DNA from: Brevibacterium jeotgali
Lineage (GTDB): Bacteria; Actinomycetota; Actinomycetes; Actinomycetales; Brevibacteriaceae
NCBI RefSeq assembly: GCF_900169175.1
Contig: NZ_FXZM01000004.1
Span: 124,001 to 188,000 of the forward strand
Direction: 5' to 3'
Length of the DNA: 64,000 nucleotides
Made by a program: the position numbers and the translations under genes. Within the stretch, counting starts at the first letter, position 1, and every line of letters starts with the position of its first letter. This document shows positions 1-64,000 of this stretch, in pieces. Under the pieces are notes generated by a model. The model was not told the DNA's origin. It saw only the letters and a list, made by a program, of their open reading frames with translations, and did not search any database.

Positions 1-179
1 CGAAGGTCAACGACATCGCGGACGTCTTCGAGGATCCGCTGTTCCGTGAGCGCGACATGCTCGTCGAGGTCAGCGACGACGAGGACACCGTCACACATCC
101 CGGCATCGTTCCCCGCCTCACACGGACCCCGGGATCCATCCGCTGGAACGGTCCGGCAGAGATAGGAGACGCATCATGA
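1..179 (+). CDS. CaiB/BaiF family CoA-transferase, C-terminal fragment
   Basis: The last 58 residues of a protein that starts before the window; reading begins at base 3 and stops at TGA 177-179. The tail reads VNDIADVFEDPLFRERDML, then an HPGIVPRL stretch and a closing RTPGSIRW. This is the usual C-terminal pattern of family III (CaiB/BaiF) CoA-transferases, which move CoA between acyl donors and carboxylic acids. Its stop overlaps the next start as ATGA, so it is translationally coupled to the lyase. Such pairs act in leucine or branched dicarboxylic acid breakdown in other bacteria. The substrate cannot be read from this piece. Confidence 0.8.
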   Translation, partial: KVNDIADVFEDPLFRERDMLVEVSDDEDTVTHPGIVPRLTRTPGSIRWNGPAEIGDAS

Positions 180-1096
180 GTACACCCACCGACACCATCG
201 ACAATATCGACATCATCGACGTCACCCCGCGGGATGGCCTCCAGAACGAGGGCGTGGTCGTCTCCACCGAGGACAAGGTCGAGCTCATCACGCGGCTCGC
301 GGACACCGGCGCCCGCCGGATCGAGGCCGTGAGCTTCGTCCATCCGCGCCGCGTGCCGACGATGGCCGACGCGGAAGCGGTGATGGAGCGCGTCCCGGTG
401 CGTGAGGGCGTCTCCTACATCGGTCTCGCGCTCAACGCGCACGGCATCCTGCGGGCCCTCGAAACGTCCGTCGACGAGGTGAACTTCGTCCTCCCCGTCA
501 CGGACGCCTTCGCCGAGGAGAACCAGGGCGGCTCGACCGGCAGCCTGCTCGCAGAGCTCGAGACCGCTCTGCCGGACTTCGAGGGATCGGGCAAGAAGCT
601 CAGCGTGACCCTTGCCGTCGCGTTCGGCTGCCCGTACCAGGGCGATGTGCCGATCGCGGACGTCGTGCGCATCGCAGGCACCCTGCTCGACGCGGCGCCG
701 CTGGACGAGCTGGCGATCGCGGACACGATCGGCTGCGGTGTCCCGGGCCAGGCCCAGGACCTGTTCGAGCAGGTGGGGGAGCTGAGTGACGTGCCCCTGC
801 GGGCCCATTTCCACGATACGCGGCGGACCGCGATCGCCAACGTGACGGCGGCGCGCACGGCTGGTGTGACCCGCTTCGACAGCAGCGTGGCCGGCCTGGG
901 CGGATGCCCGTTCGCTCCCGGCGCCGCCGGCAACGTCGCGACCGAGGACCTCGTGTGGGCGCTCGAGCGCGACGACTGCACGACGGGCATCGACCTGGAG
1001 GCGGCAGTGGACACCGGCCGCTGGATCACGGGGATCCTCGAGAAGTCCCCGGGTTCCGGGATTGCAGCCGCAGGAGCCTTTCCCGCCAGCCGGTGA
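176..1096 (+). CDS. Hydroxymethylglutaryl-CoA lyase
   Basis: 306 residues, the normal length for bacterial HMG-CoA lyase (HMGL-like TIM barrel). It cleaves 3-hydroxy-3-methylglutaryl-CoA into acetoacetate and acetyl-CoA, the last step of leucine breakdown, or a related tertiary hydroxyacyl-CoA. The N-terminal DVTPRDGLQNE motif (about residues 15-25) carries the catalytic Arg-Asp pair. HFHDTRR near residue 211 supplies metal-binding histidines. GLGGCPFAPGAAGNVATED (about 240-258) is the family signature and contains the catalytic Cys. The ATG overlaps the preceding CoA-transferase stop by 4 bases. Citramalyl-CoA lyase activity is a possible alternative, because paired CoA-transferase/lyase genes sometimes serve itaconate or methylsuccinate pathways. 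Confidence 0.9.
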   Translation: MSTPTDTIDNIDIIDVTPRDGLQNEGVVVSTEDKVELITRLADTGARRIEAVSFVHPRRVPTMADAEAVMERVPVREGVSYIGLALNAHGILRALETSVDEVNFVLPVTDAFAEENQGGSTGSLLAELETALPDFEGSGKKLSVTLAVAFGCPYQGDVPIADVVRIAGTLLDAAPLDELAIADTIGCGVPGQAQDLFEQVGELSDVPLRAHFHDTRRTAIANVTAARTAGVTRFDSSVAGLGGCPFAPGAAGNVATEDLVWALERDDCTTGIDLEAAVDTGRWITGILEKSPGSGIAAAGAFPASR

Positions 1097-1167
1097 CCGG
1101 CGCCGGGAGCGCGCAATACACCCGCCCCCACCAGGCCCCAGACGCCGGTCCCCGCAATACCTACTAG

Positions 1168-1213
1168 CTTTCATCACACCGCATATGAAAGAAGTCGTGC
1201 GGTGTGATGAAAG
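1168..1213. repeat. Hairpin repeat, copy 1 of 4
   Basis: Perfect 16-bp arms (CTTTCATCACACCGCA and its complement) around the 14-base loop 1184-1197 (TATGAAAGAAGTCG). It lies between the convergent lyase and FAD oxidase genes, where a bidirectional terminator would be expected, but neither side has a T-run. The other copies are at 11968-12043, 16460-16505 and 59197-59254. Its right flank (GGTGGCTGG units, then TCTGGCAGGTCGATC near 1250-1265) resembles the right flank of copy 2, so the repeated unit may be longer than the hairpin. The rest of the 1097-1284 gap holds only short GGTGGCTGG-type repeats. Confidence 0.85.
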
Positions 1214-1284
1214 TTGGTGGCTGGTGGACGGTGGCTGGTGGCTGGTGTTCTGGCAGGTCGATCTGCACTGCACAGCCGCGCCGC

Positions 1285-2667
1285 CTACGACGCGAAGCCC
1301 ATGCCCGCACTCTCCAGCAGTTTCAGCAGCGGACCGCGCCGGCCCTGATTCTCGTCGGCATCGATGAGCGCCTTCGTCGTGAGGGCGACGCCCGCCCACG
1401 CGAACGGCTCCGGCGGGAACGGCACCGGCATCTTCCGGACCATCTCCAGCTGGGTGAGCTCCGTGTCCGCACCGGACAGCAGATCGAGCATCACGCGGCC
1501 GCCGAACCGGGAGGCGCCCACCCCCAGGCCTGTGTACCCCGCGGAGTAGGCGACCTGGCCGCCGTACGCCGTGGTGAAGAACGGGAAGAAGCGAGAGCAC
1601 GTATCGATCGCACCTCCCCACTTGTGGGTGAAGCGGATCCCCTCCAGTTGGGGGAACGTCTCGATGAACTGGTGAGCGAGCGTCTCGAACGTCTCCGGCC
1701 GCTGGTCGTACTTCCAGGACACCTGCTTGCCGTAGTGGTAGACGGCGTCCCATCCGCCCCACAGGATGCGATCGTCCGCGGTCAGTCGGAAGTAGTGGAA
1801 GCGGTTCGCAGAATCCGCGAGGCCCTCTCGGTGCCGCCAGCCGATCGCCTCCATCTGCGCGTCGGTGAGCGGCTCCGTCATGAGTGCGTAGTCGTACACG
1901 GGCACGGTGTGGAGCTTCGTGCGCGCCAGCAGTGAGGGGAACACGTTCGTTCCCAGCGCCACGCGGTCGGCTTCCAGCGTCCCCTCGTCGGTCGTGAGCA
2001 CGATCTGCGACCCCGCACGGTCCAGCGACCGCACGATCGAGTTCTCGTGCACCTCGACCCCCAGCTCCTGGATGACCCGCTGCAGTCCCCAGCACAGCTT
2101 CGCGGGGTCGAGGATCGATGCGGTCCTCGTCTCTCGCAGCCCGCCCAGGTACTGGGGAGAGCGGATGTGGTCCCGCAGAGCCGCCTCGTCCAGCCACTCG
2201 CGGTCCTCTGTCGGCGAGTGCTCCGGCGCCATCGCGTCGACCTGGTACTGCTCCGTCGCCACGCTGATGATGCCGGTGCGCTCGAAGTCGCAGTCGATGC
2301 CGTAGCGGCCGATCGCCTCCTCGATCGCGTCGAGGTTCTCGATCCCCAGCTCGACGAGACGGTCGTTCTCCTGGGGCACGTGCTGTTCGCCGTTCTCCCG
2401 ACCGTGCGTGAGGCTCGATTCGCAGAAGCCGCCATTGCGTCCGGACGCCGCCCAACCGATCCGGCCGCCCTCCAGCAGGATGACCCGTCGCTCGGGATCG
2501 GCCTCCTTCGCGAGCAGCGCGGTCCACAGTCCCACGAAGCCGCCTCCCACTACGGCGAGGTCCGTGGACCGGGGGCCGGACAGGGCCGGCAGCGGGGCGG
2601 GGCGATCCGGGCTGTCCAGCCAGAACGGTGTCGTCGAGGCGGAGCTGAGCGATGCGGTGGGATCCAT
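1285..2667 (-). CDS. FAD-dependent amine oxidoreductase (DAO/PuuB-like)
   Basis: 460 residues of the D-amino-acid-oxidase (DAO) FAD superfamily. The Rossmann motif AVVGGGFVG lies near residues 37-46, followed by an acidic end of beta-2 (LLEGG) and the RNGGF turn typical of gamma-glutamylputrescine oxidase and related amine oxidases. It probably oxidises an amine or N-substituted amino acid to the aldehyde or oxo acid. The ATG at 2665-2667 is chosen because AGAGAGG lies just upstream; longer in-frame readings lack a good ribosome site. It is the last gene of the polyamine importer cluster, 99 bases after the inner permease gene, so putrescine or a derivative is the inferred substrate. Sarcosine-type oxidases are the main alternative. 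Confidence 0.75.
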   Translation of the reverse strand: MDPTASLSSASTTPFWLDSPDRPAPLPALSGPRSTDLAVVGGGFVGLWTALLAKEADPERRVILLEGGRIGWAASGRNGGFCESSLTHGRENGEQHVPQENDRLVELGIENLDAIEEAIGRYGIDCDFERTGIISVATEQYQVDAMAPEHSPTEDREWLDEAALRDHIRSPQYLGGLRETRTASILDPAKLCWGLQRVIQELGVEVHENSIVRSLDRAGSQIVLTTDEGTLEADRVALGTNVFPSLLARTKLHTVPVYDYALMTEPLTDAQMEAIGWRHREGLADSANRFHYFRLTADDRILWGGWDAVYHYGKQVSWKYDQRPETFETLAHQFIETFPQLEGIRFTHKWGGAIDTCSRFFPFFTTAYGGQVAYSAGYTGLGVGASRFGGRVMLDLLSGADTELTQLEMVRKMPVPFPPEPFAWAGVALTTKALIDADENQGRRGPLLKLLESAGMGFAS

Positions 2668-2766
2668 GGGAACCTCTCTGCGGGTCGGTGGGGCCGGTTC
2701 CGAACCGGCCCGGCGGTGCCGGTGGGCCGCTGCCGAGGTCCCGGCGGGGACCTCGGCAGCGGTCAC

Positions 2767-3681
2767 CTAGCCGGCCATGGTCTTGATGATCTCCGTGGAC
2801 GACGAACCGGACCTTCTGAGCACATACCCCACGACCGCGAGGGCGAAGAGCGTGAGGAGGAGCATGATCGTCGACATCGCGGCGACCTCGGGCCGCAGGG
2901 CCACACGGACGGACGCGAAGATGTACACCGGCCACGGCGTGTAGCCGGGCTGCTGCACGAAGCTGGAGAGGATCGTGTTGTCCAGGCTCAGCGTGAACGA
3001 CATGAGCGCGCCGGCGAGCACGCCGGGCGCCGCGATGGGCAGGGTGATGTCGCGGAACGCCCGCCAGGGGGAGGCGCCCAGGTCGCCGGCCGCCTCCTCG
3101 AGCGAGGTGTCGATGCCCGCCATCCGCGCGCGGACGATGAACGTGACGATCGCCATCGAGAACATCGCGTGCGACACGATGAGTCTGACCAGGCCGTTGC
3201 TGAACGGAGTGAGACCCGCGTCGACGCCCAGCGTGACGAACCAGGGCAGGAACGCGATGCCGTCGACGATCTCCGGGGTGACGAGTGTGAACACGAGGAC
3301 GCCCGTGAGCGCCGCGGCCCACCATCCGCCTCCTCGGACACGGGACAGCGCGATCCCGCCCAGCGTGCCGAGGATCGTCGACAGGAGCGCCGCCCCGACA
3401 GCCGCCTGCAGCGAGGTGACGACGGACGAGATGATGACGTCGTTGTTCACCGCGTTCACGTACGCGCCGAACCCGAACCCGGACCAGCGCGCCAGAACCC
3501 GTCCGCTGTTGAACGAGTACGTGACGATCACGGCGATCGGGGTGAAGAGGAACAGGAAGACGATCGCTCCCCACACCGCGAAGAGGGTGTTGCGCAGGCG
3601 CGTGCGCTTCTGTCCGCCGTAGGAGCGGCGCGTCCGCGGCGCCGGTGGGGCGTCGGCGTTCCTCGAGACGTCCGCACTCAT
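2767..3681 (-). CDS. potC: ABC transporter permease, spermidine/putrescine type (PotC-like)
   Basis: 304 residues with about six hydrophobic segments, the first after a basic N-terminal tail. The cytoplasmic EAA loop reads EEAAGDLGASPWRAFRDITL, the docking site for the ATPase. Family and order match PotC of polyamine importers. The ATG at 3679-3681 follows AAGGAG and overlaps the stop of the upstream permease as ATGA, which supports tight coupling of the two channel halves. The start was moved inward from a longer reading that lies inside the neighbouring gene. Confidence 0.85.
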   Translation of the reverse strand: MSADVSRNADAPPAPRTRRSYGGQKRTRLRNTLFAVWGAIVFLFLFTPIAVIVTYSFNSGRVLARWSGFGFGAYVNAVNNDVIISSVVTSLQAAVGAALLSTILGTLGGIALSRVRGGGWWAAALTGVLVFTLVTPEIVDGIAFLPWFVTLGVDAGLTPFSNGLVRLIVSHAMFSMAIVTFIVRARMAGIDTSLEEAAGDLGASPWRAFRDITLPIAAPGVLAGALMSFTLSLDNTILSSFVQQPGYTPWPVYIFASVRVALRPEVAAMSTIMLLLTLFALAVVGYVLRRSGSSSTEIIKTMAG

Positions 3682-4583
3682 GACGGCACTCCTTCCAGCT
3701 GGACACGGGTGAGTCGGTGGAACAGTGCGCGGCCGGCCCACAGGAGGAGTCCCGCGACCGCGGCCACAAGCAGGGTGACGAGCATGAGCGACACCGCCAT
3801 CGCCGCACCCAGTGCCCAGTTCTGGGCCGTGTTGAACTGGCTGGCGATGATCTGCCCGATCATCGTGCCGCTCGCCCCGCCCAGCACGGAGGCGGTGATG
3901 TAGTCACCGGTCAGCGGGATGAAGACGAGCACGCAGCCGCTGATGACGCCGGGCATGGCCAGCGGCATCGTGACCCTGAAGAAGGTCGAGATGCGGCCGG
4001 CGCCCAGGTCGTAGCTGGCCTCCCGCAGGCGGGTGCCTGCTGTGTCCATCGCGACGAACAGCGGCAGGATCATGAGCGGGAGGTAGTTGTAGACGACGCC
4101 GATCTGCACCGCGGACCGCGTGTAGAGGATGTCCAGCGGCTCCCCGAGCATCCCCAGGCCCTGCATCCAGTCGGAGAGGAACCCGTCCGGCGACAGGATG
4201 ATCTGCCACCCCAGGGTGCGGACCAGGAAGTTGGTCCAGAACGGGACCATGACGAGTGCGAGAAGCAGCCCGCGGCGCTCCGGCCGCACCTTCGTCGCCA
4301 GCCAGTACGTGAAGGGGACGGAGATCGCCAGGCACAGCAGCGTGCCGACGATGGAGATCCGCAGGCTCGCCAGCAGCGTGGACAGCACCGCTCCGTTGAA
4401 GACCTCGCCGTACCGGTCGAAGCTCAACCGGTCGGTCGCGACCGTCGTGTACTCGTCCGGCTTGTAGCCGAAGCTGTAGAACAGGACCATCGAGACGGGG
4501 ATGACGAAGAAGAAGACGACGTACGCCCACGTGGGGAACGCGAGCGCTCCCGGTCCCAGGACCTTCGCTGCAAGCCGCTTCAT
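3678..4583 (-). CDS. potB: ABC transporter permease, spermidine/putrescine type (PotB-like)
   Basis: 301 residues. The N-terminal membrane helix (TWAYVVFFFVIPVSMVLF) is followed by a large periplasmic loop and further transmembrane segments. The EAA loop is REASYDLGAGRISTFFRVTM. It is the other half of the importer channel. The ATG at 4581-4583 follows GAGGAG and overlaps the stop of the binding-protein gene by ATGA (4580-4583), so binding protein, PotB and PotC are translated as a relay. Substrate specificity is inferred from the cluster (amine oxidase, aminotransferase and aldehyde dehydrogenases), not from the permease itself. Confidence 0.85.
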   Translation of the reverse strand: MKRLAAKVLGPGALAFPTWAYVVFFFVIPVSMVLFYSFGYKPDEYTTVATDRLSFDRYGEVFNGAVLSTLLASLRISIVGTLLCLAISVPFTYWLATKVRPERRGLLLALVMVPFWTNFLVRTLGWQIILSPDGFLSDWMQGLGMLGEPLDILYTRSAVQIGVVYNYLPLMILPLFVAMDTAGTRLREASYDLGAGRISTFFRVTMPLAMPGVISGCVLVFIPLTGDYITASVLGGASGTMIGQIIASQFNTAQNWALGAAMAVSLMLVTLLVAAVAGLLLWAGRALFHRLTRVQLEGVPS

Positions 4584-5767
4584 GTCCCGCTCCTCGCCTG
4601 CGCGTCGGTGAAGATCTCCACGCGGCGTGCCTGCCCGGAGTTGAACTCGCTCGGCACCAGGCGGTCGAGCACCTCCTGCGTCGGGAAGACGATGTCCGCG
4701 AAGTCGAAATCGTCCTCGATCCCCGGTTCGGCCAGCACCGACGAGCCCGTGTGATAGCCGATGTAGTCGACCTGGGCGAAGGCGTTGTCGGGGGCGATGA
4801 CGTGGTTGATGAACGAGTGGGCGGCGTCCGGATTCGGCGCGCCGGTGGCCAGGCACCAGTTGTCCGTCCAGATGTTCGCGGAGGGAGTGGGGAAGACGAA
4901 CTTCCAGCGGTCCGGGTCATCAGCCTCCATGATCCCCTGCCGGGCGTCGCCGTTGAACGCCTGCATGAGGACGAAGCCGCCCTGCGCCATCGCCGTGTTC
5001 GCGTTGCCCAGGTAGGCCCGCGCTGTGGGGGCGAGCTGCTCGACGACGATGTCCGCCGCCTCGTCCAGCTCTCCCTCGTCGATCGTATTGAGATCGTGCC
5101 CCAGTGCGGCGAGTGCGATGGCGACGACCTCCCACGGGTCCTCCAGCAGCATCGTCGTCCCGTTCGCCTCATCCTGTGCGACGTCGATGAAGTCCTGCCA
5201 GCTGGTGAGTTCGCGGGGCACTGCGGAGGTGTCGTAGACGAATCCGGTCGTGCCCCACGCCTTGCACACGGAGTACTCGTCGTTCGGGTCGTAGTCCTGC
5301 CCGCGGAAGTTGGGGTCGATCGTATCGAGGTTCGGGATGAGGGACATGTCGAGCTTCTGGATGAGACCGTGCTCGGCCATGTCCGGCACCCGCAGGCCGG
5401 TGGGGACGACGATGTCGTAACCGGAGGTGCCGCGCGCGGCGGCGAGCTTCGCGATCAGCTCCTCGTTCGACCCGTACGCGTCGACCTGCAGCTTCACGTC
5501 GTGCGCCGCCGACCACGCGTCCAGCACGTCCGGGTCGTCGTAGTCGCCCCACGAATAGACGTTGAGCTTCGACTCGATGCGCCCGTCCGCGGCAGGGCTG
5601 GAGGCGACGCTTCCCGACGACTGGCACCCCGCCAGCAGCCCCATCCCCAGCGCTCCTGCCCCCGCGAGCATCCCCCGCCTCGAGAAACGGCCGCCGAGGC
5701 CGCCCCCGTACGAGGCGTACTGCGCCAGTGCCGGGCGAGGGGCGAGCACCCGCATGCGCTCACTCAT
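4580..5767 (-). CDS. potD: Polyamine-type ABC substrate-binding lipoprotein (PotD-like)
   Basis: 395 residues. The N-terminus has [22 protein letters not shown]: twin arginines, a hydrophobic stretch and an LLAGC lipobox. That suggests Tat export followed by lipid anchoring, with Cys 48 as the mature first residue. The mature part begins with [15 protein letters not shown], the classic opening of PotD/PotF polyamine-binding proteins. It should capture putrescine, spermidine or a related amine outside the membrane and pass it to PotBC. The ATG overlaps the end of the ATPase gene by 8 bases; an internal ATG at codon 5 is possible. Tat export of the lipoprotein is an inference from the RR motif. 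Confidence 0.85.
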
Positions 5768-6908
5768 CGCCGAACACCTGCACTGCGTCGGGGTCCCAGC
5801 TCAGGCGAGCGCGCTCGCCCTCCCCGACGTCCGTGGCGGCGGCGAACGGAACGCGGGCCAGGACCTCGGGCCCGTGGTCCAGCCGCACGAGGTACTGCAC
5901 GACGTCGCCCAGGAACGATTCCCCGACGATGACACCGGTCGAGGAGTTCGTGGCCGGACCGTCGGCACCTGCGGAGTTCGATGCTGCAGCCGTTTCGGGT
6001 GCGAGCCGGATCGACTCGGGACGGATGGCGGCGCGGACCCGGGCGCCGGAGGAGAAGCCGGCGACTGCCTCGGCGGTGGCCTCGAGTGTCGTGTGGGCCG
6101 TCGGCAGGGTGACGGTTCCGCCGTCCCGGGCCTCCCCGATCGTGGCGTCGACGAAGTTCTGCTTGCCGATGAAGCCCGCGACGAAGGAGTTGGCAGGGCG
6201 CTGGTAGATCTCCTCCGCACCGCCGACCTGCTGGATCTCGCCTTCGCTCATGACGACGATCCGGTCGCTCATCGCGAGCGCCTCCTGCTGGTCGTGCGTG
6301 ACGAAGACGAAGGTGAGGCCCAGCTCCGTGTGCAGCTTGATGAGCTCCAGCTGCGTCTCCTCGCGCAGCTTCCGGTCCAGCGCGGACATCGGTTCGTCCA
6401 GGAGGAGGACGCGCGGCCGGTTCACGAGTGCACGGGCCAGCGCGACGCGCTGCTGCTGGCCGCCGGAGAGCATGGCGGGCTTCCGCTCCGCGAAGTCGCG
6501 CATGCGGACCATCTCGAGCGTCTCCGCGACTCGGGGGCCGATCTCCTTCCGGGACACCTTCGCGCGCTTGAGGCCGTACGCGACGTTCTCCGCGACCGTG
6601 AGGTGCGGGAAGAGCGCGTAGGACTGGAAGACCGTGTTGACCGGCCGACGGAACGGCGGCAGCTCTGTGAGGTCCTCCCCGTCCAGCTCGATCTCGCCGT
6701 TCGTGGGCTGCTCGAATCCCGCGATCATCCGCAGGAGCGTCGTCTTGCCGCAGCCGGAGGGACCCAGCAGGGAGAGGAACTCGCCCGCACGGACCTCCAG
6801 GTCGACACCGCGGATCGCCGTGTGCTCGCCGAACTGCTTGCGCACCCCGCGCAGCGACAGGGCACCGCCGGCATGGGCCGTGTCCTGTGCGCGGTGCTGC
6901 GCGGGCAC
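5760..6908 (-). CDS. potA: ABC transporter ATP-binding protein, polyamine type (PotA-like)
   Basis: 382 residues with all ATPase motifs: Walker [10 protein letters not shown] (49-57), Q-loop [13 protein letters not shown], signature [15 protein letters not shown] (147-161), Walker B LLLDEP (168-173) and switch VTHDQQEAL. The C-terminal third is a TOBE-type regulatory domain, as in PotA. It powers the PotBCD importer. The start is a GTG at 6906-6908, 14 bases after the upstream dehydrogenase stop; its ribosome site is poor, so the exact start is uncertain. It belongs to the single minus-strand transcript running from the dehydrogenase gene to the amine oxidase gene. Confidence 0.9.
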
Positions 6909-6922
6909 TGTCTGTTAAGTCG

Positions 6923-8428
6923 TCACTGTCGTGTCCTTTCCGGGAGGGCCGCGTCATCCGGGGTGGTGAAGACGATGTCCTGCCAGTCGCGGCGGGGACC
7001 GTCCGTCTCGTCGATGAGAACGTGCTTGATCTGCGTGTACTCGTCGAACGAGTACTGCGACATGTCCTTGCCGAAGCCGGAGGCCTTGTACCCTCCGTGC
7101 GGCATCTCCGACACGATCGGGATGTGCTCGTTGATCCACACGCAGCCGGCCTCGATGTCCGCGGCGGCGCGCAGCGCTCGGTTCGTCGTGGTGGTCCAGG
7201 CGCTCGCCGCCAGCCCGTAGGGGGTGTCGTTCGCCAGCTCGATCGCCTCATCGTCCGTGTCGAACGGGACGGCGACGAGCACGGGGCCGAACACCTCCTC
7301 GCGCCAGATCTCTGCGTCGGTGCCCACACCCGTGACGAGCGTGGGGGAGTAGTGCGCGGAGCCGGCCGGGGCATCGGCGGGGGTGCGGCCTCCGCAGCGG
7401 ACGGTGGCACCGGAAGCCTGTGCGCGGGTGACGAAACCGGCGACCCGATCACGGTGCGCGGTGGAGATGAGCGATCCCATGTCCGTCGCGAGATCGGCGG
7501 GGTCGCCCACGGTCACGCCCTCCATGAGGGTCACGACCCGCTCGGAGAACGCATCGAAGAGCGAGCGGTGGACGATCGCCCGGGTCGCGGCCGTGCAGTC
7601 CTGCCCGCCGTTGATGAGGGAGCCGGCGACGGCGCCCCGGGCTGCTGCCTCGACGTCCGCATCGTCGAACACGACCAGTGGTGCCTTGCCGCCCAGCTCC
7701 AGATGGATGCGGGAGCCCTTGCGGGCGGCGGCCTCCATGACACGGCGCCCCACACGGGTCGACCCGGTGAACGAGGACATGACGACGTCCGGGTGGGCGA
7801 CCAGCGCCTGTCCCGCGGTGGGGCCGTCGCCCGCGATCACGTTGAGGACTCCGGGAGGGAAACCGGCGGCGATCGCGGCCTCGGCGAGGATGCGGGAGGT
7901 GCCGGGAGTGAGCTCGGAGCTCTTCAGCACGATCGTGTTGCCCGCTGCGACCGCGGGGAAGACCTTCCACGCGGCCATCTGCAGCGGATAGTTCCACGGT
8001 GCGATCGAGCCGACGACGCCCAGGGGCTCCCGGCGGACCATCGACGTGGACCCGGGCCAGTAGGTGCCGGCGGCCGTGCCGGTGAGCTGACGGGCGGCAC
8101 CGGCGAAGAACCGGGCGTTGTCGATCGCCCCCGGGACGTCGAAGTCCTGCGCGAGCCGCAGGGACTTGCCGGTCTGCTGCGATTCGACCCGTGCGAGTTC
8201 GTCCGCTCGCGCCTCCAGGGCGTCCGCCAGGGCGAGCATGAGGGCCGCACGGTCGCCGGGGATCGTGCGCTTCCAATCGGGGAACGCGGCGCGGGCTGAT
8301 GCGACCGCCGCATCCACCTCCGTGAGGCCTGCGAGCCGGTAGGTGCCCAGGGCCTCGCCCGTGGCGGGGGCGATGAGGGTGTGCTCCGGTCCTGTGCCCT
8401 CGACCGGGCGGCCGTCGATGACGTGCAT
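6923..8428 (-). CDS. Aldehyde dehydrogenase, gamma-aminobutyraldehyde type
   Basis: 501 residues, NAD(P)-dependent aldehyde dehydrogenase superfamily. Motifs: cofactor segment APWNYPL near 143, general base Glu 244 in HLELGGKAPL, catalytic Cys 278 in GGQDCTA, and EVFGPV further on. The closest named group is gamma-aminobutyraldehyde/betaine aldehyde dehydrogenase, which would oxidise the aldehyde made from putrescine to GABA. ATG 8426-8428 is preferred over the upstream GTG because GGAGG lies 8 bases before it. It leads the minus-strand operon and faces the Lrp regulator across a 241-base divergent region. Confidence 0.85.
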   Translation of the reverse strand: MHVIDGRPVEGTGPEHTLIAPATGEALGTYRLAGLTEVDAAVASARAAFPDWKRTIPGDRAALMLALADALEARADELARVESQQTGKSLRLAQDFDVPGAIDNARFFAGAARQLTGTAAGTYWPGSTSMVRREPLGVVGSIAPWNYPLQMAAWKVFPAVAAGNTIVLKSSELTPGTSRILAEAAIAAGFPPGVLNVIAGDGPTAGQALVAHPDVVMSSFTGSTRVGRRVMEAAARKGSRIHLELGGKAPLVVFDDADVEAAARGAVAGSLINGGQDCTAATRAIVHRSLFDAFSERVVTLMEGVTVGDPADLATDMGSLISTAHRDRVAGFVTRAQASGATVRCGGRTPADAPAGSAHYSPTLVTGVGTDAEIWREEVFGPVLVAVPFDTDDEAIELANDTPYGLAASAWTTTTNRALRAAADIEAGCVWINEHIPIVSEMPHGGYKASGFGKDMSQYSFDEYTQIKHVLIDETDGPRRDWQDIVFTTPDDAALPERTRQ

Positions 8429-8571
8429 GCTGTGGTCCTCCACCGTTGAAGGCGACTCGGGTATAGCAGGTGTCTCTGGTCCGCAGCGGGCTTCTTCGTC
8501 CGCGGCGTGATGTGCGCCACAGAGGGCGATAAGGAAAACGGTAGCACGCAGATTCGCCGATTGGTAGAGGT

Positions 8572-8603
8572 TTGCTTCGTCGACCGATTATGTGGCGAAG
8601 CAA
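8572..8603. promoter_or_regulatory. Inverted repeat in the divergent dehydrogenase/Lrp control region
   Basis: Perfect arms TTGCTTCG (8572-8579) and CGAAGCAA (8596-8603) with a 16-base gap. They lie in the 8429-8669 divergent region, which is visibly richer in A and T than the genes. A TTGCGA (8621-8626) with a GATAGT 17 bases later (8644-8649) could be a promoter for the Lrp gene, but it sits very close to the GTG start. The inverted repeat is a candidate binding site for the Lrp protein encoded next door. This is inferred from position and symmetry only. Confidence 0.5.
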
Positions 8604-8669
8604 TCCGTCGCCAGATTCTATTGCGACAAAGGAATCCGTAGTGGATAGTGTTTCGGGAGGAGGTGCACT

Positions 8670-9164
8670 GTGACAGTGGGTTCACGAGGTGGTTCGACGG
8701 CAGGCGCGCGGTTCGGCGATGTCGATCTGGACGACAAGTCGAAGGCGATCATCGAGGCGCTGCAGCACGACGGCAGGCGGTCGTACGCGGACATCGGCCG
8801 GGACGTCGGGCTGTCGGAGACGGCGGTCCGCCAGCGGGTCACGCGGCTTGTAGAGAACGGGACGATGCAGATCGTCGCGGTCACGAACCCGCTCCAGCTG
8901 GGCTTCCAACGGCAGGCGATGATCGGACTCAGCGTGTCCGGCGACCTCACCACCGCCGCTGCTTCGCTGGAGGATCTGCCGCAGGTCGACTACATCATCA
9001 TCACTGCCGGGACCTTCGATCTCCTCGTCGAGGTCGTGTGCGCGGACGATGACGAACTCCTCGCGCTCCTCAACGACATCCGTGCACTGCCGCAGGTGGA
9101 GCGCACGGAGACGATGACCTACCTCAAGCTCTGGGACCAGATCTACAACTGGGGGACACGATGA
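8670..9164 (+). CDS. Lrp/AsnC family transcriptional regulator
   Basis: 164 residues: a helix-turn-helix near residues 25-65 (DKSKAIIEALQHDGRRSYADIG, then VGLSETAVRQRV) followed by a RAM ligand-binding domain. GTG 8670-8672 follows the strong ribosome site GGGAGGAGG. It probably senses an amine, GABA or amino acid and controls both the divergent polyamine uptake operon and the downstream aminotransferase/dehydrogenase genes. Its stop overlaps the aminotransferase start by ATGA, so regulator and enzyme are co-translated. Confidence 0.9.
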   Translation: MTVGSRGGSTAGARFGDVDLDDKSKAIIEALQHDGRRSYADIGRDVGLSETAVRQRVTRLVENGTMQIVAVTNPLQLGFQRQAMIGLSVSGDLTTAAASLEDLPQVDYIIITAGTFDLLVEVVCADDDELLALLNDIRALPQVERTETMTYLKLWDQIYNWGTR

Positions 9165-9186
9165 CCACGGGGGACACGATGACCAC
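9151..9186 (+). repeat. Perfect 18-bp tandem duplication over the aminotransferase start
   Basis: GGGGGACACGATGACCAC occurs twice in a row (9151-9168 and 9169-9186). Each unit carries a purine-rich tract and an ATG, so the aminotransferase has two in-frame starts (9161 and 9179) with the same upstream context. The first ATG overlaps the Lrp stop; the second stands clear of it. Confidence 0.95.
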
Positions 9187-10546
9187 CGACAGCCAAGCAG
9201 GCATCCGCGACCACCTGTGGATGCACATGGCGAACCACAAGCACCTCTACGAGGGTGGGCGCACGCCCGTCATCACGCATGGGGAGGGCGCGTACATCTT
9301 CGATGACGAGGGCAGGCGCATCCTCGACGGGCTCGCCGGTCTCTTCACCGTGCAGGTGGGCCACGGGCGCGAGGAGATCGCGCAGGCGGCCTACGAGCAG
9401 ACGAAGAAGCTCGCCTTCATGCCGCTCTGGTCCTATGCGCACGAACCGGCGATCGCGCTGGCGGAGCGACTGGCGGCGTATGCTCCCGGCGACCTGAACC
9501 GCGTCTTCTTCACCTCCGGCGGCGGTGACTCCGTGGAGTCTGCGCTCAAGCTGGCCAAGAACTTCTTCCAGCTCCAGGGGAAGGCCGGCAAGCACAAGGT
9601 GATCTCCCGTGCGACCGCTTACCACGGCACCCCGCACGGCGCGCTGTCCGTCACGAGCCTTCCAGGGCTGCGCAACCAGTTCGCGCCGCTGGTCCCCGGC
9701 GCCCACAAGGTGCCCAACACGAACTTCTACCGTGCGGATGAGCGCTTCGCCGGCGACGAGAAGGCGTTCGGACGGTGGGCGGCGGATCGGATCGCGGAGA
9801 CGATCGAGTTCGAGGGCGCCGATTCCGTGGCGGCGGTCTTCCTGGAGCCGGTGCAGAACTCCGGCGGATGCTTCCCTCCGCCGCCCGGCTACTTCGAGCG
9901 GGTGAGGGAGATCTGCGATGAGTACGACGTGCTGCTGGTCTCCGACGAGACGATCTGTGCGTTCGGACGCGTGGGCTCGATGTTCGCGTGCGACGACTTC
10001 GACTACGTCCCGGACATCATCACGTGCGCCAAGGGACTGACGAGCGGGTATGCACCGCTGGGGGCGATGATCGCCTCCGATCGGCTGTTCGAGCCCTTCG
10101 GCCGCGGCGGGGAGACCTTCGCGCACGGATACACCTTCGGCGGCCATCCCGTCGCCTGTCAGGTCGCGATGGCGAACCTCGACATCTTCGAGACTGAGCA
10201 GCTCAACGCGCGCGTGCATGAGTACGCCGGGACGTTCCGGTCCACGCTCGAGCGGCTGCACGACCTGCCGATCGTGGGCGATGTGCGCGGCGCCGGCTAC
10301 TTCTACGGCATCGAGCTCGTGAAGGACAAGGACACGAAGGAGACGTTCACGGACGAGGAGTCCGAACGCGTCCTCAAGGGCTTCGTGTCGCAGGCGCTCT
10401 GGGAGGGCGGACTGTACTGCCGCGCGGACGATCGGGGAGACCCGGTCATCCAGCTGTCGCCGCCGCTGACCTGCGGGCCGGACGAATTCGACGAGATGGA
10501 GCGGGTCCTCCGCTCCGTGCTCACGACTGCGTGGGACAGGATCTGA
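9161..10546 (+). CDS. Class III aminotransferase (putrescine/omega-amino type)
   Basis: 461 residues from the first ATG (455 from the second, at 9179). Fold type I PLP enzyme. Markers are FFTSGGGDSVESALK (phosphate-binding region, 116-130), SDE with Asp 262 for the PLP nitrogen, and TCAKGLTSGYAPLG with the Schiff-base Lys 291. The family includes putrescine:pyruvate aminotransferase (SpuC) and GABA-type aminotransferases. It likely deaminates putrescine, cadaverine or GABA to the semialdehyde, using pyruvate or 2-oxoglutarate as acceptor. The neighbouring dehydrogenase would take the product. Which amine is used cannot be decided from sequence alone. Confidence 0.85.
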   Translation: MTTGDTMTTDSQAGIRDHLWMHMANHKHLYEGGRTPVITHGEGAYIFDDEGRRILDGLAGLFTVQVGHGREEIAQAAYEQTKKLAFMPLWSYAHEPAIALAERLAAYAPGDLNRVFFTSGGGDSVESALKLAKNFFQLQGKAGKHKVISRATAYHGTPHGALSVTSLPGLRNQFAPLVPGAHKVPNTNFYRADERFAGDEKAFGRWAADRIAETIEFEGADSVAAVFLEPVQNSGGCFPPPPGYFERVREICDEYDVLLVSDETICAFGRVGSMFACDDFDYVPDIITCAKGLTSGYAPLGAMIASDRLFEPFGRGGETFAHGYTFGGHPVACQVAMANLDIFETEQLNARVHEYAGTFRSTLERLHDLPIVGDVRGAGYFYGIELVKDKDTKETFTDEESERVLKGFVSQALWEGGLYCRADDRGDPVIQLSPPLTCGPDEFDEMERVLRSVLTTAWDRI

Positions 10547-10560
10547 GGAGGGATCGACAG

Positions 10561-11934
10561 ATGAGTCAGGGATACCGAGTGGAGGATCCGGCGACCGGCA
10601 CGGTCGTCGAGCAGTTCGACACGATCGCAGACGCACAGCTCGACACGGTGCTCGCGACAGCGGCCGAGGCGCAGACGGCGTGGGCCGCGAAGTCCATCGA
10701 AGAGCGGGCGGAGGTCATCCGTCGAGTCGCCGACCTGTTCGCGGAGCGGAAGGACAACCTCGCCGCGATCATCGGCCAGGAGATGGGCAAGCGCGTCACG
10801 GAGGGTGTCGAGGAGGCGGAGTTCGCCGGTGACATCTTCCGCTACTACGCGGACAACGCGGCGCGGTTCGCAGCGGACCAGCCGATCGAGACGGACGGCG
10901 GCGACGCGATGCTGCAGCGCCTGCCCGTCGGAGTCCTGCTGGGCATCATGCCGTGGAACTTCCCCTACTACCAGGTGGCGCGCTTCGCTGCACCGAACCT
11001 CATGCTGGGCAACGGGATCGTCCTCAAGCACGCGGAGATCTGCCCCCGATCGGCCGCGGCGATCCAGGACATCCTGGTGAGCGCCGGCGTGCCGGAGGGC
11101 CTCTACACGACCGTGTACGCGGACCACGAGCAGATCGCGGCCGCGATCGCCGATCCGCGGATCGCGGGCGTCTCCCTCACCGGTTCGGAGCGAGCCGGTG
11201 CGCAGGTCGCCGCGCAGGCGGGCAGGCACCTCAAGAAGGCCGTGCTGGAGCTGGGCGGTTCGGACCCCTACGTGGTACTCGACACCGATGACGTCGCCGA
11301 AGCCGCGCAGACTGCGTGGGCGACCCGCATGTACAACACCGGGCAGGCATGCAACTCGAACAAGCGCCTGATCGTCATGGACGACATCTACGACGACTTC
11401 GTCGCGGAGCTCACGAGGCTCGCGCAGGGGATGACACCGGGTGCGTGGGCTGATGAGGACGAGTCGGTGTATCAGCCGCTGTCCTCCCGGCCTGCGGCGG
11501 AGAAGCTCGTGGAGCAGCTGAAGCGCGCGCGGGACGCGGGTGCGGTGCTGCAGACGGGCGGCGAGCTGGCCGCGGACGGCGCGTACGTGTCACCGGCGGT
11601 GCTCACCGACGTGCCGGTCGGCTCGGAGATCTACTACGAGGAGCTGTTCGGCCCCGTCGCCACGGTCTTCCGGGTCTCCAGTGATGATGAGGCGCTGCGG
11701 CTGGCCAACGACTCCCAGTTCGGTCTGGGCGGTGCCGTGTTCTCCACGGACGAGGCCCGGGCCAAGCGCGTCGCATCCGGCCTGGAGGTCGGCATGGCGA
11801 ACGTCAACACGCCGGCGGGGGAGGGCGCGGAGCTGCCGTTCGGCGGTGTGAAGCGCTCCGGCTACGGCCGTGAGCTGGGGCCGGTCGGCATGGACGAGTT
11901 CGTCAACAAGCGCCTCTACTACGTGGAGGGGTGA
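10561..11934 (+). CDS. Aldehyde dehydrogenase, succinate-semialdehyde type
   Basis: 457 residues, the short form typical of succinate-semialdehyde dehydrogenases. MPWNFPYY (130-137) is the cofactor segment. Glu 230 in LELGGSDPY and Cys 264 in NTGQACNSNKR are the catalytic pair. It would oxidise succinate semialdehyde to succinate, feeding the TCA cycle. ATG 10561 follows AGGAGGG and lies 14 bases after the aminotransferase stop, so the two are one transcript. With the importer and the other dehydrogenase it completes a putrescine to GABA to succinate route. The family also contains other aldehyde specificities. Confidence 0.85.
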   Translation: MSQGYRVEDPATGTVVEQFDTIADAQLDTVLATAAEAQTAWAAKSIEERAEVIRRVADLFAERKDNLAAIIGQEMGKRVTEGVEEAEFAGDIFRYYADNAARFAADQPIETDGGDAMLQRLPVGVLLGIMPWNFPYYQVARFAAPNLMLGNGIVLKHAEICPRSAAAIQDILVSAGVPEGLYTTVYADHEQIAAAIADPRIAGVSLTGSERAGAQVAAQAGRHLKKAVLELGGSDPYVVLDTDDVAEAAQTAWATRMYNTGQACNSNKRLIVMDDIYDDFVAELTRLAQGMTPGAWADEDESVYQPLSSRPAAEKLVEQLKRARDAGAVLQTGGELAADGAYVSPAVLTDVPVGSEIYYEELFGPVATVFRVSSDDEALRLANDSQFGLGGAVFSTDEARAKRVASGLEVGMANVNTPAGEGAELPFGGVKRSGYGRELGPVGMDEFVNKRLYYVEG

Positions 11935-11967
11935 GGGGCGAGGCCTCCCGCTACGCCGCAGGTCCAG

Positions 11968-12043
11968 CACGCCAGCCACCAACTTTCATCACACCGCATA
12001 CGAAAGAAGTCGTGCGGTGTGATGAAAGTTGGTGGCTGGCGTG
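11968..12043. repeat. Hairpin repeat, copy 2 of 4 (longest arms)
   Basis: Perfect 31-bp arms (11968-11998 and 12013-12043) around a 14-base loop TACGAAAGAAGTCG. The arm core is the same CTTTCATCACACCGCA as copy 1, extended outward by CACGCCAGCCACCAA. It sits between the convergent dehydrogenase (+) and alkylation-repair (-) genes. After the right arm come GGCTGCTGG repeats and a TCTGGCGGGTCGATC block (about 12090-12104) that resembles the flank of copy 1. Confidence 0.9.
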
Positions 12044-12116
12044 AGTCGCCCCGGCGTGGCTGCTGGCTGCTGATTGCTGGCTGCTGGTCTGGCGGGTCGA
12101 TCGGCGCTGCGGAGGA

Positions 12117-12818
12117 CTATCCTCGCGCTTCCTGCCTGCGCACCATCTCCGCGATCCACTCCGGTGCGTAGGGCGACGTGCAGTTCGGGGGAGTCGGGTA
12201 GTCCTTGAGGACCTCCAGCCGTTGGCCGATCTGCATTGCACGGCCGCGGAGGTCCGGGTGGTGGATGCCGATGTGCGCCAGGCACGTGTTCATCGCCCAC
12301 TGCAGGCGTTCCGGGGCGGTGCTCATCCGGCCCTCGACCTCGTCCAGCAGTGCGGGGAGGTCGAGGCCGTCCGGCTTCTTCGCGACGCGGTCGGACGTGA
12401 GCGCCCACCCGGCGGTCTCGACGAGCGGATCGCTGTCCGCGTGCCATGACCGCCGGAGGTCGTCCGCGTGCGCACTCTTCTTCACGACGTAGTTCACCAG
12501 CCAGTCGTGGACCTTGGGAGTGCGGGCCTCGCGGATCATCGTGTCGAGCTCGTCGCGGTCGAACGCCTTGGGGCGGCACACGAGCAGGGCGAGCAGTCGC
12601 GCCGCGCTGTCGCCCGTCGCCCACAGCTCCCGCGCCAGGTCGTGCTGCGTCTTCAGCCGCTTCGCGACGGCGCGCAGCGTCGTGAGATTCACCGCGTGGT
12701 CGTCGCCATGGCGCTCGTTGACCGCGAGGAGGCGGGGGCCGGCGAGCTCGGACAGCTCGGTCATCAGCGCGACGGCGGTGGGGGTGTCTGCTGCGGTGGA
12801 CTGCTCAGCCTGGGTCAT
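12117..12818 (-). CDS. DNA alkylation repair-like protein (AlkD/HEAT fold)
   Basis: 233 residues, helical, with pairs such as LARELWATGDSAARLLALLVCRP and LVNYVVKKSAHADDL that resemble the HEAT-like repeats of AlkD-type DNA glycosylases. AlkD proteins remove 3-methyladenine and 7-methylguanine without flipping the base. ATG 12816-12818 has AAAGGGG upstream. It stands alone between a hairpin repeat and the divergent gamma-glutamyltransferase gene. The match rests on overall pattern and a few conserved Trp/Asp positions, so glycosylase activity is likely but unproven. Confidence 0.65.
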   Translation of the reverse strand: MTQAEQSTAADTPTAVALMTELSELAGPRLLAVNERHGDDHAVNLTTLRAVAKRLKTQHDLARELWATGDSAARLLALLVCRPKAFDRDELDTMIREARTPKVHDWLVNYVVKKSAHADDLRRSWHADSDPLVETAGWALTSDRVAKKPDGLDLPALLDEVEGRMSTAPERLQWAMNTCLAHIGIHHPDLRGRAMQIGQRLEVLKDYPTPPNCTSPYAPEWIAEMVRRQEARG

Positions 12819-12933
12819 GATCGGCCCCTTTCGTCTGGGGACGATCCTACGACCGCGGGCCGGGAGGGGGCGCGGGCGCCATGGTGGCTGAGGCGACGTG
12901 CCGGCCGGGTGGACGGCGACGCGCATCACGGTA

Positions 12934-12943
12934 ATGTATACAA
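12934..12943. promoter_or_regulatory. GntR-type operator upstream of gamma-glutamyltransferase
   Basis: ATGTATACAA contains the palindrome TGTATACA (12935-12942), a common core of FCD-type GntR operators. The same core is at 16386-16395. TAATGT or TATACA here could also serve as a -10 element, so the regulator would block transcription directly. The leader from here to ATG 13007 ends in GGAGGAG. Nothing else stands out in the 12819-13006 gap. Confidence 0.6.
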
Positions 12944-13006
12944 CCGAGGGGCGGTGTTGCCCGCTCACGTTCGCCGCCCGCGCTTCACTGCAGGAGGAGA
13001 CCACTG

Positions 13007-14914
13007 ATGGCCGCTTTCGTCGCACCCGAAGGGTTCACGACCCGCCCGACTCTCGAAGGCACCTTCGGGATGTCCGCCTCGACCCACTGGATCGCATCCG
13101 GCGTGTCCCAGTCGGTGCTGGAGCGCGGCGGCAACGCGTTCGACGCGGCGACCGCCGCCGCGTTCGTGCTGCACGTCGTGGAACCGCACCTCAATGGCCC
13201 CGCCGGCGACATGACGGGACTCTTCGCGACGGCGGAGGAGCCCGACCGGCCCGTCGTCATGATGGGGCAGGGCTCGGCCCCGGCGGGCGCGACGATCGAG
13301 CACTACACTTCGCTGGGTCTCGAACTGGTGCCCGGCGCCGGTGCGCTCGCCGCTGCGGTCCCCGCCGCTGTCGACGCGTGGCTGCTGCTCCTGCAGGAGC
13401 ACGGCACATGGGAACTGGCAGACGTGCTGGACTTCGCGATCACGTACGCGGAGGACGGCCACCCTGTCCTGGGTCGCACCGCCGGGCAGATCGCGGCCGT
13501 CGAGGACCTCTTCACGGAGCACTGGCCGACCAGTGCGGCGCTCTGGATGCCAGAGGGGCGCGTTCCGCAGCCGGGCGAGCTCATCCGCAATCCCGAATAC
13601 GCGCAGGTCCTGCGCGAGCTCGTCGGTGCGGGCGGCGCCGACGGCACCCGGGAGGACCGCATCGCGGCAGCCAGGGAGGAGTGGCGCACCGGCCGGGTGG
13701 CGCGACTCACCGCAGAGTTCATCCGCACGGCCCACCGGCATTCGGACGGCGGCGACTACGCCGGCGTCATGACGGAGGCGGACTTCGCCGGGTCCTCGGC
13801 GCGCTTCGAGGACGCCGCGACCATCGAGTTCCGCGGCCACACGATCGCGAAGGTCGGGGTGTGGAGTCAGGGGCCGGTCCTCCTCGAGGCTCTGCGCATC
13901 CTCGATGGCTTCGACGATGAGCGCCTGGACCCGTCGACGGAGATCGGCGCGCACACGATCATCGAGGCGCTCAAGCTGGCGATGGCGGATCGCGACGTGC
14001 ACTTCGGGGACAACGACCTCGACCTCGCGGATCTGCTGAACGACGAGTACATCGACGAACGCCGCGCGCTCATCGGCGACTCCGCCTCGACGGAGTTCCG
14101 GCCGGGCAGGCCGGGCGGGCGCGAGGGCCGGGTGCCGCCGCTCGTCACCGCGGAGCAGTTCGCCGCGCGGTTCGGCGGTGACACGACGGCTGCCGGCGGC
14201 GGGGAGCCGACGGTGCCCGGCGCCTCGGGCGGGGCCTCCTCCGTCGCGACGTCGTTCGCGGGCGGCTCCGGACACATGTTCGCGAACACCGACGCAGAGC
14301 CGGGAGCCGACGGCAGCGGAGCCGTCCGCGGCGACACGTGCCACATCGACGTCGTCGACCGGTGGGGGAACATGATCTCCGCAACGCCGTCCGGCGGCTG
14401 GCTGCAGTCCTCGCCGGCGATCCCCGGCCTGGGCTTCTGCCTGGGCACCCGCCTGCAGATGACCTGGCTGGACGAGGGGTCGGGCCAGCCGCTCACCCCC
14501 GGTCGCCGTCCCCGCACGACCCTGTCGCCGACCCTCGTCCTCAAGGACGGCAGGCCTGTCATCGCCCTGGGCACGCCGGGCGGCGACCAGCAGGACCAGT
14601 GGCAGCTGCTGCTCGTCCTTCGGCTGCTGGTGGGCGGCTATGAACCGCAGCAGGCGATCGACGCCCCGGCCCTGCACACGACGGCGATGGCCGGATCGTT
14701 CTGGCCGCGCACGTGGACGCCGGGCGGCGTGGTGGTCGAGGACCGCTTGGGCGAGGGCGTCCTCGCCGGGCTCGAAGCGCGCGGCCACGTGGTCACGCGG
14801 GCCGGCGACTGGGCGCTGGGCCGGCTGTCCGCCGTCACCCGCGACCCGGCCACCGGACTCATGACCGCCGGTGCGAATCCGCGCGGCGCCCAGGGCTACG
14901 CGGCGGGGCGGTGA
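13007..14914 (+). CDS. ggt: Gamma-glutamyltransferase family protein
   Basis: 635 residues, Ntn-hydrolase fold, normally self-cleaved into large and small chains. The cleavage site and nucleophile are in RGDTCHIDVVD, with Thr 444 as the new N-terminal residue of the small chain. The glycine-rich GTPGGDQQDQWQ lies near the substrate pocket. The early GGNAFDAATAAAF motif is conserved in the family. No signal peptide is seen, so it should act in the cytoplasm on gamma-glutamyl compounds, perhaps gamma-glutamyl amines or glutathione; cytosolic members in other bacteria include acylases. A Gly/Ser-rich loop precedes the cleavage site. GGAGGAG precedes the ATG. The gene overlaps the GntR regulator start. 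Confidence 0.85.
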   Translation: MAAFVAPEGFTTRPTLEGTFGMSASTHWIASGVSQSVLERGGNAFDAATAAAFVLHVVEPHLNGPAGDMTGLFATAEEPDRPVVMMGQGSAPAGATIEHYTSLGLELVPGAGALAAAVPAAVDAWLLLLQEHGTWELADVLDFAITYAEDGHPVLGRTAGQIAAVEDLFTEHWPTSAALWMPEGRVPQPGELIRNPEYAQVLRELVGAGGADGTREDRIAAAREEWRTGRVARLTAEFIRTAHRHSDGGDYAGVMTEADFAGSSARFEDAATIEFRGHTIAKVGVWSQGPVLLEALRILDGFDDERLDPSTEIGAHTIIEALKLAMADRDVHFGDNDLDLADLLNDEYIDERRALIGDSASTEFRPGRPGGREGRVPPLVTAEQFAARFGGDTTAAGGGEPTVPGASGGASSVATSFAGGSGHMFANTDAEPGADGSGAVRGDTCHIDVVDRWGNMISATPSGGWLQSSPAIPGLGFCLGTRLQMTWLDEGSGQPLTPGRRPRTTLSPTLVLKDGRPVIALGTPGGDQQDQWQLLLVLRLLVGGYEPQQAIDAPALHTTAMAGSFWPRTWTPGGVVVEDRLGEGVLAGLEARGHVVTRAGDWALGRLSAVTRDPATGLMTAGANPRGAQGYAAGR

Positions 14915-15636
14915 CTCTGATGCCCGGCGAAGCGGTCGGGAAGGACCCGAGCACTTCGGGCTCTATCGCCGTCCGCGTCACCCGGCGTGTGCGTGCGGAC
15001 ATCATCTCCGGGGAGATACCGCCCGGAACACGGCTCACGGAGAAGCTGCTGTCCGAGCAGTATGAGGTGTCACGCGTCCCGGTCAGGGAATGTCTGCGGG
15101 CCCTCGAGGCGGAGGGCCTCGTCATCGTGCGGCCGTACGCGGGCGCGACTGTCGTCGAGCCGCAGCCGGCCGACGTGGACGTTCTCTTCGACGTGCGCCG
15201 CACGCTCGAGGGCGAGATGGTGAGACGGGCCGCTGGACGGGCCGCAGGACGGGCGGGGCGCCAGCTGGAGCAGGACGGTCCGGACGAGGAGTGGTGGGCG
15301 CTGCGACGCGAGATCGGCCGTGTGCTCGACGAGGGCGACGAGGCCCTGCAGGAGGGGCGCGTCGACGAGCTGCCCGGCCTCAACCAGCGGTTCCACGCAC
15401 TGCTCGCGGACATGAGCGCGTCTCCGTCGCTGTCCGGCATCCTGCGGCAGGTGTCCGGGAAGATCGAGAGGCTCTTCGCTCACACCGGCACGTACCGAGG
15501 CGATGCGGCGTGGGGAGAGCACAAGGAGATCCTCGCAGCGGTGGTCGAGGGGCGGGTCGATGAGGCCGGGGACCTCATGGCGTCGCACCTCGAGCGGTCG
15601 CGGGCCGGTCTGCGGGAGGGCGTCTCGGGCGACTGA
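14911..15636 (+). CDS. GntR family regulator (FCD type)
   Basis: 241 residues from GTG 14911, which overlaps the transferase stop as GTGA; ATG 14920 is an alternative. The N-terminal winged helix contains DIISGEIPPGTRLTEKLLSEQ and VSRVPVRECLRALEAEGLV. The C-terminal half is an FCD domain with metal- or ligand-binding features (NQRFHALLADMS, EHKEILAAV, ASHLERS). It is co-transcribed with the gamma-glutamyltransferase gene and probably binds the TGTATACA palindromes in front of that gene and of the YoaK-like gene, giving autoregulation. The effector is unknown. Confidence 0.85.
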   Translation: MTLMPGEAVGKDPSTSGSIAVRVTRRVRADIISGEIPPGTRLTEKLLSEQYEVSRVPVRECLRALEAEGLVIVRPYAGATVVEPQPADVDVLFDVRRTLEGEMVRRAAGRAAGRAGRQLEQDGPDEEWWALRREIGRVLDEGDEALQEGRVDELPGLNQRFHALLADMSASPSLSGILRQVSGKIERLFAHTGTYRGDAAWGEHKEILAAVVEGRVDEAGDLMASHLERSRAGLREGVSGD

Positions 15637-15652
15637 CCCTGCGACTGACCCT
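15629..15652 (+). repeat. 12-bp tandem duplication at the GntR stop codon
   Basis: GCGACTGACCCT is present twice in a row (15629-15640, 15641-15652). The first unit contains the TGA stop of the GntR gene and the second unit carries another TGA in the same frame. Confidence 0.9.
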
Positions 15653-15675
15653 GCGGCAGGCCGGCCTGCCGCAGG
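15650..15675. terminator. Palindromic terminator between convergent genes
   Basis: CCTGCGGCAGG, then CCGG, then CCTGCCGCAGG: a 26-base perfect palindrome lying between the convergent GntR and YoaK-like genes. It has no T-run, so it is a candidate bidirectional terminator by position and stability only. Confidence 0.55.
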
Positions 15676-15712
15676 CCGGGACGGATTCGGGGGCCGGGCC
15701 TCGGGCGCGGAG

Positions 15713-16378
15713 TCAGTCCCGGTGGCGAGAGCGGTGGCCGACGATCGTCACGGCACCGATGATGATTGCAGTGACCAGCACGCCCAGCCAGAGGTTCACC
15801 TGCAGGGTGAGTGCGCCGACGGATGCGCCCGTGAGGATGCCGAGCACCGCAAGGAGCCGGCGCGGCCACTTGTCGCCGGAGCCGCCGGCCAGACGGGACT
15901 CCGAGGCGAGGCCGACCATCGTCGACGTGACGACGACGGTCGTGACGTCCGCGACGCCGATCTTCCGGGCAGCAGCGGCCTGCATGCCCATGACGAGCGC
16001 GAGGACCGAGGTCGTGAGGGTGCCGACGAGGTGGTTCTCCGCGGGATCCTCGGCCATGACGAGTCCGGTGAGGGCGAGGCAGCCGATTGCGACGGCGGCC
16101 ATGACCCCGGTCGTGCGGCCGGTCCACGCGCCCTTGGGGGCGGGGACCAGGATCCGCCCGGCGATGACGGCGCCGATGAGGAAGGCGAAGAACGCGAGTG
16201 CGGGACGCAGGACGGGAATGCCGGGAGCGCCCGCGAGGCCCATGCCCAGGATGACGACGTTGCCGGTCATGTTCCCGGTGAAGACCTTGTCGTAGCCCAG
16301 GTAGCCCACTGCATCCACGATCCCGGTCGAGAACGTGAGGGTGAGCATGAGGGCGAGGTGCATGCGTGCAGCGGTCAT
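15713..16378 (-). CDS. YoaK/DUF1275 family membrane protein
   Basis: 221 residues with about six membrane segments. The family hallmark is near the start: LTFSTGIVDAVGYLGYDKVFTGNMTGNVVILG. Function of the family is not established; members are small-molecule transporter candidates. ATG 16376-16378 is chosen over an upstream in-frame ATG at 16399 because the operator palindrome and a -10 box would otherwise lie inside the coding sequence. With this start the -10-like TACAAT ends 6 bases before the ATG, which suggests a leaderless mRNA. The shared operator links it to the gamma-glutamyltransferase/GntR pair. Confidence 0.8.
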   Translation of the reverse strand: MTAARMHLALMLTLTFSTGIVDAVGYLGYDKVFTGNMTGNVVILGMGLAGAPGIPVLRPALAFFAFLIGAVIAGRILVPAPKGAWTGRTTGVMAAVAIGCLALTGLVMAEDPAENHLVGTLTTSVLALVMGMQAAAARKIGVADVTTVVVTSTMVGLASESRLAGGSGDKWPRRLLAVLGILTGASVGALTLQVNLWLGVLVTAIIIGAVTIVGHRSRHRD

Positions 16379-16384
16379 GAACGG

Positions 16385-16396
16385 ATTGTATACAAA
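16385..16396 (-). promoter_or_regulatory. Operator and -10 box of the YoaK-like gene
   Basis: Perfect palindrome TTGTATACAA (16386-16395). On the minus strand it merges into TATACAAT, a good -10 element that ends 6 bases before ATG 16378. Binding of the GntR regulator here would cover the promoter. The -35 region is weak. The same TGTATACA core occurs before the gamma-glutamyltransferase gene. Confidence 0.6.
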
Positions 16397-16459
16397 CAAG
16401 GTCGGGTTCTCTGGCGCGTGCCCGCATGCTGTCTCGCGTCTCGCCGCCGTACCTACTGA

Positions 16460-16505
16460 CTTTCATCAGTCCGCACATGAAAGAACCTGTGCGGGCTGAT
16501 GAAAG
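16460..16505. repeat. Hairpin repeat, copy 3 of 4
   Basis: Arms CTTTCATCAGTCCGCAC and its near-complement (one G-T pair) with the same 14-base spacing, loop CATGAAAGAACCTG (16476-16489). Unlike the other copies it sits in a divergent region, between the YoaK-like gene and the molybdoenzyme gene, just upstream of the candidate SigK promoter. Relative to copy 1 the base pair at the third arm position is swapped (C-G to G-C), which keeps the helix. Confidence 0.85.
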
Positions 16506-16527
16506 GTGGTGCATGTCGCCTCGCTGT

Positions 16528-16554
16528 CGATCTGATCCGCGCTCGGCTCCGAAC
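16528..16554 (+). promoter_or_regulatory. Candidate SigK promoter of the molybdoenzyme gene
   Basis: CGATCT (16528-16533), 15 bases, then CCGAAC (16549-16554), with ATG 7 bases further on, so the mRNA may be leaderless. The layout matches 18327-18353, upstream of the fasciclin gene, where the hexamers are CCATCC and CCGAAC with the same 15-base gap. Mycobacterial SigK promoters, as I recall, use CCATCC and CCGAAT hexamers. Confidence 0.45.
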
Positions 16555-16561
16555 CTCGTAC

Positions 16562-18286
16562 ATGGGACACCTCACTCGCATCGCACCCGGGCTGCGCACG
16601 CGCGGCGCCCTCGCCGGCGTCGCAGCCACCCTCCTTCTGCTCGGGAGCGCGGACGCGCTCGCCCGTGTGCTCGGCGCCTCGACCTCCCCGCTCACCGCGG
16701 TGGGACTGCTGGTCATCCGGGTCCTCCCCACGGACCTCGTGAAGCTCGCGATCACGCTGTTCGGGGAGTCGGACAAGATCGTCCTCATCCTCACCGTCGG
16801 AGTCGCCGGACTGGTGATCGGCGGTCTGATCGGCGGCCTCCTCTGCACGCGACCCCACGTCGCACTGCTCACCTTCACCCTCGCCGAGGCCGTGCTCATC
16901 CTCCTCGTCGGCCTCCGCCCGGAAGCCGGACCGCCGGATCTCATAGCCTCCGCCGCCGGCTCCGTCCTGGCGGCGTTCTCCTTCGCCCTGCTGCTCGGTG
17001 CGAGGCGGAGGCCAGGTCGAACCACCCGCCAGACGGAGGTCAGCCAGACGGAAGCCGGCCAGACGGACGCCAGCCAGACGGACGCCGGCCGGACGGAAGC
17101 CAGCCAGACGGAAGCCAGCCAGACGGAAGCCGGCCAGACCGACGCCGGCCGAACGGACGCCGGCCAGACGGAGGCCGGCCAGACGGAGGCCGGCCGGACG
17201 GACCGCCCCGCCGGCTTCGGCCGGCGGGGCTTCTTCCTGCTCGCGGGCGCCTCGGCGATGGTGGGGGCAGTGGGAATCGCTGCTGGTCGCACCGTCGTCG
17301 CGGTGGGCAGAGGTGCCGCCGAGGCGGCTCGTCGGTTCGTGCTCCCGGCGCCGGCCGTGCCTGCGCCGCCGGTGCCGGACGGCGCCGAGGTGGGGGTCGA
17401 CGGAGTAGCCCCCTTCACCACCGCGCAGGCGGACCTCTACCGGATCGACACTGCGCTGGTGCCGCCCGCGGTCGACCCGGATGCGTGGGAACTGCGGGTG
17501 GACGGCCTCGTGGAAGAGCCGTTCACGCTGACGTTCGACGAGCTGCTGGCGATGCGGCTCGAGGAGCACCGCATCACGCTCACCTGCGTGTCCAACCCGG
17601 TGGGCGGGGGCCTGCTGGGAACCGGCACCTGGACGGGCGTGCCGGTGCGCACGCTGCTGGCCCGGGCGAAGCCGCTTCCGGAGGCGGACATGGTCCTGTC
17701 GCGCTCCATCGACGGCTTCACCGCATCGACCCCGCTGGAGGCGATGACCGATGACCGCGCATCACTGGTCGCGGTCGGCATGAACGGCGAACCGCTGACC
17801 CCGGAGCACGGGTACCCGGTGCGCCTCATCGTCCCCGGGCTCTACGGCTTCGTCTCCGCCACCAAGTGGGTGACGCGGATCGAGGTCACGCGGTTCGACA
17901 GGGCGGAGGCCTACTGGACACAGCGGGGCTGGGACGCGAAGGCCCCCATCCTCGTGGCGTCGCGGATCGATGTGCCGCGAGGGCTCGACTCCGTGTCCGC
18001 AGGGGAGGTCGTCGTCGCCGGATCCGCGTGGGCCCAGGGGGTCGGCATCGCCGAGGTGCAGGTGCGGTTGGACGACGGGGAGTGGACAGCGGCGGACCTG
18101 GGGGCCGAGGCCAACGCCGACACATGGCGGCAGTGGCGGGTGACGCTGCCGGAGGTGGAGTCGGGCCGCCACTCCGTCACTGTGCGAGCGGTCGACCAGG
18201 AGGGCACGGTCCAGACGGAGGAGCGTCGCACCCCGATCCCCAACGCCGCGACAGGCCATCACCGCGTCGAATTCCGCGCGGAATGA
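16562..18286 (+). CDS. Membrane sulfite-oxidase-family molybdenum oxidoreductase
   Basis: 574 residues. The N-terminal part (1-150) has about four membrane helices. A linker of twelve degenerate QTEAG-type pentapeptides follows (about 156-214), then GRRGFFLLAGASAMVGAVG, which looks like an internal twin-arginine signal anchor. The rest is the molybdopterin-binding domain of the sulfite oxidase family, with Mo-ligand Cys 342 in ITLTCVSNPVGG, and a C-terminal dimerisation domain. The active domain probably faces outward. The substrate is unknown; relatives reduce or oxidise sulfite and sulfoxide-type compounds. ATG 16562 follows a candidate SigK promoter by 7 bases. It is the first gene of a group with a fasciclin lipoprotein, SigK and RskA. 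Confidence 0.85.
   Translation: MGHLTRIAPGLRTRGALAGVAATLLLLGSADALARVLGASTSPLTAVGLLVIRVLPTDLVKLAITLFGESDKIVLILTVGVAGLVIGGLIGGLLCTRPHVALLTFTLAEAVLILLVGLRPEAGPPDLIASAAGSVLAAFSFALLLGARRRPGRTTRQTEVSQTEAGQTDASQTDAGRTEASQTEASQTEAGQTDAGRTDAGQTEAGQTEAGRTDRPAGFGRRGFFLLAGASAMVGAVGIAAGRTVVAVGRGAAEAARRFVLPAPAVPAPPVPDGAEVGVDGVAPFTTAQADLYRIDTALVPPAVDPDAWELRVDGLVEEPFTLTFDELLAMRLEEHRITLTCVSNPVGGGLLGTGTWTGVPVRTLLARAKPLPEADMVLSRSIDGFTASTPLEAMTDDRASLVAVGMNGEPLTPEHGYPVRLIVPGLYGFVSATKWVTRIEVTRFDRAEAYWTQRGWDAKAPILVASRIDVPRGLDSVSAGEVVVAGSAWAQGVGIAEVQVRLDDGEWTAADLGAEANADTWRQWRVTLPEVESGRHSVTVRAVDQEGTVQTEERRTPIPNAATGHHRVEFRAE
17027..17203 (+). repeat. 15-bp tandem repeats encoding a pentapeptide linker
   Basis: About twelve imperfect copies of a 15-base unit (such as CAGACGGAAGCCGGC) encode SQTEA/GQTDA/GRTEA pentapeptides joining the membrane part to the molybdenum domain. 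All differences keep the frame. Such arrays gain or lose units easily, so linker length may vary among strains. Confidence 0.9.
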
Positions 18287-18326
18287 AGAACGCCAGAACA
18301 TTCGTCCAGAAAAGTTCCGATCCGAC

Positions 18327-18353
18327 CCATCCACCGACAGATCTGCTCCGAAC
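18327..18353 (+). promoter_or_regulatory. Candidate SigK promoter of the fasciclin gene
   Basis: CCATCC (18327-18332), a 15-base gap, and CCGAAC (18348-18353), about 98 bases before the lipoprotein ATG. It resembles the CCATCC/CCGAAT promoters recalled for mycobacterial SigK, which drive fasciclin-domain genes there. A sigK-like gene lies 1 kb downstream. Confidence 0.5.
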
Positions 18354-18451
18354 CAGGGGTACACAGCGGGACATCGCAGACCGCGAGACGGTGGCCCACC
18401 GAACGGTGAGGTGCATCGCCCGCCCGCTGGACAACGTGAAGGAGAACGACG

Positions 18452-19153
18452 ATGAAGACGTCAATCGCAACAAGGGCATCGGCTGCAGTCGGGATCGCGG
18501 CGATCGGTCTGCTGGGACTGAGCGCGTGCGGCGGTTCGATGGACGAAGGCTCTGAGGGCGCAGGCTCCGAGCAGTCGCAGGACGCCGGCGGCATGGACGA
18601 GGGCGGCTCGTCCGAAGAAAGCATGGACGAAGGCATGGACGAAGGCTCCGCGGGCGGTTCGACGGACCTGGTGGGCGCGGGCTGCGAGGCCTACGCGGAG
18701 CAGGTGCCGGAGGGTGACGGCTCCGTCGAGGGCATGGCGCAGGACCCGGTCGCCACTGCCGCGTCGAACAACCCGATGCTCACGACGCTGACCTCGGCCG
18801 TGTCCGGTGAACTCAACTCCGACGTCGACCTGGTCGACACGCTCAACGGCGACGAGTTCACGGTCATCGCACCGGTCGACGACGCCTTCGCCGCAGTGCC
18901 GGAAGAGGACCTCAGTGCGCTGGCGGAAGACTCCGACATGCTCACGAACGTCCTCACCTACCACGTGATCCCCGGCCAGCTGAGCCCGGACGAGATCGTC
19001 GGTGAGCACGAGACCGTGCAGGGCGACACCGTCACCGTCGAGGGTGAGGGCGAGGACATGATGTTCGACGACGCCGGCCTGGTGTGCGGTGGCGTGACGA
19101 CGTCCAACGCGACGGTCTACATGGTCGACAGCGTGCTCATGCCAGCGATGTGA
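18452..19153 (+). CDS. Fasciclin-domain lipoprotein (MPT70/83-like)
   Basis: 233 residues. The signal peptide ends in the LSAC lipobox with Cys 26 as lipid anchor. Residues 27-75 are an acidic Gly/Ser/Asp/Glu spacer with several MDEG units. The rest is one FAS1 domain ([10 protein letters not shown], then [24 protein letters not shown] and a closing [10 protein letters not shown]). FAS1 proteins are extracellular adhesion or matrix modules. AAGGAG precedes the ATG. In mycobacteria the FAS1 antigens MPT70/MPT83 are the main SigK targets, and here the gene lies directly before sigK/rskA, so the same control is likely. Confidence 0.9.
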
Positions 19154-19185
19154 CGGTGGAGCGCTCCTCCTCTTCTGCACGGCCC

Positions 19186-19226
19186 CGGGGCGGTCCGGCC
19201 GACGACGATTCGGTCGGGCCGCCCCG
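19186..19226 (+). terminator. Terminator after the fasciclin gene
   Basis: 17-bp stem (19186-19202 with 19210-19226, two G-T pairs) and a 7-base loop CGACGAT, 32 bases after the fasciclin stop. It separates that transcript from sigK. No T-run follows, as is common in high-GC actinomycetes. Confidence 0.6.
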
Positions 19227-19311
19227 CAGTCGCGCCCGTGGAGTCCCGCGAGTCACGACGGGCCCGCGCGTCACGGAAGCGGGGGAGGAGCACCCGTGCA
19301 AAACTGGACGG

Positions 19312-19947
19312 ATGACGCCTGCCACGCCCGAGGTCCCCGGAGCCTCCGAGAACGGGGCGGCTTCCGTGAGCGGACGGGCTCTGCCGGGTCGGGAGGGGGA
19401 CGGCGATCCCTGTGCCGACCTGCTGGGCCGCATCAGCGCGGCGGACGAGGAGGCGTTCGAACGCCTCTTCCGAGAGTACGGCGCGGTCATGCTCGCAGCG
19501 ATCGTCCGGATCGTGAGGGACCGATCGCTGGGGGAGGAGATCCTCCAGGACTGCTTCACCGAGATCTGGAGGCGCGCGTCGTCGTTCGAGGCATCCCGTG
19601 GATCAGGACGAGGATGGGTCATCACCCTCTGCAGGAGGCGGGCGATCGACCGGGTCAGGGCGGTGCAGTCCCAGCGCGACAGGGACTGGACGCAGGGCGT
19701 GGGCCAGCTGTCCGTCGTGGCGGAGCCGGCGGAGGACACCGCGGTCGCCCGGGACGAAGCGCTCCGGACGGTGACCGCACTGCGAGAGCTGGGCGAGCCG
19801 CACGCGTCGATCATCGCACTCGCCTACTTCCAGGACATGTCGCACGCGCAGATCTCCCAGCAGATGGAAGTTCCGCTGGGAACCGTGAAGTCCCGGATCA
19901 GGGATGGTATGACGAAGCTGAGGACGATGCTGGAGGGAGGGCGATGA
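19312..19947 (+). CDS. sigK: ECF RNA polymerase sigma factor, SigK type
   Basis: 211 residues. Region 2 spans about 40-110 (FERLFREYGAVMLAAIVRIVR, LGEEILQDCFTEIWRRA). Region 4 spans about 150-205 with the helix-turn-helix MSHAQISQQMEVPLGTVKSR. ATG 19312 was chosen because the frame upstream runs back into the terminator and lacks sigma homology. It overlaps the anti-sigma gene by ATGA (19944-19947), the usual arrangement for a sigma factor and its inhibitor. Likely targets are the fasciclin and molybdoenzyme genes just upstream. Assignment to the SigK group rests on motif pattern plus the RskA partner. Confidence 0.85.
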   Translation: MTPATPEVPGASENGAASVSGRALPGREGDGDPCADLLGRISAADEEAFERLFREYGAVMLAAIVRIVRDRSLGEEILQDCFTEIWRRASSFEASRGSGRGWVITLCRRRAIDRVRAVQSQRDRDWTQGVGQLSVVAEPAEDTAVARDEALRTVTALRELGEPHASIIALAYFQDMSHAQISQQMEVPLGTVKSRIRDGMTKLRTMLEGGR

Positions 19948-20804
19948 GCGTGGACCGCGATGACCGCGACTATCTGGCCGCCGGCTATGCACTGGGCGGT
20001 CTGTCGGACGACGACCGTTCCATCGCCGCCGGCCTCCTCGAGACCGATCCGTCCTTCCGCCGCGAGGTCGCCGAGTACGAGGATTCGCTCGCAGGCCTGG
20101 CGGAGACCGATGAGCCGCTCACCCCGAGCGCCGACGTGGCGGCCGCGATCCTCGCGATCCCGCGCTCCGAGGGCGGGAGTACTGCTGCTGCGAGCACGGC
20201 GGCCCCTGTGACACGTGTGGGGACGCCGGGATCTCAGGAGGCCCCTGCGAGAACTGCGGGCACTGTGGCCCCTGCGGGATCCCAGGAGACCCCGCGGGAG
20301 GAGCCTGTGTCCCTGAGTGAACTGCGAGCCTCCCGCAGGACGTGGCGGATGCTCGCGGGAGCGGCCGCCGCCGCAGTCATCGTGGCGGTCGCGGGCCTCG
20401 GCGGCGCACTGCTGCATGTGACGGGGGAGCAGCGGGAGCTCGACGAATCGCTGGCTCAGTCGCAGGAGCAGCTGGACCGTGCGGAGCAGCTGCTCACCGC
20501 TCCGGACGTGCGTACCGAGACCGTCGACATGGGTGATGACGCGGGTATGACCGTGGTGTCGTCGCTGACGGAGCAGATGTTCCAGGTCCGCACGCACGGT
20601 GCACCGTCGGTGCCGGACGATCGGGTCATGCAGCTGTGGCTCATCGATGACACCGGCGCCCACAGCGTCGGCTTCCTCGCCGACGGTGCCGTGACCGTCG
20701 ACGGATCCGAGTTCGCAGGTGGAGCCCTGGTAGGGGTCACCGAGGAGCCCGCCGGCGGTTCGGAGCAGCCGACCTCGGACCCGCTGGCCGTCGTCGAACT
20801 CTGA
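19944..20804 (+). CDS. rskA: Anti-sigma-K factor RskA-like membrane protein
   Basis: 286 residues. The N-terminal cytoplasmic anti-sigma domain (DYLAAGYALGGLSDDDRSIA, about 10-75) should hold SigK inactive. A Pro/Thr/Ala-rich linker follows, then one membrane helix (about 136-158, AAAAAVIVAVAGLGGALL). The extracytoplasmic RskA domain carries MQLWLIDDTGAHSVGFL. Release of the sigma factor would need stepwise proteolysis, as known for RskA. Its ATG overlaps the sigK stop. A strong hairpin at 20891-20951 ends the transcript. Confidence 0.9.
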   Translation: MSVDRDDRDYLAAGYALGGLSDDDRSIAAGLLETDPSFRREVAEYEDSLAGLAETDEPLTPSADVAAAILAIPRSEGGSTAAASTAAPVTRVGTPGSQEAPARTAGTVAPAGSQETPREEPVSLSELRASRRTWRMLAGAAAAAVIVAVAGLGGALLHVTGEQRELDESLAQSQEQLDRAEQLLTAPDVRTETVDMGDDAGMTVVSSLTEQMFQVRTHGAPSVPDDRVMQLWLIDDTGAHSVGFLADGAVTVDGSEFAGGALVGVTEEPAGGSEQPTSDPLAVVEL

Positions 20805-20890
20805 CGGCGGAGCACCGCGGCTGATCGTCTGATCGTCCTGGCGGAACTCTGCTGTCCCATCGGCCGCGCCACAGCACTGCCCAGCAGGAA

Positions 20891-20951
20891 CGACCCGGGC
20901 GTCTGCTGCAGGATCAGGGGGTTCCCGATCCTGCAGCAGACGCCCGGGTCG
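20891..20951. terminator. Very long perfect hairpin between convergent genes
   Basis: 25-bp perfect arms (20891-20915 and 20927-20951, starting CGACCCGGGCGTCTGC) with an 11-base loop. It lies between the convergent rskA and MaoC-type genes and serves both sides as a terminator by position. Arm length and perfection exceed what termination needs. Confidence 0.75.
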
Positions 20952-20972
20952 TGTGCGACGGAGCCGGCGGTG

Positions 20973-21518
20973 TCAGCCTTCGGTGCCTGCGGCCTCGGCA
21001 TCCTTCTTCGCGTACTTCTCCTCGAGCTTCGCGATGCGTTCCGCGTTGGGGCCGTGGCCCGTCTTGTAGACCATCGCGGTGCGCTCGAAGGAGCAGACGA
21101 CCTCGTCGTGCTGGTTGTAGCCCTCGGTGCGAACGGTCACCATGCCCATCGTGGGACGTGACTTCGACTCGCGAACGCCCAGGACCTCGGAACGGGAGCG
21201 GATCGTGTCGCCTTCGAAGACGGGCTTCGGCAGGCTGATGTTCTCCCACGCGAGGTTCGCGAACACGTTCTGCGAGATGTCCGTGACGGTCTGGCCGGTC
21301 ACGAGTGCCAGCGTGAACGTGGAGTTGACGAGCGGCTGTCCGAACTCCGTGTTCGCGGCGTACTCGTGGTCGAAGTGCAGGGGGGCGGTGTTCTGGGTCA
21401 GCAGCGTGAACCAGGAGTTGTCCGTCGTGGTCACAGTGCGGCCCAGCGGGTGTTCGAAGCGGTCGCCCACGACGAAGTCCTCGAAGTAGCGGCCGTTCCA
21501 TCCGTAGTGCGTGGTCAT
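20973..21518 (-). CDS. MaoC-like acyl-CoA dehydratase/hydratase
   Basis: 181 residues, single hotdog domain of the MaoC family, which hydrates enoyl-CoA or related unsaturated acyl-CoA esters. The motif FTLLTQNTAPLHFDHEYA (about 38-55) carries the catalytic Asp/His region, and FANLAWENISLPKPVFEGDTI is typical of mesaconyl-CoA or beta-methylmalyl-CoA dehydratase-like members. The C-terminal tail is charged (EKYAKKDAEAAG). ATG 21518 follows GAGGAACC. It is monocistronic between two hairpins. The substrate is not resolved. Confidence 0.85.
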   Translation of the reverse strand: MTTHYGWNGRYFEDFVVGDRFEHPLGRTVTTTDNSWFTLLTQNTAPLHFDHEYAANTEFGQPLVNSTFTLALVTGQTVTDISQNVFANLAWENISLPKPVFEGDTIRSRSEVLGVRESKSRPTMGMVTVRTEGYNQHDEVVCSFERTAMVYKTGHGPNAERIAKLEEKYAKKDAEAAGTEG

Positions 21519-21651
21519 ACTCGGTTCCTCCGTGCCGGGGGGTGTCGAGCGCGAAGCCGATGGCCTGCGCTGCTCCTGCCCCATCAGGGCGGAGCGTGAA
21601 CGGCTCCATCGTACGGAGGTCGCACCGAGGAGGGTGTGCGGGCCCACATGA

Positions 21652-21693
21652 CAGACGGCGGTCCGCACCGTGAACCGGGCGGACCGCCGTCTG
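21652..21693. terminator. Terminator downstream of the TM2 protein gene
   Basis: 15-bp perfect arms (21652-21666 and 21679-21693, CAGACGGCGGTCCGC and complement) with a 12-base loop, 24 bases after the stop of the minus-strand TM2 gene. Confidence 0.65.
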
Positions 21694-21716
21694 ACGGGTG
21701 TCGAGCGGGCTGCGCG

Positions 21717-23159
21717 TCAGCCGACGGCGAACTCCCACGAGCCGTCCGCCGAGATCGACACGAGCGAGGGGCCGGGCTCCAGGGTGCCGATGCCCTCGTA
21801 GACGCCGATCTCATTGACGACGAGATTGGGCGAGATGCCGTCGTACTGGAGGCCGATGAAGTTGGACTCGCCGTCGTGGCTGAGCGTCACGTCGCCGCCG
21901 GGCCCGTCGTAGAGGAAGGACCCGGGACCCGTGCCGCTGTCCGGCAGTGCCGGTGCGCTGGAGACGGGGGCCACGGTGACGTTCCAGTCGCCGGTCGCTG
22001 TGACCTCGATGCCGGTGGCGTCGCCGTAGTCGTCGACGCCGATGACGTTGGAACCGCTGCCGCCCGCCGGCAGCCCCACGAGCTGGGAGCCCGTCATCTC
22101 GCCCGCATCGTCGACGCCGTACGTGCGCACACCCTCGCCGCTCACGTCCTCGACAGTCACATAGGCGGCGGTCACGCCCTCCGGCAGCGCGACGACGTCT
22201 GCGCCGGAGCCGCTCGCGGTGGTGGGCTCGAACGAGCCGTAGGTGGAGTCGGCCCAATCGGCGGCAGCGCCTCCTGCCGCCGGCTGTTCGTCCGGTGCCT
22301 CGCCTGCGCCGGCTTCGCCGCCTCCGGTCTGCTGGTCGTCGTCGGCGTTGTCGGCGTCGTCCGCGTTGTCATCGTTGTCATCGGAGGAGTCCGACGTCGT
22401 CGTGTCGTCGGATCCGGTCGGCGCGCCGCCTGTGAAGGAGAGAGCTCCGGTCATGGCCAGCACGATCACGAGGATGATGTTGAGCACGATGCCGACCAGC
22501 CACACGCCGATCGTGATGATCCAGGCCTTCTTCTTGTGCTGGTCGTAGCCTGTGAGCCTCCGGCCCTCTTTGTCCTTCGTCGCACCGACGAGGTGCATGA
22601 TGAGGTCGACGAGTGCCCAGATGCCCAGACCGCCCGCGGTGAGGAGCTTGGCGATCGCGGTGCCGATCTTGCCCAGGTAGAACCGGTCGGCGCCGAAGCT
22701 GCCCAGCAGCCAGCCCAGCAGCCAGGTGACGACGAAGGACTTGTCCGATTCGCCCTGTGCCGGGCCTGCACCATAGCCGCCGACAGCCGCTGGTCCCGAC
22801 CCGTACTGGCTGGTGCCGTACTGATCGGCTCCGTACTGTCCGGACGAGAACTGGTCAGGGGCCGCGCCGTACTGGCCGGGAGGGGCGCCGTAGTGTCCGC
22901 CGTACTGGTCGGGCTGAGCGCCATAGGGTGCTGCGCCCCCGTACTGTCCGGCGTCCTCGCCGTAGTGCCCGGGCTGCGAGGCGTACTGACCGCCGCCGTC
23001 CTGTCCGCCGCCGTACTGTCCGGCGAACTGGCTCTGGTCGCCGCGGTAGTCGTCCTGGGATCCGTAGGACGACAGGGGCAGTCCCGTGTTCGGGTTGTAC
23101 TGGGTCTCGCCGTTGTCGGCGGAACCGGAACCGGAGGCTCCGTAGGGCGGTTGCGACAT
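21717..23159 (-). CDS. TM2-domain protein with Tyr/Gln/Gly-rich head and exported tail
   Basis: 480 residues. Residues 1-140 are low-complexity repeats of GQYG/DQYG/SQYG type. A TM2 domain follows (SFVVTWLLGWLLGSFGADRFYLG, about 145-200) with the DRFYLGK turn between two membrane helices. A third helix (IGVWLVGIVLNIILVIVLAM) leads into an acidic Asp/Asn-rich spacer and a 200-residue C-terminal domain that should be extracellular. No enzyme motif is seen. TM2 proteins are of uncertain function; a short paralogue sits at 35513-35830. The glutamine/tyrosine head could form weak multivalent contacts, which is speculation. ATG 23159 follows AGAGGAAG. Confidence 0.75.
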   Translation of the reverse strand: MSQPPYGASGSGSADNGETQYNPNTGLPLSSYGSQDDYRGDQSQFAGQYGGGQDGGGQYASQPGHYGEDAGQYGGAAPYGAQPDQYGGHYGAPPGQYGAAPDQFSSGQYGADQYGTSQYGSGPAAVGGYGAGPAQGESDKSFVVTWLLGWLLGSFGADRFYLGKIGTAIAKLLTAGGLGIWALVDLIMHLVGATKDKEGRRLTGYDQHKKKAWIITIGVWLVGIVLNIILVIVLAMTGALSFTGGAPTGSDDTTTSDSSDDNDDNADDADNADDDQQTGGGEAGAGEAPDEQPAAGGAAADWADSTYGSFEPTTASGSGADVVALPEGVTAAYVTVEDVSGEGVRTYGVDDAGEMTGSQLVGLPAGGSGSNVIGVDDYGDATGIEVTATGDWNVTVAPVSSAPALPDSGTGPGSFLYDGPGGDVTLSHDGESNFIGLQYDGISPNLVVNEIGVYEGIGTLEPGPSLVSISADGSWEFAVG

Positions 23160-23338
23160 GAGGTCTTCCTCTTCGACTGCAGGGGGGCGTTCCGCTGAGT
23201 GGATGCGCGCGGCATGCTGCGCGGCCCGCCCGAGGTGGGGTCGTGACAAGTCTGACACGGCTGCCCTCCTGATCCGGATCCGCCGTGTGGCAGGATCGCC
23301 ATGCGCGGGTGTCGGAGCCCCTGCGTAGACTTCTGGAT

Positions 23339-23665
23339 ATGGGCACTGAACCAATCTTCAAGGATGCGCACGACGTCTCGACCGCACCCGTCGTCGCACT
23401 GGGCCTGCTGGGCGGCTATGTCACGGCACGCGAGACGATGATCCGCCCACTGGGCGGTGCTGTGCTGGCCGCTGCGGGAGCGTATGCGGGACGCACGTGG
23501 CTGAAGAAGCGCGGAGCGGGGACGACTGCCGGGCTGTCCGCCGCATACATCCTGGGCTTCGGGCTCTCCCATCCGCTGGCCAAGAAGATCGGTCCGTGGC
23601 CAGCGGTCCTGTCCGTCACGGCTGTCGCTGCGGGTGCGTCGTACCTGCTGGTCGATCGGGACTGA
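23339..23665 (+). CDS. Small conserved-looking membrane protein, unknown function
   Basis: 108 residues with three or four hydrophobic helices (APVVALGLLGGYVTA, AVLAAAGAYAG, GLSAAYILGFGLSHPLA, AVLSVTAVAAGASYLL) separated by short charged turns. I do not recognise a named family. It lies 3 bases before the methyltransferase start and is probably co-transcribed with it. The ATG has no strong ribosome site. Confidence 0.6.
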   Translation: MGTEPIFKDAHDVSTAPVVALGLLGGYVTARETMIRPLGGAVLAAAGAYAGRTWLKKRGAGTTAGLSAAYILGFGLSHPLAKKIGPWPAVLSVTAVAAGASYLLVDRD

Positions 23666-23668
23666 CGC

Positions 23669-24307
23669 GTGACGGGGCTGACCATCGGAGGTGCCGCGCA
23701 GCCTGAGCGCCGCGGGAACCTGTGGACCGAAGCGCTCGCACGCGATCCTGAGCACTCGAAGAACTATGCGGAGCGCTGGCGGCGCATCGAGGCGTCCGGC
23801 CAGGACGTCTACGGTGAAGCCCGCCTCATCGATGCGATGGCGGAGCGGGGCGCACGGATCCTCGACGCGGGCTGCGGCACCGGCAGGGTGGGAGGGTGGC
23901 TCGCCCAGCGCGGTCACACCGTCGTCGGCGTCGACCTGGACCCCTATCTCATCGAGGTCGCCCGGGAGGACCATCCGGATGCCGCCTGGCAGGCCCTCGA
24001 TCTGGGGCAGCTGGATCTGCGCGAGACCGACGGCGACCGCATCCGGTTCGATCTGGTCGTCATGGCGGGCAATGTGATGACGTTCGTCGCGTCGGACGAA
24101 CGTCGCCCGGTGCTCGAGCGCATCGCCGACCACATGGACCCGGACGGACGCTTCGTCTGCGGGTTCGGAGCGGGTCGCGGGTACTCGTTCGACGAGTTCT
24201 TCGCGGACGCCGACGCCGCCGGACTCGCCCTCGACCTGCGGCTCGGCACATGGGATATGAAGCCGGCGTCGGACGACTTCGTGGTGGCGGTCTTCCGGTC
24301 CCGCTGA
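23669..24307 (+). CDS. Class I SAM-dependent methyltransferase
   Basis: 212 residues. SAM-binding motif I is ILDAGCGTGRVGGWLA (about 66-81), followed by the acidic end of beta-2 (VVGVDLDPYLIEVAR). The substrate is unknown. The start is GTG 23669, 3 bases after the membrane-protein stop. The fold is clear but nothing shows whether the target is a small molecule, lipid or protein. Confidence 0.75.
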   Translation: MTGLTIGGAAQPERRGNLWTEALARDPEHSKNYAERWRRIEASGQDVYGEARLIDAMAERGARILDAGCGTGRVGGWLAQRGHTVVGVDLDPYLIEVAREDHPDAAWQALDLGQLDLRETDGDRIRFDLVVMAGNVMTFVASDERRPVLERIADHMDPDGRFVCGFGAGRGYSFDEFFADADAAGLALDLRLGTWDMKPASDDFVVAVFRSR

Positions 24308-24312
24308 AGGGT

Positions 24313-24357
24313 CCGGTTGAGCAGGGGGGGGACCGTCGTCGACGCCGGCCCAACCGG
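24313..24357. terminator. Weak inverted repeat between convergent genes
   Basis: CCGGTTG (24313-24319) and CAACCGG (24351-24357) enclose a GC-rich 31-base region, between the methyltransferase and IclR genes. A terminator by position only. Confidence 0.3.
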
Positions 24358-24389
24358 TCAGACCCCGCCACTCACCGGGTGCCTGCCAC

Positions 24390-25151
24390 TCACCGCTCGC
24401 CCCGCCGCTCGCCCCACCGCTGCCGTTTGTCACGCAGGAAGTCGACGATGACGTCCTCGCGGGCGGCCACCTCCGCGTGATCGCCGATGCAGGCGACGGC
24501 TGCGACCGTGCGGCCGGCCACCGTCACGGCAGTCGCGATCCCCTCGATCTCCACCTCGGACACGTCCGGTGTCACCACGAGCCCGTCGCGTTCGATGGCG
24601 GGCAGCTCCTGCAGGAAGCGCTCGACCAGCGGCTGATCCTGCTCTCGCGCTGTGCTGAGGCGGGCCCAGAGGTCACGCCGCTCCATGCCTGCGAGCAGCA
24701 CCCAGCCGCTCGAGCACCGCAGCAGTGATCGCTTCACGTAGTTCTCCGCCAGATAGCCGTACGTCGGGCTGGTCGAGGCGTGGTCGACGTAGTAGAGGTC
24801 GGAGCCCACGATGATCCCCAGCACGGTCGTCATGCCGGTCTGCTGGTGGATCTCCTCCAGGTCCGCGTGCGTCACGACGTCCGAATCCGGGGTCCCTGCG
24901 AGTCGGGTGAGGAAGTGCGGGGCCGGGCCCAGGGTGTAGAGCCTGTCGCGCTCCTCCAGGTACCCGGTCGCGACGAGACCGTTCGCCAGTCCCTGGACGG
25001 AGCTCAGCGGTGCGTCGAGGAGTCGGGCCAGCTCCGTGAGATTCGCTCCGTGCGGACGCCGGGCCACGAGGTCGAGCACCTCCGCGACCCGATCGATCAT
25101 CCGGTGGCGCGGTCGCGGCTTCGCCCTGTCGGGGGTGGGGGGAGTGTGCAC
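24390..25151 (-). CDS. IclR family transcriptional regulator
   Basis: 253 residues: winged helix at about 18-80 (MIDRVAEVLDLVARRPHGANLTELARLLDAPLSSVQ) and the IclR effector domain after it. The start is a GTG (25149-25151) with GGAG upstream. It diverges from the acyl-CoA dehydrogenase operon across a 159-base gap and most likely controls it. I see no strong palindrome there; CACAGT and ACTGTG about 60 bases apart are the only symmetric pair noticed. Confidence 0.85.
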   Translation of the reverse strand: MHTPPTPDRAKPRPRHRMIDRVAEVLDLVARRPHGANLTELARLLDAPLSSVQGLANGLVATGYLEERDRLYTLGPAPHFLTRLAGTPDSDVVTHADLEEIHQQTGMTTVLGIIVGSDLYYVDHASTSPTYGYLAENYVKRSLLRCSSGWVLLAGMERRDLWARLSTAREQDQPLVERFLQELPAIERDGLVVTPDVSEVEIEGIATAVTVAGRTVAAVACIGDHAEVAAREDVIVDFLRDKRQRWGERRGER

Positions 25152-25310
25152 AGGGTCTCCAGAGGGTCAGTGGTCTTCGGCACAGTGTAGATTCGCCCGG
25201 TCGCTCACCGCAATTCAGTAGACGAGTACAGAACCACGTATTACTGTGTGAGGTCAGTCGCGGTGCACAGGCAGTCCCGCGACTCCGACGACGATTGAGG
25301 TGACACCCGG

Positions 25311-26594
25311 ATGGGCGGACAACTCGTCCCGCAGCTCGTCACAGAGGACGAGCAGACCCGCGCACTGAGACTGGAGGTCCGCAGCTTCCTCCAGCGGGAG
25401 GTCGCGGCGGGCACCTTCACCCCGTGGGTCGACACGTGGCTGACCCGTTGGGACAACGACTTCACGAAGAAGCTCGCCGCGCGCGGCTGGGTCGGCATGA
25501 CGATCCCCACGGAGTACGGCGGGCATGGGCGGACGTTCCTCGAGCGCTTCGCAGTGACGGAGGAGCTGCTGGCCATGGGCGCGCCGGTCGCCGCGCAGTG
25601 GGTGGCGGACCGTCAGATCGCTCCGTCACTGCTGCGGTTCGGCACGGAGGAGCAGAAGCAGGCCTTCCTGCCCGCTATCGCCTCCGGGGACCTCTGCTTC
25701 GGCATCGGCATGTCGGAACCAGAATCCGGCTCCGACCTCGCGAGCGTCCAGACGAAGGGGCGCCGGGTCGACGGCGGCTGGCGCATCACCGGCCGCAAGA
25801 CGTGGACGTCCGGCGGCCACGTGGCGGACGGCTTCTTCGCGCTCGTCCGCACGGAGCCGCTCGACACGGCGCACCGCCACGCGGGACTGTCGCAGTTCAT
25901 CGTCGATCTGCGCGCCGACGGCGTGAGCATCGATCCGATCGTCTCGATGAACGGCGGTCACCACTTCAACGAGGTCACCCTCGACGACGTCTTCATCCCG
26001 GACGACCGCGTGCTCGGCGAGCCAGGCGAAGGCTGGCATCAGGTCACGTCGGAGCTCGCCTTCGAACGCAGCGGCCCGGAGCGCTTCCTGTCGACCTTCG
26101 CCCTGCTCGGGGAGACAGTCGACCACCTGCGCGCCGCGCGCACGCAGGCCCCCCTCGAGGACGTGCCCGCAGCCGACGGGCCCGCGGACGGCAGATCCGC
26201 TGCGCCCGCCCGGGCGGCCTCGGTCGGCTCGCCGTCCTCAGCTGCGGCCATCGCCCCGACCTCGCCGTCCTCCGCTCCCGCCCCCGGCGGAGCGCTGGGC
26301 CGCCACATCGCCCGCGTCACCGCGCTGCACCACATGTCTCTGTCGGTCGCCGCCAGCCTGCAGGCCGGTGAGAACGCGGACACCGCCGCCGCGCTGGTCA
26401 AGGTGCTCGGCACCACCGAGGAGGGCGACATCGCGGAGACCGTCGACCGCCTGGTCGGCGATGTCGCAGCGGACAGCCCCCGTCTGCAGGACCTGGTCGA
26501 CGCCGCGATCGCGCAGCGACCCGGCTTCACCCTGCGCGGCGGGACGAACGAAGTGCTCCGCGGCGTGGTCGCGCGCAGCCTGGGCCTGCGGTGA
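25311..26594 (+). CDS. Acyl-CoA dehydrogenase (catalytic partner)
   Basis: 427 residues, FAD acyl-CoA dehydrogenase. GMTIPTEYGGHG is in the N-terminal helical domain, FGIGMSEPESGSDLAS binds FAD, and the C-terminal GGTNEVLRG holds a plausible catalytic Glu. Residues about 280-325 are an unusual Ala/Pro/Ser insertion (PAADGPADGRSAAPARAASV and on) inside the C-terminal helical bundle, absent from typical family members. The stop nearly touches the next dehydrogenase, suggesting a heteromeric enzyme like the paired FadE proteins of actinobacterial sterol side-chain oxidation. The true acyl substrate is not known. Confidence 0.85.
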   Translation: MGGQLVPQLVTEDEQTRALRLEVRSFLQREVAAGTFTPWVDTWLTRWDNDFTKKLAARGWVGMTIPTEYGGHGRTFLERFAVTEELLAMGAPVAAQWVADRQIAPSLLRFGTEEQKQAFLPAIASGDLCFGIGMSEPESGSDLASVQTKGRRVDGGWRITGRKTWTSGGHVADGFFALVRTEPLDTAHRHAGLSQFIVDLRADGVSIDPIVSMNGGHHFNEVTLDDVFIPDDRVLGEPGEGWHQVTSELAFERSGPERFLSTFALLGETVDHLRAARTQAPLEDVPAADGPADGRSAAPARAASVGSPSSAAAIAPTSPSSAPAPGGALGRHIARVTALHHMSLSVAASLQAGENADTAAALVKVLGTTEEGDIAETVDRLVGDVAADSPRLQDLVDAAIAQRPGFTLRGGTNEVLRGVVARSLGLR

Positions 26595-26608
26595 GAGAGG
26601 AACACACG

Positions 26609-27697
26609 ATGACGAACGAACAGCTCACCGACGCGGCCGAGGTCGCGGCCGAACTCCGAGCAGTGGCCGCCGACATCTTCGCGGACGCGGCAGGCCGGCT
26701 CACCGACACCGTCGCCCGGCCCCTCGACGCGCAGGTGTGGGCGACGCTCGAGTCGACAGGACTCGCCCGCCTCACCGGCTCCGAATCCTCCGGCGGCAGC
26801 GACGCCGGCTGGCTCGAGGCCGCCGCCGTGCTGGGTGAGGCGGCCTCCGCCGGAGTGCCGCTGCCGCTGCTCGAGCACGACCTGCTGGCCGGCTGGCTGC
26901 GCGATGCGGCAGACCTGCCCGTTCCGGCCTCGGCCGAGGCCGGAACGGGTTCGCCTGCCGATGCCGCCGGTGCCGCTCCGTCCATCTCCACCGCGGCCGA
27001 GGCCGTGGGGACCGGCCGGCCGGTGACCGTTCCGTGGCTGCCGGCCGCCGCCTCGGTCGTGGTGCTCGACTCGAGCGGCGAGCGTCCGCAGGTCTACGAG
27101 ATGGCGGCGAGTGATCTCGTGTTCGACGAGCGCTCGTCCGTGACCGGTGAGCCGCAGGCGGTCGCCGTGCTGCCGACGGGAGTGGCCGGCGCAGTGGAGG
27201 TCTCGGAGGAACTCGCAGACGAGTTCCGGCACCGCGGAGCGCTGGGCCGCGCCGTGCAGATGGCGGGGGCCGCAGAGGCGATCTCCCGGCTGTGCGTGGA
27301 GCACGTGACGACCCGCGTGCAGTTCGGGCGGCCGATCGGCAGGTTCCAGGCCGTGCAGCAGCTCGTCACCGATGTGGCGAGCGAAGCGGCCCTCACGCGG
27401 ACCATCGTGGATCGCGCAGTGCTGACAGTCGCGGAGCACGGCATGCAGGACGCTCGCTCGCGCTTCGTCATCGCGGCGGCGAAGGCGTGCGCCGGGGGAG
27501 CCGCGGAGACCATCGTGCGCAACGCCCACCAGATCCACGGCGCGATCGGCACGACGCTCGAGCACTCGCTGCAGCGGCGCACCCGCCCCGTCATGGGGTG
27601 GCGCCGCGAGTTCGGCTCCACCGCGGAGTGGGAAGCGCGGATCGAAGGGCAGGTCCTCGACCAGGGCGCAGACCTGTGGGAGCTGATCACGGCATGA
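26609..27697 (+). CDS. Acyl-CoA dehydrogenase, FadE-partner type
   Basis: 362 residues. The C-terminal half is clear (FGRPIGRFQAVQQLVTDVA and AHQIHGAIGTTLEHSLQRR, as in the FadE28-type subunit). The N-terminal half is diverged and contains an Ala/Gly/Ser-rich stretch (about 105-135) encoded over a 32-bp palindrome (26918-26949). No canonical catalytic Glu is evident, so it may be the structural or FAD-sharing half of a heterotetramer with the preceding dehydrogenase. ATG 26609 follows AGAGAGG; a GTG at 26591 overlapping the previous stop is possible. It is co-transcribed with the crotonase. Confidence 0.8.
   Translation: MTNEQLTDAAEVAAELRAVAADIFADAAGRLTDTVARPLDAQVWATLESTGLARLTGSESSGGSDAGWLEAAAVLGEAASAGVPLPLLEHDLLAGWLRDAADLPVPASAEAGTGSPADAAGAAPSISTAAEAVGTGRPVTVPWLPAAASVVVLDSSGERPQVYEMAASDLVFDERSSVTGEPQAVAVLPTGVAGAVEVSEELADEFRHRGALGRAVQMAGAAEAISRLCVEHVTTRVQFGRPIGRFQAVQQLVTDVASEAALTRTIVDRAVLTVAEHGMQDARSRFVIAAAKACAGGAAETIVRNAHQIHGAIGTTLEHSLQRRTRPVMGWRREFGSTAEWEARIEGQVLDQGADLWELITA
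26918..26949. repeat. 32-bp perfect palindrome inside an acyl-CoA dehydrogenase gene
   Basis: The half-site CCCGTTCCGGCCTCGG is followed directly by its complement, with no loop. It lies in the frame-preserving low-complexity linker of the gene, not in a conserved domain. Confidence 0.9.
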
Positions 27698-27718
27698 CGG
27701 GCCAGGCATGACGGGCCA
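27691..27718 (+). repeat. 14-bp tandem duplication at the dehydrogenase stop
   Basis: GGCATGACGGGCCA is repeated without a gap (27691-27704, 27705-27718). The first copy contains the TGA of the acyl-CoA dehydrogenase; each copy also contains an ATG, out of use for the crotonase, which starts at 27759. Confidence 0.9.
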
Positions 27719-27758
27719 GGCACGAACGGAACACGCACAGAGACGACGAGGAGTCACC

Positions 27759-28667
27759 ATGGCAGACGGCGCGCAGCACGACAGCACACAGGACACCGGC
27801 AGCGCAGGCACCGGCGGCACGGGCACCGGCAGCACGGGTACCGACAGCGCAGACACCGGCAGCACAGACACCGACGCGCTGCTGGTCGAGCGCGACGGAC
27901 ACGTGGAGACGTGGACCCTCAACCGCCCCGACAGCCGCAACCCGATCTCCGACGATGACATGGTGGCGGCGATCATCGACGCGGTCGATGCCGCGAATGC
28001 GGACCCGGCAGTCCGCGTCGTCATCCTCACCGGTGCGGGCAAGGCGTTCTCCGCCGGCGGTGACGTGAAGAAGATGCGGGACCGGTCCGGCATGTTCGGC
28101 GGGCACCCGCACCAGATGCGGGGCGGCTACCGCTACGGCATCCAGCAGATCCCGCTCGCGCTGCAGCGCCTCGATGCGCCGCTCATCGCCGCGGTGAACG
28201 GCCCGGCGGTGGGCGCCGGCTGTGATCTCACCGCGATGGCGGATATGCGCATCGCGTCGGAGACGGCGTGGTTCGCGGAGTCCTTCGTGAAGCTCGGCAT
28301 CATCCCCGGCGACGGCGGCGCCTGGTTCCTGCCCCGCCTCGTGGGGCCGGCACGCGCCGCGGAGATGACGCTCACCGGTGACCGGGTCGACGCGAAGACC
28401 GCCCTGGAGTGGGGCCTTGTCAGTCGTGTCGTCGCCCCGGAGGACCTCATGACGGAGGCGCGTGCGCTGGCCGATCGTGTTGCGGTCAACCCGCCGCACG
28501 CCGTGCGCATGGCGAAGAAGCTGCTGAAGGAGTCCGACGGGTCGAGCCTGTCCTCGCTGCTCGAGCTGTCCGCGGCGATGCAGCCGTTGGCCCACCACGC
28601 GCCGGACCACGCAGAGGCGATCGACGCCTTCCTCGACAAGCGGGACCCGACCTTCACGGGGGAGTGA
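27759..28667 (+). CDS. Enoyl-CoA hydratase/isomerase (crotonase) family protein
   Basis: 302 residues. After a disordered Gly/Thr/Ser/Asp head (residues 10-40, made of TGSTGTDSADTG-like repeats) comes the crotonase fold. Oxyanion-hole motifs are AFSAGGDVKKM and NGPAVGAGCDL, and ESFVKLGIIPGDGGAWFLPRLVG is in the active-site region. It would hydrate the enoyl-CoA made by the dehydrogenase pair upstream. GAGGAG precedes ATG 27759. The repetitive head is unusual for a crotonase. Isomerase or hydrolase activities are possible within the family. Confidence 0.85.
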   Translation: MADGAQHDSTQDTGSAGTGGTGTGSTGTDSADTGSTDTDALLVERDGHVETWTLNRPDSRNPISDDDMVAAIIDAVDAANADPAVRVVILTGAGKAFSAGGDVKKMRDRSGMFGGHPHQMRGGYRYGIQQIPLALQRLDAPLIAAVNGPAVGAGCDLTAMADMRIASETAWFAESFVKLGIIPGDGGAWFLPRLVGPARAAEMTLTGDRVDAKTALEWGLVSRVVAPEDLMTEARALADRVAVNPPHAVRMAKKLLKESDGSSLSSLLELSAAMQPLAHHAPDHAEAIDAFLDKRDPTFTGE

Positions 28668-28688
28668 GGCGGGCCGCCCCGCTTTCCC

Positions 28689-29150
28689 TCACTCCTCGTC
28701 GATGACGGTGGTCGTCACCTCGACGGGGACTGCCAGTGAGTTCGCGACGTAGCAGCGCTCATGGGCGATCTGCGCGAGCTGCTCGATCTCCGCGTGATCC
28801 GTGCCGGCGGGGACCGTGACGGTGACGTCGAGCGACACCGTGTCGAGTCGAGCCGGCTCTGCCTCGAGCAGCAGACGCGACGCCGCTGTGTCCTCGTACC
28901 CGAGGATCGTCGCCCCGGCGCGGGCCGCAGCTCCGAGGAAGGAGAGCATCTGGCACGAGGCGGCGGCCGCCACGATGAGCTGTTCCGGGTTCCACCGGGC
29001 GGGGTCGCCGCGGAACGACGGATCGGCGCTGAGGTCGAGGTCCACCGCGGCCGGCGGTGTCGTGATGACATGGTTGCGCGAGAAGGAGCGGATGCCTCCC
29101 GCGGTGGTACCGCTCCATCGGGTGTGTGTCTCATACGAGTGCGAAGCCAT
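28689..29150 (-). CDS. OsmC/Ohr family peroxide-reducing protein
   Basis: 153 residues, OsmC-like fold. Two Cys, in AAAASCQMLSFL and AHERCYVANSL, are the peroxidatic and resolving pair of the family, which reduces organic hydroperoxides using thiols. It is divergent from an ArsR-type regulator with a perfect palindrome between them (29175-29190), so expression is probably derepressed by a signal sensed by that regulator. Its end converges on the crotonase operon. Confidence 0.85.
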   Translation of the reverse strand: MASHSYETHTRWSGTTAGGIRSFSRNHVITTPPAAVDLDLSADPSFRGDPARWNPEQLIVAAAASCQMLSFLGAAARAGATILGYEDTAASRLLLEAEPARLDTVSLDVTVTVPAGTDHAEIEQLAQIAHERCYVANSLAVPVEVTTTVIDEE

Positions 29151-29174
29151 GGTCCCAGTGTGCGCGGGCGATCG

Positions 29175-29190
29175 TTCGGCGATCGCCGAA
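29175..29190. promoter_or_regulatory. Operator candidate between osmC-like and arsR-like genes
   Basis: TTCGGCGATCGCCGAA, a perfect 16-base palindrome in the 63-base divergent gap. A TAGCCT ends 6 bases before the ArsR-type ATG (29214), compatible with a leaderless mRNA. Likely bound by the adjacent ArsR-family protein. Confidence 0.6.
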
Positions 29191-29213
29191 GTATCTGGGC
29201 GTAGCCTGGAACC

Positions 29214-29948
29214 ATGGACAGCCGCAGTCCGGACCCGGGCACCGCGGAGTCCGGAGCCCGCCGGCGCGATCGTGACTTCTCCGCGCTCGGGAAGGCCTTG
29301 GCCTCACCCGCGCGCTCCGTCATGCTGTCCCTCCTCATGGACGGCACGGTGAGACCCGCCGGGGAGCTCGCGCGGGCGGCCGGGGTGTCCGCCTCGACGG
29401 CATCCGGGCATCTCTGGGTGCTCGTCGACGCGGGACTCGTCACGTGCACGGCGCGGGGGCGGGGCCGCTACTACCGGCTGAGCGGGCCAGAGGTGGCTCA
29501 TGCACTCGAGACGCTGGGGCACATCGCGCCCGCTGCGCCCGCCACCGGGTACACGGGAGTGCGCGCCGCTGAGAAGCTGGCCTCGGGTCGGTTCTGCTAC
29601 GACCACCTGGCCGGACGCCTCGGAGTCGGGCTCACCCGGGGGTGGGTCGCCGCCGGCTGGCTCGACGACCCCGACCACCTGCAGCTCACCTCAGCCGGAC
29701 GCGACGGGTTCGCCGATCTGGGTGTGGACGTCATCGGTCTCGACGCGCTGCGTCGACCCACCACGCGGGCCTGCCCGGACTGGACCGAGCGACGGCCTCA
29801 TCTGGCAGGGGCCCTCGGCGCCGCCGTCGCCGCTCTGTGCGTCGAGTCGGAGTGGGTCGTGCGGCGACCCGGCAGTCGAGGTGTCCGGGTGACCGATGCG
29901 GGAGCGGCTGTCTTCCGCCAGCGGTGGGGCGTCAGCTTCTCCCCGTAG
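29214..29948 (+). CDS. ArsR family winged-helix regulator with extra C-terminal domain
   Basis: 244 residues. The winged helix is at about 25-95 (ALASPARSVMLSLLMDGTVR, AGVSASTASGHLWVLVDAGLV). A 140-residue C-terminal part contains two notable Cys motifs, RFCYDHLAGRLGV and ACPDWTERRPHLAGALG, which recur in long ArsR-type regulators and may sense metal or oxidant. The divergent OsmC gene makes oxidative stress a reasonable guess for the signal. ArsR dimers repress by binding palindromes; one lies just upstream. Confidence 0.8.
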   Translation: MDSRSPDPGTAESGARRRDRDFSALGKALASPARSVMLSLLMDGTVRPAGELARAAGVSASTASGHLWVLVDAGLVTCTARGRGRYYRLSGPEVAHALETLGHIAPAAPATGYTGVRAAEKLASGRFCYDHLAGRLGVGLTRGWVAAGWLDDPDHLQLTSAGRDGFADLGVDVIGLDALRRPTTRACPDWTERRPHLAGALGAAVAALCVESEWVVRRPGSRGVRVTDAGAAVFRQRWGVSFSP

Positions 29949-30097
29949 CGTCGCCCTCTGCAGGCACGGGACGGGGCCGGACCGCGCGTCCCACCCGGCG
30001 GAGCTCCCCTCCGTGCGGCCCAGTACTCTCTGAGAGGCACCACGGAGACGTCACAGCTCCCTGATGTCGGACCATGACTGCGGAACGGGGAACGGGA

Positions 30098-31549
30098 ATG
30101 ACGGATACGACGATCATGACCCTCATCATCATCGCGTACCTGGTGATCGTCGCGGTGATCGGGCTCGCCGGGACCAAGCTCATCAAGGGCTCGGACGACT
30201 TCATGCTGGCGGGCCGCAGGCTCGGACCCTTCATGGTGATCGCGGGCCTGACCGCCACCCACATCGGCGGCGGCGCAGTCATGGGGGTGAGTGAGGACAG
30301 CTACGTCTACGGCTTCAGCGGCGTCGCGTACAGCGTCGGCACCGCACTGGGGCTCATCCTGCTGGGCGTGCTGTCAGCGGAGAGGCTGCGGAGTCTCTCC
30401 CTGCGGACCATCACCGACTACCTGGCGCTTCGCTACGACTCGAAGACGGTGCGCGGTCTGGCCTCGGGCCTCTCCATCATCGCCGTGACCGGCATCGTCG
30501 CCGCTCAGGTCAACGCCGCCGGCGGGGCCCTGGCGATCCTGGGCATCGATCCGACGATCGGTGCCATCGTCGCAGTGCTCCTGTTCATCGCCTACACGGT
30601 CGTCGCGGGGATGTGGGGCGTGGCGCTCACCGACGCCGTGCAGGTCACCATCGTCGTCATCGGAGTGCCCATCGCCGCGATCGCCGGTCTGCGTGCGGCC
30701 GGCGGAATGGACGGGCTGCGGACCTTCGCGGAGACCAGCGGAGACATCGTGGGCGCCGACTACTTCTCCCCGGTGGGCATGGGCGTCATGGCGATGCTCG
30801 GCATCATCACTCCGGTGATCATGTACGACCTCATCGGCCAGGACTTCTACCAGCGCCTCTTCTCCGCGCGCAGTGCGGCCGTCGCGCGGATCTCCGCGAT
30901 CACCGCCGGCCTGCTCCTCCTGGTCTTCGCGATCTTCCCGGTCATCGGCGGCATGAGCGCGCGTGCGCTGTTCGGCGATCTGGAGCACTCGTCGTCGGCC
31001 CTGCCGACCCTCATCTCCGAGGTGCTCCCCATCGGCGTCGCCGCGATCATCGTCGGCGCGATCCTCGCGGCCGTCATGTCCACGGCGGATTCGCTCCTGA
31101 TCGCCGGCAGCACGCACATCACGAACGACTTCTACCGCGAGATCATGGGGCGCGATCCAGAGGACGACAGCCCGCGGACGCTCGTCGTCGCCCGTGTCTG
31201 GACCCTCATCCTGGGCGTCGGCGCGCTGGTGTTCGCACTCAGCGTGCCGGGGATCATCACCGTCCTCTCCCTCGCCTACACGATGTACGCCTCCGGCGTC
31301 TTCGTGCCCGTGATCGGCGGTCTGCTCTGGCGGCGTGCAACCCGCGCCGGAGCCCTCGCAGCGATCATCGCAGGGTCCGTGGGCGGACTCGCGGGGGTGT
31401 TCGGCCTGTTCGACTACGGCGCCGTCCCCGAGGTCGTGGTCGGGGGCGCCGCATCGCTGCTGGCCTTCGTCGTGGTCTCCCTGCTCACGAGGCCCGACGC
31501 TGGGGCGGAGCATGCGGACGTGCGCCAGAAGAGGGACGCCGGGGCCTGA
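30098..31549 (+). CDS. Sodium:solute symporter (SSS family)
   Basis: 483 residues with about 13 membrane segments. Na+-site and core motifs include GGGAVMGVSEDSYVYG and the VMSTADSLLIAGSTHI segment typical of SSS carriers. ATG 30098 is preferred to an upstream ATG (30074) because GGGGAACGGGA precedes it. It lies 134 bases before urocanase, so histidine, urocanate or imidazole-propionate is the likely cargo; this is an inference from position. A TCGGAC half-site at 30065-30070 may be a degenerate copy of the hut operator. Confidence 0.8.
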   Translation: MTDTTIMTLIIIAYLVIVAVIGLAGTKLIKGSDDFMLAGRRLGPFMVIAGLTATHIGGGAVMGVSEDSYVYGFSGVAYSVGTALGLILLGVLSAERLRSLSLRTITDYLALRYDSKTVRGLASGLSIIAVTGIVAAQVNAAGGALAILGIDPTIGAIVAVLLFIAYTVVAGMWGVALTDAVQVTIVVIGVPIAAIAGLRAAGGMDGLRTFAETSGDIVGADYFSPVGMGVMAMLGIITPVIMYDLIGQDFYQRLFSARSAAVARISAITAGLLLLVFAIFPVIGGMSARALFGDLEHSSSALPTLISEVLPIGVAAIIVGAILAAVMSTADSLLIAGSTHITNDFYREIMGRDPEDDSPRTLVVARVWTLILGVGALVFALSVPGIITVLSLAYTMYASGVFVPVIGGLLWRRATRAGALAAIIAGSVGGLAGVFGLFDYGAVPEVVVGGAASLLAFVVVSLLTRPDAGAEHADVRQKRDAGA

Positions 31550-31565
31550 CGCCCCGCTCCTCCCA

Positions 31566-31601
31566 GTCCGAGATCTCGGACACGAGCAGTGTGCGGGCCC
31601 C
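31566..31601 (+). promoter_or_regulatory. hut operator and conserved block upstream of hutU
   Basis: GTCCGAGATCTCGGAC (31566-31581) is a perfect 16-base palindrome. It is followed by GCAGTGTGCGGGCCCC (31586-31601). Both have counterparts before hutI: GTCCGAAACCTCGGAC at 43158-43173 and GCAGTGTGCGGGTCCC at 43245-43260. The gap holds no other clear signal, and CGGAGGAG precedes the hutU ATG. Confidence 0.6.
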
Positions 31602-31683
31602 TTCTCCGCGAAGGCCGCGGGCCTCACGATGGTGAACAGAGCATCCGATCGTGTTCGCCGCCGTCCGCACCGGAGGAGTCCCC

Positions 31684-33444
31684 ATGTCACAGCCGACCAG
31701 CTCTGCGCCCCGCCCCCGCACCACCAGGACCACTCCCGCCCACACCACCCACGACCCCTCCCGCACGATCCGCGCCCCGCGCGGCACGGAGATCACCGCT
31801 AAGTCCTGGCAGACCGAGGCGCCCAAGCGGATGCTCATGAACAACCTCGACCCCGAGGTCGCGGAGCGTCCCGAGGACCTCGTCGTCTACGGAGGTACGG
31901 GGCGCGCCGCGAGGTCGTGGGAGGCCTACGAAGCGATCGTCCGCACCCTCGACGAGCTCGAGGACGACGAGACCCTCCTGGTCCAGTCCGGCAGGCCCGT
32001 CGGCGTCCTGCGCACGCACGAGTGGGCGCCGCGCGTCCTCATCGCCAACTCGAACCTCGTGGGTGACTGGGCCACCTGGGAGCACTTCCGCAAGCTCGAG
32101 GCGGAGGGGCTCATGATGTACGGCCAGATGACCGCGGGGTCCTGGATCTACATCGCGACCCAGGGGATCCTGCAGGGCACGTACGAGACGTTCGGCGCGG
32201 TCGCGGACAAGCGCTTCGGCGGGACGCTCGCCGGCACCCTGACCGTCACCGCCGGCTGCGGCGGGATGGGCGGCGCGCAGCCACTGTCCGTCACCCTCCA
32301 CGGCGGTGCGTGCCTCATCATCGATGTGAACGAAGCGTGCCTGCGCCGGCGCCAGTCCAAGCGCTACCTCGACGAGGTCGAGTCCGACCTGGGCACGGCA
32401 CTCGCGAAGGTCCTCGCCGCGAAGCAGGAGAGGCGCCCGCTGTCGGTGGGGCTCGTCGGCAACGCCGCCGAGGTCCTGCCCGCACTGCTGGACCGTCCCG
32501 AGTCCGCGCAGGTGGACATCGTCACCGACCAGACGTCCGCGCACGACCCCCTGTCCTACCTGCCGGCGGGTGTGGACCTGGACGACTGGCACGACGAAGC
32601 CGCACAGGATCAGGAGAAGTTCACCCTGCGGGCGCAGGAGTCCATGGCGGAGCACGTCCGTGCGATGGTCGAGTTCCAGGACCGCGGTGCAGAGGTGTTC
32701 GACTACGGGAACTCGATCCGCGACGAGGCCCGGAAGGCGGGCTGCGACCGTGCGTTCGAGTTCCCCGGCTTCGTCCCCGCCTACATCCGTCCGCTGTTCT
32801 GCGAGGGCCTGGGACCCTTCCGCTGGGTGGCACTGTCCGGGGACCCGCAGGACATCGCGGTGACCGATGCCGCGCTCAAGGAACTGTTCCCCGACAACGA
32901 GCACCTGCACACCTGGCTCGATGCCGCGCACGAATTCGTCGAGTTCGAGGGGCTGCCGGCCCGCATCTGCTGGCTGGGCTACAAGGAGCGGCATCAGGCG
33001 GGGCTCCTCTTCAACCGCCTGGTCGTGGAGGGGAAGGTGTCCGCCCCCGTCGTCATCGGACGCGATCATCTGGACTCCGGATCCGTCGCCTCGCCCTACC
33101 GGGAGACGGAGGGCATGGCGGACGGCAGCGACGCCGTGGCGGACTGGCCGCTGCTCAACGCGATGGTGAACACGTCATCGGGGGCGACATGGGTGTCGCT
33201 GCATCACGGCGGCGGCGTCGGCATGGGCCGTTCGATCCACGCGGGTCAGGTCTCCGTGGCCGACGGGACGGCCCTGGCCGCGCAGAAGCTGGAGCGCCTG
33301 CTGACGAACGACCCCGGCATGGGCGTGCTGCGGCACGTGGACGCCGGCTATGACCGGGCGCACGAGGTCGCACAGGAGCGCGGGGTCTGGGTGCCGAGCG
33401 ATCCGACGCTGGATCAGCGCGATCCCGACTCCACGAGGGACTGA
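31684..33444 (+). CDS. hutU: Urocanate hydratase
   Basis: 586 residues, the full urocanase length. It adds water to urocanate to give imidazolonepropionate, with tightly bound NAD+. The NAD-binding motif is [12 protein letters not shown] (about 195-206); other family blocks are [38 protein letters not shown] and [18 protein letters not shown]. The first 30 residues are a Thr/Pro/Ser-rich extension. ATG 31684 follows CGGAGGAG. It is the second hut step and is separated by 10 kb from the other hut genes. Confidence 0.95.
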
Positions 33445-33544
33445 CACGGGAGGCCGACACCGCGCACGTGACCCGGCGGCAGGCACGACGTCGTGAGTCC
33501 CTGCCGAGGAGCATGGCGCTGCGTGTCCGGCTCCTGGGAACGCA

Positions 33545-33585
33545 GAAGGGCCGTTCCTGCACGTGACATGCAGGAACGGCCCTTC
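33545..33585. terminator. Terminator between hutU and the BCCT gene
   Basis: 17-bp perfect arms (GAAGGGCCGTTCCTGCA and complement) with a 7-base loop CGTGACA, between convergent genes. Confidence 0.75.
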
Positions 33586-33637
33586 GACGTCAGCGAGACG
33601 CGGCTGTGAAGTCGGCCGGCACCTCGGGCGCGGATGC

Positions 33638-35269
33638 TCAGTCGAGCGACGGCTCCGGGGAGCCGGGAACCGCCGCGGACTCGCCGTCGCGAACCGCCTT
33701 CTGCGCGGCGTTGAACTCCTCGTCGCCCCGCAGCTCGAGCACCAGGGAGACGCCGAGCACCGCCACGATCAGCGTGAACGGCAGTGCGGAGAGCATTGCG
33801 GCCTGCTGGAGGGCGGCGAGGCCCCCGACCAGCAGGAGCACGACGGCAGTCAGCCCGGTGACGAGTCCCCAGACGAGGAGCACGGTTCGGCGCGGATTCA
33901 GGGAGCCCTGCGAGGACAGCATGCTGAGCACGAACGTGTTCGCGTCGGCACCGGAGACGAAGTACAGGACGACGAGGATGATCGCGATGATCGAGGTGAC
34001 CGTCACGAGCGGGAGGTGCTCCAGCGTGGCGAAGAACGCGGAATTGATGTCCTCGAGCGCTGCGGCTCCGATCTCACCGCCGCCGTTCATGTCGATGCTG
34101 ATGGCGGTGCCGCCGAAGATCGTGAACCAGAGGAAGAAGACGAGGCTGGGGATGCCGACGACTCCGGCGACGAAGCCGCGGACGGTGCGCCCCTTGGAGA
34201 TCTTCGCGAGGAACACGCCCACGAAGGCTCCCCAGCTCAGCCACCACGCCATCATGAAGTAGGTCCACCACTGCATCCACTGGACGTCTTCGGGGGTGCT
34301 GGGAGTGATGAAGCTGACGGCGAAGAACTCGCTCAGGTACTGGCCGACCGACCGGAAGAACAGGTTCGAGAGGAAGTTCGTGGGGCCGACGATCAGGACG
34401 TAGATGCCCAGCCCGGCGGACAGCAGCATCGTGATCTGACTGAGGTACTTGATGCCGCGGTGGACGCCTGACAGAGCAGACAGCGTGAAGAGCACGGTGA
34501 TGACCGCGATGATGACGATCTGTCCGACGAGCGAGGACGGAATGCCGAAGACTCCGTCCAGTCCTTCTGCGATCTGGGCCGCGCCGAGGCCCAGCGAGGT
34601 CGTCGTGCCGAAGAGGGTGGCGATGACGGCGAAGATGTCGATGACCTTCCCCAGCCAGCCGTCGACGCGATCGCCGAACACCGGACGGAGCATCGGCGAG
34701 ACGAGGCCCGGGCGGTTCCTCCGGTGCGTCGAGTAGGCGATCGCCAGTCCGAAGACGCCGAACACGCCCCACGCGTGGGGGCCCCAGTCGAAGTACGAGA
34801 ACTGCATGGCGGTGACCGCCGCGTCGATCGTCCCCGCCTCTGCGCGCCCGTGGGGCGGTGCTGCGAAGTGGGAGATGGGCTCTGCGACCGCGTAGCTGAT
34901 GAGACCGATGCCCATCACGGCGGAGAGGATCATCGCGAGCCAGGCCCAGGTGGTGTACTCCGGGCGCGCCTCGTCGGATCCCAGGCGGATCGTGCCGTAG
35001 CGACTGAGCGCCAGGTAGATGAGGAGCGCGATGCAGCCGAGCGGGACGAGGAGGTACAGCCAGCCCACGCTGCTCGCAGTCGCGTCCATCGCGGAGGTCA
35101 TCGCGTTGTTGAGCGAGGTCGCGGAGATCCATGCCCAGAGGACGAAGAGGGCGATGATGGAGAGCGCTCCCCAGAACACTCCGCCTATCGGGCCGGCCCG
35201 TACGGGTGCCGGGGCAGCCGGAGCGGGTTCAGGGGGTTCGCTGGTCGTACTGCCGTCAGGATGGTCCAT
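33638..35269 (-). CDS. BCCT family betaine/choline/carnitine transporter
   Basis: 543 residues with about 12 membrane segments. Conserved signatures are MGIGLISYAVAEPISHF, FDWGPHAWGVFG and the MMAWWLSWGAFVGVFLAKISKGRTVR block that marks BCCT carriers. It imports quaternary ammonium compounds with Na+ or H+. There is a Pro/Ala-rich head of about 25 residues. AAGGAACC precedes the ATG. It is alone on its transcript; a link with the neighbouring hut gene is not shown. TAGGGT near 35380 could be its -10. Confidence 0.85.
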   Translation of the reverse strand: MDHPDGSTTSEPPEPAPAAPAPVRAGPIGGVFWGALSIIALFVLWAWISATSLNNAMTSAMDATASSVGWLYLLVPLGCIALLIYLALSRYGTIRLGSDEARPEYTTWAWLAMILSAVMGIGLISYAVAEPISHFAAPPHGRAEAGTIDAAVTAMQFSYFDWGPHAWGVFGVFGLAIAYSTHRRNRPGLVSPMLRPVFGDRVDGWLGKVIDIFAVIATLFGTTTSLGLGAAQIAEGLDGVFGIPSSLVGQIVIIAVITVLFTLSALSGVHRGIKYLSQITMLLSAGLGIYVLIVGPTNFLSNLFFRSVGQYLSEFFAVSFITPSTPEDVQWMQWWTYFMMAWWLSWGAFVGVFLAKISKGRTVRGFVAGVVGIPSLVFFLWFTIFGGTAISIDMNGGGEIGAAALEDINSAFFATLEHLPLVTVTSIIAIILVVLYFVSGADANTFVLSMLSSQGSLNPRRTVLLVWGLVTGLTAVVLLLVGGLAALQQAAMLSALPFTLIVAVLGVSLVLELRGDEEFNAAQKAVRDGESAAVPGSPEPSLD

Positions 35270-35448
35270 GGTTCCTTAGATCTGCTGAAGAGGGGGTCCG
35301 CGCGGGCAGGGGCGGCCGGAGGCACTGCATGCGGGGCGGACGGTCGGAGCCGTTTCGCTGTTCACGGCGCGGTACACCCTAGCCCCGATCACGGGTGGGA
35401 GCGCCACTGGGACCGTGCATCCTGGCGTGATGGGACGCAGCACACAGA

Positions 35449-35486
35449 AAGAACCGTCCCCGCGTCAGTACGCGGGGACGGTTCTT
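35449..35486 (-). terminator. Rho-independent terminator of the small TM2 gene
   Basis: 16-bp perfect arms (AAGAACCGTCCCCGCG and complement), 6-base loop TCAGTA. On the minus strand TTTCTGTGTG follows, giving a short T-rich tail. It serves the TM2 gene ending at 35513. Confidence 0.8.
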
Positions 35487-35512
35487 CGTGAACGGTTCTG
35501 AGCCGGTTGGCG

Positions 35513-35830
35513 TCACATCAGTTCAGTGACGTTCCCTGCGGTGAGGGCGGCGGAGCAGCCTCCGGACAGCAGGCCGAGTACGATGAGGACGATCGTGACG
35601 ATGCGGGTGACCTTCTTGTGCTCTTCGAAGCCTTCGAGCGGTCGGCCCTCCTTGTCGCGCGTGTTGCCCGTGAGGACCATGATGAGGTCGATGAGGGCCC
35701 AGATCCCGAATCCGCCGGCGGTGATGAGCTTGAGGATGCCCGTGCCGATCTTGCCGAGGTAGAAGCGGTCGATGCCGAGGGTGCCCAGGAACTGTGCGAG
35801 GGCCCAGGTGACGAGGTAGGACTTGTTCAT
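35513..35830 (-). CDS. Small TM2-domain membrane protein
   Basis: 105 residues and nearly all TM2: YLVTWALAQFLGTLGIDRFYLG, then a helix pair around GGFGIWALIDLIMVLTG and a third helix LIVLGLLSGGCSAAL. It is a short paralogue of the C-terminally extended protein at 21717-23159, sharing the FYLGKIGT turn and a charged NTRDKEGRPLEGFEEHKK segment. Function is unknown. It has its own terminator and an imperfect palindrome (ACACCACGTCGTGT) about 35 bases upstream of the start. Confidence 0.75.
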   Translation of the reverse strand: MNKSYLVTWALAQFLGTLGIDRFYLGKIGTGILKLITAGGFGIWALIDLIMVLTGNTRDKEGRPLEGFEEHKKVTRIVTIVLIVLGLLSGGCSAALTAGNVTELM

Positions 35831-35922
35831 GGGGCAATCGTACGACGCGACGGCCCCCTGTCCACACCACGTCGTGTTTCAGGTCTGCAACTGGTCGCCG
35901 GAGCGGGGAGTGCTGCCGTGCA

Positions 35923-35962
35923 GAAGCGGGGCCCGCCGACGTGCGTCGGTGGGCCCCGCTTC
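35923..35962. terminator. Terminator downstream of the surface phosphatase gene
   Basis: 18-bp stem (35923-35940 with 35945-35962, one G-T pair) and a GTGC loop, 48 bases after the stop of the minus-strand phosphatase gene. Confidence 0.7.
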
Positions 35963-36010
35963 ATTGCTGATCGCTCCGCGATCACTCAGCGCAGTGTCAC
36001 GCCTTCAGCG

Positions 36011-38488
36011 TCATGCCTTCCTGCGGCGGGAGGCGACGAGCGCTGCGATGCCCGCTCCCAGCAGGGTCACGCCGGCGCCGAGGCCGGCGAGGGTGGCACC
36101 GGTGCGCGGCAGGTCGCCGCCGTCACCCCTGTCCTCGCCGTCGTCCTGGCCGCCGCGGGGAGCGTCGTCGTCGTTCCCGTCGCCCGATCCATCCTCGTCC
36201 CGGCCGTCGTCATCGCGGCCGCCGTCGGAGTCGTCGCGCGGATCCTCGGTCGGGTCGTCGCTCGGGCCGTCGGTCGGCTCTCCCGAGGGATCATGTGTCG
36301 GCTCCTCGGACGGCTCACCGGTCGGCTCCTCGGTCGGGTCTTCGGTCGGCTCCGGCGAGGGGGCCTCGGCGACGGTGATGGTCCGGGTCGCCGTGCCCTC
36401 GTTCCCGGCCGTGTCCGTCGCGCTGTAGGTGAGGTCGTACGTGCCGGCGGTGGCGGTATCGACGCTGCCGTCGACCGTGATGCCCTCGTCGGTGAGCTCG
36501 CCGCACTCGTCGGACGCCTCGACGCCCTCCATCGGGTCGAACTCGTCGCCGACCGTCAGCTCCGTGTCACCCGGGGTCTCGATCTCCGGAGCCGTCCGGT
36601 CCTTGACCAGCTCGACCTTGTCGATCTCCTCGCCGTTGTCCACGCGCACGGTCGTCGTCGTGATCGAGCATTCGCCCACCTCGACCTCGGCGGTGGTGGG
36701 AGTCCTCGACTGGTCGCGGACCGCGGTCCACGGCGTCGTCGCCTCCGGCACCAGGTTGTAGTACTTGCTGCCGGACGAGGAGTTCGCCGTGATGTACAGC
36801 AGCTCGTTGCCCTCCGGGTGCACCTGGTCGTGCCCCTCCGGTGCCTCCGTCGTCTCCTCGCTGGAGACCTCGGTGCCGTCCATGAGGTGCGTGCGCGCGT
36901 ACGAGTGGTCGTGGCCCGCGAGCACCATGTCGATCCCGTCGATCTCCGCGAGGACCGGGGCGAGCCCCTCACGGATCTCTGCGCCGTCCGTGTGGGCGTG
37001 GATGCCGGCGCTGTAGATCGAGCGGTGGAAGGTGAGGATCGTCCAGGTGGTCTCGTCGCCCTGCTCCGCGATCGCCTGTTCGATGAACTCGCGATGCGAC
37101 TCGAAGTCGCGGTTCTCCGTCGAGATGTTCAGGTGCAGGACGTCGTTCTGGGTGAACCAGTAGTTGCCGCCGGTGGGATCGCCCTCCCACTGGTTCGGCA
37201 GGTTGAAGTGCTGGCCGAACAGCGCCTGCGGCTCATCACCCGCGTAGTCGTGGTTGCCCAGCGTCTGCGCCGATGTCTGCGTGCGCATCTGCTCCGGGGC
37301 GAGGTACGACCGGTACTCGTCAGGGTTCCCGGAGCCCGTCTCGATCTGGTCGCCCGCAGACAGCAGGAAGTGGGAGTCGGGGAACATCTCGTTCGAACGG
37401 TCCAGGGTCGACTGCCACCCGTTGCCATCGGACTCGATGTCGCCCGACGACCCGATCTGCGCATCCCCGATGAACGTGAACGAGTGCTCGAGGTCCTCAT
37501 CGTGGTTGACGAACGTCATGACGTCGGACCAGCCGCCCTCGTCACTGCCGACCCGGTAGGAGTAGGTCGTGCCCGGCTCCAGGCCGGTGACCGTGGCGTG
37601 GACGTAGTCGTTCGTGCCGTCGTCGGAGGCGCCGCGCTCCGTCTGCTCGAACGTCTGCGCGTCGTCCGGCAGCTCGGACTGCTCGCCCTGCGCGATCTGG
37701 ACGGACTCGTCGGCTCCGGTGTCCGTGAACCACGACAGGTTCCGCTCGGTCTGGTCAGACCCCACACCCAGGAGGATCGAGGACTGGCCGACCTTCTCCG
37801 GCTCCGGCCCGAGCGTGAGGTCCTCGAAGTCGAAGTACACATCGGAGCTCGTCGCGCGGCCCTGATGCAGCTGCACGGCGATCGTGTTCTCGCCGGGCTC
37901 CAGGACGTCTGGATCCACCCCGAAGGTGCCCTCTCGCGGTGCCGACGAGTTCGACCCCCCGTACTGCATGTTCCGCCGCTCGCCATCGGCCGGGAAGTCG
38001 AAGCCCTCGTCGTGGAAGCCGGCGACGCGCTCGCCGTTGACGAAGATCGTCGCGGCATCGTCGTAGCGGACCGTGCCGGTCAGCCGCGCCGCGTCCTCCA
38101 GTTCATCCGCGTCGACGGTCAGATCAGTGCGGAGGAAGAACGTCTCGGTGTTCGGTACCCCCTCGCCGTCCTTGTACTGACGCAGCAGATTGTCCGGTGT
38201 GAAGCCGCCGTTCAGCTCGTCGAGTTCACCGCGGAGTGCGCCGAACGATCCCACGGCCGTGGGCCACGCGGAGTCATCGAAGGACGCGTCCGCCCAGCGG
38301 GTGCGATCGGGCAGACCATCGGCCGGGTCTGTGTCGTCGTCCAGATAGCTCCACTCGGCCTCTCCACTCACCAGCAGGTTGGTCGGCGAGACGGTATCGG
38401 ACTGCGAGGTGAAGGCGGATGCAGCGGCCGCGGGGCTCAGGAGGGTGAGGGCCGCTGAGGCGGCGAACAGCCTGGTCAGGTACTTCAT
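36011..38488 (-). CDS. Cell-wall-anchored purple-acid-phosphatase-like phosphoesterase
   Basis: 825 residues. A signal peptide (to about 27) is followed by a beta-rich region (about 40-230), an Fn3-like N-terminal phosphatase domain and the metallophosphoesterase core with GDQIE, GNHDY, FHRSIYSAG and AGHDHSYAR metal-binding motifs; the first motif is FIGDAQIG where DxH is usual. An Ig/HYR-like domain (DRTAPEIETPG and on) and a Pro/Glu/Thr/Asp wall spacer lead to LPRTG, a hydrophobic helix and RRRKA. So it is sortase-anchored and should release phosphate from external phosphoesters. AAGGAACC precedes the ATG. A PHO-box-like array upstream suggests induction by phosphate starvation. Confidence 0.85.
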   Translation of the reverse strand: MKYLTRLFAASAALTLLSPAAAASAFTSQSDTVSPTNLLVSGEAEWSYLDDDTDPADGLPDRTRWADASFDDSAWPTAVGSFGALRGELDELNGGFTPDNLLRQYKDGEGVPNTETFFLRTDLTVDADELEDAARLTGTVRYDDAATIFVNGERVAGFHDEGFDFPADGERRNMQYGGSNSSAPREGTFGVDPDVLEPGENTIAVQLHQGRATSSDVYFDFEDLTLGPEPEKVGQSSILLGVGSDQTERNLSWFTDTGADESVQIAQGEQSELPDDAQTFEQTERGASDDGTNDYVHATVTGLEPGTTYSYRVGSDEGGWSDVMTFVNHDEDLEHSFTFIGDAQIGSSGDIESDGNGWQSTLDRSNEMFPDSHFLLSAGDQIETGSGNPDEYRSYLAPEQMRTQTSAQTLGNHDYAGDEPQALFGQHFNLPNQWEGDPTGGNYWFTQNDVLHLNISTENRDFESHREFIEQAIAEQGDETTWTILTFHRSIYSAGIHAHTDGAEIREGLAPVLAEIDGIDMVLAGHDHSYARTHLMDGTEVSSEETTEAPEGHDQVHPEGNELLYITANSSSGSKYYNLVPEATTPWTAVRDQSRTPTTAEVEVGECSITTTTVRVDNGEEIDKVELVKDRTAPEIETPGDTELTVGDEFDPMEGVEASDECGELTDEGITVDGSVDTATAGTYDLTYSATDTAGNEGTATRTITVAEAPSPEPTEDPTEEPTGEPSEEPTHDPSGEPTDGPSDDPTEDPRDDSDGGRDDDGRDEDGSGDGNDDDAPRGGQDDGEDRGDGGDLPRTGATLAGLGAGVTLLGAGIAALVASRRRKA

Positions 38489-38539
38489 GCGGTTCCTTCG
38501 TGGAAGTGGGGAGGGTCCCGTACGACGCTAGGTGGGCGG

Positions 38540-38568
38540 GGTTTCCTGAGGGTTTCCCGAAGGTGAAG
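38540..38568 (-). promoter_or_regulatory. PHO-box-like direct repeats before the phosphatase gene
   Basis: On the minus strand: CTTCACC (38562-38568), 4 bases, GGAAACC (38551-38557), 4 bases, GGAAACC (38540-38546), an exact 11-base period. Actinobacterial PhoP sites are GTTCACC-type repeats with this period. TAGCGT (38525-38530, minus strand) follows as a possible -10. Confidence 0.55.
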
Positions 38569-38602
38569 CGGGAGGGTGCTGAGTGTGGAGCGTGCGCGAA
38601 GG

Positions 38603-38645
38603 CGCCTGGCCGCCCGCGCCGTGGAGAGGCGCGGACGGCCAGGCG
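38603..38645 (-). terminator. Terminator of the ABC/FAH operon
   Basis: Stem of 17 pairs with one C-A mismatch (38603-38620 with 38628-38645), loop GTGGAGA, 35 bases past the stop of the FAH-family gene. Confidence 0.7.
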
Positions 38646-38680
38646 TCACCGGTGGTTCGATCGCCGCGATCGCCGCGCGG

Positions 38681-39523
38681 TCAGCGGACGACCACTGTGT
38701 TCGACAGCTCTCCGAGGCCCTCGATCTCGCAGCTGATGACGTCGCCGTCCTTGAGGAACGCGGATGCATCCATGCCGAGGGCGACGCCCGCGGGAGTGCC
38801 TGTCCAGATGAGGTCGCCGGGCTTGAGCGTGATGACGCGGGACAGGTGCTCGATCAGGACGTCGATGGGGAAGATCATGAGACTCGTGTCCGCGTTCTGA
38901 CGGGTCTGCCCATTCACTGCACTGGAGATGCGAAGAGCTCCCGCGTCCGCCACCTCGTCTGCGGACGTGATCCACGGGCCGATCGGGCCGAACGTGTCCA
39001 TTCCCTTCGCGTAGTCGAACTGCCCGTCGCGACGCTGGCAGTCGCGGGCAGAGACGTCATTCCCCACCGTGTAGCCGGCGACGACGGAGAGGGCGTCCTC
39101 CTTGCTGACGTTCTTCGCCTCCTTGCCGATGACGACGACCAGCTCCACTTCATAGTCGACCTTCGACGTCACTCCGGAGTCGACGACGATGTCCCCGGTC
39201 GCACCCGCGAATGACGAGGGGAACTTGGAGAAGACGACGGGATGGGTGGGGATATCGCTGCCGGTCTCCTCCACGTGCGCTACGTAGTTCTTGCCGATGG
39301 CGATGGATTTGTCGAGCGCTCCTGTGGGCGGGAGGAACTCCGAAGGCGCCACTTCCGGTGCAGAGAGCAGGTCGTCGTTCGAGATGCCGTCCTGGAGACT
39401 GGCGACGAGGTCTGCGTACGACTCAGCAGCAGGTATGACGCTGGATGCAGCCACCCAGCGGTCACCGTCCTCGCTGAGGATGAATGTCGGTGTGCCATCG
39501 ACGAGGGTGCGGGCGAGTTTCAT
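38681..39523 (-). CDS. Fumarylacetoacetate hydrolase family protein
   Basis: 280 residues. The FAH core carries the metal ligands in YEVELVVVIGKEA and the NDVSARDCQ loop; IGKNYVAHVEETG is the N-terminal catalytic region. Family members split acylpyruvates such as fumarylpyruvate, hydrate 2-oxopentenoates, or decarboxylate oxaloacetate. It is the last gene of an importer operon, so it probably degrades the imported compound. Substrate class is unknown; aromatic meta-cleavage products are one option. AAAGGAAACC precedes the ATG. Confidence 0.85.
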   Translation of the reverse strand: MKLARTLVDGTPTFILSEDGDRWVAASSVIPAAESYADLVASLQDGISNDDLLSAPEVAPSEFLPPTGALDKSIAIGKNYVAHVEETGSDIPTHPVVFSKFPSSFAGATGDIVVDSGVTSKVDYEVELVVVIGKEAKNVSKEDALSVVAGYTVGNDVSARDCQRRDGQFDYAKGMDTFGPIGPWITSADEVADAGALRISSAVNGQTRQNADTSLMIFPIDVLIEHLSRVITLKPGDLIWTGTPAGVALGMDASAFLKDGDVISCEIEGLGELSNTVVVR

Positions 39524-39546
39524 GAGGTTTCCTTTTCTAGGGGTCT

Positions 39547-40395
39547 CTACGTGGTCTTCTTCGAATCCCAGAAGGCGAACTTCTTCTGGGCGAGGGTGAC
39601 GAGGCCGAACAGCGCCAGCCCGAGCATGCTGAGGACGAGGATGAGCGCGAACACACGGTCGAGTGCGATCCGTGACGCGGCGACGCGCACCTGCTCGCCG
39701 AACCCGACGCCGCCTCCGATGAACTCCGCGGCGACCGCGCCGGTGACGGCGGAGACGATTCCGATCTTGAGTCCAGCGAAGATGAACGGCAGTGCTCGGG
39801 GGAACTTGAGCTTCCAGAAGATCTCCCAGCTGCTCGCGCGCATCGAGCGGAAGAGCCTGATCTCCTCGGCGCTCGCGGCATTCATACCGGCTGCTGTGTT
39901 GATGATGACCGGGAAGATGGACATGAACGCCGCCATGAGGAACTTCGAGGCGATCCCGAAGCCGAACCAGGCGATGAAGACGGGAACGAACGCGATCTTC
40001 GGGCTCGCCTCCACGACGACGAAGAGCGGCATGACTGCTTTCCGTCCGAACTCCGTCTGACCGATCCACAATCCGATGAGGAAGCCGACGGACGACGCGA
40101 GAAGGAAGCCCAGCACGATCTCCTGGACCGTGATCCACAGCTGGCCCATGAGGAATCCGCCGGTCGTGAGCTGCTTGACCACCTCGATGATCTGTCCGCC
40201 GACGCTCAGGGGTGACGGCAGGATGATCTCGGATACTCCGCCGAACGATACGAGGAGCTGCCACAGTCCGAGCGCGATGACGACGACGAGCGCGACGGCA
40301 GCGGGTTGGGGAAGCCTGTCGAGCCACCCGCTGAGCAGTGATACCCGGGATCGCTTCCTGCCAGTGGGCTGATGGACGGTAGGACTGCTGGTCAC
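39547..40395 (-). CDS. ABC permease, nitrate/taurine/thiamine-precursor type
   Basis: 282 residues from GTG 40395, chosen because GAGGAGG lies 7 bases before it; an ATG at 40422 overlaps the ATPase gene and has no ribosome site. About six helices, with the EAA loop SAEEIRLFRSMRASSWEIFW. The family (SsuC/TauC/ThiX) imports small anionic or heterocyclic compounds. It works with the ATPase and binding protein of the same operon. Confidence 0.85.
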   Translation of the reverse strand: MTSSPTVHQPTGRKRSRVSLLSGWLDRLPQPAAVALVVVIALGLWQLLVSFGGVSEIILPSPLSVGGQIIEVVKQLTTGGFLMGQLWITVQEIVLGFLLASSVGFLIGLWIGQTEFGRKAVMPLFVVVEASPKIAFVPVFIAWFGFGIASKFLMAAFMSIFPVIINTAAGMNAASAEEIRLFRSMRASSWEIFWKLKFPRALPFIFAGLKIGIVSAVTGAVAAEFIGGGVGFGEQVRVAASRIALDRVFALILVLSMLGLALFGLVTLAQKKFAFWDSKKTT

Positions 40396-40405
40396 GGGTG
40401 CCTCC

Positions 40406-41191
40406 TCACGCTGCGGTGTCATGCCCGCGGTCGAGCGCGCGGCGGACGCGGGTCGTGTACCGGCCGAATGCGGGATCCTCCATGATGCTGAGCTCTCGCG
40501 GCCGAGGCAGATCGATGTCGATGACCTCGCTGATCCGCCCCGGGTGGGTGGCCATGGCGTAGACGGTGTCGGAGAGGAGCACCGCTTCCGGGATCGAGTG
40601 GGTCACCACGATGACCGTCGCCCCCTGTGCGGCGGCGATCCGTTGGATCTCGAGATCCATCTTCTCCCTCGTGAGTTCGTCGAGGGCCCCGAACGGCTCA
40701 TCGAGGAGGAGCACCTGTGGTTCAGTGATGAGCATTCGACAGATGGCCGCGCGCTGCGCCATGCCGCCGGACAGCTCATCGGGGAAGCGCTCCTCGGATC
40801 CGCTGAGCCCCACCATCGTCAGCAGGGCCTCCGCCTGGGGGCGTGCGGTGCGAGCGGCCTTCTTCCCGCTCTGGATCTCGATCGGCAGCAGGATGTTCTC
40901 GATGACCGAACGCCACGGGAGGAGCGTCCCCTTCTGGAACATGATGCCCACTTCACGGGGCGGGCCCTCCACATCGGCGCCGAACAGCTCGACCGTCCCG
41001 GTGGACTGTGAGAGCAGACCGCCCATGATGCTGAGCAGAGTCGACTTGCCGCAGCCGCTGGGGCCGATGAGGGAGATGATGCTTCCCTGCGGCACGTCCA
41101 ACGTCACGTCCTGGAGTGCCACGACACCGGCGCGGTCGAACGACTTCGTCAGGTCGGCGATGCGATAGCTCGTCTTGACGTCGACATCCAT
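40406..41191 (-). CDS. ABC ATP-binding protein, nitrate/taurine type
   Basis: 261 residues. Walker A GPSGCGKSTL, signature LSGGMAQRAAI, Walker B LLLDEPFGALD and switch VTHSIPEAV are all intact. The extended LDELTR and THSIPEA details are typical of SsuB/TauB-like ATPases. ATG 41191 starts MDVDVKTSYRI; the longer upstream reading lies inside the binding-protein gene. Five bases separate it from that gene. Confidence 0.9.
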   Translation of the reverse strand: MDVDVKTSYRIADLTKSFDRAGVVALQDVTLDVPQGSIISLIGPSGCGKSTLLSIMGGLLSQSTGTVELFGADVEGPPREVGIMFQKGTLLPWRSVIENILLPIEIQSGKKAARTARPQAEALLTMVGLSGSEERFPDELSGGMAQRAAICRMLITEPQVLLLDEPFGALDELTREKMDLEIQRIAAAQGATVIVVTHSIPEAVLLSDTVYAMATHPGRISEVIDIDLPRPRELSIMEDPAFGRYTTRVRRALDRGHDTAA

Positions 41192-41196
41192 GGGGA

Positions 41197-42225
41197 TCAC
41201 TCGTTGATCTGGTCGAGGAGTTCGTTCGTGAACGCCTCGGACACGTCGAGCGACTCGTCTGTGACGATCTCTGCTTCCAGCGCATCCGCGAGGATCGCGT
41301 CCCAATCCTCCTGAGCCATGTGGCCGAATGGCTCGTCCTCATGGACCGGTGTGCGGTTCTGCTTGATGAGGTCGAGGATCGACAGTGCATAGTCCTCGTC
41401 CTCCAGCTCCTGCGGCTGGTATTCCGCGCACGCTTCGAGGGCGGCCTGTGGGTCATCGGCGACGAGTTCGGCCGCGCGGATCCACGCGCGTGAGTATGCG
41501 ACCAGTGCGTCTGGGCGGTCCTCGATGACGGCGGCAGGGGCTGCGTAGCCGTTGCCGAACATGTAGTCGACCGAATCGGTCGTCAGGTCCGTCATGTCGA
41601 TTCCGGCGTGCTCGATCGTGGCGTACCCGTCCGCGGATGCGGCGTACGCGTCGATCTCACCGCGTTCGAACGCGGCGACGGCGGTACCACCTTCGCCCAC
41701 GGTGAGCTTCTCGTACTCGTCCGTGGAGAAGCCCTCGTTCGACATGATCGCGTCGACGAAGCTCACCTCGTTGCCGTCCGCGGTGGCCACGCCGATGGTC
41801 CTGCCTTCCAGATCGGAGGCGGATTCGATCCCGGAGTCGCTGTCGGACACCAGGTAGAAGGAGCCGCCGGGGCGGACGTTCAGGAAGTACTGGATGTCCT
41901 CCCCCCGTTCCAGGGCGGCGAGGACCGGTGTGGCACCGGGTCCCCCGAAGTCGGCTTGTCCGGCGGCGATGGCTTGGAGGACGCCGGCGGAACCGTTGAC
42001 CGCCTCGAGGTTGATCGTCACGCCCTCCTCTTCGAAGAAGCCGTTCTCCTGTGCCACATAGTTCTCGATGGAGACGAGGCAGCTGGTCGTGGGCAGTGCG
42101 ACCGTGAGAGTGGGCGTCTCCCCGCTCTCACCGCCTCCTTCAGCGCCTGCCTGCTCGGCTGCGGGACCGCCGCAGCCGGCGAGCACCAGTGAGAGCGCAG
42201 CGATGGACCACAGTGACTTCTTCAT
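41197..42225 (-). CDS. ABC substrate-binding lipoprotein, NMT1/SsuA type
   Basis: 342 residues. The signal peptide ends LVLAGC (lipobox, Cys 18), followed by a Gly/Glu/Ser linker and a periplasmic-binding fold opening with TLTVALPTTSCLVSIENYVA and FFEEEGVTINLEAVNG, as in the NMT1/THI5-like and SsuA families. It selects the substrate of the importer. AAGGGAG precedes the ATG. It is the first gene of the minus-strand operon and faces a GntR regulator across two inverted repeats. The ligand is unknown; the FAH enzyme suggests an organic acid or heterocycle. Confidence 0.85.
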   Translation of the reverse strand: MKKSLWSIAALSLVLAGCGGPAAEQAGAEGGGESGETPTLTVALPTTSCLVSIENYVAQENGFFEEEGVTINLEAVNGSAGVLQAIAAGQADFGGPGATPVLAALERGEDIQYFLNVRPGGSFYLVSDSDSGIESASDLEGRTIGVATADGNEVSFVDAIMSNEGFSTDEYEKLTVGEGGTAVAAFERGEIDAYAASADGYATIEHAGIDMTDLTTDSVDYMFGNGYAAPAAVIEDRPDALVAYSRAWIRAAELVADDPQAALEACAEYQPQELEDEDYALSILDLIKQNRTPVHEDEPFGHMAQEDWDAILADALEAEIVTDESLDVSEAFTNELLDQINE

Positions 42226-42271
42226 GTCGACTCCCTTGTCGAGATCGCGCGAGCATCGTCGACTTCACGCG

Positions 42272-42289
42272 TAATGGTTGTAACCATTA
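42272..42289. promoter_or_regulatory. GntR-type operator in the divergent importer/regulator gap
   Basis: TAATGGTTGTAACCATTA: 8-base perfect arms and a 2-base centre. It contains TGGT-N4-ACCA, typical of FadR/FCD operators. It lies 47 bases upstream of the binding-protein start (minus strand) and 72 upstream of the GntR gene, so it can control both. Confidence 0.7.
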
Positions 42290-42304
42290 GCCCTGATGCT
42301 AGTG

Positions 42305-42323
42305 TGACGTGAAACACACGTCA
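42305..42323. promoter_or_regulatory. Second inverted repeat in the same divergent gap
   Basis: TGACGTG (42305-42311) and CACGTCA (42317-42323) with the 5-base gap AAACA. It is unlike the operator next to it and could be a site for a second regulator. Confidence 0.45.
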
Positions 42324-42360
42324 AGGGATCTGCCGGATCCAGAACGGATACGGTTCCGCT

Positions 42361-43092
42361 ATGCACAATGCGAAGTTCTTCGAAGACCGCCGGACACAGG
42401 GCGACCGACTGGCGGACCGGATCGAGGGGCTCATCGCAGACCGGGACCTGAAGCCCGGTGATCTGGTGGCGACCAAGACCGAGCTGCAGGAGTGGTCCGG
42501 CAATGCCCGAGCCACGGTGAACGAGGCCGTGCGGGTCCTCTGCGACCGCGGGCGCCTGGTGGCGCGTCCGGGGCCCGGCGGGGGAGTCTTCGTCGCGAAG
42601 GGCAACCCGCTCGTGACGCTGGGCAGGACTCTTCTCGATGTGGGGGAGCAGTCGGAGCGGATCACGGAGATGATCGCAGTCCGCGACCACCTCGAGTCGA
42701 TGGTCTTCGAGGAGGCGGTGCTGCATCGTCGGGAGTCCGACATCGACGATCTCGCAGTCGCGATGGAGAGGATCCGTGAGGCGCGCGGCGATGCGAGTGC
42801 ATTCCTCGCGAAGATCTGGGACCTCCACGCGCGGATCGCGAGGATCACGCCCAATTCGGTGCTGTCCGACCTCTACCTGGGGCTCCTGGACTCGCTGCGT
42901 GCGAGCGTGGTGGATGTGGCCAACCCGGGGGACGAGCGGAGCGGCGAGTACGTGGATGCTCGGATCGGTGCGCATCAGGCACTGGTGGAAGTGATCACCT
43001 CCGGTGACGAGGCCCGTATCCCGGCGGCGCTCGATGCGCACGCGCTGGGTCAGTACAACGAGGAGCGCGACAACGTCGGGCTGCGCTCCTGA
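42361..43092 (+). CDS. GntR family regulator (FCD type) of the importer operon
   Basis: 243 residues. The winged helix has LADRIEGLIADRDLKPGDLV and ARATVNEAVRVLCDRGRLV. The FCD-like domain follows (RDHLESMVFEEAVLHRR, LWDLHARIARITPNSVLSDL-type helices). It probably represses the divergent ABC/FAH operon and itself through TAATGGTTGTAACCATTA, with the imported compound as inducer. The ATG has no strong ribosome site, so its mRNA may have a weak or unusual start. Confidence 0.85.
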   Translation: MHNAKFFEDRRTQGDRLADRIEGLIADRDLKPGDLVATKTELQEWSGNARATVNEAVRVLCDRGRLVARPGPGGGVFVAKGNPLVTLGRTLLDVGEQSERITEMIAVRDHLESMVFEEAVLHRRESDIDDLAVAMERIREARGDASAFLAKIWDLHARIARITPNSVLSDLYLGLLDSLRASVVDVANPGDERSGEYVDARIGAHQALVEVITSGDEARIPAALDAHALGQYNEERDNVGLRS

Positions 43093-43157
43093 CCACAGCG
43101 TCAGCGGTTCCGCGGCACTCGAAGCCGGTTCGAGGATCGCCCGTGCACGGGACGGGT

Positions 43158-43173
43158 GTCCGAAACCTCGGAC
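43158..43173 (+). promoter_or_regulatory. hut operator upstream of hutI
   Basis: GTCCGAAACCTCGGAC: 6-base arms GTCCGA/TCGGAC around AACC, extended to 7 by an outer T-A. Same arms and spacing as the hutU operator at 31566-31581. A second shared block, GCAGTGTGCGGGTCCC, is at 43245-43260. Confidence 0.65.
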
Positions 43174-43319
43174 ACGCGGCCGCACGCGGCTCTGTCCCGA
43201 CCCGTCCTCCAGCGCACATACTGGCCTGACCACGCCCGCTCGGGGCAGTGTGCGGGTCCCCGCGCCGCGGCGCACGAGGTCCGCTGGCACTGCCCTGCAC
43301 GCAGCCAGGAGGAGCCCCG

Positions 43320-44507
43320 ATGACGACCCGCATCACCGGCATCGCAGAGCTGGTCACGAACGACCCCGCCCACGCCCACCATGCGGACCCCGGTGGCCGG
43401 CTGGGCGTCCTGCACGATGCGGCGCTCATCGTCGACGGCGGTCGCGTCGTCTTCGCGGGCCCCGTCGCCGATGCCCCGTCCGCCTCTTCGGACGACCTCA
43501 CCATCGACGTCGCGGGCCGGTCCGTCATCCCCGGCTTCGTCGACAGTCATAACCACCTGGTCTTCGCCGGCGATCGCACGGAGGAGTTCGCGGCCCGGAT
43601 GTCCGGACAGTCCTATTCCGCCGGCGGCATCCGCACGACCATGACGGCAACGCGTGCGGCCACCGATGACGAGCTCGAGGAGAATCTCGTGCACCTCATC
43701 GATCAGGCGCGACGCCAGGGCACGACGACGCTGGAGATCAAGACCGGCTACGGCCTCACCGTCGAGGACGAGCTGCGAGCACTGCAGATCATCGCCCGCC
43801 ACTCCGACGAGTCCACTCTGCTCGCTGCGCACATCGTCCCGCCCGAGTACGCGGACGACCCGGACGGCTACGTCGATCTCATCGTGGACGAGGTCATCCC
43901 GCGGGCCACCACGGCGAAGTGGATCGATGTCTTCTGCGACCGCGGAGCGTTCACCCCCGAACAGACGGAGCGCATCCTCGCCGCGGGGAAGACCGCGGGG
44001 CTCACGCCCCGCGTCCACGCGAACCAGCTCCAGCACGGGGAGGGACTCCAGCTCGCCGCGCGCACCGGCTGCGCCTCCGCCGACCATGCGACCCACGCGA
44101 CCGACGAGGATCTCGCCGCTCTCGCAGCCGCCGGCACCGTCGCGACTCTGCTGCCGGGAGCCGAGTTCTCCACTCGGGCCGTCTATCCGGACGCCCGCCG
44201 GTTCCTCGCGGCCGGAGTGGACCTCGCGCTGGCCACCGACTGCAATCCCGGGTCGAGCTTCACGAACTCCATGCCGTTCTGCCTCGCCGTGGCCGTCCGC
44301 GACATGCACTTCACGCCCGCGCAGGCACTCCACGCCGCGACGGCGGGAGGCGCGCGCGCACTCCACCGCACGGACGTCGGCCACCTGGCCCCGGGCGCCC
44401 GGGCAGACTTCGCGATCCTCGACGCTCCGTCCTACGTGCAGCTGATGTACCGGCCCGGGGTCCCGCTGGTGCAGCGCGTCTTCCTCGCGGGCGAGGACGC
44501 GCACTGA
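43320..44507 (+). CDS. hutI: Imidazolonepropionase
   Basis: 395 residues, amidohydrolase fold. Opens imidazolonepropionate to N-formimidoyl-glutamate (third hut step). Metal ligands: HxH in DSHNHLVFAG, His in AAHIVPPEY, His in RVHANQ and Asp in ATDCNPGSS. GVDLALATDCNPGSSFTNSM is a strong family signature. ATG 43320 follows AGGAGGAG. It starts the second hut operon. Confidence 0.95.
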   Translation: MTTRITGIAELVTNDPAHAHHADPGGRLGVLHDAALIVDGGRVVFAGPVADAPSASSDDLTIDVAGRSVIPGFVDSHNHLVFAGDRTEEFAARMSGQSYSAGGIRTTMTATRAATDDELEENLVHLIDQARRQGTTTLEIKTGYGLTVEDELRALQIIARHSDESTLLAAHIVPPEYADDPDGYVDLIVDEVIPRATTAKWIDVFCDRGAFTPEQTERILAAGKTAGLTPRVHANQLQHGEGLQLAARTGCASADHATHATDEDLAALAAAGTVATLLPGAEFSTRAVYPDARRFLAAGVDLALATDCNPGSSFTNSMPFCLAVAVRDMHFTPAQALHAATAGGARALHRTDVGHLAPGARADFAILDAPSYVQLMYRPGVPLVQRVFLAGEDAH

Positions 44508-44665
44508 GCCCGCTGCACGACTCCGCCGCGCTCCCGCCGAGCTCCCGTCGCACGACCTCGCCCGCACCCCTCCCGTTCCGCGTCCACATGGGCGACGATG
44601 GACCTGAGGGCATCCAGCCGGCCCCGGCCGGCGATCACCGTTCCGTCCCGCAGCAAGGAGGCCCC

Positions 44666-46483
44666 ATGACCGACACCCCCATCGACCGCACCCGCGCCGT
44701 CGACGGGCCCGAAGCACCGGCCCACGACCTGACTGCCCCTCGCGATCAGTCTGCCTCTCGCGACCGGACGGCGATCCGGACTCCGACGCCCGTCGCGCTC
44801 GATCCCGAGGCGCTGAGCTTCGCGGACGTCGTCGCCGTCGCACGCCACGGCGCACGGGTCACGATCCCCACGGCCGTGCGGGACTCCGTCGCCGAGGTCC
44901 GGGCCGCGGTCGACGCCCTCGCCACCGCGGACCGCCCGGTCTACGGCGTCTCCACCGGGTTCGGCGCGCTCGCCCAGCGCCACATCCCCCACGACCTGCG
45001 CACGCGGCTGCAGAAGTCGCTCATCCGCTCGCATGCCGCCGGCGTCGGCACACCCGTCGAGCCCGAGGTCGTCCGCGCTCTCATGCTCCTGCGCGCCCGC
45101 ACCCTCGCGACCGGTCGCACCGGTGTGCGCACGGAGACGTTCGAGTCCTACGTCGCTCTGCTCAACGCGGGGATCACCCCCGTGGTCCACGAGTACGGGT
45201 CGCTGGGCTGCTCGGGGGACCTCGCGCCCCTGTCCGCCTGCGCGCTGGTCCTCATGGGTGAGGGGGAGGTCCACGGGCCGCTGGCCGACGACGGCACCCC
45301 CACTGCGCCGGTCCAGGCCGCTGAAGCTCTCGCCGAGGCCGGGATCGATCCCGTCGAACTGCGCGAGAAGGAGGGGCTCGCGCTGGTCAACGGCACCGAC
45401 GGGATGCTCGGCATGCTGATCCTCGCCCTGCATGACGTCGACGTCGTCCTCACGACGGTCGACGTCACCGCCGCCATGAGCGTCGAAGGTCTGCTCGGCA
45501 CGGACCGCGTCTTCCGACCGGATCTCCACCACCCGCTGCGCCCGCATCCGGGACAGGCGGAGGCCGCGGCGAACATGGTCACGACGCTCACGGGCTCCGG
45601 CATCGTCGCGAGCCACCGCGACTCGACGCACCTCGTCCAGGACGCGTATTCCCTGCGCTGCGCCCCGCAGGTCAACGGAGCGGCTCGTGACGCGGTCTCC
45701 TTCGCGGCGCAGACGGCCTCCCGCGAACTGCGCGCGGCGATCGACAACCCCGTCGTCCTGCCCGACGGCACGGTCTCCTCCAACGGGAACTTCCACGGCG
45801 CCCCGCTGGCCTACGCGCTGGATCTCCTGGCGATCGTGCTGGCCGACGTCGCCTCGATGGCGGAGCGCCGCACCGACCGCTTCATGGACACGTCCCGCAG
45901 CCAGGACCTGAACCCGTTCCTCGCGGACGACCCCGGCGTGGACTCCGGACTCATGATCGCCCACTACACGCAGGCCGGCGCCGTCTCGGAGATGAAGCGC
46001 CTCGCCGCGCCCGCCAGCGTCGACTCCATCCCCTCATCGGCGATGCAGGAGGATCACGTGTCCATGGGATGGGCCGCAGCCCGCAAGCTGCGTCGCTCCG
46101 TCGACGCGTTCGCGAACGTGGTGGGGATCGAGCTGTACGCGGCCTCCCGCGGAGTGGAGCTGCGCGAGGCCGCGCCGTCGCCCGTCTCCTCTGCTGTGCT
46201 CGAGTGCCTGCGGCCTGAGGTCCCCGGCCCGGGCCCGGATCGCTTCCTCAGTCCGGAGCTCGAGGCGACGATCGCGCTGGTCCGGTCCGGTGAGGTCCTC
46301 GCCGCCGCAGACTCCGCCGCCCACCTCGTGCGCGTGCTCCCCGAGTTCGCGGCGTCAGAACCCGCCGAACCCGATGAGCGTGCCGACCCGGCCGACCCGG
46401 CCGACCCGGCCGACCCGGCCGACCCGGCCGACCCGGCCGACCCCGCCGACCCCGCCGCTGCCGGGGCCCCGACCGCTCTCTGA
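44666..46483 (+). CDS. hutH: Histidine ammonia-lyase with CSG motif and repeat tail
   Basis: 605 residues against about 510 normally, with extra head (about 50) and tail (about 45). It deaminates histidine to urocanate. The MIO cofactor region reads GSLGCSGDLAPLSA, where Cys 182-Ser-Gly replaces the Ala-Ser-Gly usually quoted. Other signatures fit: YGVSTGFGALA, LVQDAYSLRCAPQ and NGNFHGAPLAYALD. The tail encodes (DPA)8 from a 9-base repeat. AAGGAGGCCCC precedes ATG 44666; 158 bases separate it from hutI with no clear promoter. First hut enzyme, but second gene in the operon. Confidence 0.9.
   Translation: MTDTPIDRTRAVDGPEAPAHDLTAPRDQSASRDRTAIRTPTPVALDPEALSFADVVAVARHGARVTIPTAVRDSVAEVRAAVDALATADRPVYGVSTGFGALAQRHIPHDLRTRLQKSLIRSHAAGVGTPVEPEVVRALMLLRARTLATGRTGVRTETFESYVALLNAGITPVVHEYGSLGCSGDLAPLSACALVLMGEGEVHGPLADDGTPTAPVQAAEALAEAGIDPVELREKEGLALVNGTDGMLGMLILALHDVDVVLTTVDVTAAMSVEGLLGTDRVFRPDLHHPLRPHPGQAEAAANMVTTLTGSGIVASHRDSTHLVQDAYSLRCAPQVNGAARDAVSFAAQTASRELRAAIDNPVVLPDGTVSSNGNFHGAPLAYALDLLAIVLADVASMAERRTDRFMDTSRSQDLNPFLADDPGVDSGLMIAHYTQAGAVSEMKRLAAPASVDSIPSSAMQEDHVSMGWAAARKLRRSVDAFANVVGIELYAASRGVELREAAPSPVSSAVLECLRPEVPGPGPDRFLSPELEATIALVRSGEVLAAADSAAHLVRVLPEFAASEPAEPDERADPADPADPADPADPADPADPADPAAAGAPTAL
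46382..46453 (+). repeat. 9-bp tandem repeat in the hutH tail
   Basis: Eight units of GCCGACCCG (six perfect, the last two ending C) encode a run of Ala-Asp-Pro at the C-terminus. Unit changes keep the frame. Confidence 0.95.
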
Positions 46484-46492
46484 GGCCCATCG

Positions 46493-46555
46493 ACCTGCAC
46501 ACCCACTGACCCGCACACCCACTGGCCCGCTCACCCACTGACCTGCACACCCGCT
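46493..46555 (+). repeat. 16-bp tandem repeat between hutH and the amidohydrolase gene
   Basis: Almost four units of ACCTGCACACCCACTG (46493-46508, 46509-46524, 46525-46540, partial to 46555). It fills most of the 96-base gap after hutH. Confidence 0.9.
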
Positions 46556-46579
46556 TCATCGGACTGGAGGAGGATCACC

Positions 46580-47848
46580 ATGACGGACGTCGTCTCCCTG
46601 CTGGCACAGATCAAGGACACCGGCCGAGACCCGCGAGGTTCCGGCTACCTGCGCCCCGGCTTCAGTCGCGTGGAGCGCGATCTGCGCGCATGGTTCGTCG
46701 CGGAAGCGGAGGCCCGCGGCCTCGACGTGGAGGTCGACCACAACGGCATCACGTGGGCGTGGGCGACGCCGCCGGGCGAGAACGCGGTCGTGACCGGTTC
46801 CCACCTGGACTCGGTGCCCGGGGGCGGTGAGTTCGACGGACCGCTGGGTGTGGCCTCGGCGCTTGCTGCCGTCGACGAGCTCACAGAGTCGGGACGGCTC
46901 GCACGCGCGGGCAGACCGCTGGCGATCGCGGTGTTCCCGGAGGAGGAGGGATCCCGGTTCGGCCTCTCCTGCCTGGGGTCGCGCCTGCTCACGGGGGCTG
47001 TGGGGCCGAAGCGAGCGCTCGCGATGACCGACGATCGCGGGGACACGTTCGCAGAGGTCCTCACCCGCCACGGCCTGGATCCCGAGCGGGTCGGCAGAGA
47101 CGACGAGCGATTGAGCCGCATCGGCTCGTTCCTCGAACTGCACGTCGAGCAGGGCGTGGGGCTGATCAACACGGATCAGCCGGTCGCGGTGGGATCGTCG
47201 ATCCTCGGGCACGGCCGCTGGCACGTCCGCTTCGAGGGGCAGGGCAATCACGCGGGCACGACCCCCATGGCACGCCGAGCGGACCCGGTCGTCGCTGCGG
47301 CACGCACCATCGGAGACATCCCGACGATCGTCAGCCGCTTCGACGGGGCGGTGGCCACGGTCGGCCGCACGCGGGTGCACCCGGGCGGGACGAACGTCAT
47401 CGCCTCCGCCATGGACGTGTGGCTGGACATTCGTCACCCCGACGACGAGGTCGTCCAGGAGGTCCTCGAGGAGATCGCGGCGCGGGCCCGCGACCGAGCC
47501 TCCGGCGCCGGATACCGGAACCAGGAGGTCACGCTCACCGTCGACCAGGAGTCGTACTCGCCGACGACCCACTTCCACGCAGACTTCACCCGGCGGCTGT
47601 CCGCGCTCCTGCCGGAGGCTCCGGCGCAGTCGACGGGAGCCGGCCACGACGCGGCCATCCTCGCCGCGCACGTGCCGTCCGCCATGCTGTTCGTCCGCAA
47701 CCCCACCGGTGTGTCCCATGCGGCGGAGGAGGCCTGCGAGGACGACGACGCCCGCGCAGGCGTGCGCAGGCTCGCCGACGCGCTCGCGATGGAACTGGGA
47801 GTGGAGGAATCGGCGACCGGAGATCCGGGAGCGGAGGACCGGCCGTGA
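46580..47848 (+). CDS. M20/allantoate-amidohydrolase family enzyme, candidate formylglutamate deformylase
   Basis: 422 residues, Zn peptidase M20 family (allantoate amidohydrolase/N-carbamoyl-amino-acid hydrolase group). Ligands and catalytic residues: GSHLDSVPGGGEFDGPLG (His, Asp), FPEEEGSRFG (Glu pair), LELHVEQG, GNHAGTTPM and a late His in GVSHAAEEA. GGAGGAGG precedes the ATG. No hutG-type deformylase is seen in the window, and HutF (overlapping next gene) makes N-formylglutamate, so this enzyme most likely releases formate from it. That function is inferred from neighbours, not proven by a diagnostic motif. Confidence 0.75.
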   Translation: MTDVVSLLAQIKDTGRDPRGSGYLRPGFSRVERDLRAWFVAEAEARGLDVEVDHNGITWAWATPPGENAVVTGSHLDSVPGGGEFDGPLGVASALAAVDELTESGRLARAGRPLAIAVFPEEEGSRFGLSCLGSRLLTGAVGPKRALAMTDDRGDTFAEVLTRHGLDPERVGRDDERLSRIGSFLELHVEQGVGLINTDQPVAVGSSILGHGRWHVRFEGQGNHAGTTPMARRADPVVAAARTIGDIPTIVSRFDGAVATVGRTRVHPGGTNVIASAMDVWLDIRHPDDEVVQEVLEEIAARARDRASGAGYRNQEVTLTVDQESYSPTTHFHADFTRRLSALLPEAPAQSTGAGHDAAILAAHVPSAMLFVRNPTGVSHAAEEACEDDDARAGVRRLADALAMELGVEESATGDPGAEDRP

Positions 47849-49527
47849 CGTCGGCACGGCCTGCGACCTCGGCGACGGGGGAGGCCGCGGTGCCGGCCGG
47901 GGTCTCGGACCCAGCCGGAGACTCGGACCCAGCCGGAGACTCGGTGGCGGCCGGGGCCGCGAACTTCTGGTGCGAGCGCGCCTGGGTGGACGGCGCCGTC
48001 CGTGACGGTGTGCTGCTGCGAACAGACGAGGCGGGCGTCCTCTCCGAGGTGCGGGTCGGGGTCACCGCCGCCGAGGTCGCAGCCGAGTCTCCGGACCGAG
48101 CCGCTCCCGATGGGAGGACAGGTGCGCCCGCAGCCGCAGCCGCGCCCGCGCCCCTCCAGCACCTGTCCGGGATCGCGTTCCCCGGTGGGGTGAACGCGCA
48201 CTCCCACGCGTTCCACCGGATGCTGCGGGGGCGCACCCACGCAGACGGGGGAACCTTCTGGACGTGGCGCGAGGTCATGTACGACGTGGCGCGGCGACTC
48301 ACCCCGGAGTCATATCGAGTGGTGGCGCGGGCCGTGTTCGCGGAGATGCTCGCGGGCGGGTGGACCAGTGTGGGCGAGTTCCACTACGTCCATCACGCAC
48401 CTGACGGCGAGCCGTACGGGCACGCGGATGGAATCGCAGGGGAAGCGGAGGCGGACCGCGCGGCGGACACAGCGGAAGCGGGAGTCGCTCCGCCTGCGGG
48501 TGCACACGCGATGGAGCTGGCGCTCGCGGCTGCGGCAGAGGACGTCGGCATCCGCCTGCGCCTCCTCGACACCTGCTATCTCACCGGGACGATCGGGGAG
48601 GAGCTGTCGGAGGAGCAGGCGCGGTTCGGCGACGGCGACATCGAGGGCTACCTCCGCAGGCACGCAGCCCTCGCCCGCATGCTCGCGGCGCGCTCCTCCT
48701 CCGCGCGAGGGACGGGGTGCTGGTCCGACGGACGGGCGACTGCGGGTGTCCCTCGGACCAGCACCCCGTCCCTCGCGGGCGAGGGTGCGCGGCTCGTCAC
48801 GCTGGGGGCCGCGATCCACTCCGTGCGAGCCGTTCCCGCGGCGGACATCGCCCGCTTCCACGAACTCGACGGGCCCGTCCACATCCACCTGTCCGAGCAG
48901 CCCGCGGAGAACGAGACCTGCCTCGCGGCCCACGGCCGCACGCCCACCGGGGTGCTCGAAGGCGCCGGCGTCCTGGGCCCCGCCCTGTCGCCCGTGCACG
49001 CCACACACCTGACGGACGAGGACATCGCGGCGCTGGGTGCAGCGGGCACGACGATCGTCATGTGCCCCACCACGGAGGCGGACCTGGCGGACGGGATCGG
49101 CCCGGCGCTCGACCTCGCGCACGCGGGAGCGACGATCGCCCTGGGCTCCGACCAGCATGTGGTGCTCGACGCTCTGCGGGAGCTGCAGGGACTCGAAGCG
49201 GGAGCACGGCTGCGCTCCGGGCAGCGCGGACGCTTCGCCCCAGCCCAGCTGGTCGACGCGATGACGACGGGAGGCGCACGCAGCCTGGATCTGCCAGCAG
49301 GGTCGTTCGAGGTGGGCCGCGTGTGCGACCTCTTCGCGGTGGACCCTGCGAGCCCTCGGACGTGCGGGTCGGTGGCGGAGCAGGTGGTGCTGGCGGGGAC
49401 CGCGGCGGACGTGCACACCGTCGTCACCGCCGGGCGGGTGCGGGTGCGCGATGGCCGGCACACGACGCTGGGCGGCATCGGCGCGCTCTACCGCGACGCA
49501 TACGCCGCACTGGGGCTGGATACATGA
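47845..49527 (+). CDS. hutF: Formimidoylglutamate deiminase with in-frame palindrome insertion
   Basis: 560 residues, about 100 longer than typical HutF. Amidohydrolase ligands: HxH in VNAHSHAFHR, His in HIHLSEQPAE, His in PVHATHLT and Asp in LGSDQHVV. It converts N-formimidoylglutamate to N-formylglutamate and ammonia. GTG 47845 overlaps the upstream stop as GTGA, with GGAGGACC before it. The extra length is an Ala/Gly/Asp-rich head plus an insert at about residues 284-316, after ALARMLAARS and before the conserved LGAAIHSVRAVP, where a 74-bp palindrome (48704-48777) is translated in frame. Reading frame is intact. Confidence 0.9.
   Translation: MTSARPATSATGEAAVPAGVSDPAGDSDPAGDSVAAGAANFWCERAWVDGAVRDGVLLRTDEAGVLSEVRVGVTAAEVAAESPDRAAPDGRTGAPAAAAAPAPLQHLSGIAFPGGVNAHSHAFHRMLRGRTHADGGTFWTWREVMYDVARRLTPESYRVVARAVFAEMLAGGWTSVGEFHYVHHAPDGEPYGHADGIAGEAEADRAADTAEAGVAPPAGAHAMELALAAAAEDVGIRLRLLDTCYLTGTIGEELSEEQARFGDGDIEGYLRRHAALARMLAARSSSARGTGCWSDGRATAGVPRTSTPSLAGEGARLVTLGAAIHSVRAVPAADIARFHELDGPVHIHLSEQPAENETCLAAHGRTPTGVLEGAGVLGPALSPVHATHLTDEDIAALGAAGTTIVMCPTTEADLADGIGPALDLAHAGATIALGSDQHVVLDALRELQGLEAGARLRSGQRGRFAPAQLVDAMTTGGARSLDLPAGSFEVGRVCDLFAVDPASPRTCGSVAEQVVLAGTAADVHTVVTAGRVRVRDGRHTTLGGIGALYRDAYAALGLDT
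48704..48777. repeat. 74-bp palindromic element inside hutF
   Basis: 25-bp perfect arms (48704-48728 and 48753-48777; left arm starts CGCGAGGGACGGGGTGC and ends TGGTCCGA) with a 24-base loop. No second copy was noticed in the window. It lies in a variable spot of the protein between conserved blocks. Confidence 0.9.
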
Positions 49528-50279
49528 GTGCCGAGGTCCCGGCGCTGCGCCGCGGCATCGCGATCCTGCGCCAGCTGTCCGCCTCGAACCGCGCAGTGAG
49601 CGCCGGGACGCTCGTGCGGCTGCTCGGGCTGCCGCGGTCCACGGTGTATGACCTGCTGGGCGTGCTCGAGGAGCTCGGCATGGTCCAGCGGGTCGAGGCC
49701 GGCTATGTCCTGGGCCCGGGCGTCCACGAGCTGGGGGCCTCGTACCTGCGGACGAACCCGCTGCAGAATCTCGCAGCACCGCTGGTGCGGCAGCTCGCGG
49801 AGGACACCGGCGGCACCGCGCAGCTGGCTGTCCTGCGCGGGTGGGAGACGGTGTATCTGCTGAAGGAGAGCTCGCCGAGGTCATTGGCGCTCATTACCGC
49901 GGCGGGTGTGCGGCTGCCCGGCTACCTCACGGCCACGGGGCGCGCGATCATGGCGCATCTGCCCAAGCCGGAGCTGCTGGCCGCGCTGCAGGGCGAGACC
50001 GAGTTCGTCAATCGGACGGGGCGGGGGCCGCGGATGCTCTCGCAGCTGAGTGCCGAGCTGTCACTGACCCGTCGGCGCGGGTACGCGCAGGAGGACGGCG
50101 AGGTCACGCCCGGCGTCCGAACCATCGCGGCGGCCGTGTTCGATGTGCTGGAGAGGCCCATCGCAGCGATCGGGGTCAGCGTGGCGGACCCGGCGGATGA
50201 GGCATCGGCGGCTGGTGCGCCGACGACTGTCGAGCCGGTGCACCGGACCGCAGCGGCCCTCACCGCACGACTGCGATGA
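49524..50279 (+). CDS. IclR family regulator, likely hut regulator
   Basis: 251 residues: winged helix at about 8-70 (ALRRGIAILRQLSASNRAVS, LLGLPRSTVYDLLGVLEELG), then the IclR effector domain (LITAAGVRLPGYLTATGRAI and GYAQEDGEVTPGVRTIAAAV are typical). Its ATG overlaps the hutF stop as ATGA. As the last gene of the hut operon it is the best candidate to bind GTCCGA-N4-TCGGAC before hutU and hutI, sensing urocanate or another intermediate. Confidence 0.85.
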   Translation: MSAEVPALRRGIAILRQLSASNRAVSAGTLVRLLGLPRSTVYDLLGVLEELGMVQRVEAGYVLGPGVHELGASYLRTNPLQNLAAPLVRQLAEDTGGTAQLAVLRGWETVYLLKESSPRSLALITAAGVRLPGYLTATGRAIMAHLPKPELLAALQGETEFVNRTGRGPRMLSQLSAELSLTRRRGYAQEDGEVTPGVRTIAAAVFDVLERPIAAIGVSVADPADEASAAGAPTTVEPVHRTAAALTARLR

Positions 50280-50290
50280 GGGCCTGGGCC

Positions 50291-50410
50291 GGGACAGAGC
50301 TGGGACAGGACAGTACCGAGGCGGGGCAGACCTGACGCGGGACAGATACGTGGCCGGGACAGAGCTGGGCTGGGACAGAGCTGGGTTGGGACAGTGCCGA
50401 GGCGGGACAG
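50291..50410 (+). repeat. Interspersed direct repeats after the hut operon
   Basis: GGGACAGAGCTGGG occurs three times (50291-50304, 50356-50369, 50372-50385). A second unit, GGACAGTACCGAGGCGGGGC-like, occurs twice (50308-50329 and 50389-50410, two mismatches). They fill the gap between the convergent regulator and HdeD-like genes. No coding potential seen. Confidence 0.8.
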
Positions 50411-50469
50411 TGTGGTTCGCCGAGGCGGACGACCGATCTGCGTCGGATCGAGGAGTGCAGGACCGCGGC

Positions 50470-51195
50470 TCAGACCTCTTCGCCGGGGATGACGTCGTCA
50501 TCGTGTCTGCTGCGACCGGAGCCGTCGGTGCCGCTGCGGCCGGGGCCGCTCGCTCCGGGCCCGCCGAATCCGGGCATGCCCGGCATGCCGGGCCCTCCGA
50601 AGCCTGCTCCTCCGGCACCCGGGGTGTGGACCGCCATCTTCCCGATGCGCCGGCCCAGCAGCATGACGGCGACGCCGATGATGATGAGCAGCACGCCCAG
50701 CGCCCACAGCAGGCCCGTGAGCGCGGCGGCAGGGTTGAACAGTGCGAGGAATCCATAGCCGACGGCCAGGACGCCGGCCAGCAGCGTGAGCCACCAGCCC
50801 TGCACACCCATGCGCCGGACACTCAGCGAGAGGGCGACCGACAGGCCGCCCACCAGCAGGGACGCGAAGGCGACGAGGAAGACGATCATGGCGCCCGCGG
50901 CCTCGGGGATGAAGAGGAGCAGGATGCCGAGTGCGGCCGGCACCAGTGTGCCCAGCAGACTGCCCTGCTTGCGCACGACGGAGAAGACCGCCGACAGGAC
51001 TGCGGACGTCAGGAGCCACACCGCGAACACGAACACGAAGGCGGTCGCGGACTCGAACGGCCAGACGAGGAAGAGGAGGCCCGCGACGATCGCGAAGCCG
51101 CCCTGGATCATGAACGACATCCGCAGCCGTCCCAGCATCTTCTTGAGCACGTCCGGGTCTCCGGCGGATTGGAACCCGCCGATCGGCATCGTCAT
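50470..51195 (-). CDS. HdeD/DUF308 family membrane protein
   Basis: 241 residues, about six closely spaced membrane helices (FAIVAGLLFLVWP, LLTSAVLSAVFSVV, GILLLFIPEAAGAMIVFLVAF and others). The cytoplasmic tail is Gly/Pro/Met-rich (GFGGPGMPGMPGFGGPG). HdeD proteins are linked to acid resistance in enterics, but function elsewhere is unclear. ATG 51195 overlaps the racemase stop by ATGA, so it is the third gene of a coupled operon. Confidence 0.75.
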   Translation of the reverse strand: MTMPIGGFQSAGDPDVLKKMLGRLRMSFMIQGGFAIVAGLLFLVWPFESATAFVFVFAVWLLTSAVLSAVFSVVRKQGSLLGTLVPAALGILLLFIPEAAGAMIVFLVAFASLLVGGLSVALSLSVRRMGVQGWWLTLLAGVLAVGYGFLALFNPAAALTGLLWALGVLLIIIGVAVMLLGRRIGKMAVHTPGAGGAGFGGPGMPGMPGFGGPGASGPGRSGTDGSGRSRHDDDVIPGEEV

Positions 51196-52160
51196 GGTGT
51201 CTCCCTCTCAAGAAGTCGTCGTCCCGCGGTATACGTGTCCAACACCGCCGGCAGGCGACCTGATTCCCCGGACAGATAGGTGGCGAGGACGCGGCCGCCC
51301 GTTTCGCTGGTGAGGTCGCCGGTCCCGGGCAGTGGTGCATCTGTGGTCGTCGTCGCAGAGGACTGCGGGTCTCCGCCGTCGGCACCGGACGGACCTGCCG
51401 CCAGGATGGGCAGAGGTGCCGTCGCTGCACCCAGCGGCACCGCCGCCACACCCGCAGCATGCGTCGCCCGCACACGCCGGAGCGTCTGCGCGGCGACGGC
51501 GTCGGGTGAGTCGAACAGCGTGAGGCCGGTGATCCCGCGCCGCGCGAGCTCGCGCAGGATGCGATCCGCGACGAGTCCGTAGTGGGTGCAACCCAGGACC
51601 ACGGAGGCGACGTCGGTCGGGGTCCGGGCGGCGGCCTCGGCGATGGCGGCGTCGATCCGCTCAGCAGAACCGGCGTCGATCGCATCGGCGAGGCCGGTCG
51701 CGGCGACCCGCGTGACAGGAAGGTCCGCGGCGAACGCATCGATGAGGCGGCGCTGGTAGTCGCTGGCCGTCGTCGCATCCGTCGCCCAGACTGCGAAGGG
51801 GCGGTTCGTGGCAGCGGCCGACTTGATCGCCGGCACCGTCCCGATGATGGGGATCCGGGGTTCGAACTCCGCACGCAGGGCGCCCAGGGTGTGCACACTC
51901 GCGGTGTTGCAGGCGACGACGATCGCGTCCGGCTTCCACTGCGCGAGCGAGCCCGCGGACGCCAGGACGACCTCCGTGAGCCGCTGCGCGGTCAGCGCCC
52001 CGTACGGACTGTTCGCGGGGTCCATCCCGAGGACCAGGTCCGTCGCCGGCGCGCGGGCGAGCAACGCGTCCGCGAACCCGACCAGGCCGAGGCCGGAGTC
52101 GAGGAAGCCGATGCGCAGCGAGCGATCGTCCGTCCGCGCGGAAGGAGTGGAGAGGGTCAC
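51192..52160 (-). CDS. murI: Glutamate racemase-family protein
   Basis: 322 residues, about 50 longer than usual. Asp/Glu racemase fold with both catalytic Cys motifs, VVACNTAS and LGCTHYG, plus FLDSGLG at the N-terminus. It would make D-glutamate for peptidoglycan. The extra length is an Ala/Gly/Ser/Thr loop near residues 245-290. GTG 52160 follows GGGAGGG and overlaps the preceding HAD gene as GTGA. The SGLGLVGF opening differs from the usual SGxGGL, so a related amino-acid racemase is possible. Confidence 0.8.
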   Translation of the reverse strand: MTLSTPSARTDDRSLRIGFLDSGLGLVGFADALLARAPATDLVLGMDPANSPYGALTAQRLTEVVLASAGSLAQWKPDAIVVACNTASVHTLGALRAEFEPRIPIIGTVPAIKSAAATNRPFAVWATDATTASDYQRRLIDAFAADLPVTRVAATGLADAIDAGSAERIDAAIAEAAARTPTDVASVVLGCTHYGLVADRILRELARRGITGLTLFDSPDAVAAQTLRRVRATHAAGVAAVPLGAATAPLPILAAGPSGADGGDPQSSATTTTDAPLPGTGDLTSETGGRVLATYLSGESGRLPAVLDTYTAGRRLLERETP

Positions 52161-52876
52161 TGTGTGCCCTCCCGGTCGGCCCTGGCGGGCCCGGCGGCCC
52201 CGGCGGCCTCGTCGGCGGCGGGGGCAGCGGATGGCTGGGCATCGAGGGCGGACTCGGTGGCCTTCCGCGTCAGCAGTCGGGCCCGACCGCTGCGGCCGGC
52301 CCGGCGGGCGGCGCGACGCTCCCTGCGCGACCGGAGGTCGAGGAAGTCGCGGATCGTGCTGAGGTGGGACGCCAGCAGGCCCTCGGAGAACGTCGGTGCG
52401 ACCATGAGGAGGCGGTCGGGGTAGCGCTGCGCGAAGTGCGCGCGGGTGACGGGTGCGGCGAGGTCGTCGTCGACCCACACCGCACGGCGGTCCGGGTCGT
52501 CGTCGAGCCACGCGGACATGTGGATCGCCTTCCACCACACGTGCGGGTCGCCCGCGAAGCGGTTGAAGGAGTCGTCCGGCATCGGCACGACGTCGAACGA
52601 GTGCCGGAATCTCAGCGCCGGCTCCAGCTCCCCGGTGCAGCGATGCGACCACGTCGACAGCCAGACGATGTCGACGTCGTGGGTCTCCACGAGCCGATCG
52701 AGTGCGCGGACGATCTGCGGGCGGTAGTGGAGCTCGAACGCCCAGGCACGTGCCCTGCGACGACGCTCCCGGAGGTACCTCAGGCCCGCGACGGGATAGG
52801 AGTTGAGGACGCCGTCGACGTCGAGGAACAGGGTCGCGTGGCCTCGTGCCGCCTCGGTCGTGCCCGTTCCCCTCAC
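52157..52876 (-). CDS. HAD-like hydrolase, unknown substrate
   Basis: 239 residues. The HAD nucleophile motif is LFLDVDGVLNSYP (Asp 18, Asp 20), followed later by VWLSTWSHR and an acidic pair in VWVDDDLAAP, as in the secondary-hydrolase HAD group of bacterial proteins annotated only by fold. The C-terminal tail is basic, then Ala-rich. The start is a GTG at 52874-52876 with GGGGGC before it. First gene of the HAD/racemase/HdeD operon. Confidence 0.7.
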   Translation of the reverse strand: MRGTGTTEAARGHATLFLDVDGVLNSYPVAGLRYLRERRRRARAWAFELHYRPQIVRALDRLVETHDVDIVWLSTWSHRCTGELEPALRFRHSFDVVPMPDDSFNRFAGDPHVWWKAIHMSAWLDDDPDRRAVWVDDDLAAPVTRAHFAQRYPDRLLMVAPTFSEGLLASHLSTIRDFLDLRSRRERRAARRAGRSGRARLLTRKATESALDAQPSAAPAADEAAGAAGPARADREGTQ

Positions 52877-52936
52877 GCCCCCAGACTACCGGCCGCTCAT
52901 GCATCGGGGCTGTGATCCGGAACGCGTGGGGACTGC

Positions 52937-53043
52937 GTCCCGACCCGGCGGTGGGTCTGTGTCCCGATGCGGCGGTGGGTCTGGCGGCAGGGGAGAGGCA
53001 CCTCGGAGGCACACCTCGGAGACGCACCTCGGAGGTGCCTCTC
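52937..53043. repeat. Direct and inverted repeats in the gap before the HAD operon
   Basis: A 23-base unit (GTCCCGACCCGGCGGTGGGT and on) occurs at 52937-52959 and 52961-52983 with two mismatches. GAGAGGCACCTC (52993-53004) and its complement (53032-53043) flank more CACCTCGGAG units. The hairpin could end the minus-strand transcript that stops at 53092. Confidence 0.7.
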
Positions 53044-53091
53044 GTAGCCGCCCTTCGGAGGTGCCCCTCGTGCTCGCAGTGCCGCCCGGTG

Positions 53092-53589
53092 TCAGAAGAC
53101 GAGCGGCGGGAGGAACCAGACCGCGAGGACGACCAGTGCCGTGACGATCATGGCCCAGGGGAGTCCCACCGGGCGCATGCCGTGCGCCGTCACGACCGAA
53201 CGCAGGTCCTCTTCACGTCCGGCGCTCGGCCAGAGCAGGGCGCACCGCCAGATCGCGTAGCCCGCGAGGAGGATGCCCACGACCCAGGCGAGCTGGAACC
53301 ACCCCGGCAGGTCGAAGAGCAGCCGGGCCACGAGGAAGGCCGTCAGGATGGCGAGCGGCACTCCCAGCAGGCCATTGCGGGTGAGGGCACGTGCGACCTT
53401 CGCCCCGGCGAGCGAGCTGTGCTGCTGTGTCGGAGCGTCGGCCGCCGAGGGGGAGGCGCCGCCGGGTCCATCCGCGACGAGCGCATCCGCCTGACGCGTC
53501 TGGGCGGGGCGCAGCGCCCACGCGACGGGCACCAGCCAGCCCAGGAGGACGACCGTGCCGATGAGCGGGATGACGATGCTCTGGAACAT
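53092..53589 (-). CDS. Small multi-helix membrane protein, unknown function
   Basis: 165 residues with about four membrane helices: VIPLIGTVVLLGWLVPVAWA, GVPLAILTAFLVARLLF, LAWVVGILLAGYAIW and AMIVTALVVLAVWFLPP. Between the first two is a polar Ala/Gly/Pro loop. ATG 53589 follows AAGGAG. It starts 2 bases after the serine hydrolase stop and is probably made with it. I do not recognise a family. Confidence 0.6.
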   Translation of the reverse strand: MFQSIVIPLIGTVVLLGWLVPVAWALRPAQTRQADALVADGPGGASPSAADAPTQQHSSLAGAKVARALTRNGLLGVPLAILTAFLVARLLFDLPGWFQLAWVVGILLAGYAIWRCALLWPSAGREEDLRSVVTAHGMRPVGLPWAMIVTALVVLAVWFLPPLVF

Positions 53590-53591
53590 GG

Positions 53592-54782
53592 TCACTCCTT
53601 GCTGATCGTGTCGTCGGCGGCCTCGGGCTCCGGCTGCGCCCCGGGTCCGCCTGCAGCGCCGGGCTGCGTCGTGAGATAGCCGGCCGCGGCATCGACCGAC
53701 GTCTCGGTGTTGGACAGGACGACGACCGCCCGGCCGTCCGGTGAGTACCCGGCGTAGGAGCGGTAGCCGCCTGTGCCGCCGTTGTGCCAGGTGATGTCCG
53801 TGCCGTCCAGGGGAGTGACGTGCCACGCGTAGCCGATCGCGCCGCCGCCCTCCAGCTCACTGCGCGGTTCGACGGCGTCGGCGCCCGGTGCGTCGCCAGC
53901 GACGACTGCCTGCATCCAGATCGCCATGTCGTGCGCGGTGGAGCGGATGGAGCCGGCCGGTGCCGAGGCCCCCAGTGTCCACGGGCCGGTGCGCATCCCG
54001 GAGTTCGTGAACCCGGCCGGGGCGTCCGGCGGGAGGTCGGCGCGCGACTCCGGGACGATCGTCTCCTCCATGCCGAGCGGTTCCAGGAGGCGCTCGTGGA
54101 CCAGCTGCGGGTACTCGGTGCCGGCTGCGTGCGCGACCGCGTGCCCCAGCAGGGCGACTCCGGTGTTCGAGTACACGTACGTGCCGGGCGCCGTGTCGAA
54201 GTCCTGCGCCCGCTCGAGCAGCGACGGCAGGTCCTCGACGTACGGGTCCAGGCGGAGGTAGACCTTCCACAGCTGCGTGAGCGGCGCGCTGTCGGCGGAC
54301 TTCGGCAGCCCCGTGTGCTGGGTCGCGAGCTGCTCCATCGTGAGGTCCCCCGCCGAGGTCCCCGCGAGTTCCGCGAACACCTCCCCGAGCGTGGTCTCCG
54401 CCGTCAGCTCGCCGCGCTCGATCGCGTCGGAGAGCAGAGCGGCTGTGAAGGTCTTCGTGATGGATCCGATCTCGAACCGGTCGTGCTCGTCGGCTCCCCA
54501 GCCCGTGAAGCGGACGGTGCCGTCGGGTTCGATCGCCGCGGCCGAGGCATCGCGCATGTAGCCCGAGTCCAGGAACGGTTCGAGCTCCGCAGCCAGGTGC
54601 GCGTCGCCGGAGGGTGCGGTGGTGAGACCGCGCTCCCACGGAGTGAACGCGGCGAGGGCGAGCATCGAGCCGACCGCGACGCCCGCAGCGACGAGGCGGC
54701 GGGAGGACGGGCGTCGCGCTGGGCGGGGAGGCCGTGCGCTCGGTGGCGGCGCCGGCGTCGGGTGCGCGGACGATGTGTGCAT
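53592..54782 (-). CDS. Serine hydrolase, class C beta-lactamase/esterase fold
   Basis: 396 residues. One N-terminal membrane helix (LVAAGVAVGSMLALAAF) after a Pro/Ser-rich cytoplasmic tail anchors an outer catalytic domain. Active-site motifs: GSITKTF (SxxK), YSNTG (YxN) and HNGGTGG in the KTG position. Members include class C beta-lactamases, D-aminopeptidases and esterases, so the exact role (wall peptide or drug) is open. GAAGAGACGCACC precedes ATG 54782. It is followed by a small membrane protein gene and preceded by an ArsR-like regulator on the same strand. Confidence 0.8.
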   Translation of the reverse strand: MHTSSAHPTPAPPPSARPPRPARRPSSRRLVAAGVAVGSMLALAAFTPWERGLTTAPSGDAHLAAELEPFLDSGYMRDASAAAIEPDGTVRFTGWGADEHDRFEIGSITKTFTAALLSDAIERGELTAETTLGEVFAELAGTSAGDLTMEQLATQHTGLPKSADSAPLTQLWKVYLRLDPYVEDLPSLLERAQDFDTAPGTYVYSNTGVALLGHAVAHAAGTEYPQLVHERLLEPLGMEETIVPESRADLPPDAPAGFTNSGMRTGPWTLGASAPAGSIRSTAHDMAIWMQAVVAGDAPGADAVEPRSELEGGGAIGYAWHVTPLDGTDITWHNGGTGGYRSYAGYSPDGRAVVVLSNTETSVDAAAGYLTTQPGAAGGPGAQPEPEAADDTISKE

Positions 54783-54846
54783 GGTGCGTCTCTTCCTGAC
54801 GAGGCGGGCAGAGGTCGGAGCATCCGGGACGGGCGGCTGGTGGCTG

Positions 54847-55500
54847 CTACGTGCTCGCGGCCATGACGAGGGCCAGGAGCGGGATGGTGCGCTCGCCGGG
54901 GACCTCCCAGCGGCCTCGGCGGGGGGATCGCAGCCAACCGGCGGAGGACAGCTGATTGAGGTGGTGGTAGACCTGTCCGCTCGTGCCCAGGCCCGGCAGG
55001 GCGGCGAGGTCCGCGGTCGCGTGCGTGCCGGTGAGCACGGCCTGCAGCAGCGTGAGGCGCACGGGGTGGGCCAGCGCACTGAGGGCGGGCGCGGCGTCGG
55101 CGAAGTCGCCGTCGAGCACTGTCCGCGTCGGCAGGCCGTACTGCCAGCGGTAGCCGCCGGCAGCGGTGGACATCGTGCCGCCGTAGAGGACGACGTCATC
55201 ATCCGGGTAGCGATCCTGCAGGCCCGTGAGCACCCAGTAGGGGTCGTCATCGGCGGACTGGCGGGCGGGATCGGAGGACGAGGGGCCAGTGGCAGCGGAC
55301 TCCGGCTGTGTGTGGTCCGCCTCTGCGGTCTCTGGCTGTGCAGATTCCGCCTGTGCGGTCCCCGCCTGTCCGTGGCCCTGATCTGGAGGGATGCGCTCGC
55401 CGTCAACAGGGCGCGCCGCGCGCTCACCCTCGAGACGATCCATGCGCGCCTCCAGTTCCGCGATCCGAGTGCGGAGGGGCTCGTCAGGTGGGGTGCTCAT
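54847..55500 (-). CDS. ArsR-like winged-helix regulator with coiled-coil head
   Basis: 217 residues. The head (LRTRIAELEARMDRLEGE) is a short coiled coil, followed by a disordered Gln/Glu/Ala-rich linker. The C-terminal 100 residues are a winged helix with LSALAHPVRLTLLQAVLTG and SGQVYHHLNQLSSAGWL. It sits 64 bases before the serine hydrolase gene and probably regulates it. A consensus-like promoter with an overlapping inverted repeat lies right before ATG 55500. Confidence 0.8.
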   Translation of the reverse strand: MSTPPDEPLRTRIAELEARMDRLEGERAARPVDGERIPPDQGHGQAGTAQAESAQPETAEADHTQPESAATGPSSSDPARQSADDDPYWVLTGLQDRYPDDDVVLYGGTMSTAAGGYRWQYGLPTRTVLDGDFADAAPALSALAHPVRLTLLQAVLTGTHATADLAALPGLGTSGQVYHHLNQLSSAGWLRSPRRGRWEVPGERTIPLLALVMAAST

Positions 55501-55506
55501 GCCTCT

Positions 55507-55534
55507 ATAGTACGGAACTACGTACTTACGTCAA
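55507..55534 (-). promoter_or_regulatory. Promoter with overlapping operator of the ArsR-like gene
   Basis: On the minus strand TTGACG (55529-55534), a 16-base spacer, and TACTAT (55507-55512), ending 6 bases before the ATG, which may give a leaderless mRNA. The inverted repeat AGTACG (55509-55514)/CGTACT (55521-55526) overlaps the -10, so the protein could repress itself. Confidence 0.65.
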
Positions 55535-55625
55535 TAGGGTGCGTCCGTGACGATGGATGCCGTGAGGCCGGGATGCGGCGGCTCCACAGCGCCGGGGTGC
55601 GCGACCGCCGCACTACGATGGCGCC

Positions 55626-57173
55626 ATGAGTGCCGGTCCTGCGCGTGACGCCGATGCGGTCATCGTCGGCTCCGGCCCCAACGGTCTCGCCGCCGCGGTG
55701 GTCCTCGCCCGGGCGGGTCTGTCCGTCGTCGTCCTCGAGGCCGAATCGACGCTGGGCGGGGGCGCCCGCACCCTCGACCTCGGACTGGCGCCCGGTCTCG
55801 TGCACGACCTCTGCTCCGCGGTGCATCCCCTGGCGGTCGCGAGTCCGTTCTTCCGCGAGTTCGACCTGCGCAGCCGCGGCGTGCAGCTCGTCACCCCGGA
55901 GGTCTCCTACGGCCAGCCGTTCGACACGGGGCCGGCAGCGCTCGCCCACCGGGACCTCGGGCGCACCGCGGCCGGCATGGGGCCCGACGCCCGCGCATGG
56001 GAGCGGTTCTTCCGCCCACTGCTCGCTGCGCCGGACGCGCTCGTCGCCGCAGCACTGGGCGACAAGCGCTCGCTGCCGCCGCTCACGGGAGGTGCGGGTG
56101 GTCGGGACGGCGTCCGTCGCGGCGCCCCCGACGGGCCGCGCAGTGCCGATCGGCTCACCGCGATCCGTGCGCTGGGCTCCTTCGGCCTCCGCGTCGCGGG
56201 CGAGGGCACTCCCCTGTGGAACCTGCCGTGGCGCACGGAGCGGGCGAAGGCCCTGCTCACCGGTGTCGCCACCCACGCGATCGGACGGCAGCCCTCACTC
56301 ACGACGGCCGGGACCGGGCTGCTGCTCGCCACGCTCGCCCACGCAGACGGCTGGCCGATCCCCCGGGGTGGTTCGCAGGCGATCACGGACGCGCTCGTCG
56401 CAGATCTCACGGCCCACGGGGGAGAGGTCCGCACCGGTGTCCGGGTCCGGTCCGTCGAGGACCTCCCGCCCGCCCGCGCAGTCCTCTTCGACACCACCGC
56501 CGAGGCCGCTGCCGCCGTGCTCGGCGACGCTCTCCCTGCCCGGGTGGGCCGGGGGCTGCGGGGCCTGGGGCACGGGCCGGGAGCGGCGAAGGTCGACCTG
56601 GTGCTCGACGGGCCGATCCCGTGGGCAGATCCGCGCCTCGGCGATGCGGGGACCGTGCACGTGGGCGGGACGCGTGCAGAGATGGCGGCGGCGGAGGCGC
56701 AGGTCGTCGCCGGTCGGATGCCTGCCCGGCCCGTGGTCCTCGTCAGCGATCCGGGGCGGTTCGACGCGTCACGCGTGGTGGACGGGCTGCGACCCGTGTG
56801 GGCCTATGCGCACGTGCCCGCCGACTGCCCGATCGACCCGACCCGTTCCGTGCTCGCACAGATCGAGCGGTTCGCTCCCGGCTTCCGGGAGCGGGTCGTC
56901 GCAGTGCGTGGCACCCCCGCCAGCCGGATGGCCGAGCACAACGCGAACCTCGTGGGCGGGGACATCAGCGGTGGGCGGCTGGGGCCAGCCCGGCTCGTCG
57001 CACGGCCCAGGTGGGCGTGGGAGACGAAGAGGCTGGCCGGGACCTCGGCGTACCTGTGCTCCGCGGCGACGACGCCGGGTCCCGGCGTCCACGGGATGGC
57101 CGGGTTCCACGCGGCCCGCGACGTGCTGGCGCAGCGGTTCGGGATCCGCGACGGGGTGTCGCTGGGGGTGTGA
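55626..57173 (+). CDS. FAD/NAD(P)-binding oxidoreductase, phytoene-desaturase-like
   Basis: 515 residues. The N-terminal dinucleotide motif is AVIVGSGPNGLAAAVVLARAGLSVVVLE (about 11-38). The C-terminal part with GVHGMAGFHAARDVL closes the FAD site. It resembles CrtI/RetSat-type oxidoreductases that act on isoprenoids or long acyl chains. No other carotenoid gene is near, so a carotenoid role is not supported. A weak site precedes the ATG. Substrate unknown. Confidence 0.75.
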   Translation: MSAGPARDADAVIVGSGPNGLAAAVVLARAGLSVVVLEAESTLGGGARTLDLGLAPGLVHDLCSAVHPLAVASPFFREFDLRSRGVQLVTPEVSYGQPFDTGPAALAHRDLGRTAAGMGPDARAWERFFRPLLAAPDALVAAALGDKRSLPPLTGGAGGRDGVRRGAPDGPRSADRLTAIRALGSFGLRVAGEGTPLWNLPWRTERAKALLTGVATHAIGRQPSLTTAGTGLLLATLAHADGWPIPRGGSQAITDALVADLTAHGGEVRTGVRVRSVEDLPPARAVLFDTTAEAAAAVLGDALPARVGRGLRGLGHGPGAAKVDLVLDGPIPWADPRLGDAGTVHVGGTRAEMAAAEAQVVAGRMPARPVVLVSDPGRFDASRVVDGLRPVWAYAHVPADCPIDPTRSVLAQIERFAPGFRERVVAVRGTPASRMAEHNANLVGGDISGGRLGPARLVARPRWAWETKRLAGTSAYLCSAATTPGPGVHGMAGFHAARDVLAQRFGIRDGVSLGV

Positions 57174-57182
57174 GTCGTCTGC

Positions 57183-57641
57183 TCAGCTCACAGCGGCGGC
57201 GAGCGGTGCGGCGGAGACGTCCATGACGTGTGCGGGATCGAACGTGCCGAACTGGGCGAGGAACTCCCTGTCGACGGTGGGGATGCGCGTCGGGCGCTGG
57301 GTCTCACGATCGAGGATGACCATGACGTTGAGCCCGTCGAACACGACGGTCTCGTCCTGGATGCCGCGGCACGTGATCGAGAAGGACGACCCGCCGACGC
57401 GTCCGATGCCCAGCTGCACCTGGAGTTCGGGGCCGTAGAGGACCGGCGTGCGGTAGTTGAGTTCGACGCGGGCGACCAGCTTGGGCGCGGCGATCGCCTC
57501 GCGGTCGCGCATCGTGTTGAGCCAGTCGATGCGGGCCTGCTCGATCAGCGTGACGATGCGGGCGTTGTTCACATGTCCCAGCAGGTCGAGGTCCGACCAG
57601 CGGATCTGCGGGGTGGCGACGAAGGCGGGGAAAACGGTCAC
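57183..57641 (-). CDS. Acyl-CoA thioesterase, 4HBT hotdog family
   Basis: 152 residues. WSDLDLLGHVNNARIVTLIEQAR is the hallmark of 4-hydroxybenzoyl-CoA thioesterase-like hotdog proteins, with the acidic residue of DLLGHVNN as catalyst. It would hydrolyse acyl-CoA. GTG 57641 follows AGGAGACC. It diverges from the racemase gene with about 209 bases between them, so the two may share control. The substrate is unknown. Confidence 0.85.
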   Translation of the reverse strand: MTVFPAFVATPQIRWSDLDLLGHVNNARIVTLIEQARIDWLNTMRDREAIAAPKLVARVELNYRTPVLYGPELQVQLGIGRVGGSSFSITCRGIQDETVVFDGLNVMVILDRETQRPTRIPTVDREFLAQFGTFDPAHVMDVSAAPLAAAVS

Positions 57642-57850
57642 GGTGTTTCGGTCTCCTGTGGTGAGGCGCAGCGTGGTCGAGCCGGCAGGCCGGCGAGCAG
57701 GTGGGCCGGCAGGCCGGCGGGTTGCGCGGGCAGGGATCGGCGTCGGCCGTCTTGCCCGCCGGTGAGCGGAAGTCTAGTGTCCAACTTAGCAATCGTTCGC
57801 CTAGTGCGTGTCACGGCATGTGTCCGCAGCCCCTCGACGAAGGAGTCGTC
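57642..57850. other. Divergent control region between thioesterase and racemase genes
   Basis: GCCGGCAGGCCGGCG appears twice (57681-57695, 57705-57719). CTAGTG occurs twice 28 bases apart (about 57774 and 57802) around a relatively AT-rich CCAACTTAGCAATCG, where promoters may lie. No clear operator palindrome was found. Confidence 0.5.
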
Positions 57851-59137
57851 ATGACCGAACCTGCCGCCCCTCCGCTGCCTCTTGCGGGGATCCGCATCCT
57901 CGACCTCGGCGGGATCGGGCCGGGCCCATTCGCCAGCATGGTGCTCGCGGACCTGGGCGCAGAGCTCATCCGCATCCACCGTCCCCAGGAAGCCGCCGGC
58001 AGCCGCAGCGGAGTCGGCATGGATCCGGTGAACCCCGTGCTGGACCGGGGGAAGCGCTCGATCGTGCTCGATCTCAAATCCGCGGAAGGCGTCGACGCGG
58101 TGCGCCGCCTGGCGCGCACGGCGGACGGCGTGGTCGAAGGGTTCCGGCCCGGTGTCGCCGAACGGATGGGTCTGGGCCCTGAGGACCTCATGACGGAGAA
58201 TTCCGCACTCGTCTACGGGCGCGTCACAGGCTGGGGGCAGACGGGTCCCGATTCCCACCGAGCCGGACACGACATGAACTACATCGCGGGTTCCGGACTC
58301 CTCGCGCAGCTGGGACGCGCCGACGAGGCCCCGCAGTTCCCGGCGAACCTCGCCGCCGACTTCGGGGGCGGCGGCATGCAGCTGGCCCTGGGCATCGTCG
58401 CCGCGCTGCTGCGGGCACGGACGAGCGGTACCGGCGCAGTCGTCGACGCCACGATGGGCGACGGAGCCAACCTGCTGTGGGCGATGCAGTTCGGATTCGA
58501 GGCACAGGGGCTGTGGCGCGAGGACCGCGGCCGCAACCTGCTGGACTCCGGCGCCCCGTTCTACGACGTGTACCGGACGGCCGACGACGACTTCGTGAGC
58601 GTCGGCTGCATCGAACCGCAGTTCTACGCGGAGTTCGTCGAGAAGCTGGGGATCGCCGACCGACTGCCCGCGATGGGCCCGGGCGAGCATCGGCACCCGA
58701 AGCACTGGGCCGCCCAGCGTGCCGTCTTCACGGAGGCCATCGCGGCGCGGACGCGGGCGGAGCTGGACGAGCTGTTCGAGGGCTCCGACGCGTGCACGAT
58801 GGGGATCCGGTCGTGGGCCGAGGCCGAGGCCGCCCCCCACAACGTCGCCCGCGACCTCTTCTACCGGGATGAGGCGGACGTCCGGCAGCCTGCACCGGCT
58901 CCGCGCTTCGCGGACCTCGGCGGCGCGTCGTGGGCCGGAGGAGCAGAGGCGGGAGGGTCCGAGGCCGGTATCGATTCCGCCGATGGAGGCGCTCGTCCTG
59001 TGCGCGGCGGCGGCGAGCCGTACGTGCAGCCGGCGCGAGCACCTCGCGTGGGCGAGCACACGGAGGAGCTGCTGGCGTCCGCGGGTATCACGGCTGACGA
59101 TGTGGCGGCGCTCCGGTCCTCCGGGGTGCTGGGCTGA
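57851..59137 (+). CDS. Alpha-methylacyl-CoA racemase-like family III CoA protein
   Basis: 428 residues. CaiB/BaiF fold with AMACR signatures: YGRVTGWGQTGPDSHRAGHD (catalytic His and Asp area), GVVEGFRPGVAERMGLGPEDL and DATMGDGANLL. It epimerises 2-methylacyl-CoA so that branched chains can enter beta-oxidation. AAGGAGTC precedes the ATG. An Ala/Gly-rich stretch follows near residues 355-400. Plain CoA-transferase activity is the alternative, but the signature motifs favour racemase. The neighbouring thioesterase fits branched acyl-CoA turnover. Confidence 0.8.
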   Translation: MTEPAAPPLPLAGIRILDLGGIGPGPFASMVLADLGAELIRIHRPQEAAGSRSGVGMDPVNPVLDRGKRSIVLDLKSAEGVDAVRRLARTADGVVEGFRPGVAERMGLGPEDLMTENSALVYGRVTGWGQTGPDSHRAGHDMNYIAGSGLLAQLGRADEAPQFPANLAADFGGGGMQLALGIVAALLRARTSGTGAVVDATMGDGANLLWAMQFGFEAQGLWREDRGRNLLDSGAPFYDVYRTADDDFVSVGCIEPQFYAEFVEKLGIADRLPAMGPGEHRHPKHWAAQRAVFTEAIAARTRAELDELFEGSDACTMGIRSWAEAEAAPHNVARDLFYRDEADVRQPAPAPRFADLGGASWAGGAEAGGSEAGIDSADGGARPVRGGGEPYVQPARAPRVGEHTEELLASAGITADDVAALRSSGVLG

Positions 59138-59196
59138 GCGATCGGCCCTGCCTCTGGTTCCGCCGCCTGCCGCACCCGCCATCCGTCACCAGGAGC

Positions 59197-59254
59197 CACC
59201 GACTTTCATCAGACCGCACACGTTCTTTCATATGCGGTCTGATGAAAGTTGGTG
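59197..59254. repeat. Hairpin repeat, copy 4 of 4 (inverted)
   Basis: Arms of 22 bp with one G-T pair (59197-59218, 59233-59254; core ACTTTCATCAGACCGCA) around the 14-base loop CACGTTCTTTCATA. Read from the minus strand the loop is TATGAAAGAACGTG, so this copy is inverted relative to the other three. It lies between the convergent racemase and permease genes. Confidence 0.9.
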
Positions 59255-59275
59255 CGTATGGCCTCGAGCCGCTCC

Positions 59276-60775
59276 TCAGGTCTCCCCGCGCTTCGCCTGC
59301 ACCGCGGCGATGAGATCCGCCTCCGCCTTCTCGCCCGGTCTGATGCCGCCCGGCAGACGCGCGATGAAGCAGATGCCCAGCAGCATCCACGCACCGAACA
59401 TCACCCATGACGGCCAGCCCAGCTGCGCCGACCAGGGCGTCACCGGGATGTAGATGAACAGCAGCAGGGCGGTGAGGATGACGGACAGGACACCGATCAC
59501 CGTGCCGCCGGCGTTCCCACGTCCGCCCACCCGCATCGGCCTGTCCATGTGCGGCTCCTTCTTCCGCAGGACCAGGAACACGACCGACACCATGAAGTAG
59601 GCGATGATGATCGCCGGCGATCCGGCGTCGACGATCCAGCCCAGCATCCCCGATCCCAGGAACGGAGCGACGAACGCGAGCGCGCTGATGAAGATCACCG
59701 CGTTGGACGGGGTGCGGTACTGCGGGTGCAGCTTCCCGAACCACAGGGGGATCATCCGTGCCCGCGCCATCGAGAACAGGAGGCGCGACGCGCCGATCAG
59801 GAAGGCGTTCCATGAGGTGATGATGCCCGCGAGGCCACCGGCGATGACGATGGTGCCCCAGATCTCGTGGCCCAGCAGGATCGCCAGCGCATCCGCCGTC
59901 ACGAGTTCGTAGCCCGCGAGGTCGGACGACGGGATCGCCATCGACGACGTGAAGATGATGAGCAGGTACCAGACGATCGCCATGAGGACGGAGACGACGA
60001 CGAGTGCGCCGATCTGCCGTGGCGGCACCCTCACCTCTTCCGCGGACTGCGGGATGACGTCGAAGCCCACGAAGAGGAAGGGCACGGCGACCAGCACCGC
60101 GATCATGCCGGGCACCCCGCCGGTGAAGAGCGGCTGTGCGTTGGACGGCTCGGCACCCACTGAGGTGCCGACGATCAGCAGGACGCCCACGATGAGCAGG
60201 AAGCTCACGACGAACGTCTGGACCAGCGAGGCCGTCTTGATGCCGCGGATGTTGATCAGGCCGATGATGAGCGCCGCGGCGGATCCGACGATCGCCCACG
60301 TGAGGTAGACGTCGGAGCCCGCGACGTTCCACAGATAGATCTGCGAGAGATTCGGGAAGATGTACTCGACCGTCTGCGGGATCGCGACCGCTTCGAACAT
60401 CACGACGGAGATGTAGCCGCCGGCGATCGCCCACGATCCGAACACCGCACCTCGGGGCCCCAGGCCGCGCAGCAGGTAGTTGTGCTCACCGCCGGCGAAC
60501 GGCATCGCCGCCACGAGCTCCGAGTACACGAGTCCGACGAAGATCATGATGACGCCGCCTGCGGCGAACGCGAGCATCGCCCCCAGAGTGCCCGCGCTCT
60601 GGAGCCAGCCGGAGGTCAGGACGATCCAGCCGAAGCCGATCATCGCCCCGAATCCCACGAACAGGGCATCCCGGCTGCTGAGAACCTTCGCCAGGCCTGT
60701 GCCGCTCACCTCCGCACGGGGGGAGTGGCTGTTCGTCGGCTTGCTTATGGCGGGCTCCTCCGGTCGTGACGTCAT
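59276..60775 (-). CDS. APC superfamily amino acid permease
   Basis: 499 residues with about 12 membrane segments. GAMIGFGWIVLTSGW in helix 1 and FLFVGFDVIPQSAEEVRVPP are typical of basic or aromatic amino acid/polyamine APC carriers. The ATG at 60775 has no ribosome site. A strong GGAGGAG (60755-60761) lies 6 bases before an in-frame ATA at codon 10 (60746-60748), so the true start may be there or at a weak upstream site. It has its own promoter candidate (TATTCT, 60821-60826 on the minus strand). Confidence 0.8.
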   Translation of the reverse strand: MTSRPEEPAISKPTNSHSPRAEVSGTGLAKVLSSRDALFVGFGAMIGFGWIVLTSGWLQSAGTLGAMLAFAAGGVIMIFVGLVYSELVAAMPFAGGEHNYLLRGLGPRGAVFGSWAIAGGYISVVMFEAVAIPQTVEYIFPNLSQIYLWNVAGSDVYLTWAIVGSAAALIIGLINIRGIKTASLVQTFVVSFLLIVGVLLIVGTSVGAEPSNAQPLFTGGVPGMIAVLVAVPFLFVGFDVIPQSAEEVRVPPRQIGALVVVSVLMAIVWYLLIIFTSSMAIPSSDLAGYELVTADALAILLGHEIWGTIVIAGGLAGIITSWNAFLIGASRLLFSMARARMIPLWFGKLHPQYRTPSNAVIFISALAFVAPFLGSGMLGWIVDAGSPAIIIAYFMVSVVFLVLRKKEPHMDRPMRVGGRGNAGGTVIGVLSVILTALLLFIYIPVTPWSAQLGWPSWVMFGAWMLLGICFIARLPGGIRPGEKAEADLIAAVQAKRGET

Positions 60776-60781
60776 CGTCAG

Positions 60782-60810
60782 TGCAGGTCATGCGCCAATG
60801 CAGGTCATGC
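60782..60810. promoter_or_regulatory. 12-bp direct repeats upstream of the APC permease
   Basis: TGCAGGTCATGC occurs at 60782-60793 and 60799-60810, 17 bases apart, between the -10-like TATTCT and the permease start. Tandem sites for a regulator, or a duplication, are both possible. Confidence 0.4.
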
Positions 60811-60854
60811 ACATGGTCGAAGAATAACCCCAGAGCGGTGGGGACCGCGAGAGG

Positions 60855-62138
60855 TCAGAGCTCGTCCTGGCCGAGGAATCGCACTGATACGGGCGCACCT
60901 CCCGCCTCCTCGTGCGCCGCGGCCGCGCACCGCACCCTCTCCGCGCAGAAGGCGGAGATCGTGGCGAACGCCGCCGAGGCCCCGGCCGGCTCCGCGGCCC
61001 CGGGTCCTCGAGTCGGCCCTGCGATCCCGGGTCCTCGGGTCGGCGCCGCGGCCATGATGCGCCCGCCCGTCGACGAGTACGCGGTCCGCAGCGGTTCCGC
61101 GACCTGGACGAGGAGGAAGCGGCGACGGCCTCCGTCGCGCAGGTTGGCACGCATGACTGCCTCTGCCGTCGTGCCGGATCCGGCGAAGAAGTCCAGCACC
61201 ATCGCATCCGGGTCGGACCACGTCTGCGATTCGATGAGGATGCGGAGCAGTTCGACGGGCTTGGGGTAGCCGAAGACGCCGCCCAGGCCCAGGGAGTCGA
61301 GATCGGCGCTCCCGTCGGCGTTCATGACCCGGATGATCGAGTAGAGCTTGGACGTCGCCTGCTCGGCGGGGGTCAGGCGCAGCACCGCATGCCTGCGTTC
61401 GCCCGTGGCCGGATCGGGGTCGCCCCACGGCCGCAGCATGTAGTCGCCGGTGGCCAGGCGCGCATCCACTTCCGCCTTCTTCGCGCTGCCGCGGACGGTC
61501 TCGATGTCCTCGTACATGAGACGACGCTCCTCGCCGCGCCGGTAGCGGCCGAAGCTCACGCGGAGGAAGTCGTCGTCGACGAGCATGCGCCTGCCGTCGA
61601 TGGTCTCGTAGCGGGCCGGGGGCTTCTTCTCCGTCACGAAGGGTGCGACCTGCTCCGCGTCCTTCCCCCAGATGTGGATGTAGTCGTGGCCGCGGACGAA
61701 CATGCGCGCGTTCCCGCCGCCCTTCGCCCGCTGGTGGATGAGCGTGCCCAGGCTGTTGTGCTCTCCGAACACCTCGTGACCGAGGATCTGCGCGTACGCC
61801 GATTCCCGGTCGTCGATGTGGAGGAACAGTACGCCGTCCTCGCGCAGGAACTCGCGGGCGAGCTCGAGCCGCGGACGCATGAACGCGAGCCATTCGGCAT
61901 GACCCGCGGCCCCGGTCACCGGCCCGGATGTGCCGAATCGGTCCCGGTACACGTGCGCATTGCCGGTGTTGTACGGCGGGTCGATGTAGACGACCTTGAC
62001 CGTGCCGCGGTGCGCCGGGAGCAGGGCGCGCAGGACGGCGAGGTTGTCGCCTTCGACGACGAGGCTGTCCGCGGGGGGCGTGCCGGGGGCGGCTGCCGAG
62101 GCCGCAGAGTCTCCCCGTGCCGGGTTGGGGTCAGTCAC
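60855..62138 (-). CDS. Site-specific DNA methyltransferase (N6-adenine, type III Mod-like)
   Basis: 427 residues. The catalytic motif is YIDPPYNTGN (about 51-60, DPPY) and the SAM motif near the C-terminus is DFFAGSGTTAEA. This order (DPPY first) is the beta class, as in type III Mod subunits. KGGGNARMFVRGHDYIHIWGK and WSDPDAMVLDFF are also Mod-like. No restriction (Res) gene lies on either side in the window, so it is probably solitary. An Ala/Pro/Gly stretch with two TRGPG units follows the SAM motif. The start is a GTG. The recognition sequence cannot be predicted. Confidence 0.85.
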   Translation of the reverse strand: MTDPNPARGDSAASAAAPGTPPADSLVVEGDNLAVLRALLPAHRGTVKVVYIDPPYNTGNAHVYRDRFGTSGPVTGAAGHAEWLAFMRPRLELAREFLREDGVLFLHIDDRESAYAQILGHEVFGEHNSLGTLIHQRAKGGGNARMFVRGHDYIHIWGKDAEQVAPFVTEKKPPARYETIDGRRMLVDDDFLRVSFGRYRRGEERRLMYEDIETVRGSAKKAEVDARLATGDYMLRPWGDPDPATGERRHAVLRLTPAEQATSKLYSIIRVMNADGSADLDSLGLGGVFGYPKPVELLRILIESQTWSDPDAMVLDFFAGSGTTAEAVMRANLRDGGRRRFLLVQVAEPLRTAYSSTGGRIMAAAPTRGPGIAGPTRGPGAAEPAGASAAFATISAFCAERVRCAAAAHEEAGGAPVSVRFLGQDEL

Positions 62139-62165
62139 ACCCCCAGTATCGCGGACATCAGCGCC

Positions 62166-62684
62166 TCACCTCTCGTCGGGTTCTCCATCCGCTGTGCGCA
62201 GTCCGTCGACGGAGTCGACGCGCTCGGCCTCATCATCGGCCAGCGCATCGACGCCCAGGTCGTCACCCGCGAGGTCGGTGGCCTCTGCGTTGTCGAGGTC
62301 CGACGAGGTCATCTCGTCGCCTGCCCGATTGCCCTGCTCTGCGGCCGACTGCAGATCCGCGGAGTGATCGCTCGCGTAGCCGGAGGCGTCGCGGATGGGC
62401 CCAGCATCGTCACTCGTCTCGCCGAGGCCGTCTTCAGCGCCCTCGATGCCGGTCCCGGCAGGCCCCTCGGACCCGGGCTGGACCTGCTTGAGCCGTCGGT
62501 CCTCGTCCCGGTCGGCCAGTTCGTCGTCGATGCTGGAAGGCTCGGCTGCTTCGTCCGCTGCGTCCCGGATCTCATCGGGCGACGGCTCCGCGAGAGTGGG
62601 CTCATCGGAGAGAGCGGCGTCGTCCGCGACGTCCGGATCGCTGAGCATCGGGTCGGTCTTCCGGTCACTGCCTGTGTCAGCCAT
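62166..62684 (-). CDS. Acidic, low-complexity hypothetical protein
   Basis: 172 residues, rich in Asp, Glu, Ala and Ser, with almost no hydrophobic core; few aromatic residues. It should be intrinsically disordered. GAGGAGG precedes the ATG, which supports it as a real gene. It lies 27 bases from the methyltransferase start. No family recognised. A second short acidic gene (62885-63106) follows on the same strand. Confidence 0.55.
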   Translation of the reverse strand: MADTGSDRKTDPMLSDPDVADDAALSDEPTLAEPSPDEIRDAADEAAEPSSIDDELADRDEDRRLKQVQPGSEGPAGTGIEGAEDGLGETSDDAGPIRDASGYASDHSADLQSAAEQGNRAGDEMTSSDLDNAEATDLAGDDLGVDALADDEAERVDSVDGLRTADGEPDER

Positions 62685-62817
62685 GGGGGCCTCCTCGGAT
62701 CTGGGTCGGGCGTGCCGACGCGAACGTCGACCGGCACCTCCATGCTGACATGACGCCTTGCCTTCCGACAGTGCCGCCGGCTGAATCCGGTGCGCCGCGC
62801 GAGTGTGCCGCACGCAG

Positions 62818-62871
62818 ATGGATCGGTGCCCCCGTCCGCTCCGAGTGGAGTGGACGGGGGCACCGATCCAT
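62818..62871. terminator. Strong terminator upstream of the acidic gene
   Basis: 20-bp perfect arms (62818-62837, 62852-62871; ATGGATCGGTGCCCCCGTCC), lengthened inside by CTCC/GGAG. It follows the end of the small minus-strand gene at 62885. The remaining 62685-62817 gap shows nothing else. Confidence 0.75.
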
Positions 62872-62884
62872 TATCGCGAGGCGC

Positions 62885-63106
62885 TCACCAGTCGGTGCGG
62901 CCGCTGTCCTCGGAGGAGCGGGCGTTCTGGGCCCCGCCCTGCATGTCCGAGCCCTCTGCGCGGGAGTCGCCGCCGAAGCCCTCGGAAGAGCCTTCCGGAC
63001 GCGACCCCGGGGCGGATTCGAAATCCGATCCGGCCTGGTTCGATGCTGCGGAATCCTGCGAGGTGAAGGTGGAGTCGGACTGCGGATCGACGTTCTGCTC
63101 GGTCAT
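62885..63106 (-). CDS. Small polar hypothetical protein
   Basis: 73 residues rich in Ser, Gly, Asp, Glu and Gln (MTEQNVDPQSDSTFTSQDSA opening), no membrane or enzyme motif, predicted disordered. AAGGAGTGAAC before ATG 63106 supports translation; a GTG two codons upstream sits too close to the ribosome site. It is followed by its own strong terminator. Related in composition, not clearly in sequence, to the acidic gene at 62166-62684. Confidence 0.55.
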   Translation of the reverse strand: MTEQNVDPQSDSTFTSQDSAASNQAGSDFESAPGSRPEGSSEGFGGDSRAEGSDMQGGAQNARSSEDSGRTDW

Positions 63107-63240
63107 GTTCACTCCTTCAGGTGGTGCACTTCCTGGTCAGCGGACGGCGCAGCCGGCCGCAACGACAATGCTGGCACGACCGGTCACGGTCGAGGACTGT
63201 GCGGAGACGACCGTCATCCACCGTTCATCCGCTGTCTCCT

Positions 63241-63273
63241 CGCAGGGGTCGGATGATCGTCGAGACCCCTGCG
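63241..63273. promoter_or_regulatory. Inverted repeat upstream of the hydroxyglutarate oxidase gene
   Basis: CGCAGGGGTC (63241-63250) and GACCCCTGCG (63264-63273) with a 13-base gap, 28 bases before the ATG at 63302. Either an operator or a leader hairpin. The 63107-63240 part shows no other signal. Confidence 0.5.
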
Positions 63274-63301
63274 GCCGGATCGACTCTGAGACACTGACCA
63301 C

Positions 63302-64000
63302 ATGAGAGGGCAGCCCCAGCACATCGCCGTGGTGGGCGGCGGGATCATCGGCACCGCCGTCGCCCGCGAGCTCGCCCACCGATTCGACGACGCCACCGTG
63401 ACCCTGTTCGAGAAGGAGTCCACGCTCGCCGCGCATCAGACGGGGCACAACTCCGGAGTCGTGCACGCGGGCCTCTACTACGAGCCCGGATCGCTCAAAG
63501 CACGGCTGTGCCGCACGGGAGTGGAGAAGCTCATCCGCTACGCCGTGGAGAACGGTGTCCCCTATGACGAGTGCGGCAAGCTCGTCGTCGCGCAGGACAC
63601 GGACGAGGTCGATCGCCTCGAGGCGATCTTCGAGCGTGCGAAGGCCAACGGCGTGCCGAACGTGCGGCTGCTCGACCGACACCAGATGCGCGAGGTCGAA
63701 CCGAACGTCCGCGGCGTGCTGGCACTGCACTCGCCGCACACCGCGATCATCGACTACGCGACTCTCACCGAATCCCTGGGCCGCGACCTCGAGGCCGCCG
63801 GCGGCGTGATCCGGTACGACTCGGAGGTCGCCCGCCTCGACGCGCTGTCGTCGGAGGTCCGGGTGATGCTCGCGCTGCCCGGGGCACAGGGGTCGAAGAT
63901 CACCGAGGCCGCCGGGACCTACGATCTCGCCATCACCTGTGCGGGCCTCCAGTCAGACAGGCTCGCGGTGGCGAGCGGACTGGAGGAGGAACCGCGGATC
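63302..64000 (+). CDS. lhgO: L-2-hydroxyglutarate oxidase, N-terminal part
   Basis: 233 residues visible; the gene runs past the window end. DAO-type FAD domain: HIAVVGGGIIGTAVARELAH (7-26), FEKESTLAAHQTGHNSGVVH and AGLYYEPGSLKARLC, a close fit to LhgO/L2HGDH, which oxidises L-2-hydroxyglutarate to 2-oxoglutarate, donating electrons to oxygen or quinone. GHNSGVVHAGLYY is the most diagnostic segment. The ATG has a poor ribosome site and lies after a hairpin. A D-amino-acid or glycerol-3-phosphate oxidase is less likely given that segment. Confidence 0.85.
   Translation, partial: MRGQPQHIAVVGGGIIGTAVARELAHRFDDATVTLFEKESTLAAHQTGHNSGVVHAGLYYEPGSLKARLCRTGVEKLIRYAVENGVPYDECGKLVVAQDTDEVDRLEAIFERAKANGVPNVRLLDRHQMREVEPNVRGVLALHSPHTAIIDYATLTESLGRDLEAAGGVIRYDSEVARLDALSSEVRVMLALPGAQGSKITEAAGTYDLAITCAGLQSDRLAVASGLEEEPRI

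Follow-up and report, generated by a model that had tools for sequence, protein, structure and literature searches.

The 74-bp palindromic element that lies in frame within hutF of Brevibacterium jeotgali is one of 18 copies of a dispersed family. Two of these copies stand on either side of a gene whose product is predicted to be an AbiEi-Vsr-like nuclease. On balance we favour the reading that this nuclease recognises a motif repeated within the palindromes and drives their spread and homogenisation. The window analysed here is a stretch of 64,000 nucleotides (Table 1), and the main point lies outside it: the predicted nuclease gene with copies of this palindrome on either side. Genes of this kind are bracketed in B. 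jeotgali as well as in other genera of the order. The palindromes left and right of one gene are alike, those of paralogues in one genome differ, repeated units occur in the arms, and at a fixed site the two arms of a palindrome change together.

The hutF palindrome and its family

The product of hutF is formimidoylglutamate deiminase (NCBIfam E 3e-144). The initial annotation placed a palindrome with perfect 25-bp arms inside this coding sequence and in frame with it, and both statements are confirmed: complementarity is perfect over the 25 bp, with 24 bases between the arms, and the reading frame stays open throughout the element, which is situated between ALARMLAARSSS and GEGARLVTLGAAIHSVRAVP. 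Pairing runs on into the loop, such that a repeat finder reports 30-nt arms at 97% with a 14-nt loop, and over the full 74 bp 31 of 37 positions are paired. The predicted RNA fold of the 101-nt region has a free energy of -85.8 kcal/mol (z -8.5), a value equalled by none of 200 shuffles. The element itself encodes 25-26 residues, and residues 247-288 of the HutF translation replace about nine residues (191-199) of the solved N-formimino-L-glutamate iminohydrolase 3mdu; retention of the frame relies also on flanking bases, because 74 is not a multiple of 3.

That arms of this kind are beyond protein selection as a cause was borne out. Ten long palindromes exceed the scoring cut-off in 398 kb of the genome, one of them a family copy, and none does so in 400 kb of order-2 Markov sequence. 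Conservation at the protein level with scattered synonymous changes in the arms, the refuting case named by the initial annotation, is not the pattern found. The suggestion that the flanking segments are normally close together in HutF proteins held in part: among 29 hutF loci compared, the insert is present in B. jeotgali and in one relative (G031) and most others have a clearly shorter linker, but the linkers of L032 and L033 are long and rich in Gly, Ala and Ser. An Rfam identity for the element was rejected, as the matches were to microRNA precursors only, below the gathering score, and represent chance matches of a long hairpin.

Table 1. Positions in the window of the hutF element, its parts and the second palindrome family
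Feature	Position	Strand	Remarks
Family 1 palindromic element, 74-bp	48704..48777		in frame in hutF; 15-copy gap-free alignment
Left perfect arm, 25 bp	48704..48728		
Right perfect arm, 25 bp	48753..48777		
Outer motif unit CGAGGGACGGG, left arm	48706..48716	+	columns 3-13 of alignment A1
Inner motif unit CGACGGACGGG, left arm	48726..48736	+	20 nt past outer unit; A1 columns 23-33
Inner motif unit, right arm, minus-strand CGAGGGACACC	48745..48755	-	A1 columns 42-52
Outer motif unit, right arm, minus-strand CGAGGGACGGG	48765..48775	-	A1 columns 62-72
hutF, formimidoylglutamate deiminase	47944..49527	+	element in linker; start codon predicted
Family 2 palindrome, CTTTCATCA type	1163..1218		
Family 2 palindrome, 31-bp perfect arms	11968..12043		
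Family 2 palindrome	16460..16505		
Family 2 palindrome	59197..59254		

A search of the genome, as the initial annotation had proposed, revealed a dispersed element, here called family 1. A covariance model (E <= 1e-3) places it at 18 sites in the 3.3-Mb genome, most of them also found by BLAST, a count that leaves out a 46-nt match at C37:76026 (E 0.026). The length of 74 bp is taken from 15 copies, whose alignment has 74 columns and no gap; for a set of 66 copies from six genomes the arm was fixed at 37 during centring, and three of the 66 fit an odd centre. The consensus arm consists of two units, CGAGGGACGGG in columns 3-13 and CGAnGGACGGG in columns 23-33, and the whole palindrome thus comprises four units, two per orientation. 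Between the units the sequence varies among copies and tends to pair inside each copy. Changes on both sides were noted in 16 of 34 column pairs (shuffles 10.5, slid controls at most 10), with a covariation score of 0.195 versus 0.112 for shuffles and at most 0.094 for slid controls.

Covariance model matches (E <= 1e-3) occur in 14 of 57 Brevibacterium genomes, B. jeotgali included. A scan with a strict pattern covered a single genome of each species, possibly without that of the window itself, and the only matching records were from B. senegalense, Ca. B. intestinigallinarum and B. yomogidense. In some Brevibacterium genomes there is a 72-bp cousin whose unit is CGAGAAACGGG, and a single motif per genome is ruled out by the coexistence of several subtypes in G015, G017 and G030.

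Eleven of the 18 B. jeotgali copies are found between convergent genes, three between tandem genes, one between divergent genes and three inside genes. The convergent position is in excess (11/15 intergenic copies versus 8/33 gene gaps in the window, p 0.003, with genes taken from codon-usage calls rather than annotation); pooled over six genomes it accounts for 33 of 54 copies, which include shared sites and are not independent. All three copies inside genes are in linkers and keep the frame open: hutF, a MoeZ-like gene (between the ThiF and rhodanese domains, as also in G031) and a ModB-ModC fusion (between the permease and ATPase parts). An additional copy in G031 precedes the molybdopterin domain of a sulfite-oxidase-like protein, and six of seven in-gene copies share one reading phase, the exception being the ModBC copy. 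No T-run of four or more occurs within 12 nt of any of the 18 copies, and a GTAG or CGTC tetramer occurs within 12 nt of two (chance 22%). With regard to target-site duplication, which would mark a MITE of a classical transposon, the longest flanking repeats at the 18 copies measure 0-3 nt and do not exceed those at random places. No precise insertion was caught, sites lacking the element being diverged or deletion-like.

The bracketed gene and its palindromes

On contig C7 of the B. jeotgali genome two family 1 copies bracket a single gene (C7:10720-11685). The downstream copy pairs at only 24 of 37 positions, and for this reason the gene is scored as one-sided in the survey of 50 loci described below. 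The predicted fold of the product combines an AbiEi-like part (residues 1-210) with a nuclease domain resembling Vsr and I-Bth0305I (residues 214-321). Pfam support for the protein is weak (DUF559, E 0.095, below the cut-off); among 33 relatives, DUF559 is matched in 11 and AbiEi_4 in two, and AbiEi profiles of a defence library match the C7 product with a best E of 2.2e-10. Residues E218, D251 and E262 are invariant across 33 aligned proteins. Relatives (E <= 1e-20) are present in 51 of 57 Brevibacterium genomes, with up to eight per genome, and a homologue (E <= 1e-15) in 22 of 119 genomes of the order. Among 49 database relatives, three are named "very-short-patch-repair endonuclease". Literature searches at the level of titles and abstract openings, with subscription papers mostly outside them, found no paper on the role of these relatives and no title tying palindromes to such nucleases.

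The survey covered 50 Brevibacterium neighbourhoods. Thirty of these are the best matches of 30 genomes, one locus per genome, and the other 20 are the rows that follow, with five rows passed over as already examined (one two-sided, three one-sided, one without a palindrome). A long palindrome stands beside the gene in 39 of the 50, on both sides in 20; none falls inside the gene, three lie elsewhere in the loci, and shuffled loci yield none. At the cut-off 11 of the 50 genes are without a palindrome, and in five of these 11 the left and right flanks have sequence in common that scores above 40 (for comparisons between loci the 95% value is 25.8 and the maximum 52). Six further loci outside the 50 include one two-sided case (L317), two with a single downstream palindrome (L316, L318), one with a palindrome 521 nt downstream (L319) and two with weak or distant palindromes only (L337, L338). 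In other genera, where a locus was present for 17 of 20 rows, ten are two-sided, five one-sided and two without a palindrome, and both sides match in eight of the ten two-sided loci; shuffled loci were compared for the Brevibacterium set only.

The left and right palindromes of one gene have a mean identity of 0.81, versus 0.40 for those of different loci, and the palindromes of paralogues within one genome differ in all 11 pairs compared (0.31-0.44). Of the 118 arms in the Brevibacterium set, 26 contain a direct repeat at 18-20 nt, versus 1.3% of shuffled arms, and repeated units can also be made out by eye in several palindromes from other genera. In G011, G020, G033 and G066, four genomes that have the 72-bp cousin, a model match starts 4 nt past the end of the protein match of such a gene. 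In B. yomogidense (G002) the family 1 copies are unlike in type to the palindromes bracketing its gene on contig C11.

A second palindrome family brackets a second AbiEi/DUF559-like gene of B. jeotgali, on contig C36 (L342 3404-3459 and 4950-5005), which is a distant relative of the C7 gene with 35% identity. Family 2 is found at ten places in this genome (E <= 1e-3), to which are added the copy at 16460 and one beside the C36 gene. In B. yomogidense it occupies 11 places and likewise flanks the counterpart of the C36 gene on both sides; G031 and G030 have none (E <= 1e-3).

Other palindromes and repeats were encountered as well. Two further long palindromes of the window, at 62807-62882 and 20890-20952, are without family sequence and are perhaps ordinary bidirectional terminators, and tandem GACCCGGCC-like repeats (46382-46458) are located upstream of the frame 46580-47848. 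An acetyltransferase-like gene, its translation read by eye, lies between similar palindromes in G015 (L132 5721-5794/6495-6568), where they are nearly identical, and in G017 (L143 5826/6600), as if other genes could be enclosed too. At L104 of B. jeotgali (4356-6390) two palindromes enclose two genes; B. yomogidense lacks both genes there and has a palindrome of another type at the junction.

Age and change at shared sites

A recent, lone insertion was not borne out: the same hutF site is filled in B. yomogidense and in G031, and palindromes at shared sites are old. The B. yomogidense hutF site holds a 74-bp element with less perfect arms plus a further insert, and the G031 site an element whose arms are different yet paired again. 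The further insert, behind the 74-bp element (L115 about 1924-1997), is possibly a decayed palindrome with 22 of 37 pairs, and from this second insert the hutF linker may be a repeated target.

Among seven shared sites, with one comparison per site, the pair is kept in 46 of the 62 columns changed in both arms, one third being expected if unconstrained. The p values for co-occurring change range from 0.0004 to 0.24 in the seven single-site comparisons and from 0.0001 to 1 over all pairs; a mis-centred row (G015 at the L149 site) was left out of the comparison. One shared site shows an inversion of the element's interior between B. jeotgali (G000) and B. yomogidense with the flanks in the same orientation, the central 22 nt having eight mismatches when read the same way and one when inverted. 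Evened-out arms and inverted spacers are both reported outcomes of template switching in replication (PMC8604942), a process by which arm homogenisation and spacer inversion can arise without a nuclease.

Arms tend to follow the genome rather than the site, since the G031 arms at hutF and at the L101 site resemble the copies bracketing the predicted nuclease gene of G031 (0.80-0.92) more than they resemble the B. jeotgali copies at the same two sites (0.66 and 0.54). The central 24 nt are without such homogenisation (at hutF 0.75 and 0.79 against 0.75). The element is missing from B. yomogidense at the L102 and L106 sites and from G031 at L111. Deletion-like remnants were also noted, an apparent first 13 nt at one site in G030 and an apparent part of an arm in the modBC linker of B. 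yomogidense. The G031 counterpart of the C7 gene site holds no solo palindrome at the cut-off.

Interpretation and known systems

According to the favoured reading, the AbiEi-like part of the protein would bind the motif units of the palindrome and the Vsr-like domain would nick or cut there; repair from another copy or from the opposite arm would then copy the palindrome and even it out. New copies would persist chiefly past the ends of genes or within the linkers of proteins. The hutF copy would be a passenger of long standing, tolerated since its frame is open and it falls in a linker. Motif binding has a precedent by analogy in AbiEi and Rv2827c, each of which is reported to recognise inverted repeats of 23 bp within its own promoter (PMC7319586), and cutting is suggested by the predicted fold and the conserved residues of the nuclease domain. 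As no insertion was caught and no target duplication is visible, frequent jumping fits less well than a slow turnover by way of repair and homogenisation. Several observations count against a role of the nuclease: the lack of a clear target-site duplication, the age of the shared sites, the non-homogenised centres, the weak Pfam support, the one-sided score of the B. jeotgali gene itself, the mismatch of types in B. yomogidense, and the 11 of 50 genes that are palindrome-less at the cut-off.

The palindromes might instead be binding sites of an AbiEi-like regulator, their arms kept paired by template switching and site selection, with neither mobility nor cutting in vivo. The promoter binding by AbiEi and Rv2827c, the modelled AbiEi-like residues 1-210, the reported effects of template switching and the inverted interior all agree with this explanation. 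However, an operator needs neither a downstream copy nor copies in the hutF, moeZ and modBC linkers, a plain operator would not be expected to occur in 18 copies or to have species-specific arms at shared sites, and the conserved nuclease-like domain is left unexplained; we regard this explanation as unlikely, though as an account to be reckoned with. A role of the palindromes as bidirectional transcription terminators that follow convergent genes, with the hutF copy a stray, is quite improbable in spite of the very stable stem and the excess of convergent positions: none of the copies has the T-run mentioned above, the other long palindromes in the 398 kb differ in sequence and length, and bracketing of one gene family both upstream and downstream would not be accounted for.

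The match to AbiEi profiles of the defence library speaks for a defence system, with the nuclease directed at invading DNA and the palindromes serving to mark or shield the host. Eighteen copies per 3.3 Mb are few for a self-mark, though, and shielding is of no use for copies in coding linkers, which makes this idea very improbable. A selfish palindrome without a partner, of the type of the Rickettsia palindromic elements, would accommodate the in-frame linker copies in three B. jeotgali genes and in another kind of gene in G031, but this genome does contain a gene with these palindromes on both sides, and such bracketing is found again across the genus and the order, leaving hardly any room for this explanation.

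The likeness to Rickettsia palindromic elements drawn by the initial annotation stands for behaviour and for nothing beyond it. Those elements are also reported in frame inside host genes (PMC10969869), as are three of the 18 copies here, but they are about 150 bp long rather than 74 bp, and the Brevibacterium family has a bracketed gene and 15 of its 18 copies between genes. REPtrons, as described in PMC3116915 and PMC8266576, comprise dispersed, mostly intergenic palindromes and a cognate gene beside its own palindrome type; the bracketed gene is similarly flanked by its own type, which is dispersed elsewhere, and different pairs occur per genome. In REPtrons the cognate enzyme is a Y1 (HUH) transposase, whereas here AbiEi-Vsr-like folds are predicted, the palindrome has 74 bp and four motif units, the GTAG/CGTC tag is not above chance, and there are 18 copies compared with about six hundred REPs reported for E. 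coli K12 (PMC8266576). A RAYT/IS200 partner was sought and rejected, PF01797 (Y1_Tnp) being matched in none of 11 genomes and in five of 14 control genomes. The best reading is a REP/RAYT-like partnership with an enzyme unrelated to RAYT, which may work like a REPtron without being one.

Other systems share single features with the bracketed gene. The antitoxin fold of AbiE type IV toxin-antitoxin systems corresponds to residues 1-210, and AbiEi binds inverted repeats, but here a nuclease-like domain is attached and palindromes lie on both sides of the gene and are dispersed. Vsr and the homing endonuclease I-Bth0305I resemble the modelled C-terminal part, which here is joined to an AbiEi-like part and bracketed by its own palindromes. 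IS200/IS605 elements are described as a gene between two palindromic ends (PMC8266576), but with another enzyme fold, and no insertion footprint was seen here.

The gene-specific palindromes on both sides constitute a testable DNA substrate for each predicted nuclease. The chances seem to us evenly balanced that these elements represent a new class of mobile DNA in Actinobacteria, in which a homing-type nuclease joined to an AbiEi-type DNA reader mobilises and homogenises four-motif palindromes, with a lineage-specific palindrome code and with in-frame copies as a recurrent source of linkers. If true, REP-like partnerships would have arisen more than once, with unrelated enzymes, and this could explain dispersed palindromes in genomes that lack RAYTs, including copies that have turned into parts of proteins.
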